Source: a virus. Taken from it: a DNA stretch of 49,998 bases. The DNA lies in the IMG/VR virus record IMGVR_UViG_3300042480_000096, positions 1-49,998 of that record. The stretch is one strand, 5' to 3'. A program made the translations under genes and the position numbers. The notes beneath the pieces are model-generated. The model ran no database searches. It saw only the letters and a program-made list of their open reading frames with translations, and was not told the origin of the DNA. Below, piece after piece: positions 1-49,998 of the stretch (the stretch's first letter is position 1; every line of letters starts with the position of its first letter).

Positions 1-11
1 AACTGAGGCAT

Positions 12-43
12 GGGGGGGGGGGGGGGGTGTGACAGCACCCCCC
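12..43. repeat. G16 homopolymer and G/C hairpin
   Basis: Sixteen consecutive G residues lie at 12-27. On the minus strand an 8-bp stem (36-43 with 22-29, loop 30-35) forms just after the tail-lysozyme gene, then runs into a C tract instead of a U tract. It could be a terminator-like hairpin, a slippage site, or a sequencing or assembly artefact; homopolymers this long are rare in such genomes. Confidence 0.6.
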
Positions 44-51
44 TATTTATT
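44..51 (-). promoter_or_regulatory. possible late promoter AATAAATA
   Basis: AATAAATA on the minus strand resembles the T4-type late promoter. It lies 8 bases past the stop of the 59-700 gene, so it would serve a gene beyond the left edge. The call rests on the motif only. Confidence 0.35.
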
Positions 52-58
52 CAGTTTG

Positions 59-700
59 TCAAACTTCTACCGTGATCAGTCTGGAAGCATAATCATGGGC
101 ATATGATGTACGAGCACCATGAATGCCCCAGCCAATCCAACTATACGCATAGTCCATGTAACGATTGATAGATTTACCAGGAGTTTTCATCCTGTTTTCA
201 ATTCGTTTCCATTGAACCTCAGTCGTTAGATAACGAAGTTGCGTAGGAAGTGTTGATGGAGAACCACCATACCTCTTAGCAAAATCACCCAATCCATGAT
301 AACGATCGGCAGATGTCCATTGGATCAGACCATAACCACCTAAACGGCAGCCATGATAACTGGTCCTGCTACCACCTTCGCAAATATTAGGCACGAATGT
401 AGATTCTTGTCTAATATTACCTAGAATAGTAGCAAGGGCGTTTCTGTCTTTAATTCCAGCGTCCTGGAAATAATTGAGAGCAATGTTCTCGTTGTCAGAA
501 CACCCCTTACAAATTAGCCTTTTCTCTTTTGGTTTTTCGGGAGCAACCGCTTTGGTCGCTGTCTTTGTTTCAAACTCCTTGATAATAGCAAATGGGGGAG
601 GACCCTGAACAGGAGGAGGTGGAAACACGGGCAGTGTTGCCGAGGTGGTTGTAACCGTTGCCAAAAGGGGCAGGGCTACAAGTGTAAAAGTGTTTGGCAT
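59..700 (-). CDS. secreted phage tail-lysozyme-like peptidoglycan hydrolase
   Basis: A 213-residue protein that probably cleaves peptidoglycan. Residues 1-22 look like a signal peptide or membrane anchor and are followed by a proline-rich stretch (24-36). The catalytic domain (about 70-213) resembles the phage tail lysozyme family: an N-terminal helix (NYFQDAGI), NIRQES with probable catalytic Glu99, and GLIQW at 124-128. Four cysteines (CKGC near 64-67, then 107 and 118) could form disulfides outside the cytoplasm. It is the third cell-wall enzyme gene in a row, after GH24 and C39-type genes. It has its own upstream region (701-856) with promoter motifs and hairpins. No clear SD precedes the ATG. 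Hydrolase class is fairly sure; lysis versus virion role is unknown. Confidence 0.7.
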   Translation of the reverse strand: MPNTFTLVALPLLATVTTTSATLPVFPPPPVQGPPPFAIIKEFETKTATKAVAPEKPKEKRLICKGCSDNENIALNYFQDAGIKDRNALATILGNIRQESTFVPNICEGGSRTSYHGCRLGGYGLIQWTSADRYHGLGDFAKRYGGSPSTLPTQLRYLTTEVQWKRIENRMKTPGKSINRYMDYAYSWIGWGIHGARTSYAHDYASRLITVEV

Positions 701-743
701 TAATAGTTATTGAACTCTACATCCCAATAGAGAAAGCGCACTT

Positions 744-759
744 CCCCTTTCTCAAGGGG
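744..759 (-). other. leader hairpin with GNRA-type loop
   Basis: CCCCTT and AAGGGG form a 6-bp stem around a GAGA tetraloop on the minus-strand transcript, 44 bases before the start codon at 700. It is part of a structured leader, not a terminator, because no U run follows. Confidence 0.45.
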
Positions 760-803
760 CAATCTCCTGGGCACAAATTGTCACATCACCTTCTCATAAT
801 GTG

Positions 804-829
804 AGACCCACCTTTTTAGGGGTGGGTCT
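804..829 (-). other. 9-bp hairpin downstream of the GH24 gene
   Basis: A 9-bp perfect stem (804-812 with 821-829, loop 813-820) lies between the GH24 and tail-lysozyme genes. It is not followed by a U tract on the minus strand, so it is a weak terminator, an mRNA-stabilising 3' end, or a leader structure. Confidence 0.5.
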
Positions 830-831
830 TC

Positions 832-860
832 ATGATATCACTTATTTAGCTGGGTGTCAA
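832..860 (-). promoter_or_regulatory. sigma70-like promoter with embedded late motif
   Basis: TTGACA (855-860) is separated by exactly 17 bases from TATCAT (832-837) on the minus strand. The spacer contains CTAAATA (843-849), the T4-type late motif. The -35 overlaps the TGA stop of the GH24 gene. Both elements point to the tail-lysozyme gene starting at 700. Confidence 0.45.
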
Positions 861-1531
861 CCCTTCTTCCAAGCATCACCTTCTGCTTTTCTTCTACGAG
901 CAAGTCCTGCTTCTACATTAGATCCAGGATTTCTGTAGAGATAGAGAGCATCGGGCACTAGGTCCCACTCTTTATTCTTCAGGCGTTTAGTAATAGTATT
1001 AAAGTTATCGCCACCGTAGAAACCAGCGCCGAGATTATAAGCAAAGCTGAGCAGAGCGCCTCTTTTTCCATCTGACATTTCATTCCAATGTGGGATCTTA
1101 CGAAGGGCAGGAAGAAACTGGTTCTTACACTGACTGATTAGCAGATCATCTGCTTCTTGTTGAGTGATTTGATCACCAAGTTTGAATGCTGAACCATCCT
1201 TCTTACGGGTAGATCCCCAACCAATAGTGATTGGCAGACCACCAGTTAGAGGATCTGGATATGCCTTGAGATGGCATCCTTCAAACTCTTTGATTAACTT
1301 AATGCCCATCATAGGCATGTCATCGCCGCCCGCTACTGGAGCAGAAGCAGCTGGAGCAGCAGGGGCTGATCCAGCACTAGTCTTTTTTCCTCTGTAAATT
1401 TCCGCCCAATCTACATTGTCCTCAAGGAACTTGACTGGGAGGTTATCTTCCAACCACTGAACTGCTTTCACATGGTTGGGGTTCTTCTCATCATAGAATT
1501 TGAAGAAATTGTGTAAATCTACTCTTGCCAT
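857..1531 (-). CDS. T4-type lysozyme (GH24) with N-terminal accessory domain
   Basis: A 224-residue muramidase of the phage T4 lysozyme family, which cuts glycan strands of peptidoglycan. Residues 1-46 form a small domain (LHNFF, AVQWLEDNLP) that also begins the next gene upstream. An Ala/Pro-rich linker (52-68) follows, then the GH24 domain (76-224). Catalytic residues fit Glu84, Asp93 and Thr102 (FEG, YPD, TIGWG). No signal peptide is visible, so it would need a holin or a virion position to reach the wall. It lies 18 bases after the C39-type gene and probably shares its transcript. Probably the endolysin. Confidence 0.85.
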   Translation of the reverse strand: MARVDLHNFFKFYDEKNPNHVKAVQWLEDNLPVKFLEDNVDWAEIYRGKKTSAGSAPAAPAASAPVAGGDDMPMMGIKLIKEFEGCHLKAYPDPLTGGLPITIGWGSTRKKDGSAFKLGDQITQQEADDLLISQCKNQFLPALRKIPHWNEMSDGKRGALLSFAYNLGAGFYGGDNFNTITKRLKNKEWDLVPDALYLYRNPGSNVEAGLARRRKAEGDAWKKG

Positions 1532-1549
1532 TGTTGTTCTCCTTTATTA

Positions 1550-2221
1550 TCAGTCAAAAATACGACCCCAACCATCGTTGCCACCTGGGCACCAGCGATG
1601 CTTGAGAACTGCTTTGGTGTAAATGGTCTTCTTACCATTTGTTACTGGACCAGTATAGTTATCGTTGAGAGAACCATATGGATCATTAACATAATATCCC
1701 TTGCCATCTGGTGTCTTACCAATCACTACACACATGTGCCCACCAGTAGGAGCAGATAAAGAACCCCTGTGGAGAATACCAATAACAACGGGTTTGCCTC
1801 TATCAAGGCTCTTATCAATGTCAGCAAAAGAAAGATTATAGCTAAAGTGTGACTTAATACCATAACCTGCGAGAACTTTCGTCTGTACGGCATGGTCAGT
1901 TGTGTCACCAATAGCAAACACTTTCTTGACATATTCATCATCGCCCTTGATACTGCCTGGCTTGAGGAAAGCAAGACACATAGCGCACGATGAACTGTTA
2001 CAAGTTCTATGTGCATCTCTGTAGTTATCTACTTGGTTAAAGTATGGAACATCGAGTACTGCTGGAGTGGGTGGTTTTGTTCTAAAAATACCAATCCAAT
2101 CAGTCTCTGCGTCATCCATGAACTGTTCTGGTAGGTTATCTTCTAACCACTGAACTGCTGCCACATGGTTTGAATTACCATCATCATAATACTTGAAAAA
2201 GTTATGAAGATCTAACGTCAT
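1550..2221 (-). CDS. C39/papain-like cysteine peptidase with shared N-terminal domain
   Basis: A 223-residue protein. Residues 1-46 match the N-terminal domain of the adjacent GH24 protein (LHNFFK, AVQWLEDNLP). Residues about 55-223 look like a C39-type (peptidase_C39_2) papain fold: VPYFNQVDN, then TCNSSS with probable nucleophile Cys74, His162 in GGHM, and VNDPYG near 178-183 supplying Asn or Asp. Such domains cut peptide bonds, in phages often those of peptidoglycan cross-links. Its ATG overlaps the stop of the nuclease gene (ATGA). It could instead act on a protein; substrate not determinable. Confidence 0.7.
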   Translation of the reverse strand: MTLDLHNFFKYYDDGNSNHVAAVQWLEDNLPEQFMDDAETDWIGIFRTKPPTPAVLDVPYFNQVDNYRDAHRTCNSSSCAMCLAFLKPGSIKGDDEYVKKVFAIGDTTDHAVQTKVLAGYGIKSHFSYNLSFADIDKSLDRGKPVVIGILHRGSLSAPTGGHMCVVIGKTPDGKGYYVNDPYGSLNDNYTGPVTNGKKTIYTKAVLKHRWCPGGNDGWGRIFD

Positions 2222-2556
2222 TTTCTGTCTCCGAATAAACTAATGAAATACTCTGCGTCTATAACTGCCAATGGTTTTTTACCATTCTTTTTAATAACAA
2301 CGAGAGGTTCATAGTCACCGCAGTTGGCCGATGCCTGCTCATAGGCATCCCAGATATTTAGCTTCTCCACATTTTTACACTCAATACTATGTGGAAATTT
2401 TGATCTGGCAGCACGAGCCATGATGAGATCCTCACCACCAGCACCCATAGATCTACTTTCAATATCTTCTGGATGAACTTCAAGCATCTCAATCAGTTTT
2501 TCTCTGACCCACTGTTGGAGACGACGACCTTTTGCTTTTGCTGACTGTACCTTCAT
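2218..2556 (-). CDS. PD-(D/E)XK-type nuclease
   Basis: A 112-residue protein with the compact core of a PD-(D/E)XK nuclease: GGED at 40-43 (metal ligand Asp43), then ECKN at 59-62 (Glu59, Lys61), followed by a helix with Gln74. Small stand-alone enzymes of this type in phages are Holliday-junction resolvases or other structure-specific endonucleases. The start at 2556 is supported by GGAGG nine bases upstream. That SD is the 3' arm of a hairpin (2565-2581). It is the first gene of the transcript that continues into the cell-wall hydrolases. Fold likely; substrate unknown. Confidence 0.65.
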   Translation of the reverse strand: MKVQSAKAKGRRLQQWVREKLIEMLEVHPEDIESRSMGAGGEDLIMARAARSKFPHSIECKNVEKLNIWDAYEQASANCGDYEPLVVIKKNGKKPLAVIDAEYFISLFGDRK

Positions 2557-2564
2557 AATAAAAA

Positions 2565-2581
2565 ACCTCCATCACGGAGGT
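2565..2581 (-). terminator. hairpin terminator whose 3' arm is a Shine-Dalgarno
   Basis: ACCTCC, a five-base loop and GGAGGT, followed by a T run, end the nrd operon on the minus strand. The GGAGG arm is also the ribosome site of the gene at 2556 (nine-base spacing). Read-through RNA would have this SD paired. Confidence 0.75.
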
Positions 2582-2588
2582 ATTTATC
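2581..2588 (-). promoter_or_regulatory. late promoter GATAAATA
   Basis: GATAAATA matches seven of eight bases of the T4 late consensus. If it spans -13 to -6, transcription starts at 2575, just past the 5' arm of the adjoining hairpin, leaving the SD of the nuclease gene unpaired. It directly follows the TAG of the 40-codon gene. Confidence 0.6.
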
Positions 2589-2710
2589 TATTCAGTTGTA
2601 CCAGGGGTCTGGAATTTTCGCTTGAGGGCGGCGAGTATCCACGCTTGAGATAGACTCTTCGGACCCTCCTTTAGAAGTTTCTCCAGTTTTTCTATCTCTC
2701 TTTTTCTCAC
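2588..2710 (-). CDS. 40-residue hypothetical protein, GTG start
   Basis: A short basic, helical peptide (MRKREIEKLEKLL at the start) with no recognised domain. The GTG start overlaps the TGA of nrdB in a GTGA arrangement. The frame fills the only space between nrdB and the terminator at 2565-2581, which supports it as a gene. There is no ATG alternative. Function unknown. Confidence 0.5.
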   Translation of the reverse strand: MRKREIEKLEKLLKEGPKSLSQAWILAALKRKFQTPGTTE

Positions 2711-3837
2711 AGTTTAAAACCAGCGAAAGTATCTTTCTTAACATCTTGTTTAATGCTCCCAATTAAATAACTCTCAACCTCCGTCTCTTGAGGAGCAACT
2801 TGCATTCCCTTAGAAGACAACCAATGTTCTGTCCATGGCAGAGGATTGTTTGTAATAGGAGTATCAAAGATTGCCTTGAGACCAATAGACTTGAGACGAC
2901 GATTAGCAGTCCATTCAACATACTTAGCAAGTAGTTTATCATTTAGACCGATGATAGATCCATCCTTGAACAGATATTCTGCCCAGAGTTTCTCTTCATC
3001 AACACAATCACGGAACATCTGATAGACGTTCTCTTCTTCTTCCTTGGCAATTTCCACCATGTCAGGATCATCACCCTCCTTCCATTTGTTTAGAATGTTC
3101 TGAGTGATTGTCATGTGTTGGCTTTCGTCTCTTGCGATAAGTCCGATGATTTTGGCACTTCCTTCCAAGAGTTTAAGTTCACCAAAAGCGAAAGAGCAGG
3201 CAAACGATACGTAGAACCGAATTCCTTCGAGGATATATACGTTAGCAACCGCTCGATATAGTTTTCTTTTGAGGTCATACAATGTTTCTTTTGCTGCTGG
3301 TGTTCCTTCCAATTCATGCCGCCACTGGTTTCCTGCTCCCCATTCTGTTGCTGCTTGGAGGAATTCATCATATGAACGAGTTACAGAACGAGCACGTTGA
3401 AGGATCTTGTCATCCTCAAGGATTGTATCAAACACCTCAGACGGATCAGCATACACATTTTTTATAATATGTGTATAAGAACGACTATGGACCATCTCCA
3501 TAGTCTGCCAGATATTCATAGCACCTTCTAGTTCAGGAAGGGAACAGTATGGCATGAAAGCCATACCAGGACCACGACCCTGAACACTATCGAGAAGGAT
3601 TTGATACTTCAGATTAGAAGTAAAGATGTGCTTTTGTGCTGCGTTTAGAGTTTGATAATCAGCACGATCTTTCTGAAGGGAGACCTCTTCAGGTCTCCAA
3701 AAGTATCCAAGTTGTTGCTGTGTCAGTTTATCAAACACAGGATACTTAAACTTATCGTAACGTTGGACCCCAAGAGGGGGTCCAAAGAACATTTTTTGTT
3801 TAGTATTATCTACTTTGTTAGTATTGAATACTGTCAT
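2707..3837 (-). CDS. nrdB: ribonucleotide reductase class I beta subunit
   Basis: NrdB carries the di-iron tyrosyl-radical cofactor that drives reduction of ribonucleotides to deoxyribonucleotides with NrdA. About 376 residues from the ATG at 3837 (MTVFNTNK), a normal length. The iron-ligand helices are visible: Glu in LEGAMN with the following MVHSRSYTH, then EGIRFY and ARDESQH. An upstream GTG (3888) and ATG (3852) are in frame but lie inside the nrdA end region; 3837 matches the usual NrdB beginning. It follows nrdA by about 30 bases and feeds dNTPs to phage replication. Confidence 0.93.
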   Translation of the reverse strand: MTVFNTNKVDNTKQKMFFGPPLGVQRYDKFKYPVFDKLTQQQLGYFWRPEEVSLQKDRADYQTLNAAQKHIFTSNLKYQILLDSVQGRGPGMAFMPYCSLPELEGAMNIWQTMEMVHSRSYTHIIKNVYADPSEVFDTILEDDKILQRARSVTRSYDEFLQAATEWGAGNQWRHELEGTPAAKETLYDLKRKLYRAVANVYILEGIRFYVSFACSFAFGELKLLEGSAKIIGLIARDESQHMTITQNILNKWKEGDDPDMVEIAKEEEENVYQMFRDCVDEEKLWAEYLFKDGSIIGLNDKLLAKYVEWTANRRLKSIGLKAIFDTPITNNPLPWTEHWLSSKGMQVAPQETEVESYLIGSIKQDVKKDTFAGFKL

Positions 3838-3868
3838 TCCTTCTACGTTCATGTGATTATCGTTAGTT

Positions 3869-6181
3869 CTAAATCTTACAACTGTCACAGTCTTCTTCCT
3901 CCGTGCTGAAAATATCGTTGAGTAAATCTTCTATGCTTTTCTTTTGTTCTTGAGTAATTGGTTCGTCTTGTTTGATATCGTATGTATTCTGATAGTAAGA
4001 TGTCTTCCATCCGTACTTGTAAGTATTGAGGAAGTCTTGAGCCATCACCGACACAGGAACTTCATTATCGGCATAATTTTCTGGATTATACGACCAGTTT
4101 CCAGATATCGCTTGATCAAAGAACTTTTGCATAACAGCAACAATATTGATATAACCAGTATTGTCAGGCATATCCCAAAGAAGCGTATAGTTGTTCTTAA
4201 GAGTTTGATACTGGGGAACAACTTGCTTGAGAGGACCCTTCTTCGACTTCTTAACGGACAAGTAATCTCTAGGGGGTTCAATTCCGTTGGTTGCGTTTGA
4301 CACAACGGAACTGCTTTCCGATGGCATTTGTGCGGACAACGTTGAATGTCGTAGTCCAAATGTTTGTATCTCGGAACGTAGAGTTTCCCAATCATATTTC
4401 AACGTGGGGTCGCAGAGTTCATCAACATCTCGCTTGTAGGTATCAATTGGCAAGATGCCTTGAGAATACTTGGTTCGATTGAAGTATCCACAGGCGCCCT
4501 TCTCCTTAGCGATTGCGTTGGAAGACTTGAGGAGATAGTACTGGAAAGCTTCAGTAAGGTCATGGACGAGTTGCCAGGCTCGTGGATCATCATAGTGTTC
4601 TCCTTGCTTTGCGAGATAATGTGCTAGACCGATATAACCGATACCCAAAGAACGACGATTGAGAGTTGAAAGTCTTGCTGCCTTTACTGGATATTGCTGA
4701 TAATCAATCAGTTCTTCCAATCCACGAACAGCAAGATCACAAAGTTCTTCAAGGTCATCCAGTTTATGTATCTTACCCACGTTGATAGCAGAAAGAATAC
4801 ACAGGGCAATCTCACCTTCACCATCAATATGTTGGATAGGGTCTGTAGGAAGTGTGATCTCCTGACAGAGGTTTGACATATTTACTTTGTCAAGGAAGGA
4901 AGAGTGAGAGTTACAATGATCAATATTCATGATATAAACACGACCAGTCTCTGCTCGCTCCTTCAGGAGGTCCAGAATGAGTTCTTGAGCTCCAATAGTT
5001 TTTCGTGGAACAGTTGTATCTCGTTCGTAATCCACATACAAATCGTCAAATCTATCAGTCCCAAAAGCATCATACAGACCAGGAACGTCGTGTGGTGAGA
5101 AGAGTGAGATTTCTGCGTCTTGGATGAAACGTTCATAGAACAGTTTGCTAATTTGAATAGAGTAGTCTAACTTACGAACACGGTTATCTTCAGTTCCTTT
5201 ATTATTCTTTAGTACTAGGATATCTTCTATTTCTCTGTGCCAGATTGGGAAATGTACTGTCGCGGATCCACCTCGTATGCCATTTTGCGTACAACATCTG
5301 ACAGTCGCTTCAAACTTTTTGAGAAACGGTATAACGCCAGTATGCGTAACTTCTCCCCCTCTGATTTTACTGTTGATGCCACGGATGCGACCTGCGTTGA
5401 TGCCGATACCCGCCCTCTGTGAGACATATCTGCCAATAGCCATATCAGAGCTAAAGATACTATCGAGGGTGTCATCAACATCAACAAGAACACAACTAGC
5501 AAATTGTCTAAGTGGTGTTCGCACTCCTGCCATGATTGGCGTTGGGATGTTGATTTTGTGCTTTGAGATTGCGTTGTAGTATCTCCTGACATATTCTAGA
5601 CGATCCTTTGTATAGTTTTGGAACAAGGTCGCAGCAATCATCATGTACATGTATTGTGGGGTTTCATAAACCGCACCTGTGCTCCTATCTTGTACTAGGT
5701 ACTTATCAACGATCTGACGAAGACCAGCATAAGTGAATAGAAAATCACGGTCATGATCAATAAAGCTGTCAATCTTGTCCCACTCTTCCTTAGTATATTT
5801 ACCAAGAACTTCTTTGTCATAGACACCGTTCGTGGCACACTTAAAAGCATGGTCCAGAACAGTAGGATGCCCATTCACCCAATCAGATCCAAACACCTGC
5901 TTGCGAAGTCCGAACAGCAGCAGGCGAGCAGCAACGAATTGATAGTTGGGGTTCTCCAGGCTGATAAGGTCGCTCGCAGAGCGCACCAGGATCTCCTGGA
6001 TGTCCTTCGTCTCGATCCCGTCAAAGAACTGGAGACCCGAGTTCATCTCCACCTGAGAGGCGCTCACACCGCTCCCTAGACCCTCGCAAGCCTCCTCCAC
6101 CATCTTGTGGATCTTATCGAGGTTGAGGGGTTCCACAGACCCGCTGCGCTTGCGAACTTTGATACCATGTCCGTTTGTCAT
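3869..6181 (-). CDS. nrdA: ribonucleotide reductase class I alpha subunit
   Basis: NrdA binds and reduces ribonucleoside diphosphates, giving DNA precursors for phage replication. About 770 residues. An ATP-cone-like N-terminus (about 5-90) is followed by the catalytic barrel, with the active-site NLCQEI and the phosphate-binding region LSAQMPSESSSV. The C-terminus ends CDSCKI, the paired cysteines that pass electrons from thioredoxin or glutaredoxin. The ATG at 6181 overlaps the gp61 stop (ATGA); a longer start 12 bases upstream is less likely. It forms an operon with gp61 and nrdB. Confidence 0.95.
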   Translation of the reverse strand: MTNGHGIKVRKRSGSVEPLNLDKIHKMVEEACEGLGSGVSASQVEMNSGLQFFDGIETKDIQEILVRSASDLISLENPNYQFVAARLLLFGLRKQVFGSDWVNGHPTVLDHAFKCATNGVYDKEVLGKYTKEEWDKIDSFIDHDRDFLFTYAGLRQIVDKYLVQDRSTGAVYETPQYMYMMIAATLFQNYTKDRLEYVRRYYNAISKHKINIPTPIMAGVRTPLRQFASCVLVDVDDTLDSIFSSDMAIGRYVSQRAGIGINAGRIRGINSKIRGGEVTHTGVIPFLKKFEATVRCCTQNGIRGGSATVHFPIWHREIEDILVLKNNKGTEDNRVRKLDYSIQISKLFYERFIQDAEISLFSPHDVPGLYDAFGTDRFDDLYVDYERDTTVPRKTIGAQELILDLLKERAETGRVYIMNIDHCNSHSSFLDKVNMSNLCQEITLPTDPIQHIDGEGEIALCILSAINVGKIHKLDDLEELCDLAVRGLEELIDYQQYPVKAARLSTLNRRSLGIGYIGLAHYLAKQGEHYDDPRAWQLVHDLTEAFQYYLLKSSNAIAKEKGACGYFNRTKYSQGILPIDTYKRDVDELCDPTLKYDWETLRSEIQTFGLRHSTLSAQMPSESSSVVSNATNGIEPPRDYLSVKKSKKGPLKQVVPQYQTLKNNYTLLWDMPDNTGYINIVAVMQKFFDQAISGNWSYNPENYADNEVPVSVMAQDFLNTYKYGWKTSYYQNTYDIKQDEPITQEQKKSIEDLLNDIFSTEEEDCDSCKI

Positions 6182-7179
6182 ACTTTCTTCCAATCGTTAA
6201 ATTTAAGTTTTGCTTCTAAACCACTGTAGACATTACATTCTACCAGACTTTGAACATCATGTCCAGCAAGGAACATGTCGTTAATATCTTTCTCTTTGAT
6301 TTTACTTGGCCACAATACTACCTTGTCTCCTCGGTCAATGACTTTGGAGATCCTGGCGACGATCTCTCTGTTACGTGGTTCATTATCAAAAATCCAAATA
6401 TAATTGCTCCAACCAAACGTCCTAATATCAGCATCGGACCCAGCCATAGCAACAGAGTTTTTAATGAACGTCGCATCAAATGGTCCCTCTACAATATAAA
6501 CTGGTTCGGTTGTATTAATTCTGTCTAATCCAAAGATCTTGGGTTGTTCCTCGTCCAGCATGATCGTAATGTATCTAATCTTTGCCTTTGGGGCTAGCGA
6601 TCTGCCTTGGTATCCGAAAAGGTTGCCTTCTTTGTCTTTGAATGGAATGATAATCCTGGGACTATCTTGTTTAAGATTATCAAAGATTTTCTTTTGGTTG
6701 TTTGTCCATTCTTTGAACTTTGGACAGTAATAAAAGTAATCTAGATCTTTGATGCCTCGTTGCTCAAGATATTCTCTCGCTGGGTGAGAAATATTTAGGT
6801 CTGATACTTTTTTAAGACCAATGGAATTTTCAGGTTTGCTGAAAAACTTTGGTTCCTGAAAATTGAAGACTGGGTTTGGAACTGTAGTCCCTTTGCCAGT
6901 TTTACCATCTTTAAATTTCTCCATGACATATTGATCATGAAGGAAAGTATCTTGGTCCTTGATGAAGTTCGCCAGGGTTCTACCCATGCCACAGTTGTGA
7001 CACTTAAACACAAAGTCATTCTTTACCTTGAAGAGATATCCTCGTGCTTTGTTCCTACGCTTCTGACTATCTCCACAATATGGGCACCTGAAGTTATACA
7101 GGTCTGCCTTCTTGCGGGCAAAGAGAACTAGGCGCGAAGACACTAGTTGGATATATTTTACATCAATAAAAGAACTCAC
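6178..7179 (-). CDS. 61: DNA primase (T4 gp61 type)
   Basis: The primase makes RNA primers for lagging-strand synthesis with helicase gp41. 333 residues, close to T4 gp61 (342). An N-terminal zinc ribbon (CPYCG near 34-38, CHNCG near 60-64) is followed by a TOPRIM-like core with VEGPFD (about 231-236) and a metal-binding IFDNEP. The start overlaps the upstream gene by 4 bases. It is far from the other replisome genes (15-26 kb), next to ribonucleotide reductase. Confidence 0.9.
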   Translation of the reverse strand: MSSFIDVKYIQLVSSRLVLFARKKADLYNFRCPYCGDSQKRRNKARGYLFKVKNDFVFKCHNCGMGRTLANFIKDQDTFLHDQYVMEKFKDGKTGKGTTVPNPVFNFQEPKFFSKPENSIGLKKVSDLNISHPAREYLEQRGIKDLDYFYYCPKFKEWTNNQKKIFDNLKQDSPRIIIPFKDKEGNLFGYQGRSLAPKAKIRYITIMLDEEQPKIFGLDRINTTEPVYIVEGPFDATFIKNSVAMAGSDADIRTFGWSNYIWIFDNEPRNREIVARISKVIDRGDKVVLWPSKIKEKDINDMFLAGHDVQSLVECNVYSGLEAKLKFNDWKKV

Positions 7180-7571
7180 TTAGTTTGTGCTGGCGTACCT
7201 CCACCTATGGTAGCACCGTTGTTCCCGACTGTCAAGATGTTTCCGAAGAACGTGGCAGAACCAATAATAAAGACTGCTGCGGTGCCAATACCAACAGAGA
7301 TCCACCTAAACGTGGCAAGATCATTTACTCTGTTTTCTACTTTCTCAATACGATCTTTGATATCTCTGATTAGTTCCATGATCGCATTATCATTTCGGTC
7401 ATTCTGTTCTAGTCTATTCTCATGACGCTCTAGGATAAGAGCAACGTTCTGGTTGCTCTCACTAATTTTATCTACTGCTCTTTCAAGTTTGTCAAGCATC
7501 TCTTTGGAGAGATCTTCATATATTTGAAATTTTGCTTCTAATATTTCTAGATCTCTGCCAAATCCGAACAT
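7176..7571 (-). CDS. coiled-coil protein with one membrane segment
   Basis: A 131-residue protein. About 25-90 is predicted coiled coil rich in Glu, Lys and Asp (NRLEQNDRND, IKDRIEKVENRV). One membrane segment follows (about 94-112, WISVGIGTAAVFIIG), then a Gly/Thr-rich tail. The layout resembles XhlA-type haemolysin or holin-partner proteins of phages, so a role at the host membrane is plausible. The position between a virion-like cluster and gp61 does not settle it. Confidence 0.6.
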   Translation of the reverse strand: MFGFGRDLEILEAKFQIYEDLSKEMLDKLERAVDKISESNQNVALILERHENRLEQNDRNDNAIMELIRDIKDRIEKVENRVNDLATFRWISVGIGTAAVFIIGSATFFGNILTVGNNGATIGGGTPAQTK

Positions 7572-7582
7572 GACTTCCTCTA

Positions 7583-8290
7583 TCAGACGTTACGAACTGC
7601 GAAGTTCAGTGCTGCCTGATAAGATGACGCATCTTTGTTTAGCAGATACTGGAACTGTTGCTTGTGCTCATCATCAAGTTGAGCATAACAAGCAGCGATG
7701 CGCTTTGCTGAGAAATTGTCTAGGTTCTGAACACCGCCGTCAGCAAATTGGATCTTTGCGAATGATGCTTCGCCGCTTGGGTTGAGTTCAGAAGTTGCTA
7801 CATCGAGAGCAACTTGGATTACATCTTGTCCTTCCATCATAACATTACCTTCAAATTCAACTGAGTTTTTTTGAACTTTTTTCTGCTGCTCTGATGCCTT
7901 CTTTTTGAAGTCAGAGAGACGAGCTTTCATGAGAGTGTCCATCTCTCTTGTCTTGTTCATCATCTTCTCTTTCGCTTCCTTGCGCTTCTTCTGAAGATCT
8001 TTTGAGCGATTGAGTTTTTTCTGTTGCTGGATTTGCTTCTGCGCCCTTTCAGTATCGGACACAAGCGCCTCATCAATTTGTGTTTCTAATTCTTCTTTCA
8101 TTTTTCTGCGTTGGATACGATTGAAAAGAGCACGAGCACCTTTGGTGCGACCATCTACTTTCTCAGATTTTTTATACTTACGATTTTGTCTTGGATTTAC
8201 CATAACAAAAGCGGGTGGTAGTGCTAGACCTTCACCAGATCCAGCAACATTCATCATTTCATTCATATTAGGTTCAGACTTTTCAGACAT
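7583..8290 (-). CDS. conserved coiled-coil protein, function unknown
   Basis: A 235-residue protein. The middle (about 50-145) is highly charged and helical (Lys, Glu and Gln rich) and should form a long coiled coil. The C-terminal 80 residues look globular (DVATSELNPSG, AACYAQLDDEHK). It starts 28 bases inside the preceding gene. Possibly a virion or assembly factor from its position; no family recognised. Confidence 0.6.
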   Translation of the reverse strand: MSEKSEPNMNEMMNVAGSGEGLALPPAFVMVNPRQNRKYKKSEKVDGRTKGARALFNRIQRRKMKEELETQIDEALVSDTERAQKQIQQQKKLNRSKDLQKKRKEAKEKMMNKTREMDTLMKARLSDFKKKASEQQKKVQKNSVEFEGNVMMEGQDVIQVALDVATSELNPSGEASFAKIQFADGGVQNLDNFSAKRIAACYAQLDDEHKQQFQYLLNKDASSYQAALNFAVRNV

Positions 8291-8619
8291 TCCTGGTCAA
8301 AATCCTTAGTAAGAGAAGATGGTAATCTATTTAGAAACAACATGAATGCCTTGATTTGAGGCCAGTAAGTTGCTTCAGTTTTATAAAAAAGCAGCGGTGT
8401 TGCTGCGTCATCAAACACATTATAAAGTACAATCACATGATTTAGAATGAGATGGGTTTTCAATTCACCCGTCGTTTCGTATCTCTTGAGTAATCTTTTA
8501 ATATATTTGAAGCGTTTTAAGTCTTCTTCAAAATCACTATAAGTTACTGACGACGGGTTGTTGTAGTTTTGAATGGCAAAGAATAACCAATTCTCATGGT
8601 TCAATTCACTAATGTTCAT
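8263..8619 (-). CDS. conserved helical protein, possible DUF7207
   Basis: A 118-residue mostly helical protein beginning MNISELNHENW, with FEEDLKRFKYIKRLLKRY and LILNHVIVLYNVF. Similar small proteins are common in cyanomyoviruses and I associate them with DUF7207, from memory. The role is unknown. It starts 5 bases after the Ig-like protein gene and overlaps the next gene by 28 bases. Confidence 0.65.
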   Translation of the reverse strand: MNISELNHENWLFFAIQNYNNPSSVTYSDFEEDLKRFKYIKRLLKRYETTGELKTHLILNHVIVLYNVFDDAATPLLFYKTEATYWPQIKAFMLFLNRLPSSLTKDFDQECLKSLNLI

Positions 8620-8624
8620 TTAGA

Positions 8625-9539
8625 TCATGCCGCAGTTACTGTTAGTGTTGCTGCGTCAGAGATAACTTCTTCGGCACCAGCAGATGATGTAAGTTTGACA
8701 CGATACTCATAACCATTAGCTGCTGTGGTAAGTCCAGTGAGAGCGAGTGAAGAACTCGTAGCACCAGAAACATTTGTCCAGCGAGCGGTGCTGCTTGTCT
8801 TACGCTGCCATTGGTAAGTAAGAGAACCAGTTGAAGCAGCAGCAGTAACCGAGAATGTAGCAGCAGCAGTAGCAACAGTAGCAACTGTAATTGTAAGATC
8901 GTTGGTTGTATCAACACCACCCAGAGCACTACCAAGAATAGTGATAGTTTCAGAAGCAGCATAACCAGAACCAGCGGCGGTTACTGTTACAGTGTAAACT
9001 CCACCAGCTCTTGCTACAGTAAATGTAGCGTTAGTTCCAGAACCAGAAGCCGTACCAGTTACTCCCGTGTATGAAGCTGTACCAGATGCTGCTGTTCCTG
9101 CGCGAGTAACAGTAAGAATTCCACCAGCAGGTGTTTGTGTTGACTGGTTAGCAGGTTGTACCGAGATAGTGATAGCAGATGCTACGTCAGCAGCAACAAC
9201 GTCATCAAGGTCAGCAGTATTAACAGGAGCATCTTTGAATGCTACTAGGTGCTGTGCTTTGTGGCGGGTCTTACCATCAGAATCAACATAAGTCATATAC
9301 TCCCACCAACCAGGAGCAGTTAAACCACGCTCTCTGTTTTCAGCAAGGGTTGCTTCTACGTCATCAATATAAACAGTTCTGCGAGCAGCAGTAGCATAAC
9401 CCTGAGCACCAGCAACTGTGCTGTCACCATCAACAATCAGGGTATTATCCCAGTCATACTTATCAACAGAGTTCTTCTCTGTGGTGTTTAGGACTGTCAA
9501 GCTTTGTGCGTTTGTTTCAGCGCGACTATACAGGGTCAT
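8625..9539 (-). CDS. virion protein with beta-rich and Ig-like domains
   Basis: A 304-residue probable structural protein. Residues 1-120 form a unique domain (PGWWEYMTY, HKAQHLVAF). About 152-223 is a Thr/Val/Gly/Ala-rich beta domain (RAGGVYTVTV, ITILGSALGG) closely matching one in tail sheath gp18 of this window. Residues 226-304 look like an Ig-like domain (TYQWQRK, GYEYRVKL). Ig-like domains on phage particles often bind surface sugars. Three late-promoter motifs and GGAG precede the ATG, fitting late expression. Head decoration, neck or fibre position cannot be decided. Confidence 0.75.
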   Translation of the reverse strand: MTLYSRAETNAQSLTVLNTTEKNSVDKYDWDNTLIVDGDSTVAGAQGYATAARRTVYIDDVEATLAENRERGLTAPGWWEYMTYVDSDGKTRHKAQHLVAFKDAPVNTADLDDVVAADVASAITISVQPANQSTQTPAGGILTVTRAGTAASGTASYTGVTGTASGSGTNATFTVARAGGVYTVTVTAAGSGYAASETITILGSALGGVDTTNDLTITVATVATAAATFSVTAAASTGSLTYQWQRKTSSTARWTNVSGATSSSLALTGLTTAANGYEYRVKLTSSAGAEEVISDAATLTVTAA

Positions 9540-9553
9540 GGATACACTCCAAA

Positions 9554-9560
9554 TATTTAC
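9554..9560 (-). promoter_or_regulatory. late promoter-like GTAAATA
   Basis: GTAAATA on the minus strand lies 14 bases before the start at 9539. It is probably too close to give a leader with the GGAG site intact, so it is weaker than the TATAAATA at 9575. Confidence 0.25.
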
Positions 9561-9574
9561 CGATTTCTAAAATT

Positions 9575-9582
9575 TATTTATA
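9575..9582 (-). promoter_or_regulatory. late promoter TATAAATA
   Basis: A perfect match to the T4 late promoter TATAAATA on the minus strand, 35 bases upstream of the Ig-like protein gene and directly after a terminator. This is one of two exact consensus copies I found in the window. Confidence 0.8.
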
Positions 9583-9613
9583 AAAAAGGGAGACCCTATT
9601 TATGGTCTCCCTT
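9582..9613 (-). terminator. 10-bp hairpin terminator with late motif in the loop
   Basis: AAGGGAGACC (minus strand) pairs with GGTCTCCCTT around an 8-base loop and is followed by a T run: a classic intrinsic terminator for the 9757-11094 transcript. The loop holds the TAG of the 54-codon gene and CATAAATA (9597-9604), a late-promoter-like sequence. Confidence 0.88.
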
Positions 9614-9760
9614 ACGCAATAGAATTTTTAAGAAATTTGTAATTAAATCTAGCAATCCATTTTCCTCAAATCTTTTTGTTTTTGCCAACCACTCAGAAGC
9701 AGTTAGCAGAAGACCTAGGACTATGGTTACACCCCAGTTAGTTACTAAGCAGGTAATCAT
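9596..9760 (-). CDS. 54-residue membrane protein
   Basis: A short protein with one N-terminal membrane segment (about residues 9-22, GVTIVLGLLLTA) and a basic C-terminal half. Its ATG overlaps the stop of the previous small gene (ATGA) and its TAG lies inside the terminator loop. Size and topology would suit a holin-like or accessory membrane peptide, but nothing specific supports a function. Confidence 0.6.
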   Translation of the reverse strand: MITCLVTNWGVTIVLGLLLTASEWLAKTKRFEENGLLDLITNFLKILLRKGDHK

Positions 9761-9930
9761 GCCTGTGGTTTAAAAAGTTTATCTTTAACTAATTCATAAA
9801 CTACATCATCAATACTGTTGTCCGTTGATTTTACATACTTACCAAGAAGTTCAAGAACAAGGTTCTTTACTGCTGGATGTGTAGCAATCTGAAGAAGAAT
9901 TGGTTTTACAACCGCTACTACTGCGCCCAT
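9757..9930 (-). CDS. 57-residue hypothetical protein
   Basis: A short protein with a hydrophobic amphipathic N-terminus (MGAVVAVVKPILL) and an acidic, helical C-terminal half. No domain recognised. A late motif (9956-9963) lies 26 bases upstream and the next gene is coupled through ATGA, so the pair is probably made late. Confidence 0.6.
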   Translation of the reverse strand: MGAVVAVVKPILLQIATHPAVKNLVLELLGKYVKSTDNSIDDVVYELVKDKLFKPQA

Positions 9931-9955
9931 GGTTCTACTCTGAATGGAACAGAGC

Positions 9956-9963
9956 TATTTATC
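9956..9963 (-). promoter_or_regulatory. late promoter GATAAATA
   Basis: GATAAATA begins one base into the TGA stop of the 130-residue gene (TGATAAATA) and lies 26 bases upstream of the 57-codon gene. Confidence 0.6.
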
Positions 9964-10354
9964 AACCCTTACTCTTCATGTAATCGTTTGCCGTCTGGAT
10001 GTAATCCGCCGCAAGGGTTATCTTGGATTGTACCCACTCTGGTAGATTGTCAGCAGGTTGTAGCATATCATGAAGTTCTTGAGCATTTCTAGCAATACCT
10101 TTTAGTTGGGTCTTTGCCATATCTCCTTCATAATCATACTCACCCTTATCATAGTTTTCTCTTTTGATATCTGGGTGAGGAGCATAGAGTGGTCCAGGAT
10201 AGTTACCAGCAAAGTTTTCGTTGGTAACTTTTGTGGTCATACCCTTGACACCATCCTTAACAGTTGGCATCACTTCAACAGTTGCTTTCTTCTTACCTTT
10301 ACGTTCTTTCTTTTCGCAACCGCACTCTTCGCAGAACTGTCTAAAGGATTTCAT
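9962..10354 (-). CDS. conserved cyanophage protein, function unknown
   Basis: A 130-residue protein. The N-terminus has CEECGCEK (a possible metal or disulfide site) and a basic stretch. The C-terminal part (about 80-130, AKTQLKGIARNAQELHDML, LPEWVQSKITLAADYI) is a helical motif I recall from many cyanophage and pelagiphage proteins, often in virion-associated genes. It overlaps the preceding gene by ATGA and shares its late promoter at 11120. Role inferred only from position. Confidence 0.65.
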   Translation of the reverse strand: MKSFRQFCEECGCEKKERKGKKKATVEVMPTVKDGVKGMTTKVTNENFAGNYPGPLYAPHPDIKRENYDKGEYDYEGDMAKTQLKGIARNAQELHDMLQPADNLPEWVQSKITLAADYIQTANDYMKSKG

Positions 10355-11094
10355 GACTTTTTCTTCATCGCCATGATTTTGCTGATCTTCTTACGACGAG
10401 CATGTAGGTACTTATCTGACTTATCCTTATCACCGTCGTTATCAATATCTCCATCTTCCTTGCCGACAGGATCCATCTTCTCAGAAAGTTCAACTTCTTC
10501 CTTCTTCATCTTGTTCTTATGCTTCCAAGCAGTAGCATAAGCAATTGACTTTTCTTTATCGGTTAGCTCACCATCTTTAGAATATGATTTCTTGATGTGC
10601 TTGACCATACGCTCCGACTTAGCACCAGGAGGGGCAACCTCAGCAAGGTCTTCCTCACCTTCATACTCAAGACCAGCCTTGACGCAGTTATTGACTTCCT
10701 TATCACCCTTTACCTTAGTACCTTGCTTCTTATATCCTTTCCAGCAAGTTTTGAAACCGTTGTCATCTTTGCCATCCATCTTGACTTTCTCAAGAACATA
10801 GATGACACCATCAATTTCGTACTCTTCAGTTTCTAGAACCTCATACTCTTCCTTGGTTGCCAACTGTGCCTTTGGACTTTCTTTCTTGGCAGTCTTTTTC
10901 TTGGTGGTAGTGTGCTCAATCTCTGCGCCGTGTGATTGAGGATCCATACCATCAAATGCTTCAACAAGGTGAAGATCTACTGGTTGAGTATTCTGGAAGC
11001 AATCACCTCCCATCCACCTGCCGTATGCTTCCATCAAATTAGATGAAAACTCGTCGCTGTTTTGAATTGAATTAATTGGTTTCTGGTACTTCAT
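10351..11094 (-). CDS. conserved charged protein, possible virion component
   Basis: A 247-residue Lys/Glu-rich protein. The N-terminus (MEAYGRWMGGDCF) is followed by a low-complexity linker, a compact segment (CWKGYKKQGTK), a motif about 160-200 (SERMVKHIKKSYSK, IAYATAWKHKNK), and an acidic repeat-like DIDNDGDKDKSDKY that could bind calcium before a basic tail. These motifs recur in cyanomyovirus virion-region proteins. A perfect late promoter lies 26 bases upstream. Biochemical role unknown. Confidence 0.65.
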   Translation of the reverse strand: MKYQKPINSIQNSDEFSSNLMEAYGRWMGGDCFQNTQPVDLHLVEAFDGMDPQSHGAEIEHTTTKKKTAKKESPKAQLATKEEYEVLETEEYEIDGVIYVLEKVKMDGKDDNGFKTCWKGYKKQGTKVKGDKEVNNCVKAGLEYEGEEDLAEVAPPGAKSERMVKHIKKSYSKDGELTDKEKSIAYATAWKHKNKMKKEEVELSEKMDPVGKEDGDIDNDGDKDKSDKYLHARRKKISKIMAMKKKS

Positions 11095-11096
11095 CT

Positions 11097-11324
11097 TTAT
11101 GGTAAAGTTCTTCTCGTATTATTTATAGTCCTGATATTCTTGATCCACTCTCGGAACATCTCACCATCTTCTGTAATGATGATGGCATAGTTTCCACCAA
11201 CACGATGAATGGTTCCTTTCTCACCGTTGCGTGAAGACATTACAGTATCACCTTCTTTGAAAACTTCCTGCTGTCTTTGCTGTTGACGCAGGGCTTCTTC
11301 ACGTAGTTTCTTAAAGTCTTTCAT
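11097..11324 (-). CDS. small KOW/SH3-like protein
   Basis: A 75-residue protein. A charged Gln-rich helix (1-20) precedes a short beta domain (FKEGDTVMSSRNGEKGTIHRV) with the Gly-centred turn of KOW or SH3-like RNA-binding and ribosome-associated domains. The start overlaps the nucleotidyltransferase stop (ATGA), so it may act with it. The late promoter of the next gene lies inside its 3' end. Confidence 0.6.
   Translation of the reverse strand: MKDFKKLREEALRQQQRQQEVFKEGDTVMSSRNGEKGTIHRVGGNYAIIITEDGEMFREWIKNIRTINNTRRTLP
11120..11127 (-). promoter_or_regulatory. late promoter TATAAATA
   Basis: Exact T4 late consensus on the minus strand, inside the 3' end of the KOW-like gene and 26 bases upstream of the gene starting at 11094. 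It separates the late virion-type genes from the upstream enzymes. Confidence 0.8.
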
Positions 11325-11881
11325 TTAAATGTTTTTGGTAACCTACTCTTGATTTCGTTCATCAAATTCATACATTCTTTATCGTTCAAAGCTCTAGGAA
11401 TACCAGAACGAAATGTTTTGAAGTCGCCAGCAAATGCTGCTCTCCTCATTTTTGTCCCTGAGATGGCGAATGTATCACCGTCAGCATCTCTACTTCCAGA
11501 AGATTGGATCTCAATGTTTCTGAAAGAAAAGTCTTTTCCGTTGTATTTATGGAGGAATTGCATGGCGCTGACCCGATCAGACCCCACAAGAAATACCACT
11601 TCATCATATCCTGCTAGCATTAGGTCTTGTAAAATTTCGACTGGTTGTTTAGGACCAGAATGTATTTTACCTTTATGTTCTGGAAACATCTTGTTCATGT
11701 AACTAAGCTTCACATCTGGTGGCAAAGGATTAGTGCCTTTCGTATCTACAGTTTGTGAGATGTAGATGCGATAGTCATGCTGGCCAGCTGCTTGCTTTAC
11801 ACCATCAAAGTTTTCTTTGTGTCCAGTCGTTGGTGGTTGGAACCTACCAAACGTAAAGTAGCAAGTCTTTCCTATCGCCAT
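11321..11881 (-). CDS. HIGH-type nucleotidyltransferase (NMNAT/PPAT-like)
   Basis: A 186-residue enzyme of the cytidylyltransferase-like Rossmann superfamily, which transfers a nucleotide from NTP to a phosphorylated acceptor. GRFQPPTTGH (12-21) is the HxGH-type motif with Thr in the first place, VFLVGSDR near 96-103 is the acceptor-side strand, and ISGTKMRR (140-147) is the second signature. The pattern best resembles NMN adenylyltransferases, but pantetheine-phosphate or other acceptors are possible. It overlaps the ligase-like gene by 10 bases, suggesting coupled products. Confidence 0.8.
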   Translation of the reverse strand: MAIGKTCYFTFGRFQPPTTGHKENFDGVKQAAGQHDYRIYISQTVDTKGTNPLPPDVKLSYMNKMFPEHKGKIHSGPKQPVEILQDLMLAGYDEVVFLVGSDRVSAMQFLHKYNGKDFSFRNIEIQSSGSRDADGDTFAISGTKMRRAAFAGDFKTFRSGIPRALNDKECMNLMNEIKSRLPKTFK

Positions 11882-13077
11882 TGCTTTTGTAGAGTGAAGT
11901 TGTTGTAAGCAAACTCCAGACGATTGACAAACTTAATCATACTACCGTCTTTATGAAGAACATATCCTTCAGGAGTTGTGACCTTATATCCTTTCTCGGT
12001 CTGAACAAAAGTTCTAAACTCTTCAAGATGGTCTAACTTATCTATAACCATTTGTTTGACTGCTTGTAGTTCTTTGTATAGAGCAATCATGGTCTTGAAT
12101 TTATAAACATTATCAAGAAGATAGTTCTCACTCTTGTAAACAAGATTACGTTTCTTTGTCAAGTTATCAACTGTCTTGATCTTGGCAAGTTCTTTACTCA
12201 TCTTATCATGATAGAAATTTACTAACTCGTTGATAGTCTCATCAATGTTACTGATACTACGAGCATTCTTGATCTCACTGTTGAAGAACTGTTTTAGATA
12301 AGAAGAGATGTGAAACTTAGCATCTCCTGTAGTTCCAAAGTTACTAACAAGATCGTCCAAGAAGTCTCCACATAACTGAGACATACGTTCAATCTTAGCA
12401 ACATACCTATCAAACCGCGCCATTTCTGACCTAGAAAACCCCACTCTATTCATTGGAGTATCATTGGCAATCACCGCTACTTCAGGAACTTTGTTGAACG
12501 TATTGATAGGAGCACCAGCTCGTGCTTGCATTTCTGCGAGCGAATCTCCAGTGTAGTGAGTATGAAATACTACACCAATTTTTGCTCTACCAACTTCTTT
12601 ACCAATATCGTGGTCAGTAGGGATGCCATAAGTAATAGTGTTTGGTCTAAATGTATAGAGTTGTTCTCCATCTACCGTCTCCGTGTGCCTAGTAGAATCC
12701 GTAAAAAGTAAGTCACCTTGGATGACACCTTTAATGCCCAACTTACTGAAATAACGTAAAGAGTATTTCAGTTTCTCTGCGAGATCACCTTCATAATAAG
12801 AATCAACTGCTTTTTCTGTAGCGCACAGTTTTGGTTCAGTTTTATTAAATACTGATTTAGTACCAACAAAAAATACTCCAGATAAAGGATCCACACCACA
12901 CACAACAGAAGGAGCTCCATCCCATTTGGTCTGCATAAACCCAGTGCTCTCTTGCTGTCCTAACATCTTTCTCAATTCCTTAAGGAAAGATACAGCTGCC
13001 TCACAACCCTCAACCCCATAGTTGAGCATCTCGTCTTCAAGGTGTTCTAAGTGCTTGAGTTGCTTGATGTTTGCCAT
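11872..13077 (-). CDS. ligase-like covalent nucleotidyltransferase (DUF6267-like)
   Basis: A 401-residue protein with signatures of the ATP/NAD-dependent ligase and capping-enzyme superfamily. TKWDGAP has a probable adenylated Lys51 (KxDG); VIQGDLLF (118-125) corresponds to motif III; PEGYVLH (about 366-372) and MIKFVN (about 379-384) correspond to the late lysine motifs. A long helical insertion (about 200-345) separates the motifs. I associate it with DUF6267 of cyanophages. It could be an RNA or DNA ligase, or may modify another acceptor. The partner nucleotidyltransferase overlaps its end. Confidence 0.7.
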   Translation of the reverse strand: MANIKQLKHLEHLEDEMLNYGVEGCEAAVSFLKELRKMLGQQESTGFMQTKWDGAPSVVCGVDPLSGVFFVGTKSVFNKTEPKLCATEKAVDSYYEGDLAEKLKYSLRYFSKLGIKGVIQGDLLFTDSTRHTETVDGEQLYTFRPNTITYGIPTDHDIGKEVGRAKIGVVFHTHYTGDSLAEMQARAGAPINTFNKVPEVAVIANDTPMNRVGFSRSEMARFDRYVAKIERMSQLCGDFLDDLVSNFGTTGDAKFHISSYLKQFFNSEIKNARSISNIDETINELVNFYHDKMSKELAKIKTVDNLTKKRNLVYKSENYLLDNVYKFKTMIALYKELQAVKQMVIDKLDHLEEFRTFVQTEKGYKVTTPEGYVLHKDGSMIKFVNRLEFAYNNFTLQKQWR

Positions 13078-13119
13078 CTATCTATAATACACAATTTTGG
13101 TTGGTTAGGAGGAAGCACA

Positions 13120-13139
13120 GGACAGTTCCAAAACTGTCC
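13120..13139 (-). other. 8-bp hairpin after the 499-residue gene
   Basis: GGACAGTT and AACTGTCC form a perfect stem with a 4-base loop directly after the stop at 13141. There is no U tract, so it is a weak terminator or an mRNA end protector. Confidence 0.5.
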
Positions 13140-13140
13140 A

Positions 13141-14640
13141 TCAGTCCATAAGTTTTACATGAACTGATGATTTGTCAGTTTGAGATCCAGCATAGCAATA
13201 TAGTGCTTTCATAATTTCATCTGCTTTTCCAGAAGTTAAAATACAATCCAATAACCGAAGACCCATCAATTTACTATATCTGTAAGATTGAGTTTGATTA
13301 GCAACTTCAGCTCTTGCTTGTACATCTCCAGGATATCCTGTTTTTGTATTTGTGCCACAATATTTACCAAGTAATTCAACTAGTTCATCATTAATACGAT
13401 CCTTCTTGGATTTATTTGTTGGTTTACAATCAGCCCAAAATGTTCTATTGTTCCAACCAGTTGTAATACCAGTATAAGATACATCGAGAGATTTTAAAAT
13501 TTCAACAATACTTCCACCACCACAACGACCCTGCGCCGCAGATGCTCCTTTCTTTTCTATCTGCCAAGAAGGAGATGATGCCCCACCAAAATTTCTTGAT
13601 TGAAATCTATCTGCGTCTCCGCCACCTTTTTTCCAATAAAGATAGACATCCATCGGGAAAGCATCTTCACCACCAACTAATCTAGTATCTTTGAACTTTA
13701 CCCAATATTGTCCCCACTTAACATCCTCCAGTTCTTTCATCTTATCATTTGGATCATAGTTCAAAACTTTTAGTTTTGCTGGCCCTTTTATTTTTTTCAG
13801 AGAAACACCAATTAGTTCTCTTTGTTCATATTTTTCTTTTATAAATTCGTTTATTGTGTCAACAGTTTTATGCTTATCCAAATCACTGGGATTGAATGTA
13901 GATGATACCATCCAGATATCTGCTGGATTCCATTTATCTTCGGAAGAAAAGATTACCCTAACATTGGGATCTTTCATCATGCTTCTTCTAGCCCGTTGAT
14001 ATGCTTTTTTAATTTCTTTATCGTCTGGTCCACCACCTCTACAAAAAATATAATTCTTACCAGAATTATGAAAGGTTTGCCACAATTTGTTTGCTCCTCT
14101 GATGGAAGATATTTGCCATTCTCTTGATAATTCATCTGGGAGCAATTGCTCAAAAGGCACATCAACATCAATTGTTCTTGATGCTTTCTCAAAATCACTC
14201 AAAGAAATGGGATGATCTTCATCTATTTCTCCTCTGTATACATTGAAAGCAAGGGCAGCATAAAGACATTGTGCCGCTTCATTTCTTGCTGTTTCAGCAG
14301 CTCCTCCTCCTGATCCACCACCTTCTGGTTTAATATCAATTCTTAAAGTTTTACTGCCAACAGCAATATCTAATTGGTTGCCAGTTCCTTTGGTATCAAC
14401 AGCACTATAACCCTTACTAGCAACATTTTGCGCGATCATAGATGCTGCTTTTGTTCTCTTTGCTCTCGGAACAATTACTTTAAGAGCAAAGAAAATTTTT
14501 GATCTGCCTGTAGGGTCGGCAATTTTTGTTACGTCAAAATTATAGAAAGAGAAATTTTCATCTCCCAAAGTATCCATAATATCACGAATTGCTTTTTTAT
14601 ATTCAGCACCAAATCCAGATAAATCTAATTGTTTAGTCAT
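13141..14640 (-). CDS. large unknown protein with possible PD-(D/E)XK core
   Basis: A 499-residue protein I cannot name. Asp91 in NQLDIAV and IDIK at 101-104, followed by a helix with EAAQCLYAAL, fit the order of a PD-(D/E)XK nuclease core. The Gly-rich loop (107-113) just after it is unusual. Another motif, DKWNPADIW (about 239-247), recurs in phage and viral proteins of unknown function. The start is preceded by GGGAGG nine bases away, inside a terminator hairpin that also holds a late promoter. A virion or DNA-processing role is possible; an enzyme is likelier than a scaffold. Confidence 0.55.
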   Translation of the reverse strand: MTKQLDLSGFGAEYKKAIRDIMDTLGDENFSFYNFDVTKIADPTGRSKIFFALKVIVPRAKRTKAASMIAQNVASKGYSAVDTKGTGNQLDIAVGSKTLRIDIKPEGGGSGGGAAETARNEAAQCLYAALAFNVYRGEIDEDHPISLSDFEKASRTIDVDVPFEQLLPDELSREWQISSIRGANKLWQTFHNSGKNYIFCRGGGPDDKEIKKAYQRARRSMMKDPNVRVIFSSEDKWNPADIWMVSSTFNPSDLDKHKTVDTINEFIKEKYEQRELIGVSLKKIKGPAKLKVLNYDPNDKMKELEDVKWGQYWVKFKDTRLVGGEDAFPMDVYLYWKKGGGDADRFQSRNFGGASSPSWQIEKKGASAAQGRCGGGSIVEILKSLDVSYTGITTGWNNRTFWADCKPTNKSKKDRINDELVELLGKYCGTNTKTGYPGDVQARAEVANQTQSYRYSKLMGLRLLDCILTSGKADEIMKALYCYAGSQTDKSSVHVKLMD

Positions 14641-14647
14641 AAGAAAA

Positions 14648-14677
14648 AACCTCCCTGCTAGTATTTAGAGGGAGGTT
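14648..14677 (-). terminator. terminator hairpin containing a promoter and an SD
   Basis: AACCTCCCT pairs with AGGGAGGTT (9 bp, 12-base loop) on the minus strand, followed by a T run. It lies between MazG and the 499-residue gene. The 3' arm provides GGGAGG as SD for the ATG at 14640 and the loop provides the late promoter CTAAATA. Confidence 0.85.
14662..14669 (-). promoter_or_regulatory. late promoter TCTAAATA in terminator loop
   Basis: TCTAAATA on the minus strand lies in the hairpin loop. Counting -6 at 14662, transcription would start at 14656, the first base of the 3' arm, so late RNA lacks the 5' arm and keeps a free SD. Confidence 0.6.
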
Positions 14678-14682
14678 GATAA

Positions 14683-15087
14683 TCAGAGGTCACCCTCTTC
14701 TCGGTTTTCACTATAGTAGATATCAAACTGACCACCAGGATATCGCTTTTCAAGCTTCTTAACATTTCGTTCGAGCACCTCTTCAAAAGAAACTCCAAGT
14801 GCTTGAGTTGCTTGAGCAACATACCACAGGAGATCACCAAGTTCAATAATCATATGCTCTCGGTTATCTTCGTTGAAAGGTTTGCCCTGGAAAATCATTT
14901 TCTTAATGATCTCAAGAAACTCACCACCTTCAGCATTAATACCGACGCCAGCAGTAAGCAGTCGTTCAATATTGGCACCCTTACGATCCAGCTCAACGAG
15001 ACGATCAGAAAGGGCAACAAAGTCTGTAGAAGCGTCTGAAGTAACAGCATCCACAAACTTTTCATAACGGGCAAAATCAATAGTCAT
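14683..15087 (-). CDS. mazG: MazG nucleotide pyrophosphohydrolase
   Basis: A 134-residue all-alpha NTP pyrophosphohydrolase. The metal-binding residues are in EGGEFLE (about 50-56) and ELGDLLWYV (about 83-91). MazG enzymes cut nucleoside triphosphates to monophosphates; in cyanophages a role in adjusting host alarmone or nucleotide pools has been proposed. The ATG at 15087 overlaps the gp41 stop (ATGA); a start 9 bases upstream is less likely. It is the last gene before the terminator at 14648. Confidence 0.88.
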   Translation of the reverse strand: MTIDFARYEKFVDAVTSDASTDFVALSDRLVELDRKGANIERLLTAGVGINAEGGEFLEIIKKMIFQGKPFNEDNREHMIIELGDLLWYVAQATQALGVSFEEVLERNVKKLEKRYPGGQFDIYYSENREEGDL

Positions 15088-16472
15088 ACATTCCACTCAG
15101 CAAATTTAGATAAACGGTTTTGGGTTTGGGCAAATTGGGCGAACTCTTCGCCAGGGTCTTCACTATCAATGCTGATAGCGGAAGCATCGTCTGCTACATC
15201 ATACAGCTTCATCTTCGCTCTGTCAATTCCCACCATGAATTTTCTAGAGGCAGTTGGGTCGTTGTATCGGTTTTTAAGTTGTTTGACCATGAGGCGACCT
15301 TGTTGTTCAAGCTCCTCAGTAGAGATAAGGGCAAACATAAAGTCAGCAGTGGCAGGAAGACCAAAAGACTCAGAAGTATCGGTAAGGTCAGGGTCACTAT
15401 TACCGTAACCACTACGAGTAGTTTGAGTAGCAGAGACAATTGGTACATTATGTTCCACAGCAAGACCGCGCAGCTCTTCAGCAATCGCTTTGACATACGT
15501 GTAAGAATTAACAATCGCACCCTTATACCTCGCGCTCGCACAAATGTTTAGATAATCCACAAAGATTATATCAGGTTTGAAATCTTTTTTCAAGGAAAGA
15601 TCTGAGAGTAATGCCTTGAAGTGTCCGACGTGAGCAGACGCTGTTGGGTACTCTTTGATGATAAGTTTGCCTCTAGTTTTTCTAGCGATCTCTTGTACCT
15701 TAGAAGTAAAGAGAACTTCAGGCAGTTCAGCAATATCTTTGACATTTACATTCAATAGGTTTGCGTCAATTCGCTCAGCAATTTTCTCCTCTGCCATTTC
15801 ACATGTAATGTAGAGAACGTTGTAGTTCTGAGTGAGGGCGGCAGCAGCCACATGGCACATGAATAGAGACTTCCCGACGCCCGTACCAGCAAGAGCGATG
15901 TTGAGAGTTTTGTTAGGGAGACCACCTTTCGTAATGAAGTTAAATTTATCAAGGTCAAACGGGATCTTTTCTTCTTTGCGGTGGTAGAAATCATAGCGGT
16001 CTTCTGCTTGTTCAATATAGTCGTGTCCTATGTGTTCGTCAAACGATACTGCCAGGGCCTCTTGTAAGATACTGGGGATCGCATCCTTTGATAGTTTTTT
16101 ATCACCTCCATCTGCGATCTTGATGGACCGCATGAGAGCGAGATAGATTGCTCTGTCTTGACACCACTTTTCTGTGGCATCGAGGAGCCAGTTGAAATCA
16201 ACCCACTCGTCTCCAAGGGACTTGAGGGTAGATAACGAACTCTGGAATGTGTCTTCTGTAAGATCGTTTCTAGATTGGAGGTTGATTGAGAGAACTTCTT
16301 GAGTAGGTACTTTGTCATACTTACTGGCGAAGTCAGCAACCTCTTCAAATAAGATGCGTTCATGATATTCGTTGAAATAATCTGCTTTTAGAAAGGGAAC
16401 TACCTTGCGGTAATACTCCTCGTTGAAGAGAAGATTACGCAAGATAGTTTCTTCGATACGTTCAATTGCCAT
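15084..16472 (-). CDS. 41: replicative DNA helicase (T4 gp41, DnaB family)
   Basis: A hexameric 5'-3' helicase that unwinds the fork and recruits primase gp61. About 462 residues, near T4 gp41 (475). The N-terminal helical domain (1-150) is followed by a RecA-type ATPase with Walker A AGTGVGKS and Walker B IIFVDYLN. The ATG at 16472 (MAIERIEE) is chosen over an upstream in-frame TTG. It overlaps uvsX by 11 bases and mazG by ATGA. Confidence 0.95.
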
Positions 16473-17475
16473 AGGAGAATTCTTTACGTGCTGCTTCTTC
16501 AAGTTGTGCCATTACTTCTTCGGTAAAGTACTTCTCGGGATCAGCAAGAATAACGGAAGGATAAACAGAGGATTCACCAACAACGATACGATTGCCCTTG
16601 CGAGTGAATACTCCGTGCTCCTCACCCAGTTCCAGTAGTCCGTAATAGCGATCCAATCCACGTTCATCAAAATAGAGTCTGGTTTCAACTTTACTACCTT
16701 CCTTCGTTAGACGGGATTTTTTAGCTTCACACTTGATGATATTACCAACAACTTCCGTTCCATCCTTCTCTTTCTTTTTACCAAGATAGATGATCGTGGA
16801 AGCGGCATACTTCAGTCCAGTTCCACCACCCATTTCTTTAGTTGGAACATAGGATCCAATCACATCATAAGTGTGGTTGGTTACGATCATAGGAACATTT
16901 GCCTGACCCAGTTTCAGGGTAAGCACTCGGAAGGCACCTTTGATCAGTTGCGATTTAGTCATGTCACGAACTTGCTTGTCGTTGGCAACATCTTCCATCT
17001 CTTTGCTGGTGGAAAGCATACCAAGACTATCCAGAACAAATAGCATGGGCACACGCTCATCCTTTGGTTCTTTCATATACTTGTCGAGGATACGACAAGC
17101 TTGTGTCCTGAATTCTTCAATCGTTCCCACAGGCATGATGATCATGCGTCTAGAATCAATCCCACGACTTTCAATCATGTCACGAGAAATTGCTGATTCA
17201 CTTTCAAAGTAAATGACGCCACCAGTAGGATTAGCAGCAAGGAAATTACGAACGACAGAAAGAGCAAAGAAAGTCTTTCCCGTGCTTGATTCTCCTGCCA
17301 GGGCAGTAACCTTGTTGGAAGGAAGACCTCCAAACAACGAACCACTAACGAGGGCGTTAAAAATATAAGAGCCAGTATCAACGTAAGATGTAATGTCGCC
17401 AGCAGCAACCCCGTCGCTAACAAAACCAGCAAACTCATTACCGCTTTCTTTGACTATAGTATCTAGGAATCCCAT
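16462..17475 (-). CDS. uvsX: RecA-like recombinase UvsX
   Basis: Forms the presynaptic filament for strand exchange in recombination-dependent replication and repair. 337 residues, shorter than T4 UvsX (391). Walker A is GESSTGKT and the second ATPase strand is LFVLDSLGM; the DNA-binding loop region has KEMGGGTG. It works with UvsY (36662-37135) and UvsW (35193-36662). It overlaps the small gene upstream by 13 bases and gp41 by 11. Confidence 0.95.
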
Positions 17476-17633
17476 TGTTTTACCTCATCTTCATACATGT
17501 TTACATACGAGTAATTGTTACTCATCAGTTTAGCAAATGCCCTGGCGGTCTCATACTCGTCAAAACATTTGATGTTATCTGGACCAATCTGCCCTACAAC
17601 ATGATTGGTCCAACTCACAACCCAGACATTCAT
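17463..17633 (-). CDS. 56-residue hypothetical protein
   Basis: A short acidic protein ([10 protein letters not shown] start) with no recognised domain. The ATG overlaps the gp43 stop (ATGA) and the end overlaps uvsX by 13 bases, exactly filling the gap between two core genes. The N-terminal 15 residues may form a beta strand pair (VWVVSW, VVGQIG). Confidence 0.65.
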
Positions 17634-20119
17634 TCAAAGAAACTCCCGATAGAAATTTTTTTCTCGTGTGTCCATCCAATACATTGTAGCACATTTTTGA
17701 GAGGTTCGAGGAACGACTTTTCAAATTGTGTCTGATAATCCACGTACTTCTCCAGTCCAAACTCCTGGGGAAGGTCACCAAAGAAACTAATACAGTTCTC
17801 ATGAATTGGATTAGGAGTTTTCAAATACATGAACTTGATTTTCTCACCCTCTTGAATAAGAGGATGTTTGTTCTCAATATTGTACTTCTTGATGTAATGA
17901 TTATAGAGTAGTGCTCCCCTTACATGAATGGGGGTTGCCTTCTGGTAGATTTCGTGGGGGTGTCTATACTTTGCCAAATTGTTGACGCCTCTGGGGAAAG
18001 CAACTTCGTTGTAGGGTCGCTTTCTGGTTTCATTGCGGACATCATTGATGAAACTGATGAGTTCATCATTTGTTTTGCCGATAATGATTTTGAAGGCTTC
18101 ATATAATTTGTCTCGGAAATATGCTGGTGTAGAAGACCTAGCAGTTTCAAGTCCCATAATTTTCATCTTGGGATCGGCATATCGCACACCTTCGCTATCC
18201 CATACATTCAAAATGTAACGCTTCTTTGCTGTCCAGATGCCACGGTCGGCAATATTCTCCCGTTTCATCTGCATCTTCTGATCATAAGCATTCACATAAT
18301 CTGCCAGTTCTTGATAGGACTTTTCAATAAAAGGTTCAATCTGTGACTGACATGCTTTATCCAGAAAAGAAACAATCTTTGCTTTCTCTGGCAATTTATC
18401 ACCAAAGACATTTTGAACAAGAGCATCAAGACACAGATAGATGCTATCAGTATCAGAAGCAATCACATAATCAACGTCACCAGTCTTCAACACCTTATTT
18501 AGATACTGGTTCATTTTGTTCTCAATCCAACGGATAGAGAGCTGACCAGACAAAGTGATCGCTTCAGCATTTGCCAACTTGTAATAACGGAAGTGCTCGT
18601 TACCAATAGCACCATAAGCAGAGTTCAGAGAAATCTTCTTTGCCATCTGAATGTTATTGTATCTGGCAATATCCTTCATGAGTTCCACGGTAGGTGTCTT
18701 CTCATACTGCTGTTTGGCAGCAAGCATTTTCTTCTTGTAGATGACACGACCATCATACATTTTCTGCATCATCTGAGGCAGGAAACCATGAATGTCTTTA
18801 CGATACTGTGCGCCGTTAGCGGCAACACAATACTCAGTATCCAGTTCAATCTCTTTATTCAGGAACCCTTCAACATTTGCGCTGGGATGGCGCCGTTCGG
18901 TGAGTGTCTCTGGCGAGATGTTGTACTGCATAATAAGATGAGGATACAGACTATTGAGATCAAAACTGACCACCCAATTGTAAAACCCAGGTATCGGTTC
19001 CTTAACATATGCCCCCGCATACTTCTCCGTTTTAGTTGCTTCTTTCTTGGGAGGAATAGCGACTTTACGTTTCAATAGCTCCACATATATGTAGTTATCC
19101 CACATCCGAACTTGACTAAACACATCTTCATAATTCACCTTGGCGTCATATGCCATAGTGAACGCAAGTTCGAGCAACTTCATCTTGTCGTCTAGTTGAT
19201 CCACCAGGCGAACGTCATGAATGTTATATTCAATAAACTTCTGCCAGTCATTCTCATAGAACTCTTTGAAGGTATCAAACTCACTGTGATCCAGTTTCTT
19301 GGCACCAAGTTCTACGTTACAGATATGATCCAAACGGTAACTCTCCTGATTTGTATAAGTAAATTTCTTATACAACTCAAGATAGTCTAGCGTGGAGATG
19401 CCAAGAGTATCAATCGCAAACTGCTTGCGACCTTTGATGAAGATCTCACGCTTTGATACAAGTTTCCATGGAGAAAGAACCTTTGTAAATTTTTCCCCGA
19501 GGATACGATCAATGCGATTGTGGATGTACGGCATGTCAAACAACTGTACGTTCCAACCAGTAATCACATCTGGAAAGTTTGCTTGCCAGAATTCGAGGAA
19601 TGCTCCCAACATGCTTTCTTCATGGCGGAAATGCATGTAGTCCACCATGGGATCTTTGTTATTGAATGGTCGTGCCCCGAACACAGTAATTCGACCAGTG
19701 AAGCTGTCTTTGATAGAGATGGCAAGGATCTCCTGATCGGCAGTTTCAATGTCAGGGAAACCGTTTTCGGCAGCGGTTTCAATGTCAATCGTAAATACAC
19801 GGATCTTACTGCTGTCAAACTTGACTTCTTCCTCTGGGTGTTCTTCAGCAATGTATTGATAAAGAAATCTAGTATTGCCATAGATCTCAAAGTCTTCTAC
19901 TTCTTTGTATTGCTTTACAAAATCTCGTGCCTCAGTAATAGAACCAAACTTATGTGGTTCCACACAATCTCCCTCAAGAGTGCGCCATTCAGAATAGTTC
20001 TTTGTAGGCAAGTACAGCGTGGGGTTGAAGGGAACCTTCACGCTGTAGCGATTGCCATTTTCATAACCACGGACTAGCAAACGGTTGCCAGCTTGTTCAA
20101 CATTAGTATAAAACTTCAT
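17630..20119 (-). CDS. 43: DNA polymerase, family B (T4 gp43)
   Basis: The replicative polymerase with proofreading. 829 residues, somewhat shorter than T4 gp43 (898). The exonuclease has TIDIETA (Exo I) and a later NIHDV. The polymerase has motif A DLNSLYP, motif B KISLNSAYG and motif C SDTDSIY. The C-terminal residues would bind clamp gp45. RegA, encoded upstream, represses early messages in T4, including replication genes. The start overlaps the previous gene (ATGA). Confidence 0.97.
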   Translation of the reverse strand: MKFYTNVEQAGNRLLVRGYENGNRYSVKVPFNPTLYLPTKNYSEWRTLEGDCVEPHKFGSITEARDFVKQYKEVEDFEIYGNTRFLYQYIAEEHPEEEVKFDSSKIRVFTIDIETAAENGFPDIETADQEILAISIKDSFTGRITVFGARPFNNKDPMVDYMHFRHEESMLGAFLEFWQANFPDVITGWNVQLFDMPYIHNRIDRILGEKFTKVLSPWKLVSKREIFIKGRKQFAIDTLGISTLDYLELYKKFTYTNQESYRLDHICNVELGAKKLDHSEFDTFKEFYENDWQKFIEYNIHDVRLVDQLDDKMKLLELAFTMAYDAKVNYEDVFSQVRMWDNYIYVELLKRKVAIPPKKEATKTEKYAGAYVKEPIPGFYNWVVSFDLNSLYPHLIMQYNISPETLTERRHPSANVEGFLNKEIELDTEYCVAANGAQYRKDIHGFLPQMMQKMYDGRVIYKKKMLAAKQQYEKTPTVELMKDIARYNNIQMAKKISLNSAYGAIGNEHFRYYKLANAEAITLSGQLSIRWIENKMNQYLNKVLKTGDVDYVIASDTDSIYLCLDALVQNVFGDKLPEKAKIVSFLDKACQSQIEPFIEKSYQELADYVNAYDQKMQMKRENIADRGIWTAKKRYILNVWDSEGVRYADPKMKIMGLETARSSTPAYFRDKLYEAFKIIIGKTNDELISFINDVRNETRKRPYNEVAFPRGVNNLAKYRHPHEIYQKATPIHVRGALLYNHYIKKYNIENKHPLIQEGEKIKFMYLKTPNPIHENCISFFGDLPQEFGLEKYVDYQTQFEKSFLEPLKNVLQCIGWTHEKKISIGSFFE

Positions 20120-20388
20120 TCAGATTTTGGCGGATCAACTTTAAGTAGATAAGCAGCAAGAAGTTTGGTGCTTGGATTGACAAGTGTGGTGATGTCAGAA
20201 GACCTAACGATCACCTCACGATCATTTGAATGGGGAGGCCATTGGTTGATCTCCCCATCACATTCTACCACGTATGGATCGCGTAGGACACAATCGGGGT
20301 CACCTATCGAAGTGGCACCCTCAATCTCTTCGACCTGCGCGATGATCCACTCATTCGCCAGCTTCAGTAGGTTCGCTGCTATCTCCAT
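20116..20388 (-). CDS. small protein of a paralogous family near gp43
   Basis: A 90-residue protein related by pattern to the two genes before it: an N-terminal strand (WIIAQVEEIEG), a central DPYVVE, then VRSSDITTLVNP and a helix with Tyr. The layout suggests a small beta barrel, perhaps Sm-like, but this is a guess from strand spacing. It overlaps gp43 by ATGA and the preceding gene by 38 bases. Function unknown. Confidence 0.6.
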   Translation of the reverse strand: MEIAANLLKLANEWIIAQVEEIEGATSIGDPDCVLRDPYVVECDGEINQWPPHSNDREVIVRSSDITTLVNPSTKLLAAYLLKVDPPKSE

Positions 20389-20737
20389 TTGGTTGTTCTT
20401 CCTTTACTTCATAAAATAATTGATCTTCTGTAATTCCAGCTTCTGATAATTTGTTGATATAGTTATCAAGGATATTATTATCTGGATAAACAACGCTAAT
20501 AATATGATCTCCGCTAATACGATGTTCTTCGATGGGACTATATGGACACCAACGTTTGTAAGAAATTGGAATGGTTCCATCTTCATTTGGATCAGAAAGA
20601 GTTAGAACAAAAGGATATACCAATTTGTATCCAATCACTTTATCTTCTTCACTGCGAACTTCTCCAAACAAACATAGAATGCGTTCAGATGTTACTAGTG
20701 TAACAATACGAATATTATGATTGGTTTTCAGATCCAT
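20351..20737 (-). CDS. small protein, possible Sm-like fold, member 2
   Basis: A 128-residue protein sharing a pattern with its neighbour at 20715: IVTLVTSERIL, YPFVLTL, then RWCPYSP, a strand with GDHIISVVYP and a C-terminal helix. The C-terminus is acidic (Glu/Pro rich). It starts 23 bases inside the preceding gene. The family sits just ahead of the polymerase in cyanomyoviruses; no biochemical role is known to me. Confidence 0.6.
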   Translation of the reverse strand: MDLKTNHNIRIVTLVTSERILCLFGEVRSEEDKVIGYKLVYPFVLTLSDPNEDGTIPISYKRWCPYSPIEEHRISGDHIISVVYPDNNILDNYINKLSEAGITEDQLFYEVKEEQPNGDSSEPTEAGE

Positions 20738-21062
20738 TTCCTAGTTCCCTCTTTTGAGTAATTTTATTTTCATAGGCTTTTTGTAATCCAGGTTCTGGAC
20801 TACTGATTGTCATAATACAATCATACGGAATTTTAAACATTGTATCTGGAGAATATGGATTCCACTTACTAAAGCGAACCTGATATTCCATACCATGTGC
20901 TTCTGTTAGAAATTGTGGGGTGGCGCCATCAAGACTTAAAACATAAGGTTCTTCCATCAAAAGACAAATACCTTTTTTATTATCATCTTCACCATCGAAG
21001 ACTTCTTTAAGTTCAGTGATGACACGATCACCCGTCTTTAGTGTAACGATTGATACTGCCAT
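20715..21062 (-). CDS. small protein, possible Sm-like fold, member 1
   Basis: A 115-residue protein: SIVTLKTGDRVITEL, EEPYVLSL, KWNPYSPD and YDCIMTISSPEPG followed by a helix with Tyr. The order and the PYVL and W-x-PYSP motifs match the next gene and, more loosely, those at 20116 and 34793. It is the first gene after the Hsp20 terminator (21101). A promoter was not clear. Confidence 0.6.
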   Translation of the reverse strand: MAVSIVTLKTGDRVITELKEVFDGEDDNKKGICLLMEEPYVLSLDGATPQFLTEAHGMEYQVRFSKWNPYSPDTMFKIPYDCIMTISSPEPGLQKAYENKITQKRELGNGSENQS

Positions 21063-21096
21063 AGGATATTATATGTTTGATATTAGTTTAGCATCA

Positions 21097-21120
21097 AAAA
21101 GGGGCACCGTCAAGTGCCCC
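21097..21120 (-). terminator. intrinsic terminator after hsp20
   Basis: GGGGCAC and GTGCCCC (7 bp, 6-base loop) are followed by a T run on the minus strand, just after the Hsp20 stop at 21127. Confidence 0.85.
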
Positions 21121-21123
21121 GAA

Positions 21124-21130
21124 TATTTAG
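21124..21130 (-). promoter_or_regulatory. late promoter-like CTAAATA at hsp20 stop
   Basis: CTAAATA contains the TAA stop of hsp20 and abuts the terminator. It could be a late promoter, but the start point would lie within the terminator 5' arm, so it is uncertain. Confidence 0.3.
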
Positions 21131-21531
21131 AACCACTTCTTCCTTTTCTGTTTCTCTGGAAGTTCTTTCCTCAACACAATACTCAATAAACCATCTTTAA
21201 ATTCAACACTCTCTACTTCAACGTCTTCTGACATTTCCCAGTTGCGAGTAAATGATCTTTGAGAAATTCCCTTGTGCTGATATTTGCGTTCTTTATCTTC
21301 TTTTGATTTATTTGCTGATACCGTCAGAAGATGTCGTTCAGTCGTGACTTCAATATCTTCACTTGTAAATCCAGCCAGAGCGACCTCAAGTATGGTTCTG
21401 CCATCGTCTCCGTTAACCACATTGTACGGAGGATAACTAGATCCATTTCCTGCAATAGCTTCCAGTCTTCTGAATGTTTCATCAAAACCAATTGAATAGG
21501 GGGTATATGTTTCTAAATTAAATGTTACCAT
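21127..21531 (-). CDS. hsp20: Hsp20 small heat-shock protein
   Basis: A 134-residue alpha-crystallin-type holdase that keeps unfolding proteins soluble. The ACD spans about 35-125, with ILEVALAGF, the strand HLLTVSANK and DGLLSIVLRKELPE; the C-terminal tail has no clear IXI motif. Such genes are near-universal in cyanomyoviruses and usually lie near gp43, as here. It has its own intergenic region with a TATAAT upstream and terminators on both sides, so it is a single-gene unit. Confidence 0.93.
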   Translation of the reverse strand: MVTFNLETYTPYSIGFDETFRRLEAIAGNGSSYPPYNVVNGDDGRTILEVALAGFTSEDIEVTTERHLLTVSANKSKEDKERKYQHKGISQRSFTRNWEMSEDVEVESVEFKDGLLSIVLRKELPEKQKRKKWF

Positions 21532-21581
21532 TGTCCTAAAAAGCGACGTTTACATGTGACCCGTAAGGCATCACAATAATA

Positions 21582-21587
21582 ATTATA
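21582..21587 (-). promoter_or_regulatory. -10-like TATAAT upstream of hsp20
   Basis: A perfect TATAAT on the minus strand, 51 bases before the hsp20 start and just after the regA terminator. No -35 is visible at 16-18 bases, so an activator or an altered polymerase would be needed. Confidence 0.4.
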
Positions 21588-21596
21588 CACTTCGCA

Positions 21597-21625
21597 TAAA
21601 AAATGGGGGTGATGAAAACCCCCAT
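21597..21625 (-). terminator. intrinsic terminator after regA
   Basis: ATGGGGG and CCCCCAT (7 bp, 9-base loop) are followed by a T run on the minus strand, 13 bases after the regA stop. Confidence 0.85.
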
Positions 21626-21637
21626 GAATACTACGGT

Positions 21638-22060
21638 TTACTCAACCGATTTTTTTCTTCCAATATTATATTTGCTTTCCAAAGTCCATTCATCTTTTTC
21701 TTTGAAAGCAAGCACCTTGATTTGATTTAGTGGAGCAAGATCAGCAATCTTTTCTGGAGTTACGATCGTAATTAATCCCCAGTCACTCAACAGTTGAATA
21801 ATACGATTGCGGCGTTGTACATCATTCAGTGAAAGATTGGTGTTCTTTCCATCAAGAGCAAACAACTCCTTGAAATGAACAATATAGTACTTACCCTGCT
21901 TATGCAGAATGTGACAAGATTGATAGATCTTCTTTTCTTTACGAGAAGCTACACCAATTCTTGTCAGGGTTTCCCTCACTTTTAAGAAGTCATCTGGTTC
22001 GTTCAGAATGACTTCTACCATGTCAGCTTGCTTCCACTGGATTTCAGTTTCAACACTCAT
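21638..22060 (-). CDS. regA: translational repressor RegA
   Basis: An RNA-binding repressor that in T4 blocks ribosomes on early mRNAs, including those of replication genes. 140 residues (T4: 122). The helix and strand pattern of RegA is visible (MVEVILNEPDDFLKVRETL, then YIVHFKELFAL and RNRIIQLLSDWGLI). It overlaps gp62 by ATGA, keeping the T4 order 62-regA-43, here with hsp20 and three small genes between regA and 43. Confidence 0.9.
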   Translation of the reverse strand: MSVETEIQWKQADMVEVILNEPDDFLKVRETLTRIGVASRKEKKIYQSCHILHKQGKYYIVHFKELFALDGKNTNLSLNDVQRRNRIIQLLSDWGLITIVTPEKIADLAPLNQIKVLAFKEKDEWTLESKYNIGRKKSVE

Positions 22061-22443
22061 TTTCTTCCACCTTTATTCAGTACCTTTGTAATATGATCTA
22101 ACTGATCCTTGGTGAGAACCCTGAGTGCCTGGAGTGCTTTATCGTCATTATAACCATAATACTCTTTGACTACTTCAAGATAATCAATAGAATCTTTTTT
22201 CGCCCAAGGAGAAAATCTTTTCCTTGGTTTGATACTATTTAGAAGAAAATCATATTGAAGCTTTTTTGGAAGATGACAATTCTTGTTCATCTCGTTCACA
22301 AACAAGATTGTATCTGTGAATGAACTCAGGCAGCGATTAATAATATAAGGTGGATATGCTTTCTCAGCATCAACATCATCTTCAAGAATATTTTTCTTGG
22401 ACTGATTGATGCTGTATAGGTAATCTTTCAGTTGGTATGTCAT
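22057..22443 (-). CDS. 62: clamp-loader small subunit gp62
   Basis: Joins gp44 to load the sliding clamp. 128 residues, shorter than T4 gp62 (187) but normal for cyanophages. It is helical: KDYLYSINQSKKNI, IINRCLSSFTDTILF and PKKLQYDFLLNSI. Unlike T4 it does not adjoin gp44; rimK-like, a 79-residue gene, dam and two short genes intervene. The start lies 62 bases inside the preceding small gene. Confidence 0.85.
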   Translation of the reverse strand: MTYQLKDYLYSINQSKKNILEDDVDAEKAYPPYIINRCLSSFTDTILFVNEMNKNCHLPKKLQYDFLLNSIKPRKRFSPWAKKDSIDYLEVVKEYYGYNDDKALQALRVLTKDQLDHITKVLNKGGRK

Positions 22444-22591
22444 TCCAGTGTCTTACGACCCCCGCGATAATGAATAAATTAGTAATGAAATAAGTACAGA
22501 ATATAATAGTCCGTATATGAGCAATGTTGTCTGCTTCTCGTTTATCATCGGATGCTTTTTCCCCGAGTGCTTTACACCATAGACGCCACAT
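22382..22591 (-). CDS. 69-residue membrane protein
   Basis: A conserved-looking cyanophage small protein. A charged N-terminus (MWRLWCKALGEKASDDKREAD) leads into one membrane segment (about 28-46, TIIFCTYFITNLFIIAGVV) and a short polar tail. The start forms TAATG with the gene before it and the end overlaps gp62 by 62 bases. Role unknown. Confidence 0.65.
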   Translation of the reverse strand: MWRLWCKALGEKASDDKREADNIAHIRTIIFCTYFITNLFIIAGVVRHWNDIPTERLPIQHQSVQEKYS

Positions 22592-22734
22592 TATTTGAAT
22601 ACAGCAGTAACATTTACGACTTTAGCAGTAGGATTGCGAGCAAGGGCAGTCTGGCGAGCATCCTGGTAGTTTGCTGCCTCAACAATCTCATCAAAGAGAC
22701 GACCAGCAACGTAGAGTTGAACTTTAATTTTCAT
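22591..22734 (-). CDS. 47-residue hypothetical protein
   Basis: A small soluble peptide (MKIKVQLYVAGRLFDE, then QTALARNPTAKVV). The ATG lies 11 bases inside dam and the TAA overlaps the next ATG, an unbroken coupling that supports it. No family recognised. Confidence 0.6.
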   Translation of the reverse strand: MKIKVQLYVAGRLFDEIVEAANYQDARQTALARNPTAKVVNVTAVFK

Positions 22735-23551
22735 AGTTGTAAAGGACGAGTTCCTTGCGTTCTGCTTGATCTATTGTATACGACCCAACCGACCGCATGG
22801 TGTAGGTATGTGCAAATTCTCCAACTGTCCACCCCTGGAACCGCTCCTTGACGAGGTTGGAATTGTTGTATGAAACTAGTTGAGGACAAAGATGGCGATC
22901 ACAATCAGCAGCAAACTTATCGTGATCAAATCCTTTGTGCATTGATCCCTTACGCCCATAGAGGTTGTCCTTAATGTCATAAGGAGGATCAAGATAAACA
23001 AATACATTTTTCTGATCGGTCAGCATATCTTCGTATGACCAGTTAGTGATGTACCAGTCTTTGATCAACTTACCATACTCAGGGATCTTCTCGATACCAT
23101 TCATAGAGAAGTTACTAACACTTGCTTGTGCTGAGAAAGAAGAGCTTTCAGTCAGACCAGAGAAAGAACACTTATTGATAATGTAGAAAGCAACAGCACG
23201 GTAGAAGTCTTCTGCTTCAGGATGATTAAGTTGAATCTTCATCTCATTGAAGAGTTGTCGAGCAAGTTCTGGAGTGTCGTAATCTTCTTTATAACCTTTG
23301 ATACAACGATGTAATTCTTCTGGTTCATCACGAAGGATAGACCAGAAAGTGTATAGAGGATTGTACAGATCATTCACCCAGATTTGAATGCCAGGATACC
23401 GCTTAGTCACTTCAAGTGCTACAGATCCACCACCAATAAAAGGTTCCCGAAACTCATGAAAGTTCTTCAGGTTAGGCATGTATTGAAAGATCTTAGGAAG
23501 TGCTCTACTCTTCCCCCCTGGGTAACGTAATGGAGTTTTCAGGGATTTCAT
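22724..23551 (-). CDS. dam: DNA adenine methylase (Dam type)
   Basis: A class D12 N6-adenine methyltransferase. PLRYPGGKSRAL near residues 7-18 binds S-adenosylmethionine and DPPYD at 188-192 is the catalytic motif. About 275 residues from the ATG at 23551; upstream ATGs at 23563 and 23581 are also in frame but deeper in the previous gene. Phage Dam enzymes often methylate GATC to block restriction or alter DNA timing. The recognition site cannot be read from sequence alone. Confidence 0.9.
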   Translation of the reverse strand: MKSLKTPLRYPGGKSRALPKIFQYMPNLKNFHEFREPFIGGGSVALEVTKRYPGIQIWVNDLYNPLYTFWSILRDEPEELHRCIKGYKEDYDTPELARQLFNEMKIQLNHPEAEDFYRAVAFYIINKCSFSGLTESSSFSAQASVSNFSMNGIEKIPEYGKLIKDWYITNWSYEDMLTDQKNVFVYLDPPYDIKDNLYGRKGSMHKGFDHDKFAADCDRHLCPQLVSYNNSNLVKERFQGWTVGEFAHTYTMRSVGSYTIDQAERKELVLYNYEN

Positions 23552-23744
23552 AGTCTGGGGCATGATATTTAAGATACTCAAAGAACGTTAGTTTCATTTC
23601 CTTCTGCGTCATACCACAGTGTTTGGCAGCAGCAGGTAGGGTCATTCTAGCACGAAAGAGAGCTTCGTTTGCCTCTCTCACATTATCAGGAGTTGTCTTT
23701 ACTGGGACATCATATAGGTCCCACTTATTAATTTTTGGAAACAT
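23505..23744 (-). CDS. 79-residue hypothetical protein
   Basis: A small protein with an internal helix-turn-helix-like run (MTLPAAAKHCGMTQKEMKLTF, about 34-54) that could bind DNA. The ATG overlaps the RimK-like stop (TAATG) and the end overlaps dam by 47 bases, so it may regulate or assist dam. The helix-turn-helix reading is tentative. Confidence 0.6.
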   Translation of the reverse strand: MFPKINKWDLYDVPVKTTPDNVREANEALFRARMTLPAAAKHCGMTQKEMKLTFFEYLKYHAPDYEIPENSITLPRGEE

Positions 23745-24634
23745 TATTCACCACAACGCATTTTAGCATATTCAAATATTTTTCCTGGGATGTTTATACC
23801 CAAAGCGTTCTCGAAACCGTAAAATCCTGGCGAGGAATTTGCTTCACAGATCCTGTATCCATCTTCGTGGAAAAGAAGATCAACACCAGCGATGTCAAGA
23901 TCAAGAACTTTTGCTGTTTGAATGGCAAGTAGTTCCATTTTTTCATCAACATCATAAGCTACTCCTTTACCTCCACGGGATATGTTTGCTTTAAAGGATC
24001 CATCGGTACTTTGGCGAAGCATAGCACCAACGACCCTGCCACCAATAACGATAACACGAAGATCACGTCCCTCTGTATATTGTACATATTCTTGGACGAT
24101 CATACTGTTCTTAAAGTCTAGGGCAGAAATCAATTCTGACAAGTCAGCAAATTGTTTTTTATTCTCACAGAGATAGACCCCAGCTCCATGTGATCCAGTA
24201 ATCACTTTGACTACACAAGGAAAACCTACTTGTTTTTCAACTAAATCACAATCACTTGGAAAGCGAGTAAGCATGGTTTTGGGAATAGGAAGTCCTGCCT
24301 GTGCCAAAATCTGATTGGCATACATCTTATCTTTTGCTGCGATGATCGCATCAGAGTTTGGCAAAGTAGGAACATTCAGTCTTTCGAACTGCCGCAAGAC
24401 GGACAAGTTATAGTTACCAGTAGCAGAGCCTGTCCTAGCGAGTAGAACATCTGGGAGGCTAACGATCTCATTTTGGTAACGGATTGATTTTCTGTCATCA
24501 CGAGAAACAATAAGGTCAATTTCATCAGCATAGACAATCTTGAAATCAATTCCAAGTTGTTCTGCTTCTTCTAAAAATCTATCTCTTTCGTAAACTTCTT
24601 TTGTTTTACGATTTGCTAGCATCCAAGTTTTCAT
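23744..24634 (-). CDS. RimK-like ATP-grasp ligase
   Basis: A 296-residue ATP-grasp enzyme of the RimK / glutathione synthetase group, which joins an amino acid (often glutamate) to a carboxyl group using ATP. The central region has FPCVVKVITGSHGAGV (ATP-binding Lys and Gly-rich loop), then VQEYVQYTEGRDLRVIV, and metal ligands near GVDLLF and CEANSSPG. In bacteria RimK adds glutamates to ribosomal protein S6. It lies between clamp loader subunits 44 and 62, with 4-base overlaps. Acceptor unknown; host ribosome, peptide or metabolite all possible. Confidence 0.8.
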   Translation of the reverse strand: MKTWMLANRKTKEVYERDRFLEEAEQLGIDFKIVYADEIDLIVSRDDRKSIRYQNEIVSLPDVLLARTGSATGNYNLSVLRQFERLNVPTLPNSDAIIAAKDKMYANQILAQAGLPIPKTMLTRFPSDCDLVEKQVGFPCVVKVITGSHGAGVYLCENKKQFADLSELISALDFKNSMIVQEYVQYTEGRDLRVIVIGGRVVGAMLRQSTDGSFKANISRGGKGVAYDVDEKMELLAIQTAKVLDLDIAGVDLLFHEDGYRICEANSSPGFYGFENALGINIPGKIFEYAKMRCGE

Positions 24635-25575
24635 TTGAATTCACAACTCATCATCAGTTCTGTTAGACACGCTAACATATTTACTTCCTGATCTGGGACA
24701 ATTGTGATGTCACGCATATATTTTGCGATGATTAATACTGCCTCGGGAATAGAAGCTGGTTTAAGAACATCATACAGACTGTCATAAACCTTACGCATCA
24801 TCATGCTGGGGTCATTATCAAGATGCTGAACAACCCAGTTCTTCACAGTAGTAAATTCTTTCTTCTTCAGCGAAGTGAGTAGAGCATCCAAATTGACATC
24901 AGCGACATCAACAAGAATAGCGGAACTGATAGCGCCAGTCGCAGCATAACGCTGACATTCGTTGATAAGTCGGCGCCAGTCTGGATAGTATCGCTTGACA
25001 AGTTTTGCGAGGACTTTATCTTCATACTGTACCTGTTCGTGGGTCAGAATAGTTTTCAGGCGAGTGAAGAACTCACCTTGAAGTTGAACTGCCTGGTCTG
25101 GTTTGATCCTGAAATCCACGACCGTACAGCGGGAATGGAGAGGTTCAATAATCTTGTTGATGAAGTTACAAGTGAAGATGAAGCGGCAGTTGCCATGGAA
25201 CTCCTCCACGGCGGTCCTGAGGGACAGTTGAACGTCGTTGGTGGTGTTGTCTGCCTCGTCAATTATGACGACCTTGTGGGAGGCACCAGAGGTCAATGAG
25301 ACAGTTGTGGCGAATTGCCTGACACGGTTGCGGACCGTATCGAGGAAGCGCCCCTCGTCCGAACCGTTAATGACAATATAGGATGCCCCGATCTCATTAC
25401 ACAATGCTTTGGCAATTGTGGTCTTTCCGACACCAGCAGTGCCAGTAAGTAAAAGGTTAGGGATCTCTTCTTGTGCGACAAATCCTTTGAATACGTCTTT
25501 GATATTTTCTGGAAGGATACAATCCTCCACGATGGAAGGACGATACTTCTCAACCCACAAAAACTCTTTACTCAT
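24631..25575 (-). CDS. 44: clamp-loader large subunit gp44
   Basis: An AAA+ ATPase that opens and loads clamp gp45 with gp62. 314 residues (T4: 319). Walker A GTAGVGKT (45-52), Walker B VVIIDEAD, sensor and arginine-finger region LHSRC. The C-terminal collar domain is helical. It is joined by ATGA overlaps to speD before it and the ligase after it. Its partner gp62 is about 2.2 kb further on. Confidence 0.93.
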   Translation of the reverse strand: MSKEFLWVEKYRPSIVEDCILPENIKDVFKGFVAQEEIPNLLLTGTAGVGKTTIAKALCNEIGASYIVINGSDEGRFLDTVRNRVRQFATTVSLTSGASHKVVIIDEADNTTNDVQLSLRTAVEEFHGNCRFIFTCNFINKIIEPLHSRCTVVDFRIKPDQAVQLQGEFFTRLKTILTHEQVQYEDKVLAKLVKRYYPDWRRLINECQRYAATGAISSAILVDVADVNLDALLTSLKKKEFTTVKNWVVQHLDNDPSMMMRKVYDSLYDVLKPASIPEAVLIIAKYMRDITIVPDQEVNMLACLTELMMSCEFK

Positions 25576-25907
25576 TCCAACTCTCTCAAAATAGTTTGTT
25601 TCACAATATCAGTGGCATTTAATTCTGCCCGCATGTATTCTACACCGTCTTCTGGTCTAGTGTGATCTCCACAAGTAAAGATGTCACAAACTGCTGTGCC
25701 ATTCTCTGGCCAAGTGTGAATGCTGATATGACTTTCAGCAAGCAGAGCAACAGCTGTAACACCTTGAGGTTCAAATTTATGTGATTTCAAACTTAGTAAA
25801 GTAGATTTACACCAGATAGATGCTTGATAAAGAATATCTCTGATAAAACCTTCATCATCTAGATCATCAGCGGCACACCCCTTCAGGGTAAAAAGAATGT
25901 GTTTCAA
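25572..25907 (-). CDS. speD: S-adenosylmethionine decarboxylase proenzyme
   Basis: Decarboxylates S-adenosylmethionine to provide aminopropyl groups for spermidine. 111 residues, the short prokaryotic form. The self-cleaving site is AES at 57-59 (pyruvoyl Ser59), with HTWPE next and Cys79 in FTCGD as the likely proton donor. An auxiliary metabolic gene common in cyanomyoviruses; polyamines would support DNA packing or translation. It lies between gp45 and gp44, normally adjacent in T4. Confidence 0.93.
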   Translation of the reverse strand: MKHILFTLKGCAADDLDDEGFIRDILYQASIWCKSTLLSLKSHKFEPQGVTAVALLAESHISIHTWPENGTAVCDIFTCGDHTRPEDGVEYMRAELNATDIVKQTILRELE

Positions 25908-25910
25908 TAG

Positions 25911-26576
25911 TTACGGCTCCAAAGCGATGTAGTATTTAAGGTCAAGATTTTGATTTGTCCATTCCGAAATCAGATGTTTAGATACTTTGACAACATAATC
26001 ACCAGGGAACAGACGGATGTTTTCAATTTTAACATCCAGTGAATAGTCGCCAGTACAATCACCAGAAATGGATTGCTCGTAAGTATTGCTGGTATCATTC
26101 TCTTTGTCACGAAGGATGAGTTTGATTTGGTTGTCTTCGCTCTGGAAAGTCAGATCAGGAAGACTATAAACAGCAGATGCTTTTTGAAGTGAAAGCAGAT
26201 CTTCACCAGTAATGTTGAACTGAATATCAGCACCAGGAAACTTTACATTCTTTTCTGGCGCAGACTTAAGGGTGATTTCAGGATCAGAAAAATAGTAGCG
26301 AGCAGACTTACCACCGCCACGGATGCTGACAAAATCGCTAGATGAAAACTCCAGTTCAGGATTGTTAAACAGAGAGATCCCAGAAAGAAACTGACTGAGA
26401 TCATAAATTGCGAAGTCCATAGGGAATACTTCTTCACTAGAGAACGCTGCCAGGATGTTCTCCGCATTGCTAATAGTGCGTACTGTGCTTCCCTGTCGGA
26501 ATACGATGGAGGAATTGATACTGGAGAAATTTTTGAGGACATCAAAAGTCTTTTTAGATAGGGTTACTTTACTCAT
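25911..26576 (-). CDS. 45: sliding clamp gp45
   Basis: A trimeric ring that tethers gp43 to DNA and, in T4, activates late transcription with gp33 and gp55. 221 residues (T4: 228). The recognisable layout starts KVTLSKKTFDVLKNFSSIN and includes a second-half repeat (DLTFQSEDNQ, FPGDYVVKVS). It overlaps the DUF3310-like gene by ATGA. It opens the order 45-speD-44. Confidence 0.9.
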   Translation of the reverse strand: MSKVTLSKKTFDVLKNFSSINSSIVFRQGSTVRTISNAENILAAFSSEEVFPMDFAIYDLSQFLSGISLFNNPELEFSSSDFVSIRGGGKSARYYFSDPEITLKSAPEKNVKFPGADIQFNITGEDLLSLQKASAVYSLPDLTFQSEDNQIKLILRDKENDTSNTYEQSISGDCTGDYSLDVKIENIRLFPGDYVVKVSKHLISEWTNQNLDLKYYIALEP

Positions 26577-26860
26577 CGGTTGTAATCTTCACGGGTAGCG
26601 TTTTTATCGTTGAAATGCATTAGAAGCACGGCATAGTGTAGCACTTTCATGATGTCCATGCGAGCACTACCTTTCTTATCGTAGCGAGAAGCATACTTCA
26701 GGATGTTGCTACGACAGAAAGCTTCACCATCACCACATGCTTCAATCAGATCCAGCGTTTGGATTTTGTCATCACCAGCAGAGTAATGTTGTTTGTAGGT
26801 ATTCACGATGTAGTCACGCAACTCACTAATGATTGCGTCTTCATTATATTTGAAATTCAT
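26573..26860 (-). CDS. DUF3310-like small protein
   Basis: A 95-residue helical protein: LDLIEACGDGEAFCRSNILKY, then RMDIMKVLHYAVLL. The phrase order (pair of helices with a conserved aromatic and a nearby Asp/Lys) resembles DUF3310, sometimes annotated as nucleotide kinase, which I would not trust. It sits between the 58-residue gene and gp45, with an ATGA overlap. Function unknown. Confidence 0.65.
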   Translation of the reverse strand: MNFKYNEDAIISELRDYIVNTYKQHYSAGDDKIQTLDLIEACGDGEAFCRSNILKYASRYDKKGSARMDIMKVLHYAVLLMHFNDKNATREDYNR

Positions 26861-26861
26861 T

Positions 26862-27038
26862 TCACTTGTTCCAGATCATTTGAATATTACTATGGTAGCA
26901 TTCTTGAACGTTGCCGTCAAGGTCTTTGACAAATAACTTCAGACCCTCGCCACCTAGGATCTTCACGGTCTTGCCGCCATCAAGGACGGCAAGATGATTT
27001 ACATACCCGTGGAACTTATCAAAGTTCGTATTCGACAT
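26862..27038 (-). CDS. 58-residue hypothetical protein
   Basis: A short protein with two likely beta hairpins (VNHLAVLDGGKTVKIL, LKLFVKDLDG). The ATG lies 20 bases inside the cobS end and the stop is one base before the next start, so the space is fully used. No family recognised. Confidence 0.65.
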   Translation of the reverse strand: MSNTNFDKFHGYVNHLAVLDGGKTVKILGGEGLKLFVKDLDGNVQECYHSNIQMIWNK

Positions 27039-28158
27039 GGATACCTTCCTCCTTAGTTTCTTCCTTGGTTTCTACCTTAGCATCAATCTTATCATACAGT
27101 TCGATGAAAGATTGCTTGGTCTCATCATCAAAACGATTGACACAGACCTTAATAGACTTCATACGATCCTGCCAGATAGCATAGGCACGGATGATATGAA
27201 CCAGACGGCGGGTGGAAATCACCTCGTCAATACCACCATCCTTGAAAGTTTTACGGATGATATCTGCCCAGTTGGCAAGATTTACACAAAACTCTTCGTC
27301 ATCAATATTCAAAGAAGCAGCTGCTTTCTTGAGAATATTGGTCTCAACAGTCACCGTAGGATAGTCTTGCTCAAAGGTCAGAGCAAAACGCTCAAGGAAA
27401 GCTTCGTTCAGAACGTTGGTGCCGATGAAGCGTCCATCTTCAGAACCCTTACCTTTGGTATTGGCAGTAGCGAAGATGTTGAAACCAGCAGCAGGTTGAA
27501 CAAACTTACCAATCTTCTTCAGGAAGACACCTTTGCCTTCAAGGATAGATTGGAGGCACAGGATCTTATTGCTAGCGAGGTCAACCTCATCAAGAAGAAG
27601 AATAGCGCCACGCTCAAGAGCTTCGATCACAGGACCGTTATGCCACACAGTCTCACCGTTGACAAGACGGAAACCACCGATCAGGTCATCCTCGTCAGTC
27701 TCAATAGTGATGTTCACACGGATCAATTCACGCTTGAGTTGAGCACATGCTTGTTCAACAGAGAAAGTCTTACCGTTACCAGACAGACCAGTAATGAAAG
27801 TAGGGTAGAACAGACCAGATTGGATAATCTTTTTCACATCCGAGAAGTTCCCGAACGGGACATAATTACGATCTTTGGTAGGAATAAGGTTCTGTTCTTC
27901 CCGAACGGTAACACCAACAGCAGGAGCAGCAGCAGGAGCTTGATAGGTTTGCTCAAGTCGCTCCTGAACAGTCAGGTTCCAAGTGCCACGCTTCACATAG
28001 AAATCACGCAGTCGCTTGGTAGCAGTAGCATAAGTGATACCAAAGACACCACAAGCATCCTGAACCTGAGCGGCGTTGATATCGTTGCCAAAGTTGTTGG
28101 ACAGATAAGAAGTCAGTTGCTCGGTAGTAACGTCAGATTTGGCAGGCATTTGGGTCAT
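27019..28158 (-). CDS. cobS: CobS-like AAA+ ATPase
   Basis: About 379 residues from the ATG at 28158 (an ATG nine bases further in is an alternative). AAA+ core: GLSGNGKT (Walker A), GAILLLDEVD (Walker B), IFATANT (sensor 1) and FLERF. Annotated in cyanophages as cobaltochelatase subunit CobS, used with CobN and CobT in cobalamin synthesis, but it is also close to MoxR-type chaperone ATPases. The VWA protein encoded one gene earlier is its likely partner. No cobN is present in this window. Confidence 0.85.
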   Translation of the reverse strand: MTQMPAKSDVTTEQLTSYLSNNFGNDINAAQVQDACGVFGITYATATKRLRDFYVKRGTWNLTVQERLEQTYQAPAAAPAVGVTVREEQNLIPTKDRNYVPFGNFSDVKKIIQSGLFYPTFITGLSGNGKTFSVEQACAQLKRELIRVNITIETDEDDLIGGFRLVNGETVWHNGPVIEALERGAILLLDEVDLASNKILCLQSILEGKGVFLKKIGKFVQPAAGFNIFATANTKGKGSEDGRFIGTNVLNEAFLERFALTFEQDYPTVTVETNILKKAAASLNIDDEEFCVNLANWADIIRKTFKDGGIDEVISTRRLVHIIRAYAIWQDRMKSIKVCVNRFDDETKQSFIELYDKIDAKVETKEETKEEGIHVEYEL

Positions 28159-28201
28159 TTCGTTGATGTACTTAGTATAGGGCAGGCAGGGCGGTTTGGC
28201 G

Positions 28202-28711
28202 TCAGACCCAGGACGGTTTGCGAAGTGGCATACGCAGGTAGTTGGATGCCACCCATGGCTTGCTGGCAATATACATTTTGTATGCCGTGAAGGTGTCAAT
28301 ACTGGTGTCTAATTTATATTCATCAGGCATCGCACGAGCAAATGGTGTCACCTCTGTGATCTTACCTTTGGGGAAAAGATAATATGCTTCCAGCAAAGTG
28401 TTGTAGCAAGAATGAAACTTACCATAACGAACAGAGTATTCATCACACAAGTTCATGCCCCACTTAATCAACCAATAGGCATTATCAATAGTTTCAGATG
28501 CCCACTTAGTACATGGGTGATTGCGAAACGCACCCTTTTCTGTGCGATATGCGATACCATCTGCTTTATGAATAGGACCATAATTATGATACCACTTGGA
28601 TGCCACGATGGATAACATCTGGCAACACTCAAGTGGCATCTTTACGATATGTTTATCTGGCAAACAAATGGCACTCTCGGCAGGAAATGGCGAGGTGACA
28701 AAAATGTTCAT
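28202..28711 (-). CDS. conserved phage protein, function unknown
   Basis: A 169-residue protein beginning MNIFVTSPFPAESA with LPDKHIVKMPLE near 17-28, a pattern (DKHxVKM) shared by a widespread family in large phages. His and Lys of this motif, plus Cys and Trp/Tyr clusters further on (WASETIDNAYWLIKWG), suggest an enzyme or nucleic-acid binder. I know no function. It overlaps the VWA gene by ATGA and is followed by 43 bases before cobS. Confidence 0.7.
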   Translation of the reverse strand: MNIFVTSPFPAESAICLPDKHIVKMPLECCQMLSIVASKWYHNYGPIHKADGIAYRTEKGAFRNHPCTKWASETIDNAYWLIKWGMNLCDEYSVRYGKFHSCYNTLLEAYYLFPKGKITEVTPFARAMPDEYKLDTSIDTFTAYKMYIASKPWVASNYLRMPLRKPSWV

Positions 28712-30867
28712 GCGACATACTCCACGAAAGAATTAAGAAGTTTTTTGTTGGTGGTTTTAGAATTCAGCATCTTTTTGAATGCTTTGGTAATGTCACCCTT
28801 GTTGGCACCAGACTCTACATCAAACACAGAACTCTCGTCAAGAGAACTGTTACTGATGGCATACAAAGCGGTGAATGCTTTGGGATGCGGGATGATAGCA
28901 GACTTCTCTTTCTTCCACTGCTTCTGAACTTCTCCATAATAATCAATGTCAGCATAGGAGCAGACGAAGTTGGAGAGTTGGGAACCAGAAAGAATACGGA
29001 AACCCAACACATTCACGCCAGGATTACGGTCACGCAGTTGTTGAATGAACGTATTGGTGTTACCATCCCAACCTTCAAACGGTTTGTAGACACGACCAGT
29101 TTGACGATCACGCAAACAAGTGCTGTTGTCTAGACGGCGAGGACGAACATAGTTCCTATCACGGTATTCATCATACAACTTACGACCATAGGAAGTCTGG
29201 CAAGCTTCACCATCAGAAAGAATACAGACATTTACTTTCTGAAGATCGTTCTGTTTCTTGAACTGAGGAATGATGTAGTTGAGCATCACGATACCCTCGT
29301 TCAGAGGAGTGCCAGACAAACCAAGACCAGTAGTGGCACCATAGTAAGTGTGGTAGGTATAGGTGTATGCTTCTCGGAAAAGATTACGGCACATACGCTC
29401 ATAGTCTTTGCCGTTAGAACGAGAAGAAACAAAATTCACCAGATGGAACATACCTTTCTGGAGATACACTTTGCCATCATGGCAACCATTAGCGGCAAAG
29501 TATTCATCATTAGAAACATACGGAGATTTACCTTCCTTGGCACGACGAACAGGGAAGTAATCGTTCGTGAAAGCATACACCTCAAACGGGATCTGAACTT
29601 TCTTACAGAAGGCAGTAAGGTTCAGAAGCTGTTTGACAGTAGCAAAGATCTCACGCTGCATCGAACCAGACCAGTCCAGAAGGAACAGCAGACCATGGTT
29701 CTTACCGTCAGGAAGAACAGTAACTTTCTTGAAGATATCTTCGTTGTAAAGATACGTGTGAATCTTGGTAGTGTCAAGCACACCAGTCTTGGATTGACCA
29801 GCACGAGCATAAGCATCAGCAGATTTGCGACACTCAAACTCTTTTACCAGATAATTTACTTCTTTCTGAGATTGCTTACGGAAAGATTGATAGTCAGCAT
29901 CAACACCGTCGTAAGCAGTCTCAAGCAGAATATCATTAAGACCTTCACGCTGCTCATCAATCCAGTCATGGACTTCAGTCCAGTCAGCAACATACTCATC
30001 AAGAACCACACTGTCTGGGATCTCAACATAGTAAGTATTACCACCAGAGAAAGTATTAGTCAGGCGCTCAGAAGCACGATCAAACGCATCTTGAGTTTTA
30101 GAACTCTCTTCATCACCTTCATCACCAGCAGCATCAGCATCTTCACCTTTCGGTTGAGTGGCACCACCAGTTTGCTGACCTTGCTGATCAGCGCCACCAG
30201 AAGGTTGATCTTCATCAGCATCACCTTCTTCTGGTTCATTATCACCCCCAAATTGAGTGGAACCACCCCCACCTTGAGTAGTCTGGTCAATATTAACATT
30301 AGCATCAACTTGCTCAAGTTCTTTCTCTTGCTTGCTGAAGTTATAAACATCAACAGCAATCTGGAGCACTTCATCAAAGCTTTCTGCTTCCTCAGTACGA
30401 GCAACAAACACTTGCTCATCAACAGAGAAAGGAATGAAGGCACCAGCACCAACCTTGAAGTGAAGATTGATACGGTCAATCAAACTATAAGTATTCAGAT
30501 CATCACCTTTGATGCCAAAGAAATCTTGGGCATTCAGTTCTTGATACCCACCAGCAAAAGACTTACGCAGACCAGGATACTTACGCTTCATCAGCTTCTC
30601 GATACGCGCATCCTCAATCACGTTGATGAAGTCTTTGGGGCAATCTACCTTGGCAGTCCAGTCTTCGTTGGGAGTAAAGAGAGCGTGTCCCACTTCATGA
30701 CCCACCAGCATATCGTATACGGTGCTGGAAGCACGGTCCCAGTTCGGGAGGGTCAGTACACGGGTCTCAACGTTGAAGCACGCTGTAGGGCAGTTACGGT
30801 GCTCTACAACGAGGTTCTCAGTAGCGAGTAGGCGGGCGAGGTTGCCCTTGATTTCTTGGCGGGTCAT
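28708..30867 (-). CDS. VWA protein with metalloprotease-like motif (CobT-like)
   Basis: About 719 residues from the ATG at 30867. An HEVGH motif (57-61) in the first 100 residues matches a zinc-metallopeptidase HExxH. An acidic, Gly/Gln-rich low-complexity linker covers about 195-265. The C-terminal half is a von Willebrand A domain: MIDAS motif DWSGS (398-402), later Thr in SGTPLNEG and Asp in LSDGEA. The VWA half resembles CobT, the partner of CobS. In-frame codons before 30867 lie in the gp46 terminator, so the shorter start is preferred. Protease activity not proven. Confidence 0.75.
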   Translation of the reverse strand: MTRQEIKGNLARLLATENLVVEHRNCPTACFNVETRVLTLPNWDRASSTVYDMLVGHEVGHALFTPNEDWTAKVDCPKDFINVIEDARIEKLMKRKYPGLRKSFAGGYQELNAQDFFGIKGDDLNTYSLIDRINLHFKVGAGAFIPFSVDEQVFVARTEEAESFDEVLQIAVDVYNFSKQEKELEQVDANVNIDQTTQGGGGSTQFGGDNEPEEGDADEDQPSGGADQQGQQTGGATQPKGEDADAAGDEGDEESSKTQDAFDRASERLTNTFSGGNTYYVEIPDSVVLDEYVADWTEVHDWIDEQREGLNDILLETAYDGVDADYQSFRKQSQKEVNYLVKEFECRKSADAYARAGQSKTGVLDTTKIHTYLYNEDIFKKVTVLPDGKNHGLLFLLDWSGSMQREIFATVKQLLNLTAFCKKVQIPFEVYAFTNDYFPVRRAKEGKSPYVSNDEYFAANGCHDGKVYLQKGMFHLVNFVSSRSNGKDYERMCRNLFREAYTYTYHTYYGATTGLGLSGTPLNEGIVMLNYIIPQFKKQNDLQKVNVCILSDGEACQTSYGRKLYDEYRDRNYVRPRRLDNSTCLRDRQTGRVYKPFEGWDGNTNTFIQQLRDRNPGVNVLGFRILSGSQLSNFVCSYADIDYYGEVQKQWKKEKSAIIPHPKAFTALYAISNSSLDESSVFDVESGANKGDITKAFKKMLNSKTTNKKLLNSFVEYVA

Positions 30868-30896
30868 GGGTTTTTTGCTGATGTGGTAAGCATAGC

Positions 30897-30925
30897 AAAA
30901 GGGGCACCCCCTTAGAGGCACCCCT
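30897..30925 (-). terminator. intrinsic terminator after gp46
   Basis: AGGGGTGCC pairs with GGTGCCCCT on the minus-strand RNA (9 bp with two G-U pairs), followed by TTTT. On the plus strand two pairs become mismatches, so it is strand-specific. Confidence 0.8.
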
Positions 30926-32654
30926 AGTCCAGTTCAGAAACTGTCTGCTGGATGACGGAGAAATTCTTTTCCTTCACCGCTGTAATTGTTCTATCAAACT
31001 TTCCTTCTAGTTGTTCTCGATGACTGATGACATATACATTTGTATTATCATCAAAGTTTCTTAGGATCCAACCGAGATCGCTGCCACCTTGCTGATCCAA
31101 AGAACTATCAAAGATCTCATCTAGAATAAGGAGGTTAGTATCCACGCTATTCTTGAGCTTAGCAATAGCTCTCCAAGTAAGCAACAAAGCAATATCAATC
31201 CTAGCTTTCTCTCCTTCGCTGAAACTATCATAAGAAAACACATCACGATATCTGGATTTGATGATCTCTTCAAAGTTCTCATTCAACGTAAAATTCACAT
31301 AGAAATCCATACGCTGAAGATATTGATTGATCAGTTGGTTCATCGCTGGGAGATAGGTTTTGATAATCCTGGTCTTGATCCCGTTGTCTTTCAACAACTG
31401 CGATGCCACCAATAGTGTATCACGATCTTTCTTGTATTCGGCAAAGGTCTTGCCCAAATCTTTTTTATTCGTAACAAGTCCTTCAAGTTTGACAAACTCT
31501 GCTTTCTTGTCTGGGTTAGTTTCTTCCAGTTCTTTAATCTCGGTTTCTATATCACCGATTGTTTTTCGTATGGAAGTAATCTGATAATTCGCTTGAGTAA
31601 TAGAAGAGTTGAAGCCAAGTATAATTTTTGATAGTCTTGCGAATTCATTTTCTCGCTCCTCTTCTTTTGCGATGGCATCTAGCAGATCTTCAATACCAGT
31701 CTGGAGATTATTTAATTCACCCTCTCCCTCAGCAATCTTACTCTGTCTAAAATCTTCACTCAGGTCTTGAGTACAGGTAGGACACACATGATTGTCAGTA
31801 AAGAACTGGTGTTCTTTTTGACATGATGAAAGTTTTGATTGGATTTTAAAGAGAAAGGTGTTTAACTTCTTTAACTTAGAAGAAGAATTTGAGAGTGCTT
31901 CCATTTCTTTAGAATGTTTTTCGACTTCAGAAGTCAGACGCGCAATCTCATGATGCTGTGTGTTTTCATCTTCTAACAATACAGCAATTTTATTTTGCTT
32001 ACGGTCAATCTCTTCCTTTGTCTTTTTCTCCAGTTCAAGCATATACTTCTTCTGAATATCAATCTTCTCTCCCAGGAGGTGAAGTTCATAGTCAAGGTTC
32101 TTGATCTCTTCATTATTCTCTCGGACTTTATCTTTGAGAAGAATATTCATCGTAGAGAATACTTGAATATCAAGGATATCTTCGATGATCTCTCTGCGTT
32201 GTGCCAGAGGCAAACGCATAAATGGAACGAAAGTTGAAGAACCAAGCACTACAATCTGAGTGAATGATTTGTAGTTCAGTTTGAGAACGTTTTGTTCGAA
32301 GTTCTTTTGCTGATCTACAACCGTGCTTTCTTGGTTCCACAACTGATCGTTACAATAGATCTCAAATTTGTTTGGTTTGATCCCACGAACCACTTTGTAA
32401 TCATTCTTGCCGATGCTAAATTCAATTTCGGTAAGACAGTCTTTTTCGTTGATACTATTAACCAGCAGAGGCTTGTTGATCTTACGAAATGGTTTGCCAA
32501 ACAAAGAAAAAGTAAGAGCATCCAAAATGGTACTCTTACCAGCTCCGTTGGAACCGATGATCAGATTTGTTTTTGCTGCTTGTAAATCAACTTCACTAAA
32601 AACATTCCCAGTAGAGAGAAAGTTTTTCCATCGGATCTTTTTAAAAATAATCAT
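30924..32654 (-). CDS. 46: recombination nuclease subunit gp46 (Rad50/SbcC-like)
   Basis: An SMC-type ATPase that with gp47 resects DNA ends for recombination-dependent replication and host DNA breakdown. 576 residues (T4: 560). Walker A SNGAGKST near 35, zinc-hook CPTC near 291, long flanking coiled coils, signature FSEGEKARI and Walker B LLILDEIFD at the end. It overlaps the preceding small gene by ATGA and ends at a terminator. Confidence 0.95.
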   Translation of the reverse strand: MIIFKKIRWKNFLSTGNVFSEVDLQAAKTNLIIGSNGAGKSTILDALTFSLFGKPFRKINKPLLVNSINEKDCLTEIEFSIGKNDYKVVRGIKPNKFEIYCNDQLWNQESTVVDQQKNFEQNVLKLNYKSFTQIVVLGSSTFVPFMRLPLAQRREIIEDILDIQVFSTMNILLKDKVRENNEEIKNLDYELHLLGEKIDIQKKYMLELEKKTKEEIDRKQNKIAVLLEDENTQHHEIARLTSEVEKHSKEMEALSNSSSKLKKLNTFLFKIQSKLSSCQKEHQFFTDNHVCPTCTQDLSEDFRQSKIAEGEGELNNLQTGIEDLLDAIAKEEERENEFARLSKIILGFNSSITQANYQITSIRKTIGDIETEIKELEETNPDKKAEFVKLEGLVTNKKDLGKTFAEYKKDRDTLLVASQLLKDNGIKTRIIKTYLPAMNQLINQYLQRMDFYVNFTLNENFEEIIKSRYRDVFSYDSFSEGEKARIDIALLLTWRAIAKLKNSVDTNLLILDEIFDSSLDQQGGSDLGWILRNFDDNTNVYVISHREQLEGKFDRTITAVKEKNFSVIQQTVSELD

Positions 32655-32914
32655 TCTAAATCATCGGGTGGGATCAAAAAGTCATCAGGAGTTATGATTG
32701 AGAACCTATGTCCTCTCTCTTGACATGCTCCTATTATAACATGGTCGTCAACCTCAACTATCTGCATTGGTGGATAGTCTGGGTCTTCTTCTAACATCAT
32801 AAGGTAACGGTCAGCATCATCTTCTTCTTGAAAGATAGGAATTACTCTGTCTTCTTGTTCATCAAAGACAGAGTATACGCCATCTGGGTGATCTTCCAAA
32901 GTTACGATGTACAT
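32651..32914 (-). CDS. DUF3110-like protein
   Basis: An 87-residue acidic protein starting at 32914 (MYIVTLEDHPDG), with VIPIFQEEDDADRYLMMLEE, MQIVEVDD and ITPDDFLIPP. It resembles DUF3110, a family common in cyanobacteria, so it may be host-derived. It lies between gp47 and gp46 in a continuous operon. Function unknown. Confidence 0.7.
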   Translation of the reverse strand: MYIVTLEDHPDGVYSVFDEQEDRVIPIFQEEDDADRYLMMLEEDPDYPPMQIVEVDDHVIIGACQERGHRFSIITPDDFLIPPDDLE

Positions 32915-32915
32915 A

Positions 32916-33956
32916 TTAGACAACGTTACAGCTCTCAATATATAGAGATCTCATAAGTGTCTTAAGATCTGATTTACTGACGGTCATTTCTACTTCATCA
33001 ATATACTCATTCAGAAGTGTTAATGTATCTTTTGCGGACATTTCGATGTCGGTTTTGCTGTCTTCGCCAACAAGATTTTCAATAATCTTTACATCATGAA
33101 CTCCTACGTTGTAAAGACGATCAACCAACGTTTCAAACATTTGGTAGTCTTTCTTTTCATCAACGACGATCTTGATGTACTTGTCTTTATAATCAGACAC
33201 ATCTTGTTTGTTGTAGTCTGCCTTTGTGTCGTCGTAGATAATCTTTTCGAAGATCTCGAACGGGTTAGGGATAAACTCAAGTTTATCACTTTGAGTATCG
33301 TAAATATGAAATCCACGGGTGTCCTTGTAATCATTCCAATACATTTGATAAGGATTGCCAAGATACTGAATATTCCCTTTCTTTGAACGATGATGAAAAT
33401 GTCCAGACCAGACACGGTTGAAACGATGGAATAGTTTTGGATCCATACCATGATCCATCATCATACCAGGCGTAACTTCAAATCCAGTAAGTTCAAGGTG
33501 ACCGCAACAAATATCAGCATCAGAAGTTTCAAGTAGCTTTAAGACATCATCACGGTTCTCTGCGTTGATCCAAGGCAACATCAGGAACTTCTTACTACCT
33601 ATTGTAAGATGCTCTGGTGAAGAATAAATGCGGATGTTTGAATACTGTTCCAGTAAGAGTTCAGGTGAGTTGATACGGTTGGTATTTTTGTAATAAGTAC
33701 AATGATTACCAAGAAGCATATGAACTTTGTAACCTTGTAGTTTGTCAAAGTAATGCTCCTTCACACGATGAAATGTATTGAAGTCCATTGACTTACGATT
33801 GTCAAATGTATCTCCAAGGTCAATAATGTGAGTAACTTTTTTCTTTTCTAGTATAGGAAAAAATACTTCATCATAAAACTTCTGAAAGTAATTCCAGAAT
33901 GCCAGAGATCCTTTGCGTCCATCAAGATGCTGGTCAGTAATTAGAGCGATCTTCAT
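32916..33956 (-). CDS. 47: recombination nuclease subunit gp47 (Mre11/SbcD-like)
   Basis: The Mn-dependent phosphoesterase partner of gp46. 346 residues (T4: 339). The metal motifs are all visible: TDQHLDG (9), DLGDTFDNR (about 46), LGNHCTYY (about 81), GHLE (about 153) and WSGHFHHR (about 187). It overlaps the preceding small gene by ATGA and is followed after two bases by the DUF3110-like gene, then gp46. Confidence 0.95.
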   Translation of the reverse strand: MKIALITDQHLDGRKGSLAFWNYFQKFYDEVFFPILEKKKVTHIIDLGDTFDNRKSMDFNTFHRVKEHYFDKLQGYKVHMLLGNHCTYYKNTNRINSPELLLEQYSNIRIYSSPEHLTIGSKKFLMLPWINAENRDDVLKLLETSDADICCGHLELTGFEVTPGMMMDHGMDPKLFHRFNRVWSGHFHHRSKKGNIQYLGNPYQMYWNDYKDTRGFHIYDTQSDKLEFIPNPFEIFEKIIYDDTKADYNKQDVSDYKDKYIKIVVDEKKDYQMFETLVDRLYNVGVHDVKIIENLVGEDSKTDIEMSAKDTLTLLNEYIDEVEMTVSKSDLKTLMRSLYIESCNVV

Positions 33957-34165
33957 AGTTTACCTCCAACAGTTCCATCGTATTGAATAGTTGGTTCAGA
34001 GAACCCTTCTTGTTTTGCTCGTAGATACCAACGGGTCGAAGCGATAAGGTGTTCCTTACTAAGTGTGGTGAGGATGCCCTTACCTTCTTTATCGTAGCTA
34101 GACCAAGTTCCAAAGCGTTTCTGTTCGACACGGAAACATTCATCAATCCACTCATAATCATTCAT
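33953..34165 (-). CDS. 70-residue conserved cyanophage protein
   Basis: A small charged protein (MNDYEWIDECFRVEQ start; HLIASTRWYLRAKQEGF). It joins gp55 upstream and gp47 downstream through ATGA overlaps, which decides the frame against an overlapping 75-codon frame. No domain recognised; the position beside the late sigma factor may hint at late gene control but this is unproven. Confidence 0.75.
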   Translation of the reverse strand: MNDYEWIDECFRVEQKRFGTWSSYDKEGKGILTTLSKEHLIASTRWYLRAKQEGFSEPTIQYDGTVGGKL

Positions 34166-34656
34166 CGGTTCATTCGGGTTTCAATACTTTCTTTGATAGT
34201 TCCCATGTCAGAATAGGAAGCGTTCATACCAGACATTGTACCATCAAATGTGTCTGTGTGCATCACTTCGTCATATCCTGATCGTTCAAGAATTTTTCCT
34301 TTAATTTCAAGCTGTTTCTTTTCCTTTTGTATACGGCGGAGAAAAGCGTAGTAGATAATTTGAGTGAAATAGGCAAACGGGTTAGTTGATTTCTCTGGAT
34401 CAAAGTTATCAATATACTGTAAGCAGTTTTCAATACCGTCACAAATCATGTCCTCACGGAACATGTAGTTGACAAAGTTTGGTTTGTAAGAAAGATGTGT
34501 GGCAATTTTTAGGAAGCATTCCCCCAAGTAGTTTGTTACTCGGGGGCGAGGTTTACCAGCTTCCTTCGCAGCAATAACCTTAGATCGGTACTCACTGATC
34601 GCAGCAAGAAACTCTTTGTTATTGACGTAATTTTCTGTCTGTTTTTTTCTTGTCAT
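34162..34656 (-). CDS. 55: RNA polymerase late sigma factor gp55
   Basis: Directs host RNA polymerase to late promoters of the TATAAATA type. 164 residues from the ATG at 34656 (T4: 185); a GTG at 34671 is an alternative with a better-placed GAGA. The sigma-like region 2 core is visible (FVNYMFREDMICDGIENCLQ, NPFAYFTQIIYYAFLRRI). It is preceded by a good sigma70 promoter (34696-34724). It is consistent with the late motifs found throughout the window. Confidence 0.93.
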   Translation of the reverse strand: MTRKKQTENYVNNKEFLAAISEYRSKVIAAKEAGKPRPRVTNYLGECFLKIATHLSYKPNFVNYMFREDMICDGIENCLQYIDNFDPEKSTNPFAYFTQIIYYAFLRRIQKEKKQLEIKGKILERSGYDEVMHTDTFDGTMSGMNASYSDMGTIKESIETRMNR

Positions 34657-34695
34657 TACTGCGAATGTCACGGTTGTCTCACATGATTTGTATCA

Positions 34696-34724
34696 AGTAT
34701 AGCATCGTATCGTTCAATTGTAAA
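34696..34724 (-). promoter_or_regulatory. sigma70 promoter for gp55
   Basis: TTTACA (34719-34724), 17 bases, TATACT (34696-34701) on the minus strand. Expected start near 34689, 33 bases before the gp55 ATG. It would make gp55 expressible before late transcription begins. Confidence 0.65.
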
Positions 34725-34730
34725 GGGGGC

Positions 34731-34759
34731 TTGACATGACCTCAGAAACCCAGTACAAT
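34731..34759 (+). promoter_or_regulatory. divergent sigma70 promoter on the opposite strand
   Basis: TTGACA (34731-34736), 17 bases, TACAAT (34754-34759) on the plus strand: 11 of 12 consensus bases at ideal spacing. Its -35 lies six bases from the -35 of the gp55 promoter. A transcript would start near 34766 and run antisense through the genes at 34793 and 35193. Confidence 0.6.
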
Positions 34760-34792
34760 AACTCTGTCAGGGGTTCAAGGGAAATAGAGCTC

Positions 34793-35191
34793 TTAACTTT
34801 TCTTATAGATATCTTCTAAAGATTTTTTCACTTCCTTAATAGACCCGAGATAACCAGCTCTTCTGGGAAGTTTGTTTCCTCTACCGATTAGCGTTTTGGC
34901 GCTTTCAATTTTTTGAACTGTTTTTATATAGAACTCTTCAATTGTTTCATCCAATTCTGTCATCGTAAGAATGTGATCTCGTTTGATAATAAACATATCA
35001 TCAAATGTAGCTGAGATCCATTCTTTTAAAGTAAACCCAGTCACTTCCATGTGACCCTTTTTTTGTTTTGCTGTTTCAACTGCTAATGGTTTATCCAACA
35101 TAAGTTTGTCTTCATCTGGAAGATAGCAAACCCTTGCTACTATCTCTTCCCCAGAAACTAATTTTAGTGTCGCATAAAATTCTTCTTCCAT
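34793..35191 (-). CDS. 132-residue protein of possible Sm-like family
   Basis: The N-terminal 85 residues (ATLKLVSGEEIVARVCYL, LDKPLAVET, DDMFIIKRDHILTMTEL, then a helix with Tyr) follow the strand order of the small proteins at 20116-21062. The C-terminal 40 residues are basic and helical. It is located one base after uvsW and before gp55. A plus-strand promoter at 34731 would make antisense RNA to it. Function unknown; an RNA-binding barrel is a guess. Confidence 0.65.
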   Translation of the reverse strand: MEEEFYATLKLVSGEEIVARVCYLPDEDKLMLDKPLAVETAKQKKGHMEVTGFTLKEWISATFDDMFIIKRDHILTMTELDETIEEFYIKTVQKIESAKTLIGRGNKLPRRAGYLGSIKEVKKSLEDIYKKS

Positions 35192-35192
35192 A

Positions 35193-36662
35193 TTAACTTG
35201 CGCGTAAATTTACTTTAATAACCTCATACTTAAAGTTTTCTTCGTTGTAAATATTAACCCTTTCATTCAGATGTTTTAGTGTATAATTTTGACCACCTAT
35301 ATCATCAGCAATATCATATAAGGTTGCGATGTCCTTTCCTTCACCTTTACGTAGGACCCTTCCGATGGACTGTAAATTACGTATACGTGACTTACTGGGT
35401 GAAGCAAAAATAATATTGTGTAATCTTTTGATGTTGATGCCAGTTGAGAAAGTACCGTATGAAGCAATGATCACAGCATTGTTTTCACTCTCGGTAATTT
35501 GTCGTACTTCTTCTCTGTCTTCAACGTCAGTCCCACCATGAACAAAGAATATTTTTCTTGTGGGATCTATTGTGTTATTTATTAGATCAAAAAGTGGTTC
35601 TCCATGCTTCTCCACATAGTTGAATAACACGAGTGTATTGCCATCAATATCTTTAACAAGATTTTTGATTAAATTATTTCTTCCTTTATGATTGACAAGA
35701 TAATCAATTTCATCATGATATGTATCAAAATATTGTGGAGCATGTTTACAAAGTAAAACTTTGATCCTAAATTTAGATAGATGTCCTTCACGAATAAGAT
35801 CATCAGTTTTTGTTACACGCTCACAATCACCAAACAAACCTTCTAATACCCACTTGTGTGTCTTACTACCATCAAGGGTTCCAGTAAAACCAAATCTATA
35901 CTTCGCATTATGAAGCTTTGTCATAATACCAGTAAGTGATTTAGACTTAAACAGGTGTGCTTCATCACCAATCACGCAATCAAAATCATCAAAGTATCTC
36001 TTGGGAAACTTATAGATTGATTGCCAGGTGGAAATGATGATCGGTTTATCAGTATTCTTATCTTTACCAGAGTAAATTTTATGAACATGCTCATCAGCAT
36101 TCCACCCGTAATCTTTAAAGTCATTAACCATCTGTTCTACCAGGGACGTAGTAGGGACGATGATCAACGTTTGCTTGTTGGTAGCAGTATAGTATCTGAC
36201 GAGGGAATAGATCATCAGAGATTTCCCCGACCCCGTAGGAGAAAGAAGTAATTTGCGATTATTCTTTATTGCTTCGTAGACAGCACGGTATTGATACTCT
36301 CTTGGAGTAATTCCTTCTCTGGTGATTTTGTCCATAAATGTTTTGATACCAGCAGGAGAAACAAAGTCGTTAGTTTCTTGAACATCGCCATACCAATCAT
36401 TCTTTTCGTATTGTATTGTGTACTGACGCTCCGCTGCCCACACCTCAAGGTGTTTCATTAAACCACCATACAGTTCGCCAGTACCAGGAGAATACAGACG
36501 AATAGTTCCATCCCAGTATTTGTAACGAGGATTTTTCTTTAAGAACTTTGCTTCTGGAACCTCAAAAGTAAAATAGTCCGAAAGCTCCATATGAACATGG
36601 GGCTCTGCGGACTGAATGGTGACGTATACTTCGTTTTTCTTTTTAACAGAAAGGAGTGTCAT
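35193..36662 (-). CDS. uvsW: RNA-DNA and DNA helicase UvsW
   Basis: A superfamily 2 helicase that in T4 unwinds R-loops and branched DNA, helping the switch from origin to recombination-dependent replication. 489 residues (T4: 503). SPTGSGKS (motif I, near 141), GDEAH (motif II), FTGTLDG (motif III) and QSIGRVLRKGEG (motif VI). It overlaps uvsY by one base. Confidence 0.95.
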   Translation of the reverse strand: MTLLSVKKKNEVYVTIQSAEPHVHMELSDYFTFEVPEAKFLKKNPRYKYWDGTIRLYSPGTGELYGGLMKHLEVWAAERQYTIQYEKNDWYGDVQETNDFVSPAGIKTFMDKITREGITPREYQYRAVYEAIKNNRKLLLSPTGSGKSLMIYSLVRYYTATNKQTLIIVPTTSLVEQMVNDFKDYGWNADEHVHKIYSGKDKNTDKPIIISTWQSIYKFPKRYFDDFDCVIGDEAHLFKSKSLTGIMTKLHNAKYRFGFTGTLDGSKTHKWVLEGLFGDCERVTKTDDLIREGHLSKFRIKVLLCKHAPQYFDTYHDEIDYLVNHKGRNNLIKNLVKDIDGNTLVLFNYVEKHGEPLFDLINNTIDPTRKIFFVHGGTDVEDREEVRQITESENNAVIIASYGTFSTGINIKRLHNIIFASPSKSRIRNLQSIGRVLRKGEGKDIATLYDIADDIGGQNYTLKHLNERVNIYNEENFKYEVIKVNLRAS

Positions 36663-37135
36663 TATTGTCCATTAATAAATTTCTCCCATTCAATGGCACT
36701 CTTGATCTGAAACCCTCTATTTGAAATCTGTCGCATAACCTGATCCAACCAGTACAACATCTGGTCTAGATACTTGATCTTCGCCTCAAGATTGATAATC
36801 TCATCATCACTCTCTAGGTAAGTCTTCATTTTTTCGGAAGTTTGAATTCTTCCGCCAAAAGGTTTTTCTGCGTAAACACGAGCATCAGCTTCACCGCTGT
36901 AGTATTCGCGTTTTTCTTTTACAAGTTTTCTGATTTCAAACTCCAGAGAAGTTTTGATCTGTGAGATATCAGTGTAATGGTTTAAGTATTTATTGTGTTG
37001 GAAAGGGATGTCTAACGCAAGTTGTCCAAGATCTGTGGTATACTGTTTGTTCTTGAACTGGAAATCTACCGCGCTATCTTCTGCCCATTCTTCACGTAGT
37101 TGATCAAATTTATTACGAAGAGTTTCAAAATTCAT
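36662..37135 (-). CDS. uvsY: recombination mediator UvsY
   Basis: Loads UvsX onto single-stranded DNA covered by gp32. 157 residues (T4: 137). Mostly helical and basic in the middle (LEFEIRKLVKEKREYY), with the family-like end VMRQISNRGFQIKSAIEWEKF. It overlaps the gp3-like gene by ATGA and runs into uvsW. The identity rests on pattern and gene order. Confidence 0.88.
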   Translation of the reverse strand: MNFETLRNKFDQLREEWAEDSAVDFQFKNKQYTTDLGQLALDIPFQHNKYLNHYTDISQIKTSLEFEIRKLVKEKREYYSGEADARVYAEKPFGGRIQTSEKMKTYLESDDEIINLEAKIKYLDQMLYWLDQVMRQISNRGFQIKSAIEWEKFINGQ

Positions 37136-37650
37136 AGGGGTTTCATATTTTTGTCAAGGATAAAAAATCGCTGATGCTTAAATGTAACTTCAGCAGTAAT
37201 ATATTCTACATCTGTCATTGTAGCATTGAATTCTAGACCAGACAATGACACTGGAAAAATATTCTCAAACGATACAATAAATGCGGGATTGTATGATGAA
37301 GTTACAATGTGTAGTTGAGCATTACTATATTCTTCTTTTGGTGGAGTATCGGCATCATCATCTGCTCTGCCATTCTGACGCATCCACTTATGAATTGAAT
37401 AATAATTCTTTAGATCTTCATCAACAATAAATTGAACAGTAAAATCCCCAAAGGTGACACCACCTCCAGGGATAATAGGTAGGTTGCGAAATCTTGTCGC
37501 AAACTCTGTTGTTGGCATAGTGATATCAGGAACGTTTGCTCTTTGACAAAAGAAATCCGTTCCTTCAAATTTATCTAATTTCAAAAGATAACCAACTGGA
37601 TTTAGAAAATTCCTATTCCTTGGTTGATCCTTGTACCACTCAGCGGTCAT
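37132..37650 (-). CDS. 3: tail completion / tube-fold protein, gp3-like
   Basis: A 172-residue virion protein with the tail-tube style beta fold: LLKLDKFEGTDFFCQRANVPDI, FGDFTVQFIVDEDLKNYYSIHKW and EYITAEVTFKHQRFFIL. Size (T4 gp3: 176) and its usual place next to uvsY in cyanomyoviruses suggest gp3, which caps the tail tube and stabilises the sheath. A gp54- or gp48-type tube initiator is the alternative. A late promoter lies 23 bases upstream. Confidence 0.65.
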   Translation of the reverse strand: MTAEWYKDQPRNRNFLNPVGYLLKLDKFEGTDFFCQRANVPDITMPTTEFATRFRNLPIIPGGGVTFGDFTVQFIVDEDLKNYYSIHKWMRQNGRADDDADTPPKEEYSNAQLHIVTSSYNPAFIVSFENIFPVSLSGLEFNATMTDVEYITAEVTFKHQRFFILDKNMKPL

Positions 37651-37671
37651 GTCAACTTCCCAAGCTACTAG

Positions 37672-37851
37672 TTATTTATCCTTGAGTAGTTCTTCTATTC
37701 TGTGACGCATGTTAGTGCTTTCCTGCTTCATATAATCTCTCAAAGAATATCCGCGTTTTCCTTTGAGGATACATGTTCCTTGATAGAACATAGTTGAAGC
37801 AAACACTAACAACAAAACTATTCCTATTATTTCAGGGTAATGTTGAGCCAT
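37672..37851 (-). CDS. 59-residue membrane protein
   Basis: One membrane segment (about residues 7-20, EIIGIVLLLVFAST) followed by a basic tail (KGKRGYSLRDYMKQE). It overlaps the 80-residue gene before it by 25 bases; its own stop lies in the late promoter of the gp3-like gene. Function unknown. Confidence 0.65.
   Translation of the reverse strand: MAQHYPEIIGIVLLLVFASTMFYQGTCILKGKRGYSLRDYMKQESTNMRHRIEELLKDK
37673..37680 (-). promoter_or_regulatory. late promoter GATAAATA
   Basis: GATAAATA includes the last codons of the 59-residue gene and lies 23 bases before the gp3-like gene. Confidence 0.6.
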
Positions 37852-38069
37852 GGTAGTAGTGGGGGAATGACGCCAATAAGTCTTAGAAGTCCTTCAGCAA
37901 ATAAAGCAAGAACCACCCAACCAACGCACATAGAAATAATGGAAGCATTTCGATTGTGCTGTCGTATAGCAGCATCAATCATCTCCTGACATTCTTTCTG
38001 TGTTACTAGTTTTTCTGGTGATAATTTTTTCATACGATGTGCCATAATTGTTTTCCCATTCTGGTTCAT
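37827..38069 (-). CDS. 80-residue membrane protein
   Basis: A small protein with a charged N-terminal half (LVTQKECQEMIDAAIRQHN) and a long hydrophobic C-terminal half (about 45-72, IISMCVGWVVLALFAEGLL) ending at the membrane. In-frame ATGs at 38045 and 38033 are alternative starts; 38045 has a GGGAAAA nearby. It is partly covered by the 56-residue frame at 37975-38145. Function unknown. Confidence 0.65.
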   Translation of the reverse strand: MNQNGKTIMAHRMKKLSPEKLVTQKECQEMIDAAIRQHNRNASIISMCVGWVVLALFAEGLLRLIGVIPPLLPWLNITLK

Positions 38070-38145
38070 ACATTGGGCATGGTTCTTCCATCAAGATGTT
38101 TATTTTTGCTCTTGCTACTCTTCTATACAAATCATCTAAGACCAT
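37975..38145 (-). CDS. 56-residue frame overlapping two small genes
   Basis: An open frame (MVLDDLYRRVARAKIN start) that begins 10 bases inside the gene before it and overlaps the 80-residue frame by 95 bases. It fills the gap 38070-38135, which is otherwise empty. If the neighbour really begins at 38033 or 38045 the overlap shrinks only slightly. It may be a gene or chance. Confidence 0.4.
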   Translation of the reverse strand: MVLDDLYRRVARAKINILMEEPCPMYEPEWENNYGTSYEKIITRKTSNTERMSGDD

Positions 38146-38321
38146 TCATCTTCCTCCTCTTCATCCCAGACAATATATGGACCATGCTGCATTTTTTCTA
38201 ACTCTTTAGTTTTTGCCGCAAATGATGCTGTTTCTCCTATCCAAAGTGCTACCTTCATAACTAAAAAGATCACCGCTAACGGTGACAAGCATAATAGTAA
38301 TATAATAGAAGATTGATTCAT
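38136..38321 (-). CDS. 61-residue membrane protein with acidic tail
   Basis: A membrane segment at about 4-27 (SIILLLCLSPLAVIFLVM) and a strongly acidic end (DEEEEDEWS). The start overlaps the previous stop by ATGA, and two late promoters precede the pair. The topology suggests a short signal-anchor peptide. No known family. Confidence 0.65.
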   Translation of the reverse strand: MNQSSIILLLCLSPLAVIFLVMKVALWIGETASFAAKTKELEKMQHGPYIVWDEEEEDEWS

Positions 38322-38482
38322 TTGTGATATTCGTTTAGAATGTCTAAAATTCTATCTAAAGTGTAATTAGCACCATCATTCCAATCCTTACCTCTATCAG
38401 CAAAAATACCATCATGTAATGCTGTCTTCATTTTATATACTCTTGCGAGCATGTCAACCTTACTCATCATTCCTCTTGGCAT
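38318..38482 (-). CDS. 54-residue hypothetical protein
   Basis: A small soluble helical protein (MPRGMMSKVDMLARVYKM start, NYTLDRILDILNEYHK end). It is the first gene after the gp23 terminator and has two tandem late promoters at 38499-38512. The ATGA overlap with the next gene supports it. I recall similar short proteins in cyanomyoviruses; role unknown. Confidence 0.7.
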   Translation of the reverse strand: MPRGMMSKVDMLARVYKMKTALHDGIFADRGKDWNDGANYTLDRILDILNEYHK

Positions 38483-38498
38483 AACGTAACAAAAATGC

Positions 38499-38512
38499 TA
38501 TTTACTATTTAC
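38499..38512 (-). promoter_or_regulatory. tandem late promoters GTAAATA x2
   Basis: GTAAATAGTAAATAG on the minus strand is two late motifs in direct repeat at seven-base spacing, 17 to 30 bases before the 54-codon gene and directly after the gp23 terminator. Confidence 0.55.
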
Positions 38513-38536
38513 AAAAAAAAGGACCCTTTCGGGTCC
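38513..38536 (-). terminator. gp23 terminator, GNRA tetraloop
   Basis: GGACCC, loop GAAA, GGGTCC and eight T residues on the minus strand, 25 bases after the gp23 stop. The strongest-looking terminator in the window, fitting a very abundant capsid message. Confidence 0.93.
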
Positions 38537-38560
38537 CCTGTGTGTTGAATTGTGAATGGA

Positions 38561-39988
38561 TCACATGAGGTTCTTAACAAGTACTCTTCTGTAGTACTGG
38601 TTGCGGTTTGCTGTGAGGGTCTCAGCATCTGGGGTTCCATTTGACTGGGTGACAAATGGGTTAGCAACCATTCCGTAACGGGTCTTAAAGCCAATCTTAG
38701 GTTGGAAGGTGTTAGGATCAATGCTGCGTAGCATCTGGAGGGGAACATATGGGCAGTAGAATAGTCCTGCGTCATATGGTGAAGAACCCTTATAACCAAC
38801 AACGTAGTAGTGGTTGCTGGAAACGTTTGCCGAATAAGGATCAACATAGACCTTGATACGACCGTTCATGGTTCCTACTAGGAGGTTGCCAGTGTCATCA
38901 ACTTCACCGATGGAAGGACCACCAGCGCCTGATAGACCTGAAGAATAATCAAGGGTGCCGCTCATAGCGAGAGCAGAAGCAACATCAGCAGAAGTGATGA
39001 TGAAGTTGCCCTTACCACGACGGGTTTGCTGAGCAATAGCGTTAGCATCGCGCTCAACTTGGAACATGAGACCCTTGAACTTCTCAACTGACCAGCGACC
39101 GTTTGAGTCAACGTCGAGGTCGAAGATACCAGCGTTAGCAACGTTGTTCTGAGCACCAGGCTTAGCAACGGTATAAACGGTTCTTACAACTTCACGGTTG
39201 ATCTCAGCAAGGATTTCGCTGGAGAGTAGGTTAGCAAGTTCCTGCTCAGCATCAAGACCGTGGATTGCCTTAAGGTCTTGTGCGAGTTCTAGAGTGTACT
39301 CAGCCTTGAGTGCTCTGGTACGTGCTTGTACCGAAGTCTTCTCGATGCTGAAGCTCATTTCGTTGAAGAGAGCACCAGCGCCTGAACCTAGAATTTCAGC
39401 AGTCTCACGAGGAATAGCAGTTGAACCGCGCTCATAAGTGCCGCTGTCATTTAGGAGACCAGGGTTAGCATCAGTAGTGCCACCATCGCCTCTTGGGTGG
39501 GTGTCATCGCCACCAGCAGCGTTGGTCTGGTTATATACACCAGCACCAGTTGAAGAAGCAGAGAAGTTGCTATCAGGCTCGTTGTAGAGAGCTTCTGGAC
39601 CAGCACGAAGAGCTGAACCATTTTCTTGATAGTGATACTTCATCGCAAAGATTAGTCCAGTAGGACCGCTCATTGGTTGAACACCGCAGATGTCATAAGC
39701 AACGAGGTTAGGCATTGCTCTGCGGATTAGGGAGATCATAACAGGATCGAAACCTGCGAGACCACCAGTTTGGGTTCCTAGTGCGCTACCCGAAAGTGCG
39801 TTGGAACCAATAGCACCAACTGTGTTGGATGCTTCGTTGATCATACCACGCTCTTCGCGTAGTGCCTTTTCTGTGTTTTCTAACAGAACAGCGGTAACAG
39901 CCTTTCTATAATTGTCCTTGATAGCGCCAGCGCCTTCATGACCTAGAACAGGTGACCACTTTTCGGTTAGAGCTTGTGCGTTAAACAT
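38561..39988 (-). CDS. 23: major capsid protein gp23
   Basis: Forms the hexamers of the head; HK97 fold. 475 residues (T4: 521, processed by gp21). The start MFNAQALTEKWSPVL and VRRTVYTVAKPG-type strands agree with cyanophage gp23; VGTMNGRIKVYVDPY and IGFKTRYGMVANPF near the end are family hallmarks. It is preceded by CGGAGC and a 38-base gap, and followed by a strong terminator. It is cleaved at its N-terminus by gp21 in T4. Confidence 0.97.
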   Translation of the reverse strand: MFNAQALTEKWSPVLGHEGAGAIKDNYRKAVTAVLLENTEKALREERGMINEASNTVGAIGSNALSGSALGTQTGGLAGFDPVMISLIRRAMPNLVAYDICGVQPMSGPTGLIFAMKYHYQENGSALRAGPEALYNEPDSNFSASSTGAGVYNQTNAAGGDDTHPRGDGGTTDANPGLLNDSGTYERGSTAIPRETAEILGSGAGALFNEMSFSIEKTSVQARTRALKAEYTLELAQDLKAIHGLDAEQELANLLSSEILAEINREVVRTVYTVAKPGAQNNVANAGIFDLDVDSNGRWSVEKFKGLMFQVERDANAIAQQTRRGKGNFIITSADVASALAMSGTLDYSSGLSGAGGPSIGEVDDTGNLLVGTMNGRIKVYVDPYSANVSSNHYYVVGYKGSSPYDAGLFYCPYVPLQMLRSIDPNTFQPKIGFKTRYGMVANPFVTQSNGTPDAETLTANRNQYYRRVLVKNLM

Positions 39989-40026
39989 TTGTTTGCTCCG
40001 TTTGAAAAATAGGTGTTAACGAATTA

Positions 40027-41187
40027 TCAGTTACCCCAGCGGTTGAGTGCTTGGAGGTATGCTGCCATTGCTGGTGATACTTCCTGACCCTCTACTGGAG
40101 TTTCATCTACAGTCTCTACTGGGGTAGCGATTGACTCTTTAAAGTAAGACTCCTTGATGGTTTTTACCTTCGCGGCGAATGACTCTTCTGAGACAAACTC
40201 TAGACCTTCAGCAAGTGCTGCTAGTTTTTCTTTCTGAGTATCTGCTAGTCCTTCCGAAACAGTGTTCAGAATGTTGATTTTGGCAGTCTCATTCAGACGA
40301 TTTTGTAGTTTCACATTAGCCTTAACCTGTTCGTCGAGGCGCTCTTCCATTTCACGAATTGATTCAGCCATACCTTCGACCACATCAACCTTGTCGTCGG
40401 GGATCGAAATGTAGTGCTCTTCAAAGAGACCCTTAAGACCTGCGATGAAGTCTTCGGTAATCTCATTTCTGATACCACGGTCAATAGCTACTTGGTTCTC
40501 TTCCATCCATTGACCGATGGCGTAGGTCACGGTGCCATTAACTTCTTCAGCAAGTTCGTTCTTGATTGCTTCAACTTGCTTATCTAGTTCGTTGGCAAAG
40601 TGCTCTACAAGCTTGTCATACTCTGAGTTGAGTTTTGCTGTTACTGCTGCTTCAAAGATTGTCTTTGCTTTCTCAGCAAACTCTTCTGAGAGTTCGGTGC
40701 CCTCAAGGAGAGCATTTACGTCGTCGGTCATGTCAATTTCAAATCCAGCTTTAATTGGATAAGTGACATTTCCGCCCATCTTAGTGATGCCGTATGCTGC
40801 GGCAACATTTACTGTTGGTTGAGTTCCTTGATCGCCAGCATCTTTCTTTGCTGCGAACTGAGGATCACCAGAAATTTGCGAGATAGGTGCTGCTGCTTTC
40901 GCACCTGGGTTCTCTTCACCATCTTCGTCATTAGAATGAAGAGGCGCGGAGGTTGAACCGCCTAGATCAGCAGGAGCTGATTGACCGATCGCAACAGAAG
41001 GTTGGACGGTAGGAGCAGGATCTTTGCCGCCAGCCTTCGCAGTCTGAACGTCAGAAACCTGTGAAGGGTCGCTTCCAGAGCCAGGAATTACAGAAGCTTG
41101 AACAGTTGGCATAGGATCGCCAGCTTCAAGAATCACCTTTTGCTCGGTAACGAACTCTTCAAACTTTTCGTTTAGCATATCTGACAT
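40027..41187 (-). CDS. 22: prohead core scaffolding protein gp22
   Basis: The internal scaffold that shapes the prohead and is later digested by gp21. 386 residues, longer than T4 gp22 (269). A disordered Pro/Gly/Ala-rich region (about 20-135) is followed by a long acidic coiled coil (about 180-310), typical of cyanophage gp22. It has GAGGTAAACTC before the ATG and a late promoter at 41228-41235. It lies in the conserved order 21-22-23. Confidence 0.88.
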   Translation of the reverse strand: MSDMLNEKFEEFVTEQKVILEAGDPMPTVQASVIPGSGSDPSQVSDVQTAKAGGKDPAPTVQPSVAIGQSAPADLGGSTSAPLHSNDEDGEENPGAKAAAPISQISGDPQFAAKKDAGDQGTQPTVNVAAAYGITKMGGNVTYPIKAGFEIDMTDDVNALLEGTELSEEFAEKAKTIFEAAVTAKLNSEYDKLVEHFANELDKQVEAIKNELAEEVNGTVTYAIGQWMEENQVAIDRGIRNEITEDFIAGLKGLFEEHYISIPDDKVDVVEGMAESIREMEERLDEQVKANVKLQNRLNETAKINILNTVSEGLADTQKEKLAALAEGLEFVSEESFAAKVKTIKESYFKESIATPVETVDETPVEGQEVSPAMAAYLQALNRWGN

Positions 41188-41227
41188 TTGAGTTTACCTC
41201 GTAATTTCCGTATAATTATTCTAAGTT

Positions 41228-41235
41228 TATTTATG
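41228..41235 (-). promoter_or_regulatory. late promoter CATAAATA
   Basis: CATAAATA on the minus strand, four bases after the gp21 stop and 41 bases before gp22. It should serve the scaffold and capsid genes. Confidence 0.65.
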
Positions 41236-41238
41236 AAA

Positions 41239-41883
41239 TCAAAGATTTGAGAGAAAATGCTCAAACACTTTGAGCGTTCTCGCTTCCATATTTTGACGAG
41301 TTGCCTCATCAATATACTTGCGATATTTATCTACTTTCGCTTCCTTTAGAATTCCGTTGTCCCAAATCCACTCTTTTCCTTCCATGATGCCATTTACAAA
41401 AGCATCTGGTGCGGAAGGATCTGCTACAATATCAGCAGCGGTGGTTAGGAAGAAGTCATCGCGGACAATCGAGATATCCTCTCTCTTGTCAATACTTCCC
41501 ATGCCACGAGAAGAAACACCAAGTTGTACTCCTTCACCAAGAAGTGACTTAGCAATCTGTCCCATGGGAGTATCTAGAATTTGTGCCTTGCCATAGAAGT
41601 TGTGTCCTTCTGCGCGGAGTTCAACAATTCTATGTGACACTCTATCAAGATTGATAGTAGGACCGTCTGGGTGTCCTAGTTCTCCAAGAGCTCTCTTTGA
41701 CTTTACATATTCTTCGTTGTATCTCTGAACCTCGCGGTTGAGAACATCGAAAGGATACATACGACCGTTGCGGTTCTTGAGTTCAGACTGAAGAAAAACT
41801 CCTTCAATATAAAGAAGTTTCTTTCCGTTCTTTTCTTCTGTGAGAACTTTTACGTCCTCAATCTGTTCCGTTATCAGTTTCAT
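41239..41883 (-). CDS. 21: prohead core protease gp21
   Basis: A serine protease of the S21/herpesvirus assemblin type that cuts head proteins during maturation. 214 residues from the ATG at 41883 (T4: 212); an upstream TTG is in frame but unlikely. His in GELGHPDG and Ser in GVSSRGMGS are the probable catalytic residues. It overlaps the core protein gene before it by 26 bases. Confidence 0.9.
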   Translation of the reverse strand: MKLITEQIEDVKVLTEEKNGKKLLYIEGVFLQSELKNRNGRMYPFDVLNREVQRYNEEYVKSKRALGELGHPDGPTINLDRVSHRIVELRAEGHNFYGKAQILDTPMGQIAKSLLGEGVQLGVSSRGMGSIDKREDISIVRDDFFLTTAADIVADPSAPDAFVNGIMEGKEWIWDNGILKEAKVDKYRKYIDEATRQNMEARTLKVFEHFLSNL

Positions 41884-42067
41884 CGGTTTCGGTTTCGGTT
41901 GGTTCGTCAAAGAATGTGTTTGCCACTACTTGCTTATATTGCGCCATAGCATCAGATGCTTTAGCAAATAGCATGTCGTGGATTGCGTCAATCGCAGATG
42001 CTCTGTCGTTATCGCTGATCTTGCCAACAATATCAACGGCACCCATTTCGTTATTAGTTTCAGTCAT
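41858..42067 (-). CDS. prohead core protein, gp67-like
   Basis: A 69-residue acidic helical protein (IDAIHDMLFAKASDAMAQYK, then an acidic Thr/Glu tail). T4 has small core proteins gp67 and gp68 between portal 20 and protease 21; this one has the same position and character. Sequence similarity is weak by eye, so the name is by position. A late promoter at 42088 precedes it. Confidence 0.65.
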   Translation of the reverse strand: MTETNNEMGAVDIVGKISDNDRASAIDAIHDMLFAKASDAMAQYKQVVANTFFDEPTETETDETDNGTD

Positions 42068-42086
42068 GATAAGATAACAATATATT

Positions 42087-43796
42087 TTATTTAGACTTTG
42101 GCGTAGGTTTAGGTTGCGCCTTCATCTTTTCCATCTCTCGATCTAGATTTGCGTCCGCAGCTTCTTGCTCTCTAGCAGCACTATCTTGTGCCTGAATATT
42201 TGAAATTTCTGGACTAAATGCTGTGTTTTGCTGTGACATAGTATCCAGCATATTTGTCTGTGCTGGATCAATCGCAAGACCAGATGCGATCTCTCCCTTC
42301 ATCTGCTTATCAATTTCCTTGAATTCTTTTTCAGTTTGATTGAGGATATGCTTACGGATATATTCAACAGAGAAGTATTTGCCAGCAAAAGGATCCATCT
42401 GTGTGACAATAGCAATACGCTGTGTCATCATTTCAATTTCTTTCAGTTCGTTGAAATGATTATCAAATAAGAAGTCGTATTGGATATGCTCTTTCATATC
42501 ATCCCAATCTTCTGGTGAGATGATACCCTTGAGAATTAGTTGTGTCTTGAGAATATCCTGGAATAGTTCGCTGAAACGCTTGCGGAGACGACCGATGAAC
42601 TTAGCAAATTTGAGTTCATCCCTGAGAACCTCTGTGGTCTTACCAAGATTAAACCCTTTGTTGTCATCCGTAAGGCGGGAAGGTGGTAGGTTTAGTGAGT
42701 TGTAAAGTTTCTTTTTGAAATACTCAACGTCCTTGAGTTCGCCAAGGTTTTGACCGCCTGGGAGTGTAGTGATCTCAGTTCCTCTACCGCCTTCACGACG
42801 AGGTAACCAGAAATCTTCAAGCATAGACATATGCTTTTTATCATCACGCATCTCTCCAGTTGAAGAATCATATACAAGTTTATTTCTGTAACGAGACATT
42901 ACATCGCGGAGGTATTGCTCTGCTTTTACCTTTGGAAGATTGCCTACATCAATATAAAAAATTCTACGTTCTGGTGCGCGTGACAATCTGTAGATTACCA
43001 AACTATCTTCAATCATTCTCAGCTGATTGAGAGATTTGATTGCCTTATGGAGGAAGCTCAGCGTCATACGCTTATTGAGATCTTGTAGTCCAGAAGGAAT
43101 AAAGGTGACGCTATCAACTGCCATCTTCACTCCTTGTGAAAGTGACATGTCACCAATTGGTCCTAGGACACCACCTTGATAGAAACCTTTTGGATTGAAC
43201 AAATAATAATCTACAAATGTTCCGTACTCATACTCAAGTGCTGTTCCTTTGATGGCAGCACGAGCAAGAGAATCTTTTGGTTTATCATCAATCTTTTGAC
43301 GAACCTTCTTGATCTTCATCGGATCAATATAACGAAGTTCCGTAATACCTTTCTTTGGGTTGTCTAGATCAATTACTTTGTGGTAGAATACTCTACCATC
43401 AATATACCAGTTACGCACAATCTCATGTGCGCGATTATCAAAATTTAAAAGTCTTTTGATATAATCAAATTCATTTCTAATTTTATTTTTTACTCCAGAT
43501 CCAACATCTAGATTATCTAAGTTGATTTCTACTGGACTATCGTTAGCATCACTTACTACAAATTCATTCACAACTTCATCAATAGCACTATCAACTTCTG
43601 GGTGAAGTGCCATGTCACGATAACGACGGATCAACTCAAACTCATTACGAGCTTGAGAAGCATTATCCGTTTCTACATATGTTCCATAATAACCACCTGC
43701 CGCAACCGCAATCGGTTCGTCAGCAGAAGGAGGCACAGGGGACTGACCCTTCTGTGCCTCCTTTCGATTAATTTGGAAGCCAAATAGTTGACTCAT
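42087..43796 (-). CDS. 20: portal vertex protein gp20
   Basis: A dodecameric ring at the head vertex used for assembly start, packaging and tail joining. 569 residues (T4: 524). MSQLFGFQINRKEA start, EYEYGTFVDYYLF, PSGLQDLNKRMTLSFLHKA and DFWLPRREGGRGTEIT are characteristic portal segments. A GATAAATA late promoter lies 30 bases upstream. The end contains the stop and late promoter of the next gene. Confidence 0.95.
   Translation of the reverse strand: MSQLFGFQINRKEAQKGQSPVPPSADEPIAVAAGGYYGTYVETDNASQARNEFELIRRYRDMALHPEVDSAIDEVVNEFVVSDANDSPVEINLDNLDVGSGVKNKIRNEFDYIKRLLNFDNRAHEIVRNWYIDGRVFYHKVIDLDNPKKGITELRYIDPMKIKKVRQKIDDKPKDSLARAAIKGTALEYEYGTFVDYYLFNPKGFYQGGVLGPIGDMSLSQGVKMAVDSVTFIPSGLQDLNKRMTLSFLHKAIKSLNQLRMIEDSLVIYRLSRAPERRIFYIDVGNLPKVKAEQYLRDVMSRYRNKLVYDSSTGEMRDDKKHMSMLEDFWLPRREGGRGTEITTLPGGQNLGELKDVEYFKKKLYNSLNLPPSRLTDDNKGFNLGKTTEVLRDELKFAKFIGRLRKRFSELFQDILKTQLILKGIISPEDWDDMKEHIQYDFLFDNHFNELKEIEMMTQRIAIVTQMDPFAGKYFSVEYIRKHILNQTEKEFKEIDKQMKGEIASGLAIDPAQTNMLDTMSQQNTAFSPEISNIQAQDSAAREQEAADANLDREMEKMKAQPKPTPKSK
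42088..42094 (-). promoter_or_regulatory. late promoter CTAAATA overlapping the gp20 stop
   Basis: CTAAATA on the minus strand shares bases with the TAA stop of gp20 and lies 21 bases before the core-protein gene. Confidence 0.55.
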
Positions 43797-43825
43797 GATT
43801 AGATATTCAAATTACTGCTTCCAAC

Positions 43826-43833
43826 TATTTATC
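43826..43833 (-). promoter_or_regulatory. late promoter GATAAATA
   Basis: GATAAATA starts in the gp19 stop (TGATAAATA) and lies 30 bases upstream of gp20. Confidence 0.65.
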
Positions 43834-44419
43834 AGACTACTGGGAGTGAAGATACGCCCTGTCTGGTTCCTGCCTCGGCAGTGAAGTACGAATATTGGAA
43901 CTCAACTGTGAATTCTTCAATTTGATCATTGCTATCATAAGCAACATCAATTTGAGAAACATTGGTTGGGAAGCAATACTTGAGTGAGTATGTTCTCAAG
44001 ATAGCACCTTCTTCGCTAGCATCTTTCTCTAGTTGCTTAACTCCAAGGTCAGCCATATAACCAGACGAATTGTTTGGAGTAAAGAGAGGAGCAGTGTTGC
44101 CCTCGTGAGTGTTGATGCTATTTGCCCACTGCTCAAAGAATGAGCGTAGTTTGAAGTCCTTATCGTTGAAGAAGGTGGCAGTCCAAGTATCAAAGGTGCG
44201 ATCACCTGCGATCTTAACTGTTCTTCCACGGAAAGGAACTTCGATAACACCTAGGTTTGAACCTGGGAGTGCTGCTGACTTACAAAGTAGATTTGTAAGA
44301 TTTTGATCTTCTGACTGCTTTGATAGCGTGGCAGGAAACTGAACATCAATCAGGAACATGTTGGGCTTCACGCCCTGACCGATAGTTTGTAGGAACTGAC
44401 TTACGTTTGACGATGCCAT
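43832..44419 (-). CDS. 19: tail tube protein gp19
   Basis: Stacks into the rigid inner tube of the contractile tail. 195 residues (T4: 163). MASSNVSQFLQTIGQGVKP start, CKSAALPGSNLGVIEVPF, RTFDTWTATFFND and QIEEFTVEFQYSYF are typical tube segments. It has GAGG about ten bases ahead of the ATG and follows gp18 with a 37-base gap, so the two are probably cotranscribed. Confidence 0.93.
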   Translation of the reverse strand: MASSNVSQFLQTIGQGVKPNMFLIDVQFPATLSKQSEDQNLTNLLCKSAALPGSNLGVIEVPFRGRTVKIAGDRTFDTWTATFFNDKDFKLRSFFEQWANSINTHEGNTAPLFTPNNSSGYMADLGVKQLEKDASEEGAILRTYSLKYCFPTNVSQIDVAYDSNDQIEEFTVEFQYSYFTAEAGTRQGVSSLPVV

Positions 44420-44456
44420 TAGTGGTTACCTCTGTGATTTTTTCTTATACTACTAA

Positions 44457-46640
44457 TTATCTACCAACGACTTCCGAGAAGGAAACGCCCGTTCTGGTTG
44501 CCGTTACGGTAACCGTTACATAGTTGATTGAGCGGGTTGGCTTGAGGTAGAGTTCAGCCACAAACTCATTTCTATCAATGACTTCTGGGGTATTGTTTGT
44601 TTCATCGCAAACAACAAGGAAGTCAGTGACACCTCTACGTGCTTGAACTTCTGCTAAGTAAGAAGAAATTGAAGCGGTGAAGTTTGAACGAGTGGTGCTA
44701 TCGTTTTGCTCAAAGAGTACTCCTTCAGCAAGTGCTTTTGCTCTCTTCTCAACATTGAGGAACAAACGACGAACGTTAATTCTATCAAATGCGGAAGGTG
44801 AAGCAAGACCAGTCTTGTCTCCAAAGAGAACAGGACCAGAACCAGGAAGTGAAACGATTGGGTTAATTCTGTTGCTGTAGAGATCATCTCTTGCTGCTTT
44901 GTTTGGATTGAAAGCAAGCTTCACAACATTTTGAACACCCCCACGATTTAGACCAGCTGGTGAGAACCAGTCATCTAGAATTGCCGAGGTTGAAACACAA
45001 AGTCCAGCAACATCACCGTTACAACCGATGTAACGATACTTATCGTTGAAACGATCATAGGTGTATTTGATACCACTATCTAAAACAACATAGGAGCTAG
45101 AAGCAATGTTGTCAAAGAAAGCGATGGTATTTGAAAGTTGGGTAGATGCTGTAATAGCAGCACCTCCAGAAGTAGCTACCTGATTACCAACATATGGTGA
45201 GAGGAAAGCGACACAATCTTTTCTGCTATTTGCGACAGCAGCAACTGCTTGTGCCTTAGCAATTGTATCAACTTCATTACTCATTGAACCACCCATTAGA
45301 ACAAAGTCAATTTGGGTTTCTTCTGTATCAAGGAAAGTATCATATGCTGCTTGAATTTCTCCAGCAGTGTAAGCATAATCATCAAGACCACCTGATAGAG
45401 TTCCGCCAGCAGTTTGAAGAATTCTTGACAATTCTTTTGGAGCACCTGAAGTTGCTGCGTATGAAGCAGCAGTTCCACCAGGATTTTCACCAGCAGTTGT
45501 GATTTCAGCAGAAGTCAATTCTTGACCAGCATAGATGTAGTTTGAAAACTCATTGATTGCTGACTTCCAGTATGTTGAATTTCCTTCTGGTGACTTAGCA
45601 TCAGAGATCTTTGAAAGATATGGGAAACGCTCAACAACAGTATTATCTCTTTCGTCAATTACAGCAACATGAACTTCATCATATGAAAGATAACGCTCTG
45701 CTGCCCAAGGTGAAGTACCAGGACGAGGACCAATTGCCTTGAATGATAGACCAGTTGATCCAATTAGTTCTGCGTTCCAATCTGAGTTGGTGTATGCGGA
45801 AACCGTTGATGCTACGGTAACAACGGTAGCAGCATTGAATGTTAAGTCGTTTGTTGGGGAAGTTCCACCTAAAGCAGTTCCAAGAATTGTGAAAGTATCT
45901 CCAGCAACATAACCAGATCCACCACCAGAAACTGTAACTGTGTAAGTTCCACCAGCACGAGAAACATTGAATGTTGCTCCTGTTCCAGCAGCACTGTTAG
46001 TTGTGTAAGCAACGCTAGTATATGAAGCAGATCCAGTGGCAGCAGTTCCGCTAACCGAATTGGTTGTTAGGATTTTTCCTGTTGGAATTGATGTTGGTAC
46101 TGCGCTTCCCTTTACGATTGTGAAGTTGTCGTTATCAACAACGTCATAAACTTCGTGAGTAACACCAGCGTTATCTGTGAAAGTACCACCAACCGAGAGA
46201 CCGTGACCTACTTTTGCTACTTTGTAATCAGCACCACGATCAACGATAACTACACGATAGTAATTACCTTCGGTTCCTGCGTAACGAGCAGCGAATTTTT
46301 CTGTTGTAACACCAGCATCAAAAGCTTCTTTATCAGCGATTAGAACTCCAGTGCCACTCTTAGTTGCGTTCTTTACGGTTGTTTCTGCGCGGAGAACTGC
46401 TAATTGTCCACCGTAACGTAGGAATTCTGCTCCCACTAACCAATCGGAAGCATTTGCCTCAGCTGGTGTTCCGAAGGTGTCAATTAATTCTCTTTCAGAA
46501 TTGACGTTAATTACTTTGCCTACTGGTCCAGTGCGAAATGTAGTGGCAAAAGCAGCGCGAATAGCGAGTGCTCCAGTTACTACAGCATTGGATAAATCAC
46601 GCTCCTTAATAACAACACCAGGCGAGACTTGACTTGCCAT
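44457..46640 (-). CDS. 18: tail sheath protein gp18
   Basis: The contractile sheath subunit. 727 residues, longer than T4 gp18 (659). The start MASQVSPGVVIKERDLS and end TRSINYVTVTVTATRTG are diagnostic. Residues about 198-278 carry an extra Gly/Thr/Val-rich beta domain (RAGGTYTVTV, FTILGTALGG) also present in the virion protein at 8625-9539; it accounts for the extra length. It probably projects from the tail surface. Late promoter at 46676; GAGG precedes the ATG. Confidence 0.96.
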   Translation of the reverse strand: MASQVSPGVVIKERDLSNAVVTGALAIRAAFATTFRTGPVGKVINVNSERELIDTFGTPAEANASDWLVGAEFLRYGGQLAVLRAETTVKNATKSGTGVLIADKEAFDAGVTTEKFAARYAGTEGNYYRVVIVDRGADYKVAKVGHGLSVGGTFTDNAGVTHEVYDVVDNDNFTIVKGSAVPTSIPTGKILTTNSVSGTAATGSASYTSVAYTTNSAAGTGATFNVSRAGGTYTVTVSGGGSGYVAGDTFTILGTALGGTSPTNDLTFNAATVVTVASTVSAYTNSDWNAELIGSTGLSFKAIGPRPGTSPWAAERYLSYDEVHVAVIDERDNTVVERFPYLSKISDAKSPEGNSTYWKSAINEFSNYIYAGQELTSAEITTAGENPGGTAASYAATSGAPKELSRILQTAGGTLSGGLDDYAYTAGEIQAAYDTFLDTEETQIDFVLMGGSMSNEVDTIAKAQAVAAVANSRKDCVAFLSPYVGNQVATSGGAAITASTQLSNTIAFFDNIASSSYVVLDSGIKYTYDRFNDKYRYIGCNGDVAGLCVSTSAILDDWFSPAGLNRGGVQNVVKLAFNPNKAARDDLYSNRINPIVSLPGSGPVLFGDKTGLASPSAFDRINVRRLFLNVEKRAKALAEGVLFEQNDSTTRSNFTASISSYLAEVQARRGVTDFLVVCDETNNTPEVIDRNEFVAELYLKPTRSINYVTVTVTATRTGVSFSEVVGR

Positions 46641-46675
46641 TTGTTTACCTCTTAGATATCAAATTTATCTAAATC

Positions 46676-46682
46676 TATTTAG
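46676..46682 (-). promoter_or_regulatory. late promoter CTAAATA
   Basis: CTAAATAG on the minus strand lies 36 bases before the gp18 start, with a second, weaker GATAAATT nearby. Confidence 0.6.
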
Positions 46683-46723
46683 AAATTAGTGATGTTCAGA
46701 GGGGGAAACAATGCATGAACATA

Positions 46724-46948
46724 CTACCAATCTGGATATGACCAATTTGTATGATCTTTTTTTCTTGCTTCGATAATTCTTTTGACCGTACATGCTTTAC
46801 ATTCGTATGAATATGCTGACGGAAATGGTCTTTTGTTTTTTCTAATCAAATAGAAATCTGTAAGAAGGTCTTTTTCTTTGTGACAAGTTCTACACTTTCT
46901 CTCTTTAAAGATAAGATGTTCTAAAGAAAACTGATCTTCTAAGTCCAT
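46724..46948 (-). CDS. small zinc-ribbon protein
   Basis: A 74-residue basic protein with two cysteine pairs: KCRTCHKE (19-22) and YECKACTVKR (about 50-53). The spacing is like the zinc-binding half of recombination endonuclease VII or HNH proteins, but the catalytic His/Asn part is not evident, so it may be a remnant or a DNA-binding ribbon. The start overlaps the terminase stop (TAATG). It lies between gp17 and gp18. Confidence 0.65.
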   Translation of the reverse strand: MDLEDQFSLEHLIFKERKCRTCHKEKDLLTDFYLIRKNKRPFPSAYSYECKACTVKRIIEARKKDHTNWSYPDW

Positions 46949-48600
46949 TAGTAATTCCACATATAACTTACTTCTTCTTGAGTATTTCCATACTCCCATA
47001 AAGATCCATCGGCATCTATAAAACTATCATCGCCAAGTCCATCGTCAACAAAACCAAATGGCGCCATATCTTGTTCGATTTGATTTCTTTGTTCTTCGTA
47101 GATGCGACGACGAACATCCTGATCTGTCATCTCTTTGAAGTATTCTTGCATGACTAACCATGCAAAGAGAACCAAACACATCACAAGGTCATCATGATAT
47201 CCCTCGTCAGCTTCCCATGCCATCTTTTTCTGAATGAACGTGGTGAGCTCTTGTAGAATTTCGAAGTCACCAAAAGTTAGTTTATCTTCTTCGATAATTG
47301 CTTTGAGATTAGCGCAACCCAATTTCTTAACCGTCACACTCATCTTGACACCAAGTTGAGTTTTCATTCCAGAGAAACCTGTACCAACAATTTGCCCTGC
47401 TCTGCCACGCATCGCACACATTAATACGTTAGGATATTCTAGATCATAGTTCAAAGTGGCGGCAATACTATCACCAATATCGTTGACTTCTACTAGGATA
47501 TATGGTAAATTATATTCTTTCGCTACCTGTAAAATTACCGAGGGAAACAGTACAGGTTTAATTTCATTATTTCTGTACTTTGCCACGATCTTATACGGCA
47601 GTGTGGTGATATCAAACACGACGAAAGCACTATAGTCGCCACCAATTCCTCTGGCAACATCAACAGTAATAATGTATTCGTGATCTTTTTGTACTCTTTC
47701 GTGGATATCAAGTCCTGCATTGGATGTAATTGGGTCAGTAAATGGTATATTTTGAAGTTTTGCTGGACTGATTAGGGTATCAGCAGAACCAAGAAAGTCA
47801 CATTCAAATTCTTGTGCGAACTGTCTGGCAGAAGTATTCTTAAGGGTCTCTTCTTTCCACTTCGCATCTCTACCAGGAACCTGAGACCAATGAACCTCAT
47901 TCATTACATAACCATTCTTGCCGTTCTTGGCATCAATCCACATCTTGTAGAAGTGGTTCATACCATTTGGTGTTGAGATGATTATGACTTTCGTGCTCTT
48001 ACCAGAAGTAATAGTAGGATAAACAGAGGCAAAGAATTGCTCTGCAACATGGTTTGGAACGAAAGCGAATTCGTCGAGGAAGAGGATATTAAACGACATG
48101 CCTCTGACAGCAGACGCAGATGTAGAAGATGCCAGAATTTTTGATCCGTTTTCAAGTTCGACATTACCTTTGTTCCAAACAACTACACCATGCTGCATCC
48201 ACTTTGGTAGATTTTCATATGCTAGTTGAAGTCTGCTTAGGAGTTCCCTAGATGTTGAAGCTTTGTTAGCGAGAATACCAATATTAACGCTATCAAAGAA
48301 TATTGCGTAATAAAGCAGATAAGCAACAACCGTAGTGGATTTTCCAGTTTGTCTTGGGAGCTTTGCGATGTTAAATCTGTTTTCATGGAAGTCTTGTAAA
48401 ATCTTCTTCTGGAAATCATACATCTCAAATGGCACCAAACCTTCGTCTAGTGAGATAATCTTAATATAATTTTCAGCAAAATAGACTGGATCATTTTTAC
48501 ACTTGATCCATTCGTTGATTTGTTTTTTTGTAAATGATATTTGGGTTCCCGCTTTCTTTAGATTAGGATTACCCAAATATACATCAGTACCAGCTGCCAC
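46948..48600 (-). CDS. 17: terminase large subunit gp17
   Basis: The packaging motor that pumps DNA into the head and cuts it. 550 residues (T4: 610). ATPase domain: LPRQTGKST (81-89, Walker A), LFLDEF (173-178, Walker B). Nuclease domain: ITVDVARG (about 312), VEVNDIG and YHDDLVMCL with acidic metal ligands. The start is GTG with TAGG eight bases upstream. A late promoter lies 23 bases before it. Confidence 0.95.
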   Translation of the reverse strand: MAAGTDVYLGNPNLKKAGTQISFTKKQINEWIKCKNDPVYFAENYIKIISLDEGLVPFEMYDFQKKILQDFHENRFNIAKLPRQTGKSTTVVAYLLYYAIFFDSVNIGILANKASTSRELLSRLQLAYENLPKWMQHGVVVWNKGNVELENGSKILASSTSASAVRGMSFNILFLDEFAFVPNHVAEQFFASVYPTITSGKSTKVIIISTPNGMNHFYKMWIDAKNGKNGYVMNEVHWSQVPGRDAKWKEETLKNTSARQFAQEFECDFLGSADTLISPAKLQNIPFTDPITSNAGLDIHERVQKDHEYIITVDVARGIGGDYSAFVVFDITTLPYKIVAKYRNNEIKPVLFPSVILQVAKEYNLPYILVEVNDIGDSIAATLNYDLEYPNVLMCAMRGRAGQIVGTGFSGMKTQLGVKMSVTVKKLGCANLKAIIEEDKLTFGDFEILQELTTFIQKKMAWEADEGYHDDLVMCLVLFAWLVMQEYFKEMTDQDVRRRIYEEQRNQIEQDMAPFGFVDDGLGDDSFIDADGSLWEYGNTQEEVSYMWNY

Positions 48601-48622
48601 AATAAAACCTAGTCACTACTGG

Positions 48623-48629
48623 TATTTAG
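48623..48629 (-). promoter_or_regulatory. late promoter CTAAATA overlapping a stop
   Basis: CTAAATA on the minus strand includes the TAA stop of the 70-residue zinc-ribbon gene and lies 23 bases before gp17. Confidence 0.55.
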
Positions 48630-48838
48630 GGGTGGTCTTCTTCCAACTCCTTCAATCTCTTCTCCCAGGTAACACCACCTTCTTTACCACGGCAGGGATT
48701 GATACAAGTATCATCACCTAGTTTATTACAAACTAATCCTGCGAGGTCTAGTTCATTCCCAGGTTTATTTGTTCCAGTCCAGTAGTGCTGTCCGTCAATC
48801 CAATTAGCACCACACTTAGGACAAGTCTTTGTGTTCAT
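48626..48838 (-). CDS. small zinc-ribbon-like protein
   Basis: A 70-residue protein starting MNTKTCPKCGANWIDG. CPKC (6-9) and two later cysteines (CNKLGDDTCINPC) suggest a zinc-binding fold, as in many short phage proteins. The WIDGQHYWTGT stretch is conserved-looking. It overlaps the preceding gene by ATGA. Function unknown. Confidence 0.65.
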   Translation of the reverse strand: MNTKTCPKCGANWIDGQHYWTGTNKPGNELDLAGLVCNKLGDDTCINPCRGKEGGVTWEKRLKELEEDHP

Positions 48839-49047
48839 TTGTCATACTCCTTGAGAAACTTTTTGAAATCGGTTGTATCTCTTACAAGTTGCCTCTTGAG
48901 TTTCCAACCCATCCATTTCATCTGAACTCTTACAAACGCATAGCGTAATTGGAGATCAGCATAGACAAAGAGTTTCATAGTTTCTTCGACCCCAGCATAT
49001 GCTATCAGGATCGCAAAGAACACAACAATAAAATAAGTCCCGTACAT
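48835..49047 (-). CDS. 70-residue membrane protein
   Basis: An N-terminal membrane segment (about 4-20, TYFIVVFFAILIAYAGV) then a basic amphipathic part (YAFVRVQMKWMGWKLKRQL). The start at 49047 has GAGAG about 7 bases upstream, next to a hairpin (49058-49087). It could be a holin-like or anchor peptide; no family recognised. Confidence 0.65.
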   Translation of the reverse strand: MYGTYFIVVFFAILIAYAGVEETMKLFVYADLQLRYAFVRVQMKWMGWKLKRQLVRDTTDFKKFLKEYDK

Positions 49048-49057
49048 ATGTAACTCT

Positions 49058-49087
49058 CTGCTACATTTATTATAAGCTATGTAGCAG
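49058..49087 (-). promoter_or_regulatory. 9-bp hairpin with TATAAT in loop
   Basis: CTGCTACAT and ATGTAGCAG form a perfect 9-bp stem around a 12-base loop that contains TATAAT on the minus strand. It lies between the thermonuclease and 70-residue genes. In the minus direction a T run lies before rather than after the stem, so it is not a terminator for these genes. No -35 is visible at normal spacing. Confidence 0.4.
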
Positions 49088-49143
49088 AAAAAAGTGTTAC
49101 AATATGTTACGATTTAATAAGTATATCTTTACATGCTTATAAA

Positions 49144-49581
49144 TTATACTTCTTTCCAGGTTCCTTTAGCAATTCGGATTTCCTTTAGGATGTTAAAATC
49201 CTTAGCTTTAGTGCCGCCATCATACCCCCAGGCATGACCTTCAGCGATCATCTGGTTATTGACAGAGACTTCTTCTCCGTTAATATACAGGTGTCCGATG
49301 ATGCGACCATACTTCTCTGTGCTGTCTGGAAGTTCAGTCTTGATGATAATATCCTTAGCAAATTCTAATCTGCTCTTCAACCAATCTTTTGCTTGAAGTC
49401 CGAGTTTCTTTTCGTATGGATCTGCCGTGCGGCTTTCTGGTGTATCAATACCCGCCAAGCGAATTCGTTTAGTGAGGCTAATATCAAAACCCAAATCAAT
49501 ATCAGCGTCAATAGTGTCTCCATCTACAACCTTACCAACTGATTTGATGCGGTAGATATATGGATCTTTAGTGTCTGCCAT
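49144..49581 (-). CDS. thermonuclease-like (SNase family) protein
   Basis: A 145-residue OB-fold nuclease of the staphylococcal nuclease family, which cuts DNA or RNA with Ca2+. VVDGDTID (18-25) gives metal-ligand Asp residues, RLAGIDTPESR (41-51) gives the Asp/Thr/Glu group and YGRIIG (91-96) the second Arg. No signal peptide is visible, so it would act in the cell, perhaps on host DNA. The ATG lies 14 bases inside the preceding tiny gene. Confidence 0.85.
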   Translation of the reverse strand: MADTKDPYIYRIKSVGKVVDGDTIDADIDLGFDISLTKRIRLAGIDTPESRTADPYEKKLGLQAKDWLKSRLEFAKDIIIKTELPDSTEKYGRIIGHLYINGEEVSVNNQMIAEGHAWGYDGGTKAKDFNILKEIRIAKGTWKEV

Positions 49582-49693
49582 GGTCTTTCATTTCCTCGTT
49601 TGCCATCCGTAATATGTAGTAGATGACATACAAAGTAAATAAAAGACCACAACCTAGTATTGTGATTACTCCCCAAGGAAAATCATGTATCAT
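49568..49693 (-). CDS. 41-residue membrane peptide
   Basis: A hydrophobic peptide (MIHDFPWGVITILGCG start, one membrane segment about 8-28) with a charged tail. It is coupled by ATGA to the gene before it. It resembles the many single-span microproteins of cyanomyoviruses; function unknown. Confidence 0.55.
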   Translation of the reverse strand: MIHDFPWGVITILGCGLLFTLYVIYYILRMANEEMKDHGRH

Positions 49694-49803
49694 TTATCTT
49701 TGTGTATGTATTGTATTCCTATAATAGGTAGGACAATAATACCAAATCCACAAAGTCCTAACCAAATTGGACTTGATGCTAAGTGTTCAACTAGGGTAAG
49801 CAT
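49690..49803 (-). CDS. 37-residue membrane peptide
   Basis: A short peptide with one membrane segment (about 12-31, PIWLGLCGFGIIVLPIIG) ending YIHKDK. It overlaps the next gene through ATGA and the preceding frame by 17 bases. Function unknown. Confidence 0.5.
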   Translation of the reverse strand: MLTLVEHLASSPIWLGLCGFGIIVLPIIGIQYIHKDK

Positions 49804-49879
49804 TATTCAACCCCCAATAAATGAAAAGTGCTATGCTTGAAAAAATTAGCATAGCACTGATAAGTGTATTAGTCATCAT
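49787..49879 (-). CDS. 30-residue membrane peptide, tentative
   Basis: A very short frame (MMTNTLISAMLIFSSIALF start) with one membrane span, overlapping the previous stop and the next start. A strong inverted repeat (49827-49858) covers much of it, so the region might instead be a terminator or regulatory hairpin. A second ATG (49876) is possible. Confidence 0.4.
   Translation of the reverse strand: MMTNTLISAMLIFSSIALFIYWGLNNAYPS
49827..49858. repeat. 11-bp inverted repeat
   Basis: AGTGCTATGCT and AGCATAGCACT form a perfect 11-bp stem with a 10-base A/T-rich loop. On the minus strand TTTTC overlaps the end of the 3' arm, so it might be a weak terminator for the partial gene at the right edge. 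Confidence 0.65.
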
Positions 49880-49998
49880 ATGCTGAATGTTGTTCAAGGT
49901 AAGTTTTGAGTGTCTTTATAAGTTCATTATACTGATCCCAGATATACTCTGATCCAGTTGAGTTCTTGTAAAGTTCGCAAGCAAGAATAAGGCGGGTG
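49869..49998 (-). CDS. partial hypothetical protein (C-terminal end)
   Basis: The last 42 residues of a gene that enters from the right edge; the start is outside the window. The visible part is helical (ELYKNSTGSEYIWDQYNELI, then TLKTYLEQHSAYDD). No family recognised. Confidence 0.6.
   Translation of the reverse strand, partial: TRLILACELYKNSTGSEYIWDQYNELIKTLKTYLEQHSAYDD

Follow-up and report, generated by a model that had tools for sequence, protein, structure and literature searches.

What controls the gene that follows mazG in this marine cyanobacterial virus, and why is so little DNA left between the two? The stretch analysed here (the window) is a virus record of 49,998 bases, possibly a fragment, in which mazG follows uvsX and a gp41-type helicase gene and is itself followed, on the minus strand, by a gene for a 499-amino-acid protein. 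Reading that strand directly, the mazG stop codon (14685-14683) is separated by 5 nt from a stem, and the order is AACCTCCCT-CTAAATACTAGC-AGGGAGGTT, then TTTT, CTT and the ATG at 14640 (Table 1). A first-pass annotation had placed a 9-bp stem, a T run, a late motif and a Shine-Dalgarno sequence (SD) here, and all four lie on the minus strand as tabulated. Two details of it needed correction. The 9-bp stem is perfect, but CTA can pair with TAG within the loop, so that these three inner pairs extend the folded stem to 12 bp, interrupted by a single bulged C and closed by a loop of 5 nt. CTAAATA does lie in the 12-nt loop, but the leading T of TCTAAATA, at 14669, belongs to the 5' arm as its final base. 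Searches of the whole window for RNA families gave none at the gathering score (NsiR1 came with an E value of 0.1 and 18 bits, against a cutoff of 39), and no tRNA genes were found in it.

Table 1. Coordinates of the features discussed, in order of position in the window
Feature	Position	Strand	Remarks
Second copy of the element, ATAAATA-CCTCC-GTGAT-GGAGG-TTTTTT-ATT	2557..2587	-	Before the ATG of a RusA-like resolvase gene (2218-2556); predicted +1 at 2575
Third hairpin, with ATAAATA in the loop and a T run	9586..9613	-	46 nt before the ATG (9539) of a head-protein gene (8625-9539); beyond the start-proximal cutoff
Swapped interval	13078..14638	-	No detectable DNA similarity to IMG/VR L084, L094 and L080; flanks homologous
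499-aa gene behind the element, phrog_1462	13141..14640	-	Start ATG at 14640
T6 run, U-tract of the presumed terminator	14644..14649	-	First two T are stem bases
Terminator-like hairpin	14648..14677	-	9-bp perfect stem, 12-nt loop
3' arm AGGGAGGTT	14656-14648	-	Read from the sequence
SD, GGAGG, within the 3' arm	14650..14654	-	9 nt between SD and the A of the ATG
Predicted late +1, first base of the 3' arm	14656	-	Arithmetic from motif and T4 spacing
Late-promoter motif TCTAAATA, -13 to -6	14662..14669	-	Loop plus final 5'-arm base; spacing and CTAAATA variant from PMC1524935
5' arm AACCTCCCT	14677-14669	-	Read from the sequence
mazG, upstream gene	14683..15096	-	After uvsX and the gp41-type helicase gene

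Next, the folding of the element was examined. The hairpin has a minimum free energy of -16.5 kcal/mol, compared with -6.0 +/- 2.0 kcal/mol in shuffled sequences (z of -5.13; 0 of 200 as low), and its GC-bearing stem stands directly before the U-tract, as in an intrinsic terminator. In T4 the late box TATAAATA occupies -13 to -6 (PMC1524935), and with this spacing we obtained the same start, 14656, that the first-pass annotation had proposed. In silico, the mean unpaired probability of the SD is 0.00 in read-through RNA and 0.58 in RNA starting at 14656. Two features of the T4-type switches considered below are therefore predicted here, namely, an SD that is paired in upstream transcripts and, from the sequence and the T4 spacing, a late RNA that lacks the 5' arm. 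If, as we infer, the mazG block is transcribed early, transcripts arriving through uvsX, gp41 and mazG would carry the entire hairpin and most of them would stop at the U-tract, while in those that read through the SD would be locked in the 3' arm. Later, a gp55-type RNA polymerase would recognize TCTAAATA in the loop and start at about 14656; as the resulting RNA would lack the 5' arm, neither the terminator nor the SD lock could form, and the 499-aa protein would be made. We consider it likely that the element is such a promoter-in-terminator switch, off early and on late, and that in relatives it also marks an exchange boundary. The early-off, late-on switch had been put forward in the first-pass annotation, and it is the best-supported reading, given the predicted pairing and opening of the SD and the recurrence of the element in relatives and before unrelated genes. 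Both its recurrence at other genes and the swapping of genes behind it go beyond what had been claimed.

As described above, the proposed switch includes a late promoter. Cyanomyoviruses use NATAAATA and encode homologues of gp55, gp33 and gp45 (PMC2984593), and in the late promoters of Aeromonas phage Aeh1 the sequence CTAAATA begins at -12 (PMC1524935). In the window CTAAATA was found 11 times against 7.6 expected, a number reached in 14 of 100 shuffles; since the motif alone is not enriched, the evidence lies in the combination of parts and in its conservation. The shorter TAAATA stands within 60 nt upstream of 10 of 47 window starts picked from the ORF list, and the genes concerned include those for terminase, sheath, portal, scaffold and a tail-tube protein. 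In eight complete cyanomyovirus genomes it precedes, within the same distance, 205 of 893 ORFs of at least 150 aa, compared with 40 to 68 of the same ORFs for six control hexamers of equal composition. This excess, together with the gene classes in the window, indicates that TAAATA is very probably a promoter box, and the gene classes and the T4 precedent suggest that it would act late. A consensus scan gave no sigma-70-like site on the minus strand between 14640 and 14700; the nearest one listed (14568-14539) lies inside the gene. For Microcystis phage Ma-LMM01, sigma-70-like promoters have been predicted for all phases (PMC5780444), so that this source is not informative on TAAATA. Published transcription start-site maps of marine cyanomyoviruses were not among the literature matches listed.

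We also asked how motif and hairpin are associated across genomes. A hairpin finder applied to the eight genomes and the window returned 484 terminator-like hairpins, 46 of which are start-proximal, meaning that the ATG of an ORF of at least 60 aa follows within 20 nt. TAAATA occurs in the hairpin or up to 25 nt upstream of it in 18 of these 46 versus 19 of the other 438 (Fisher p of 7e-11, for rows that are not independent, as orthologues repeat). Fourteen permuted hexamers gave 0 to 7 of the 46, where the 7 belongs to ATAAAT, which overlaps ATAAATA, and the rest gave 2 or fewer. In 15 of the 18 cases a motif is so placed that the +1 falls within the 5' arm or beyond it. In the other three (S-WAM2, Sf-CH11 and Syn9) the sole motif lies upstream of an intact hairpin, and late RNA would there keep the terminator. 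TAAATA is lacking at 28 of the 46 start-proximal terminators; some of these adjoin an apparent early -10 box. A looser pattern, TAAATAN{0,12}GGAGG, showed no enrichment in Syn9, P-SSM2 and S-PM2 (seven matches versus five when read backwards).

Conservation was then followed at the mazG locus and in relatives of the 499-aa protein. A blastn search with the region found 498 similar phage records, and seven were examined around mazG. The element is present in six of them (ACG-2014i, S-CAM4, ACG-2014j, S-WAM2, S-RSM4 and S-CAM1), with a varying upstream gene, and absent at this locus from Sf-CH11; the pattern CTAAATAN{0,10}GGAGG had 10 matches in these seven genomes and none when read backwards. 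In S-PM2 the second ORF after mazG has the motif and no start-proximal hairpin. From IMG/VR we took 79 distinct loci, of 332, that encode relatives of the 499-aa protein; one (L250), with no start in reach, was dropped, and the remaining loci, with start codons chosen by rule, gave 51 distinct leaders. TAAATA starts 18 to 43 nt before the start codon in 50 of these. Motif and start-proximal hairpin with T run occur together in 27 leaders, the motif alone in 23, neither in 1 and the hairpin alone in none, so that the hairpin is dispensable for this gene family. Three kinds of hairpin were seen: one with the motif in the loop and GGAGG in the 3' arm, one in which the motif touches the 5' arm (AGAGGG-ATCATA-CCCTCT) and one with the motif immediately before GGGGAGT-AGA-ACTCCCC. 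All leaders come from related phages (L067, L207 and L208 are nearly the window itself), and these counts therefore overstate independence. Loss of motif and stem in relatives had been named beforehand as one outcome that would speak against the switch; what we observed was the reverse, with the geometry recurring in relatives and before unrelated genes.

The window itself contains a second copy of the element and a third, more distant hairpin with the motif (Table 1). For the RusA-like resolvase (phrog_244), the best 80 of at least 599 relatives gave 62 distinct leaders, of which 43 have both parts, 4 the motif only and 15 neither. In the commonest resolvase type the five bases that separate the motif from the start make up the 5' arm, an example being ATAAATA-CCTCC-ATAT-GGAGG-TTTTTT. 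For the head-tail adaptor (phrog_211), the best 80 of 476 relatives, less one partial locus, gave 29 distinct leaders, 28 with motif and start-proximal hairpin and 1 with the motif only; before the adaptor gene of S-CAM1 and Syn9 the element is absent, and in S-PM2 both the resolvase and the adaptor leader have it. A start-proximal hairpin without the motif was found in none of the three gene groups, which, when pooled, have 98 start-proximal hairpins and the motif in all 98. Without a limit on the distance to the ATG, three resolvase hairpins lack the motif, and the start-proximal limit removes them. Counting from the motif nearest the gene, the 5' arm is predicted to be wholly missing from the late RNA at 62 of the 98 hairpins, missing by half or more at 33 and by less at 3. 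Both partners of a pair have changed at 4 of 9 paired positions in the resolvase sample (31 of the 43 leaders) and at 2 of 13 in the adaptor sample (15 of the 28, from IMG/VR, plus S-PM2 and Sf-CH11). According to the measure used, the resolvase values were reached in 3 to 175 of 500 shuffles and the adaptor values in 0 to 12, and covariation thus gives modest support for conserved pairing.

The logic of the switch is already known from the T4 genes e, soc and 49 and the I-Tev genes (PMC3014915, PMC2988022). Upstream transcripts of e, soc, 49 and I-TevI are kept silent by a hairpin that covers the SD or the AUG, and RNA free of this lock, made from late promoters lying in the hairpin, has been documented for e and I-TevI (PMC3014915, PMC2988022). 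As far as these sources describe them, e, soc, 49, I-TevI, I-TevII, I-TevIII and segB resemble the cyanophage element in having a late promoter in or at the 5' arm of an SD-covering hairpin. The leader of gene 49, which encodes another Holliday-junction enzyme, has the same order as the cyanophage element, TAAATA-5' arm-loop-3' arm-ATG; the leaders of the short form of 49 and of mobD do not contain TAAATA. The leaders of e, 49, segB and I-TevII belong to another phage and to other genes than the cyanophage element, however, and show no more than four consecutive T after the stem, whereas the cyanophage hairpin has a T run and is therefore a likely terminator. These four T4 leaders share the promoter-in-hairpin layout without a long T run, and an SD lock is documented for e and I-TevI (PMC3014915, PMC2988022), which would fit a purely translational lock in the cyanophages as well, with an incidental T run, little termination and read-through RNA that is left untranslated. 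We regard this as unlikely, since the stem and T run are kept in type B hairpins, whose 3' arm contains no SD (so that SD locking is not general), and since each of the 98 hairpins has a T run behind it (4 or more T in 6), although by construction, because the finder demands one.

Terminators near a start are also on record. In T4-type phages, the nuclease genes mobE and segF carry an intrinsic terminator at their 5' end, by which their expression may be limited, and approximately 30% of transcripts stop at that of mobE (PMC2988022). As described there, these terminators lie inside the coding 5' end, whereas the cyanophage terminator precedes the ATG and has both the late promoter and the SD within it. 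The late promoters of Aeh1 share CTAAATA, and a hairpin is absent from the available description of them (PMC1524935). Among the matches listed, from a limited literature whose silence is no proof of absence, none described a cyanophage with its late promoter placed within a start-proximal terminator. The parts might also coincide merely because space is short, in which case a terminator of the mazG operon would have had a late promoter and an SD squeezed into it, with no selected early-off function. Intergenic space is indeed small in cyanomyoviruses (a median of 6 bp in S-PM2d, PMC5931967), and the 23 leaders of the 499-aa family with a motif and no start-proximal hairpin agree with such packing. 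Yet a terminator upstream of the promoter would suffice for it, while the U-tract sits between promoter and ATG; at 95 of the 98 hairpins a transcript from the predicted +1 would be without half or more of the 5' arm, and the same geometry is built from different hairpin sequences (types A, B and C) and appears in T4 gene 49. This makes packing alone improbable, slightly more so than a lock alone.

What lies behind the element differs among relatives. Three IMG/VR stretches (L084, L094 and L080) retain the hairpin and have another gene between homologous flanks. Their upstream DNA (up to 394 bp compared) is 81 to 94% identical to that of the window, and the 400 bp downstream have no match. Homology ends at 14638, 14638 and 14636, respectively, which is the start codon of the 499-aa gene, and restarts at 13077, 13083 and 13078, at the start of the next gene. 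The intervening gene belongs to protein group D0 in L094, to D2 in L080 and in L084 to D1, the group of the window's 499-aa gene, with which it shares no detectable similarity in DNA. Three other stretches (L093, L207 and L209) are colinear with the window, and in L114 the 499-aa gene itself is partly similar. A pattern scan of IMG/VR with TAAATA gave at least 119 stretches. From the 119 listed, 7 were dropped for want of a downstream ORF of 60 aa or more, and six phage records and the window were added, again making 119. Their downstream proteins fall into ten groups without blastp links (52, 35, 14, 4, 4, 3, 3, 2, 1 and 1 members), although a few pattern matches, such as the group of two, may be due to chance. 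One identical hairpin sequence precedes six of these groups, and an upstream gene of the MazG-type group, as judged by reading the sequence, is followed by D0 in 11 cases, by D1 in 8 and by D2 in 3. The comparison suggests that the element also marks an exchange boundary, with interchangeable genes behind it in relatives.

A link between stem-loops and gene exchange has been described in T4-like phages for the PeSL (promoter-early stem-loop; Arbiol 2010, Comeau 2014), a promoter-terminator motif tied to gene shuffling, although PeSLs were judged unlikely to explain one S-PM2 region (PMC4503421). By sequence comparison, the cyanophage stem-loop likewise stands at the boundary of exchanged genes. 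A PeSL, as its name has it, carries an early promoter, whereas the cyanophage element has a late motif and a built-in SD, and the consensus scan found no early sigma-70-type promoter in or beside the stem-loop at 14640-14700. As far as the published descriptions go, the element thus combines features of the T4 SD-hairpin switches and of PeSLs. Such exchange could even be the main reason why the element is kept, as a short stretch of shared homology for swapping cargo, with regulation being secondary. The identical hairpins before up to six protein groups without blastp similarity and the break of homology at the start codon would be expected from this, and yet an anchor does not need base pairing, while in most hairpins of the resolvase and adaptor genes the stem, the motif and the T run persist through changes in arm and loop sequence. 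We therefore give a role as anchor even less weight than packing, and prefer the switch as the element's main function.

Controls were run for the IMG/VR scan. Two permuted hexamers gave 26 and 23 stretches, of which one and six, respectively, are also TAAATA matches. The reversed motif, TATTTA, gave 57 stretches, many of them before ORFs with an HHI motif that look like homing endonucleases; this control is therefore not clean, and the two permuted ones had been added for that reason. That an AT-rich motif overlaps a terminator loop by chance, as the lack of CTAAATA enrichment across the window might have suggested, was rejected as very unlikely, given the genome-wide enrichment, the permuted controls and the presence of the motif at every one of the 98 start-proximal hairpins, with none lacking it in three gene groups.

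It is possible, and we put this forward tentatively, that the element is a cyanomyovirus "late-only slot," that is, a movable terminator-promoter-SD unit that would gate early read-through twice, by stop and by lock, and would also serve as a start-codon-to-start-codon exchange point for unrelated genes, including restriction-enzyme-like ones, so that a new nuclease would be silent early and on late. If true, this would yield a testable rule, by which large lytic phages silence dangerous or late genes in early operons through a late promoter inside a terminator, and would explain how new genes, including stand-alone restriction-enzyme-like ones, can be plugged in with the correct timing at once. 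The signature of 30 to 60 bp could be searched for and would find late-only cargo, and the element would be a small candidate part for timed expression.

Finally, we examined the proteins encoded behind the element. The D2 proteins match type II restriction enzymes by profile (PADLOC REase_II in 9 of 11 members at an E limit of 1, with a best value of 1.4e-10 for L017 and 0.0013 for L107), and a Pfam search with D2 gave no match of note. A model of D0 (phrog_8438; pLDDT of 72) had MspI as its best Foldseek match (E of 5.7e-4, next row 0.53), and structural comparison gave HinP1I (Z of 8.8, rmsd of 4.7, 210 aligned), MspI (Z of 7.5) and SwaI (Z of 5.9) before the first unrelated row (Z of 4.8). 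The resemblance of D0 to restriction enzymes of the PD-(D/E)XK fold is suggestive, since a Z of 7 to 8 can arise by chance. The 499-aa protein of the window (D1) has no match in Pfam or PADLOC. Its structural rows in the PDB fall mostly on residues 6-108 and are nucleotidyltransferase/RsfS-like (Z up to 9.5). Searching PDB sequences by profile yielded a single row (E of 0.27), and its best rows in the viral library are mostly uncharacterized cyanophage proteins. The invariant motifs of D1, EDKWNPADIW and GxSLK, are what we take to be suggestive of a PD-(D/E)XK nuclease. A common origin by sequence of the main cargo families, D0, D1 and D2, was rejected, as hhalign profile comparisons all gave probabilities below 1%. 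PADLOC returned nothing for representatives of D3, D6, D8 and D9. Behind a few elements the cargo is a heme oxygenase (D4) or, as judged from its sequence, a putative endonuclease (D5).

Early-promoter-like signals were also found at terminators. The terminator-like GGGGCACTTGACGGTGCCCC-TTTTT of the window contains a sequence resembling a -35 box, as would be expected of an early promoter-terminator similar to PeSL, the composite promoter-early stem-loop motif of T4-like phages. A recurrent leader, consisting of aagaggcaacgctctgtgatata(c/a)t (initial bases trimmed differently in some rows) followed by a hairpin, a T run and an ATG, was observed in S-RSM4, S-CAM1, Sf-CH11, S-PM2, and Syn9, and the genes behind it differ from one another. 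This leader looks like an early -10 box adjoining a start-proximal terminator, that is, one within 20 nt of the ATG.

An element of the main type, CCTCCTAAG-TAAATA-TGCTTAGGAGG, lies before a heme oxygenase-like gene at four loci (L046, L056, L062, and L082); for L046 the assignment comes from a Pfam match, and the other three were grouped with it by clustering. In contrast, the leaders at L286 (S-WAM2), L312 (Sf-CH11), and L342 (Syn9, whose gene matches a minor coat family) carry an intact start-proximal terminator with TAAATA 5' of the hairpin, the reverse of the main element's arrangement. In the window, the hairpin upstream of the head-protein gene is separated from its ATG by 46 nt, with two further TAAATA copies nearby, at 9580 and 9559.

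Many CCTCC...TATTTATTATAAA...GGAGG-TTTTTTT-ATG hairpins were seen immediately 5' of HHI-motif ORFs (IMG/VR loci among L127-L183), which by sequence look like HNH homing endonucleases. The window itself harbors an endonuclease VII-like ORF, and the inverted repeat behind the 499-residue gene falls in the 3' portion of the swapped interval.

Additional features of the window
Feature	Position	Strand	Remarks
Hairpin, terminator-like	9586-9613	-	ATAAATA within loop; head-protein gene (8625-9539) downstream
Inverted repeat GGACAGTTCCAAAACTGTCC	13120-13139		1 base past stop codon of 499-residue gene
Terminator-like GGGGCACTTGACGGTGCCCC-TTTTT	21101-21120	-	Contains -35-like TTGACG
Endonuclease VII-like ORF, 91 aa	46724-46999	-	phrog_4723; flanked by tail sheath and terminase genes
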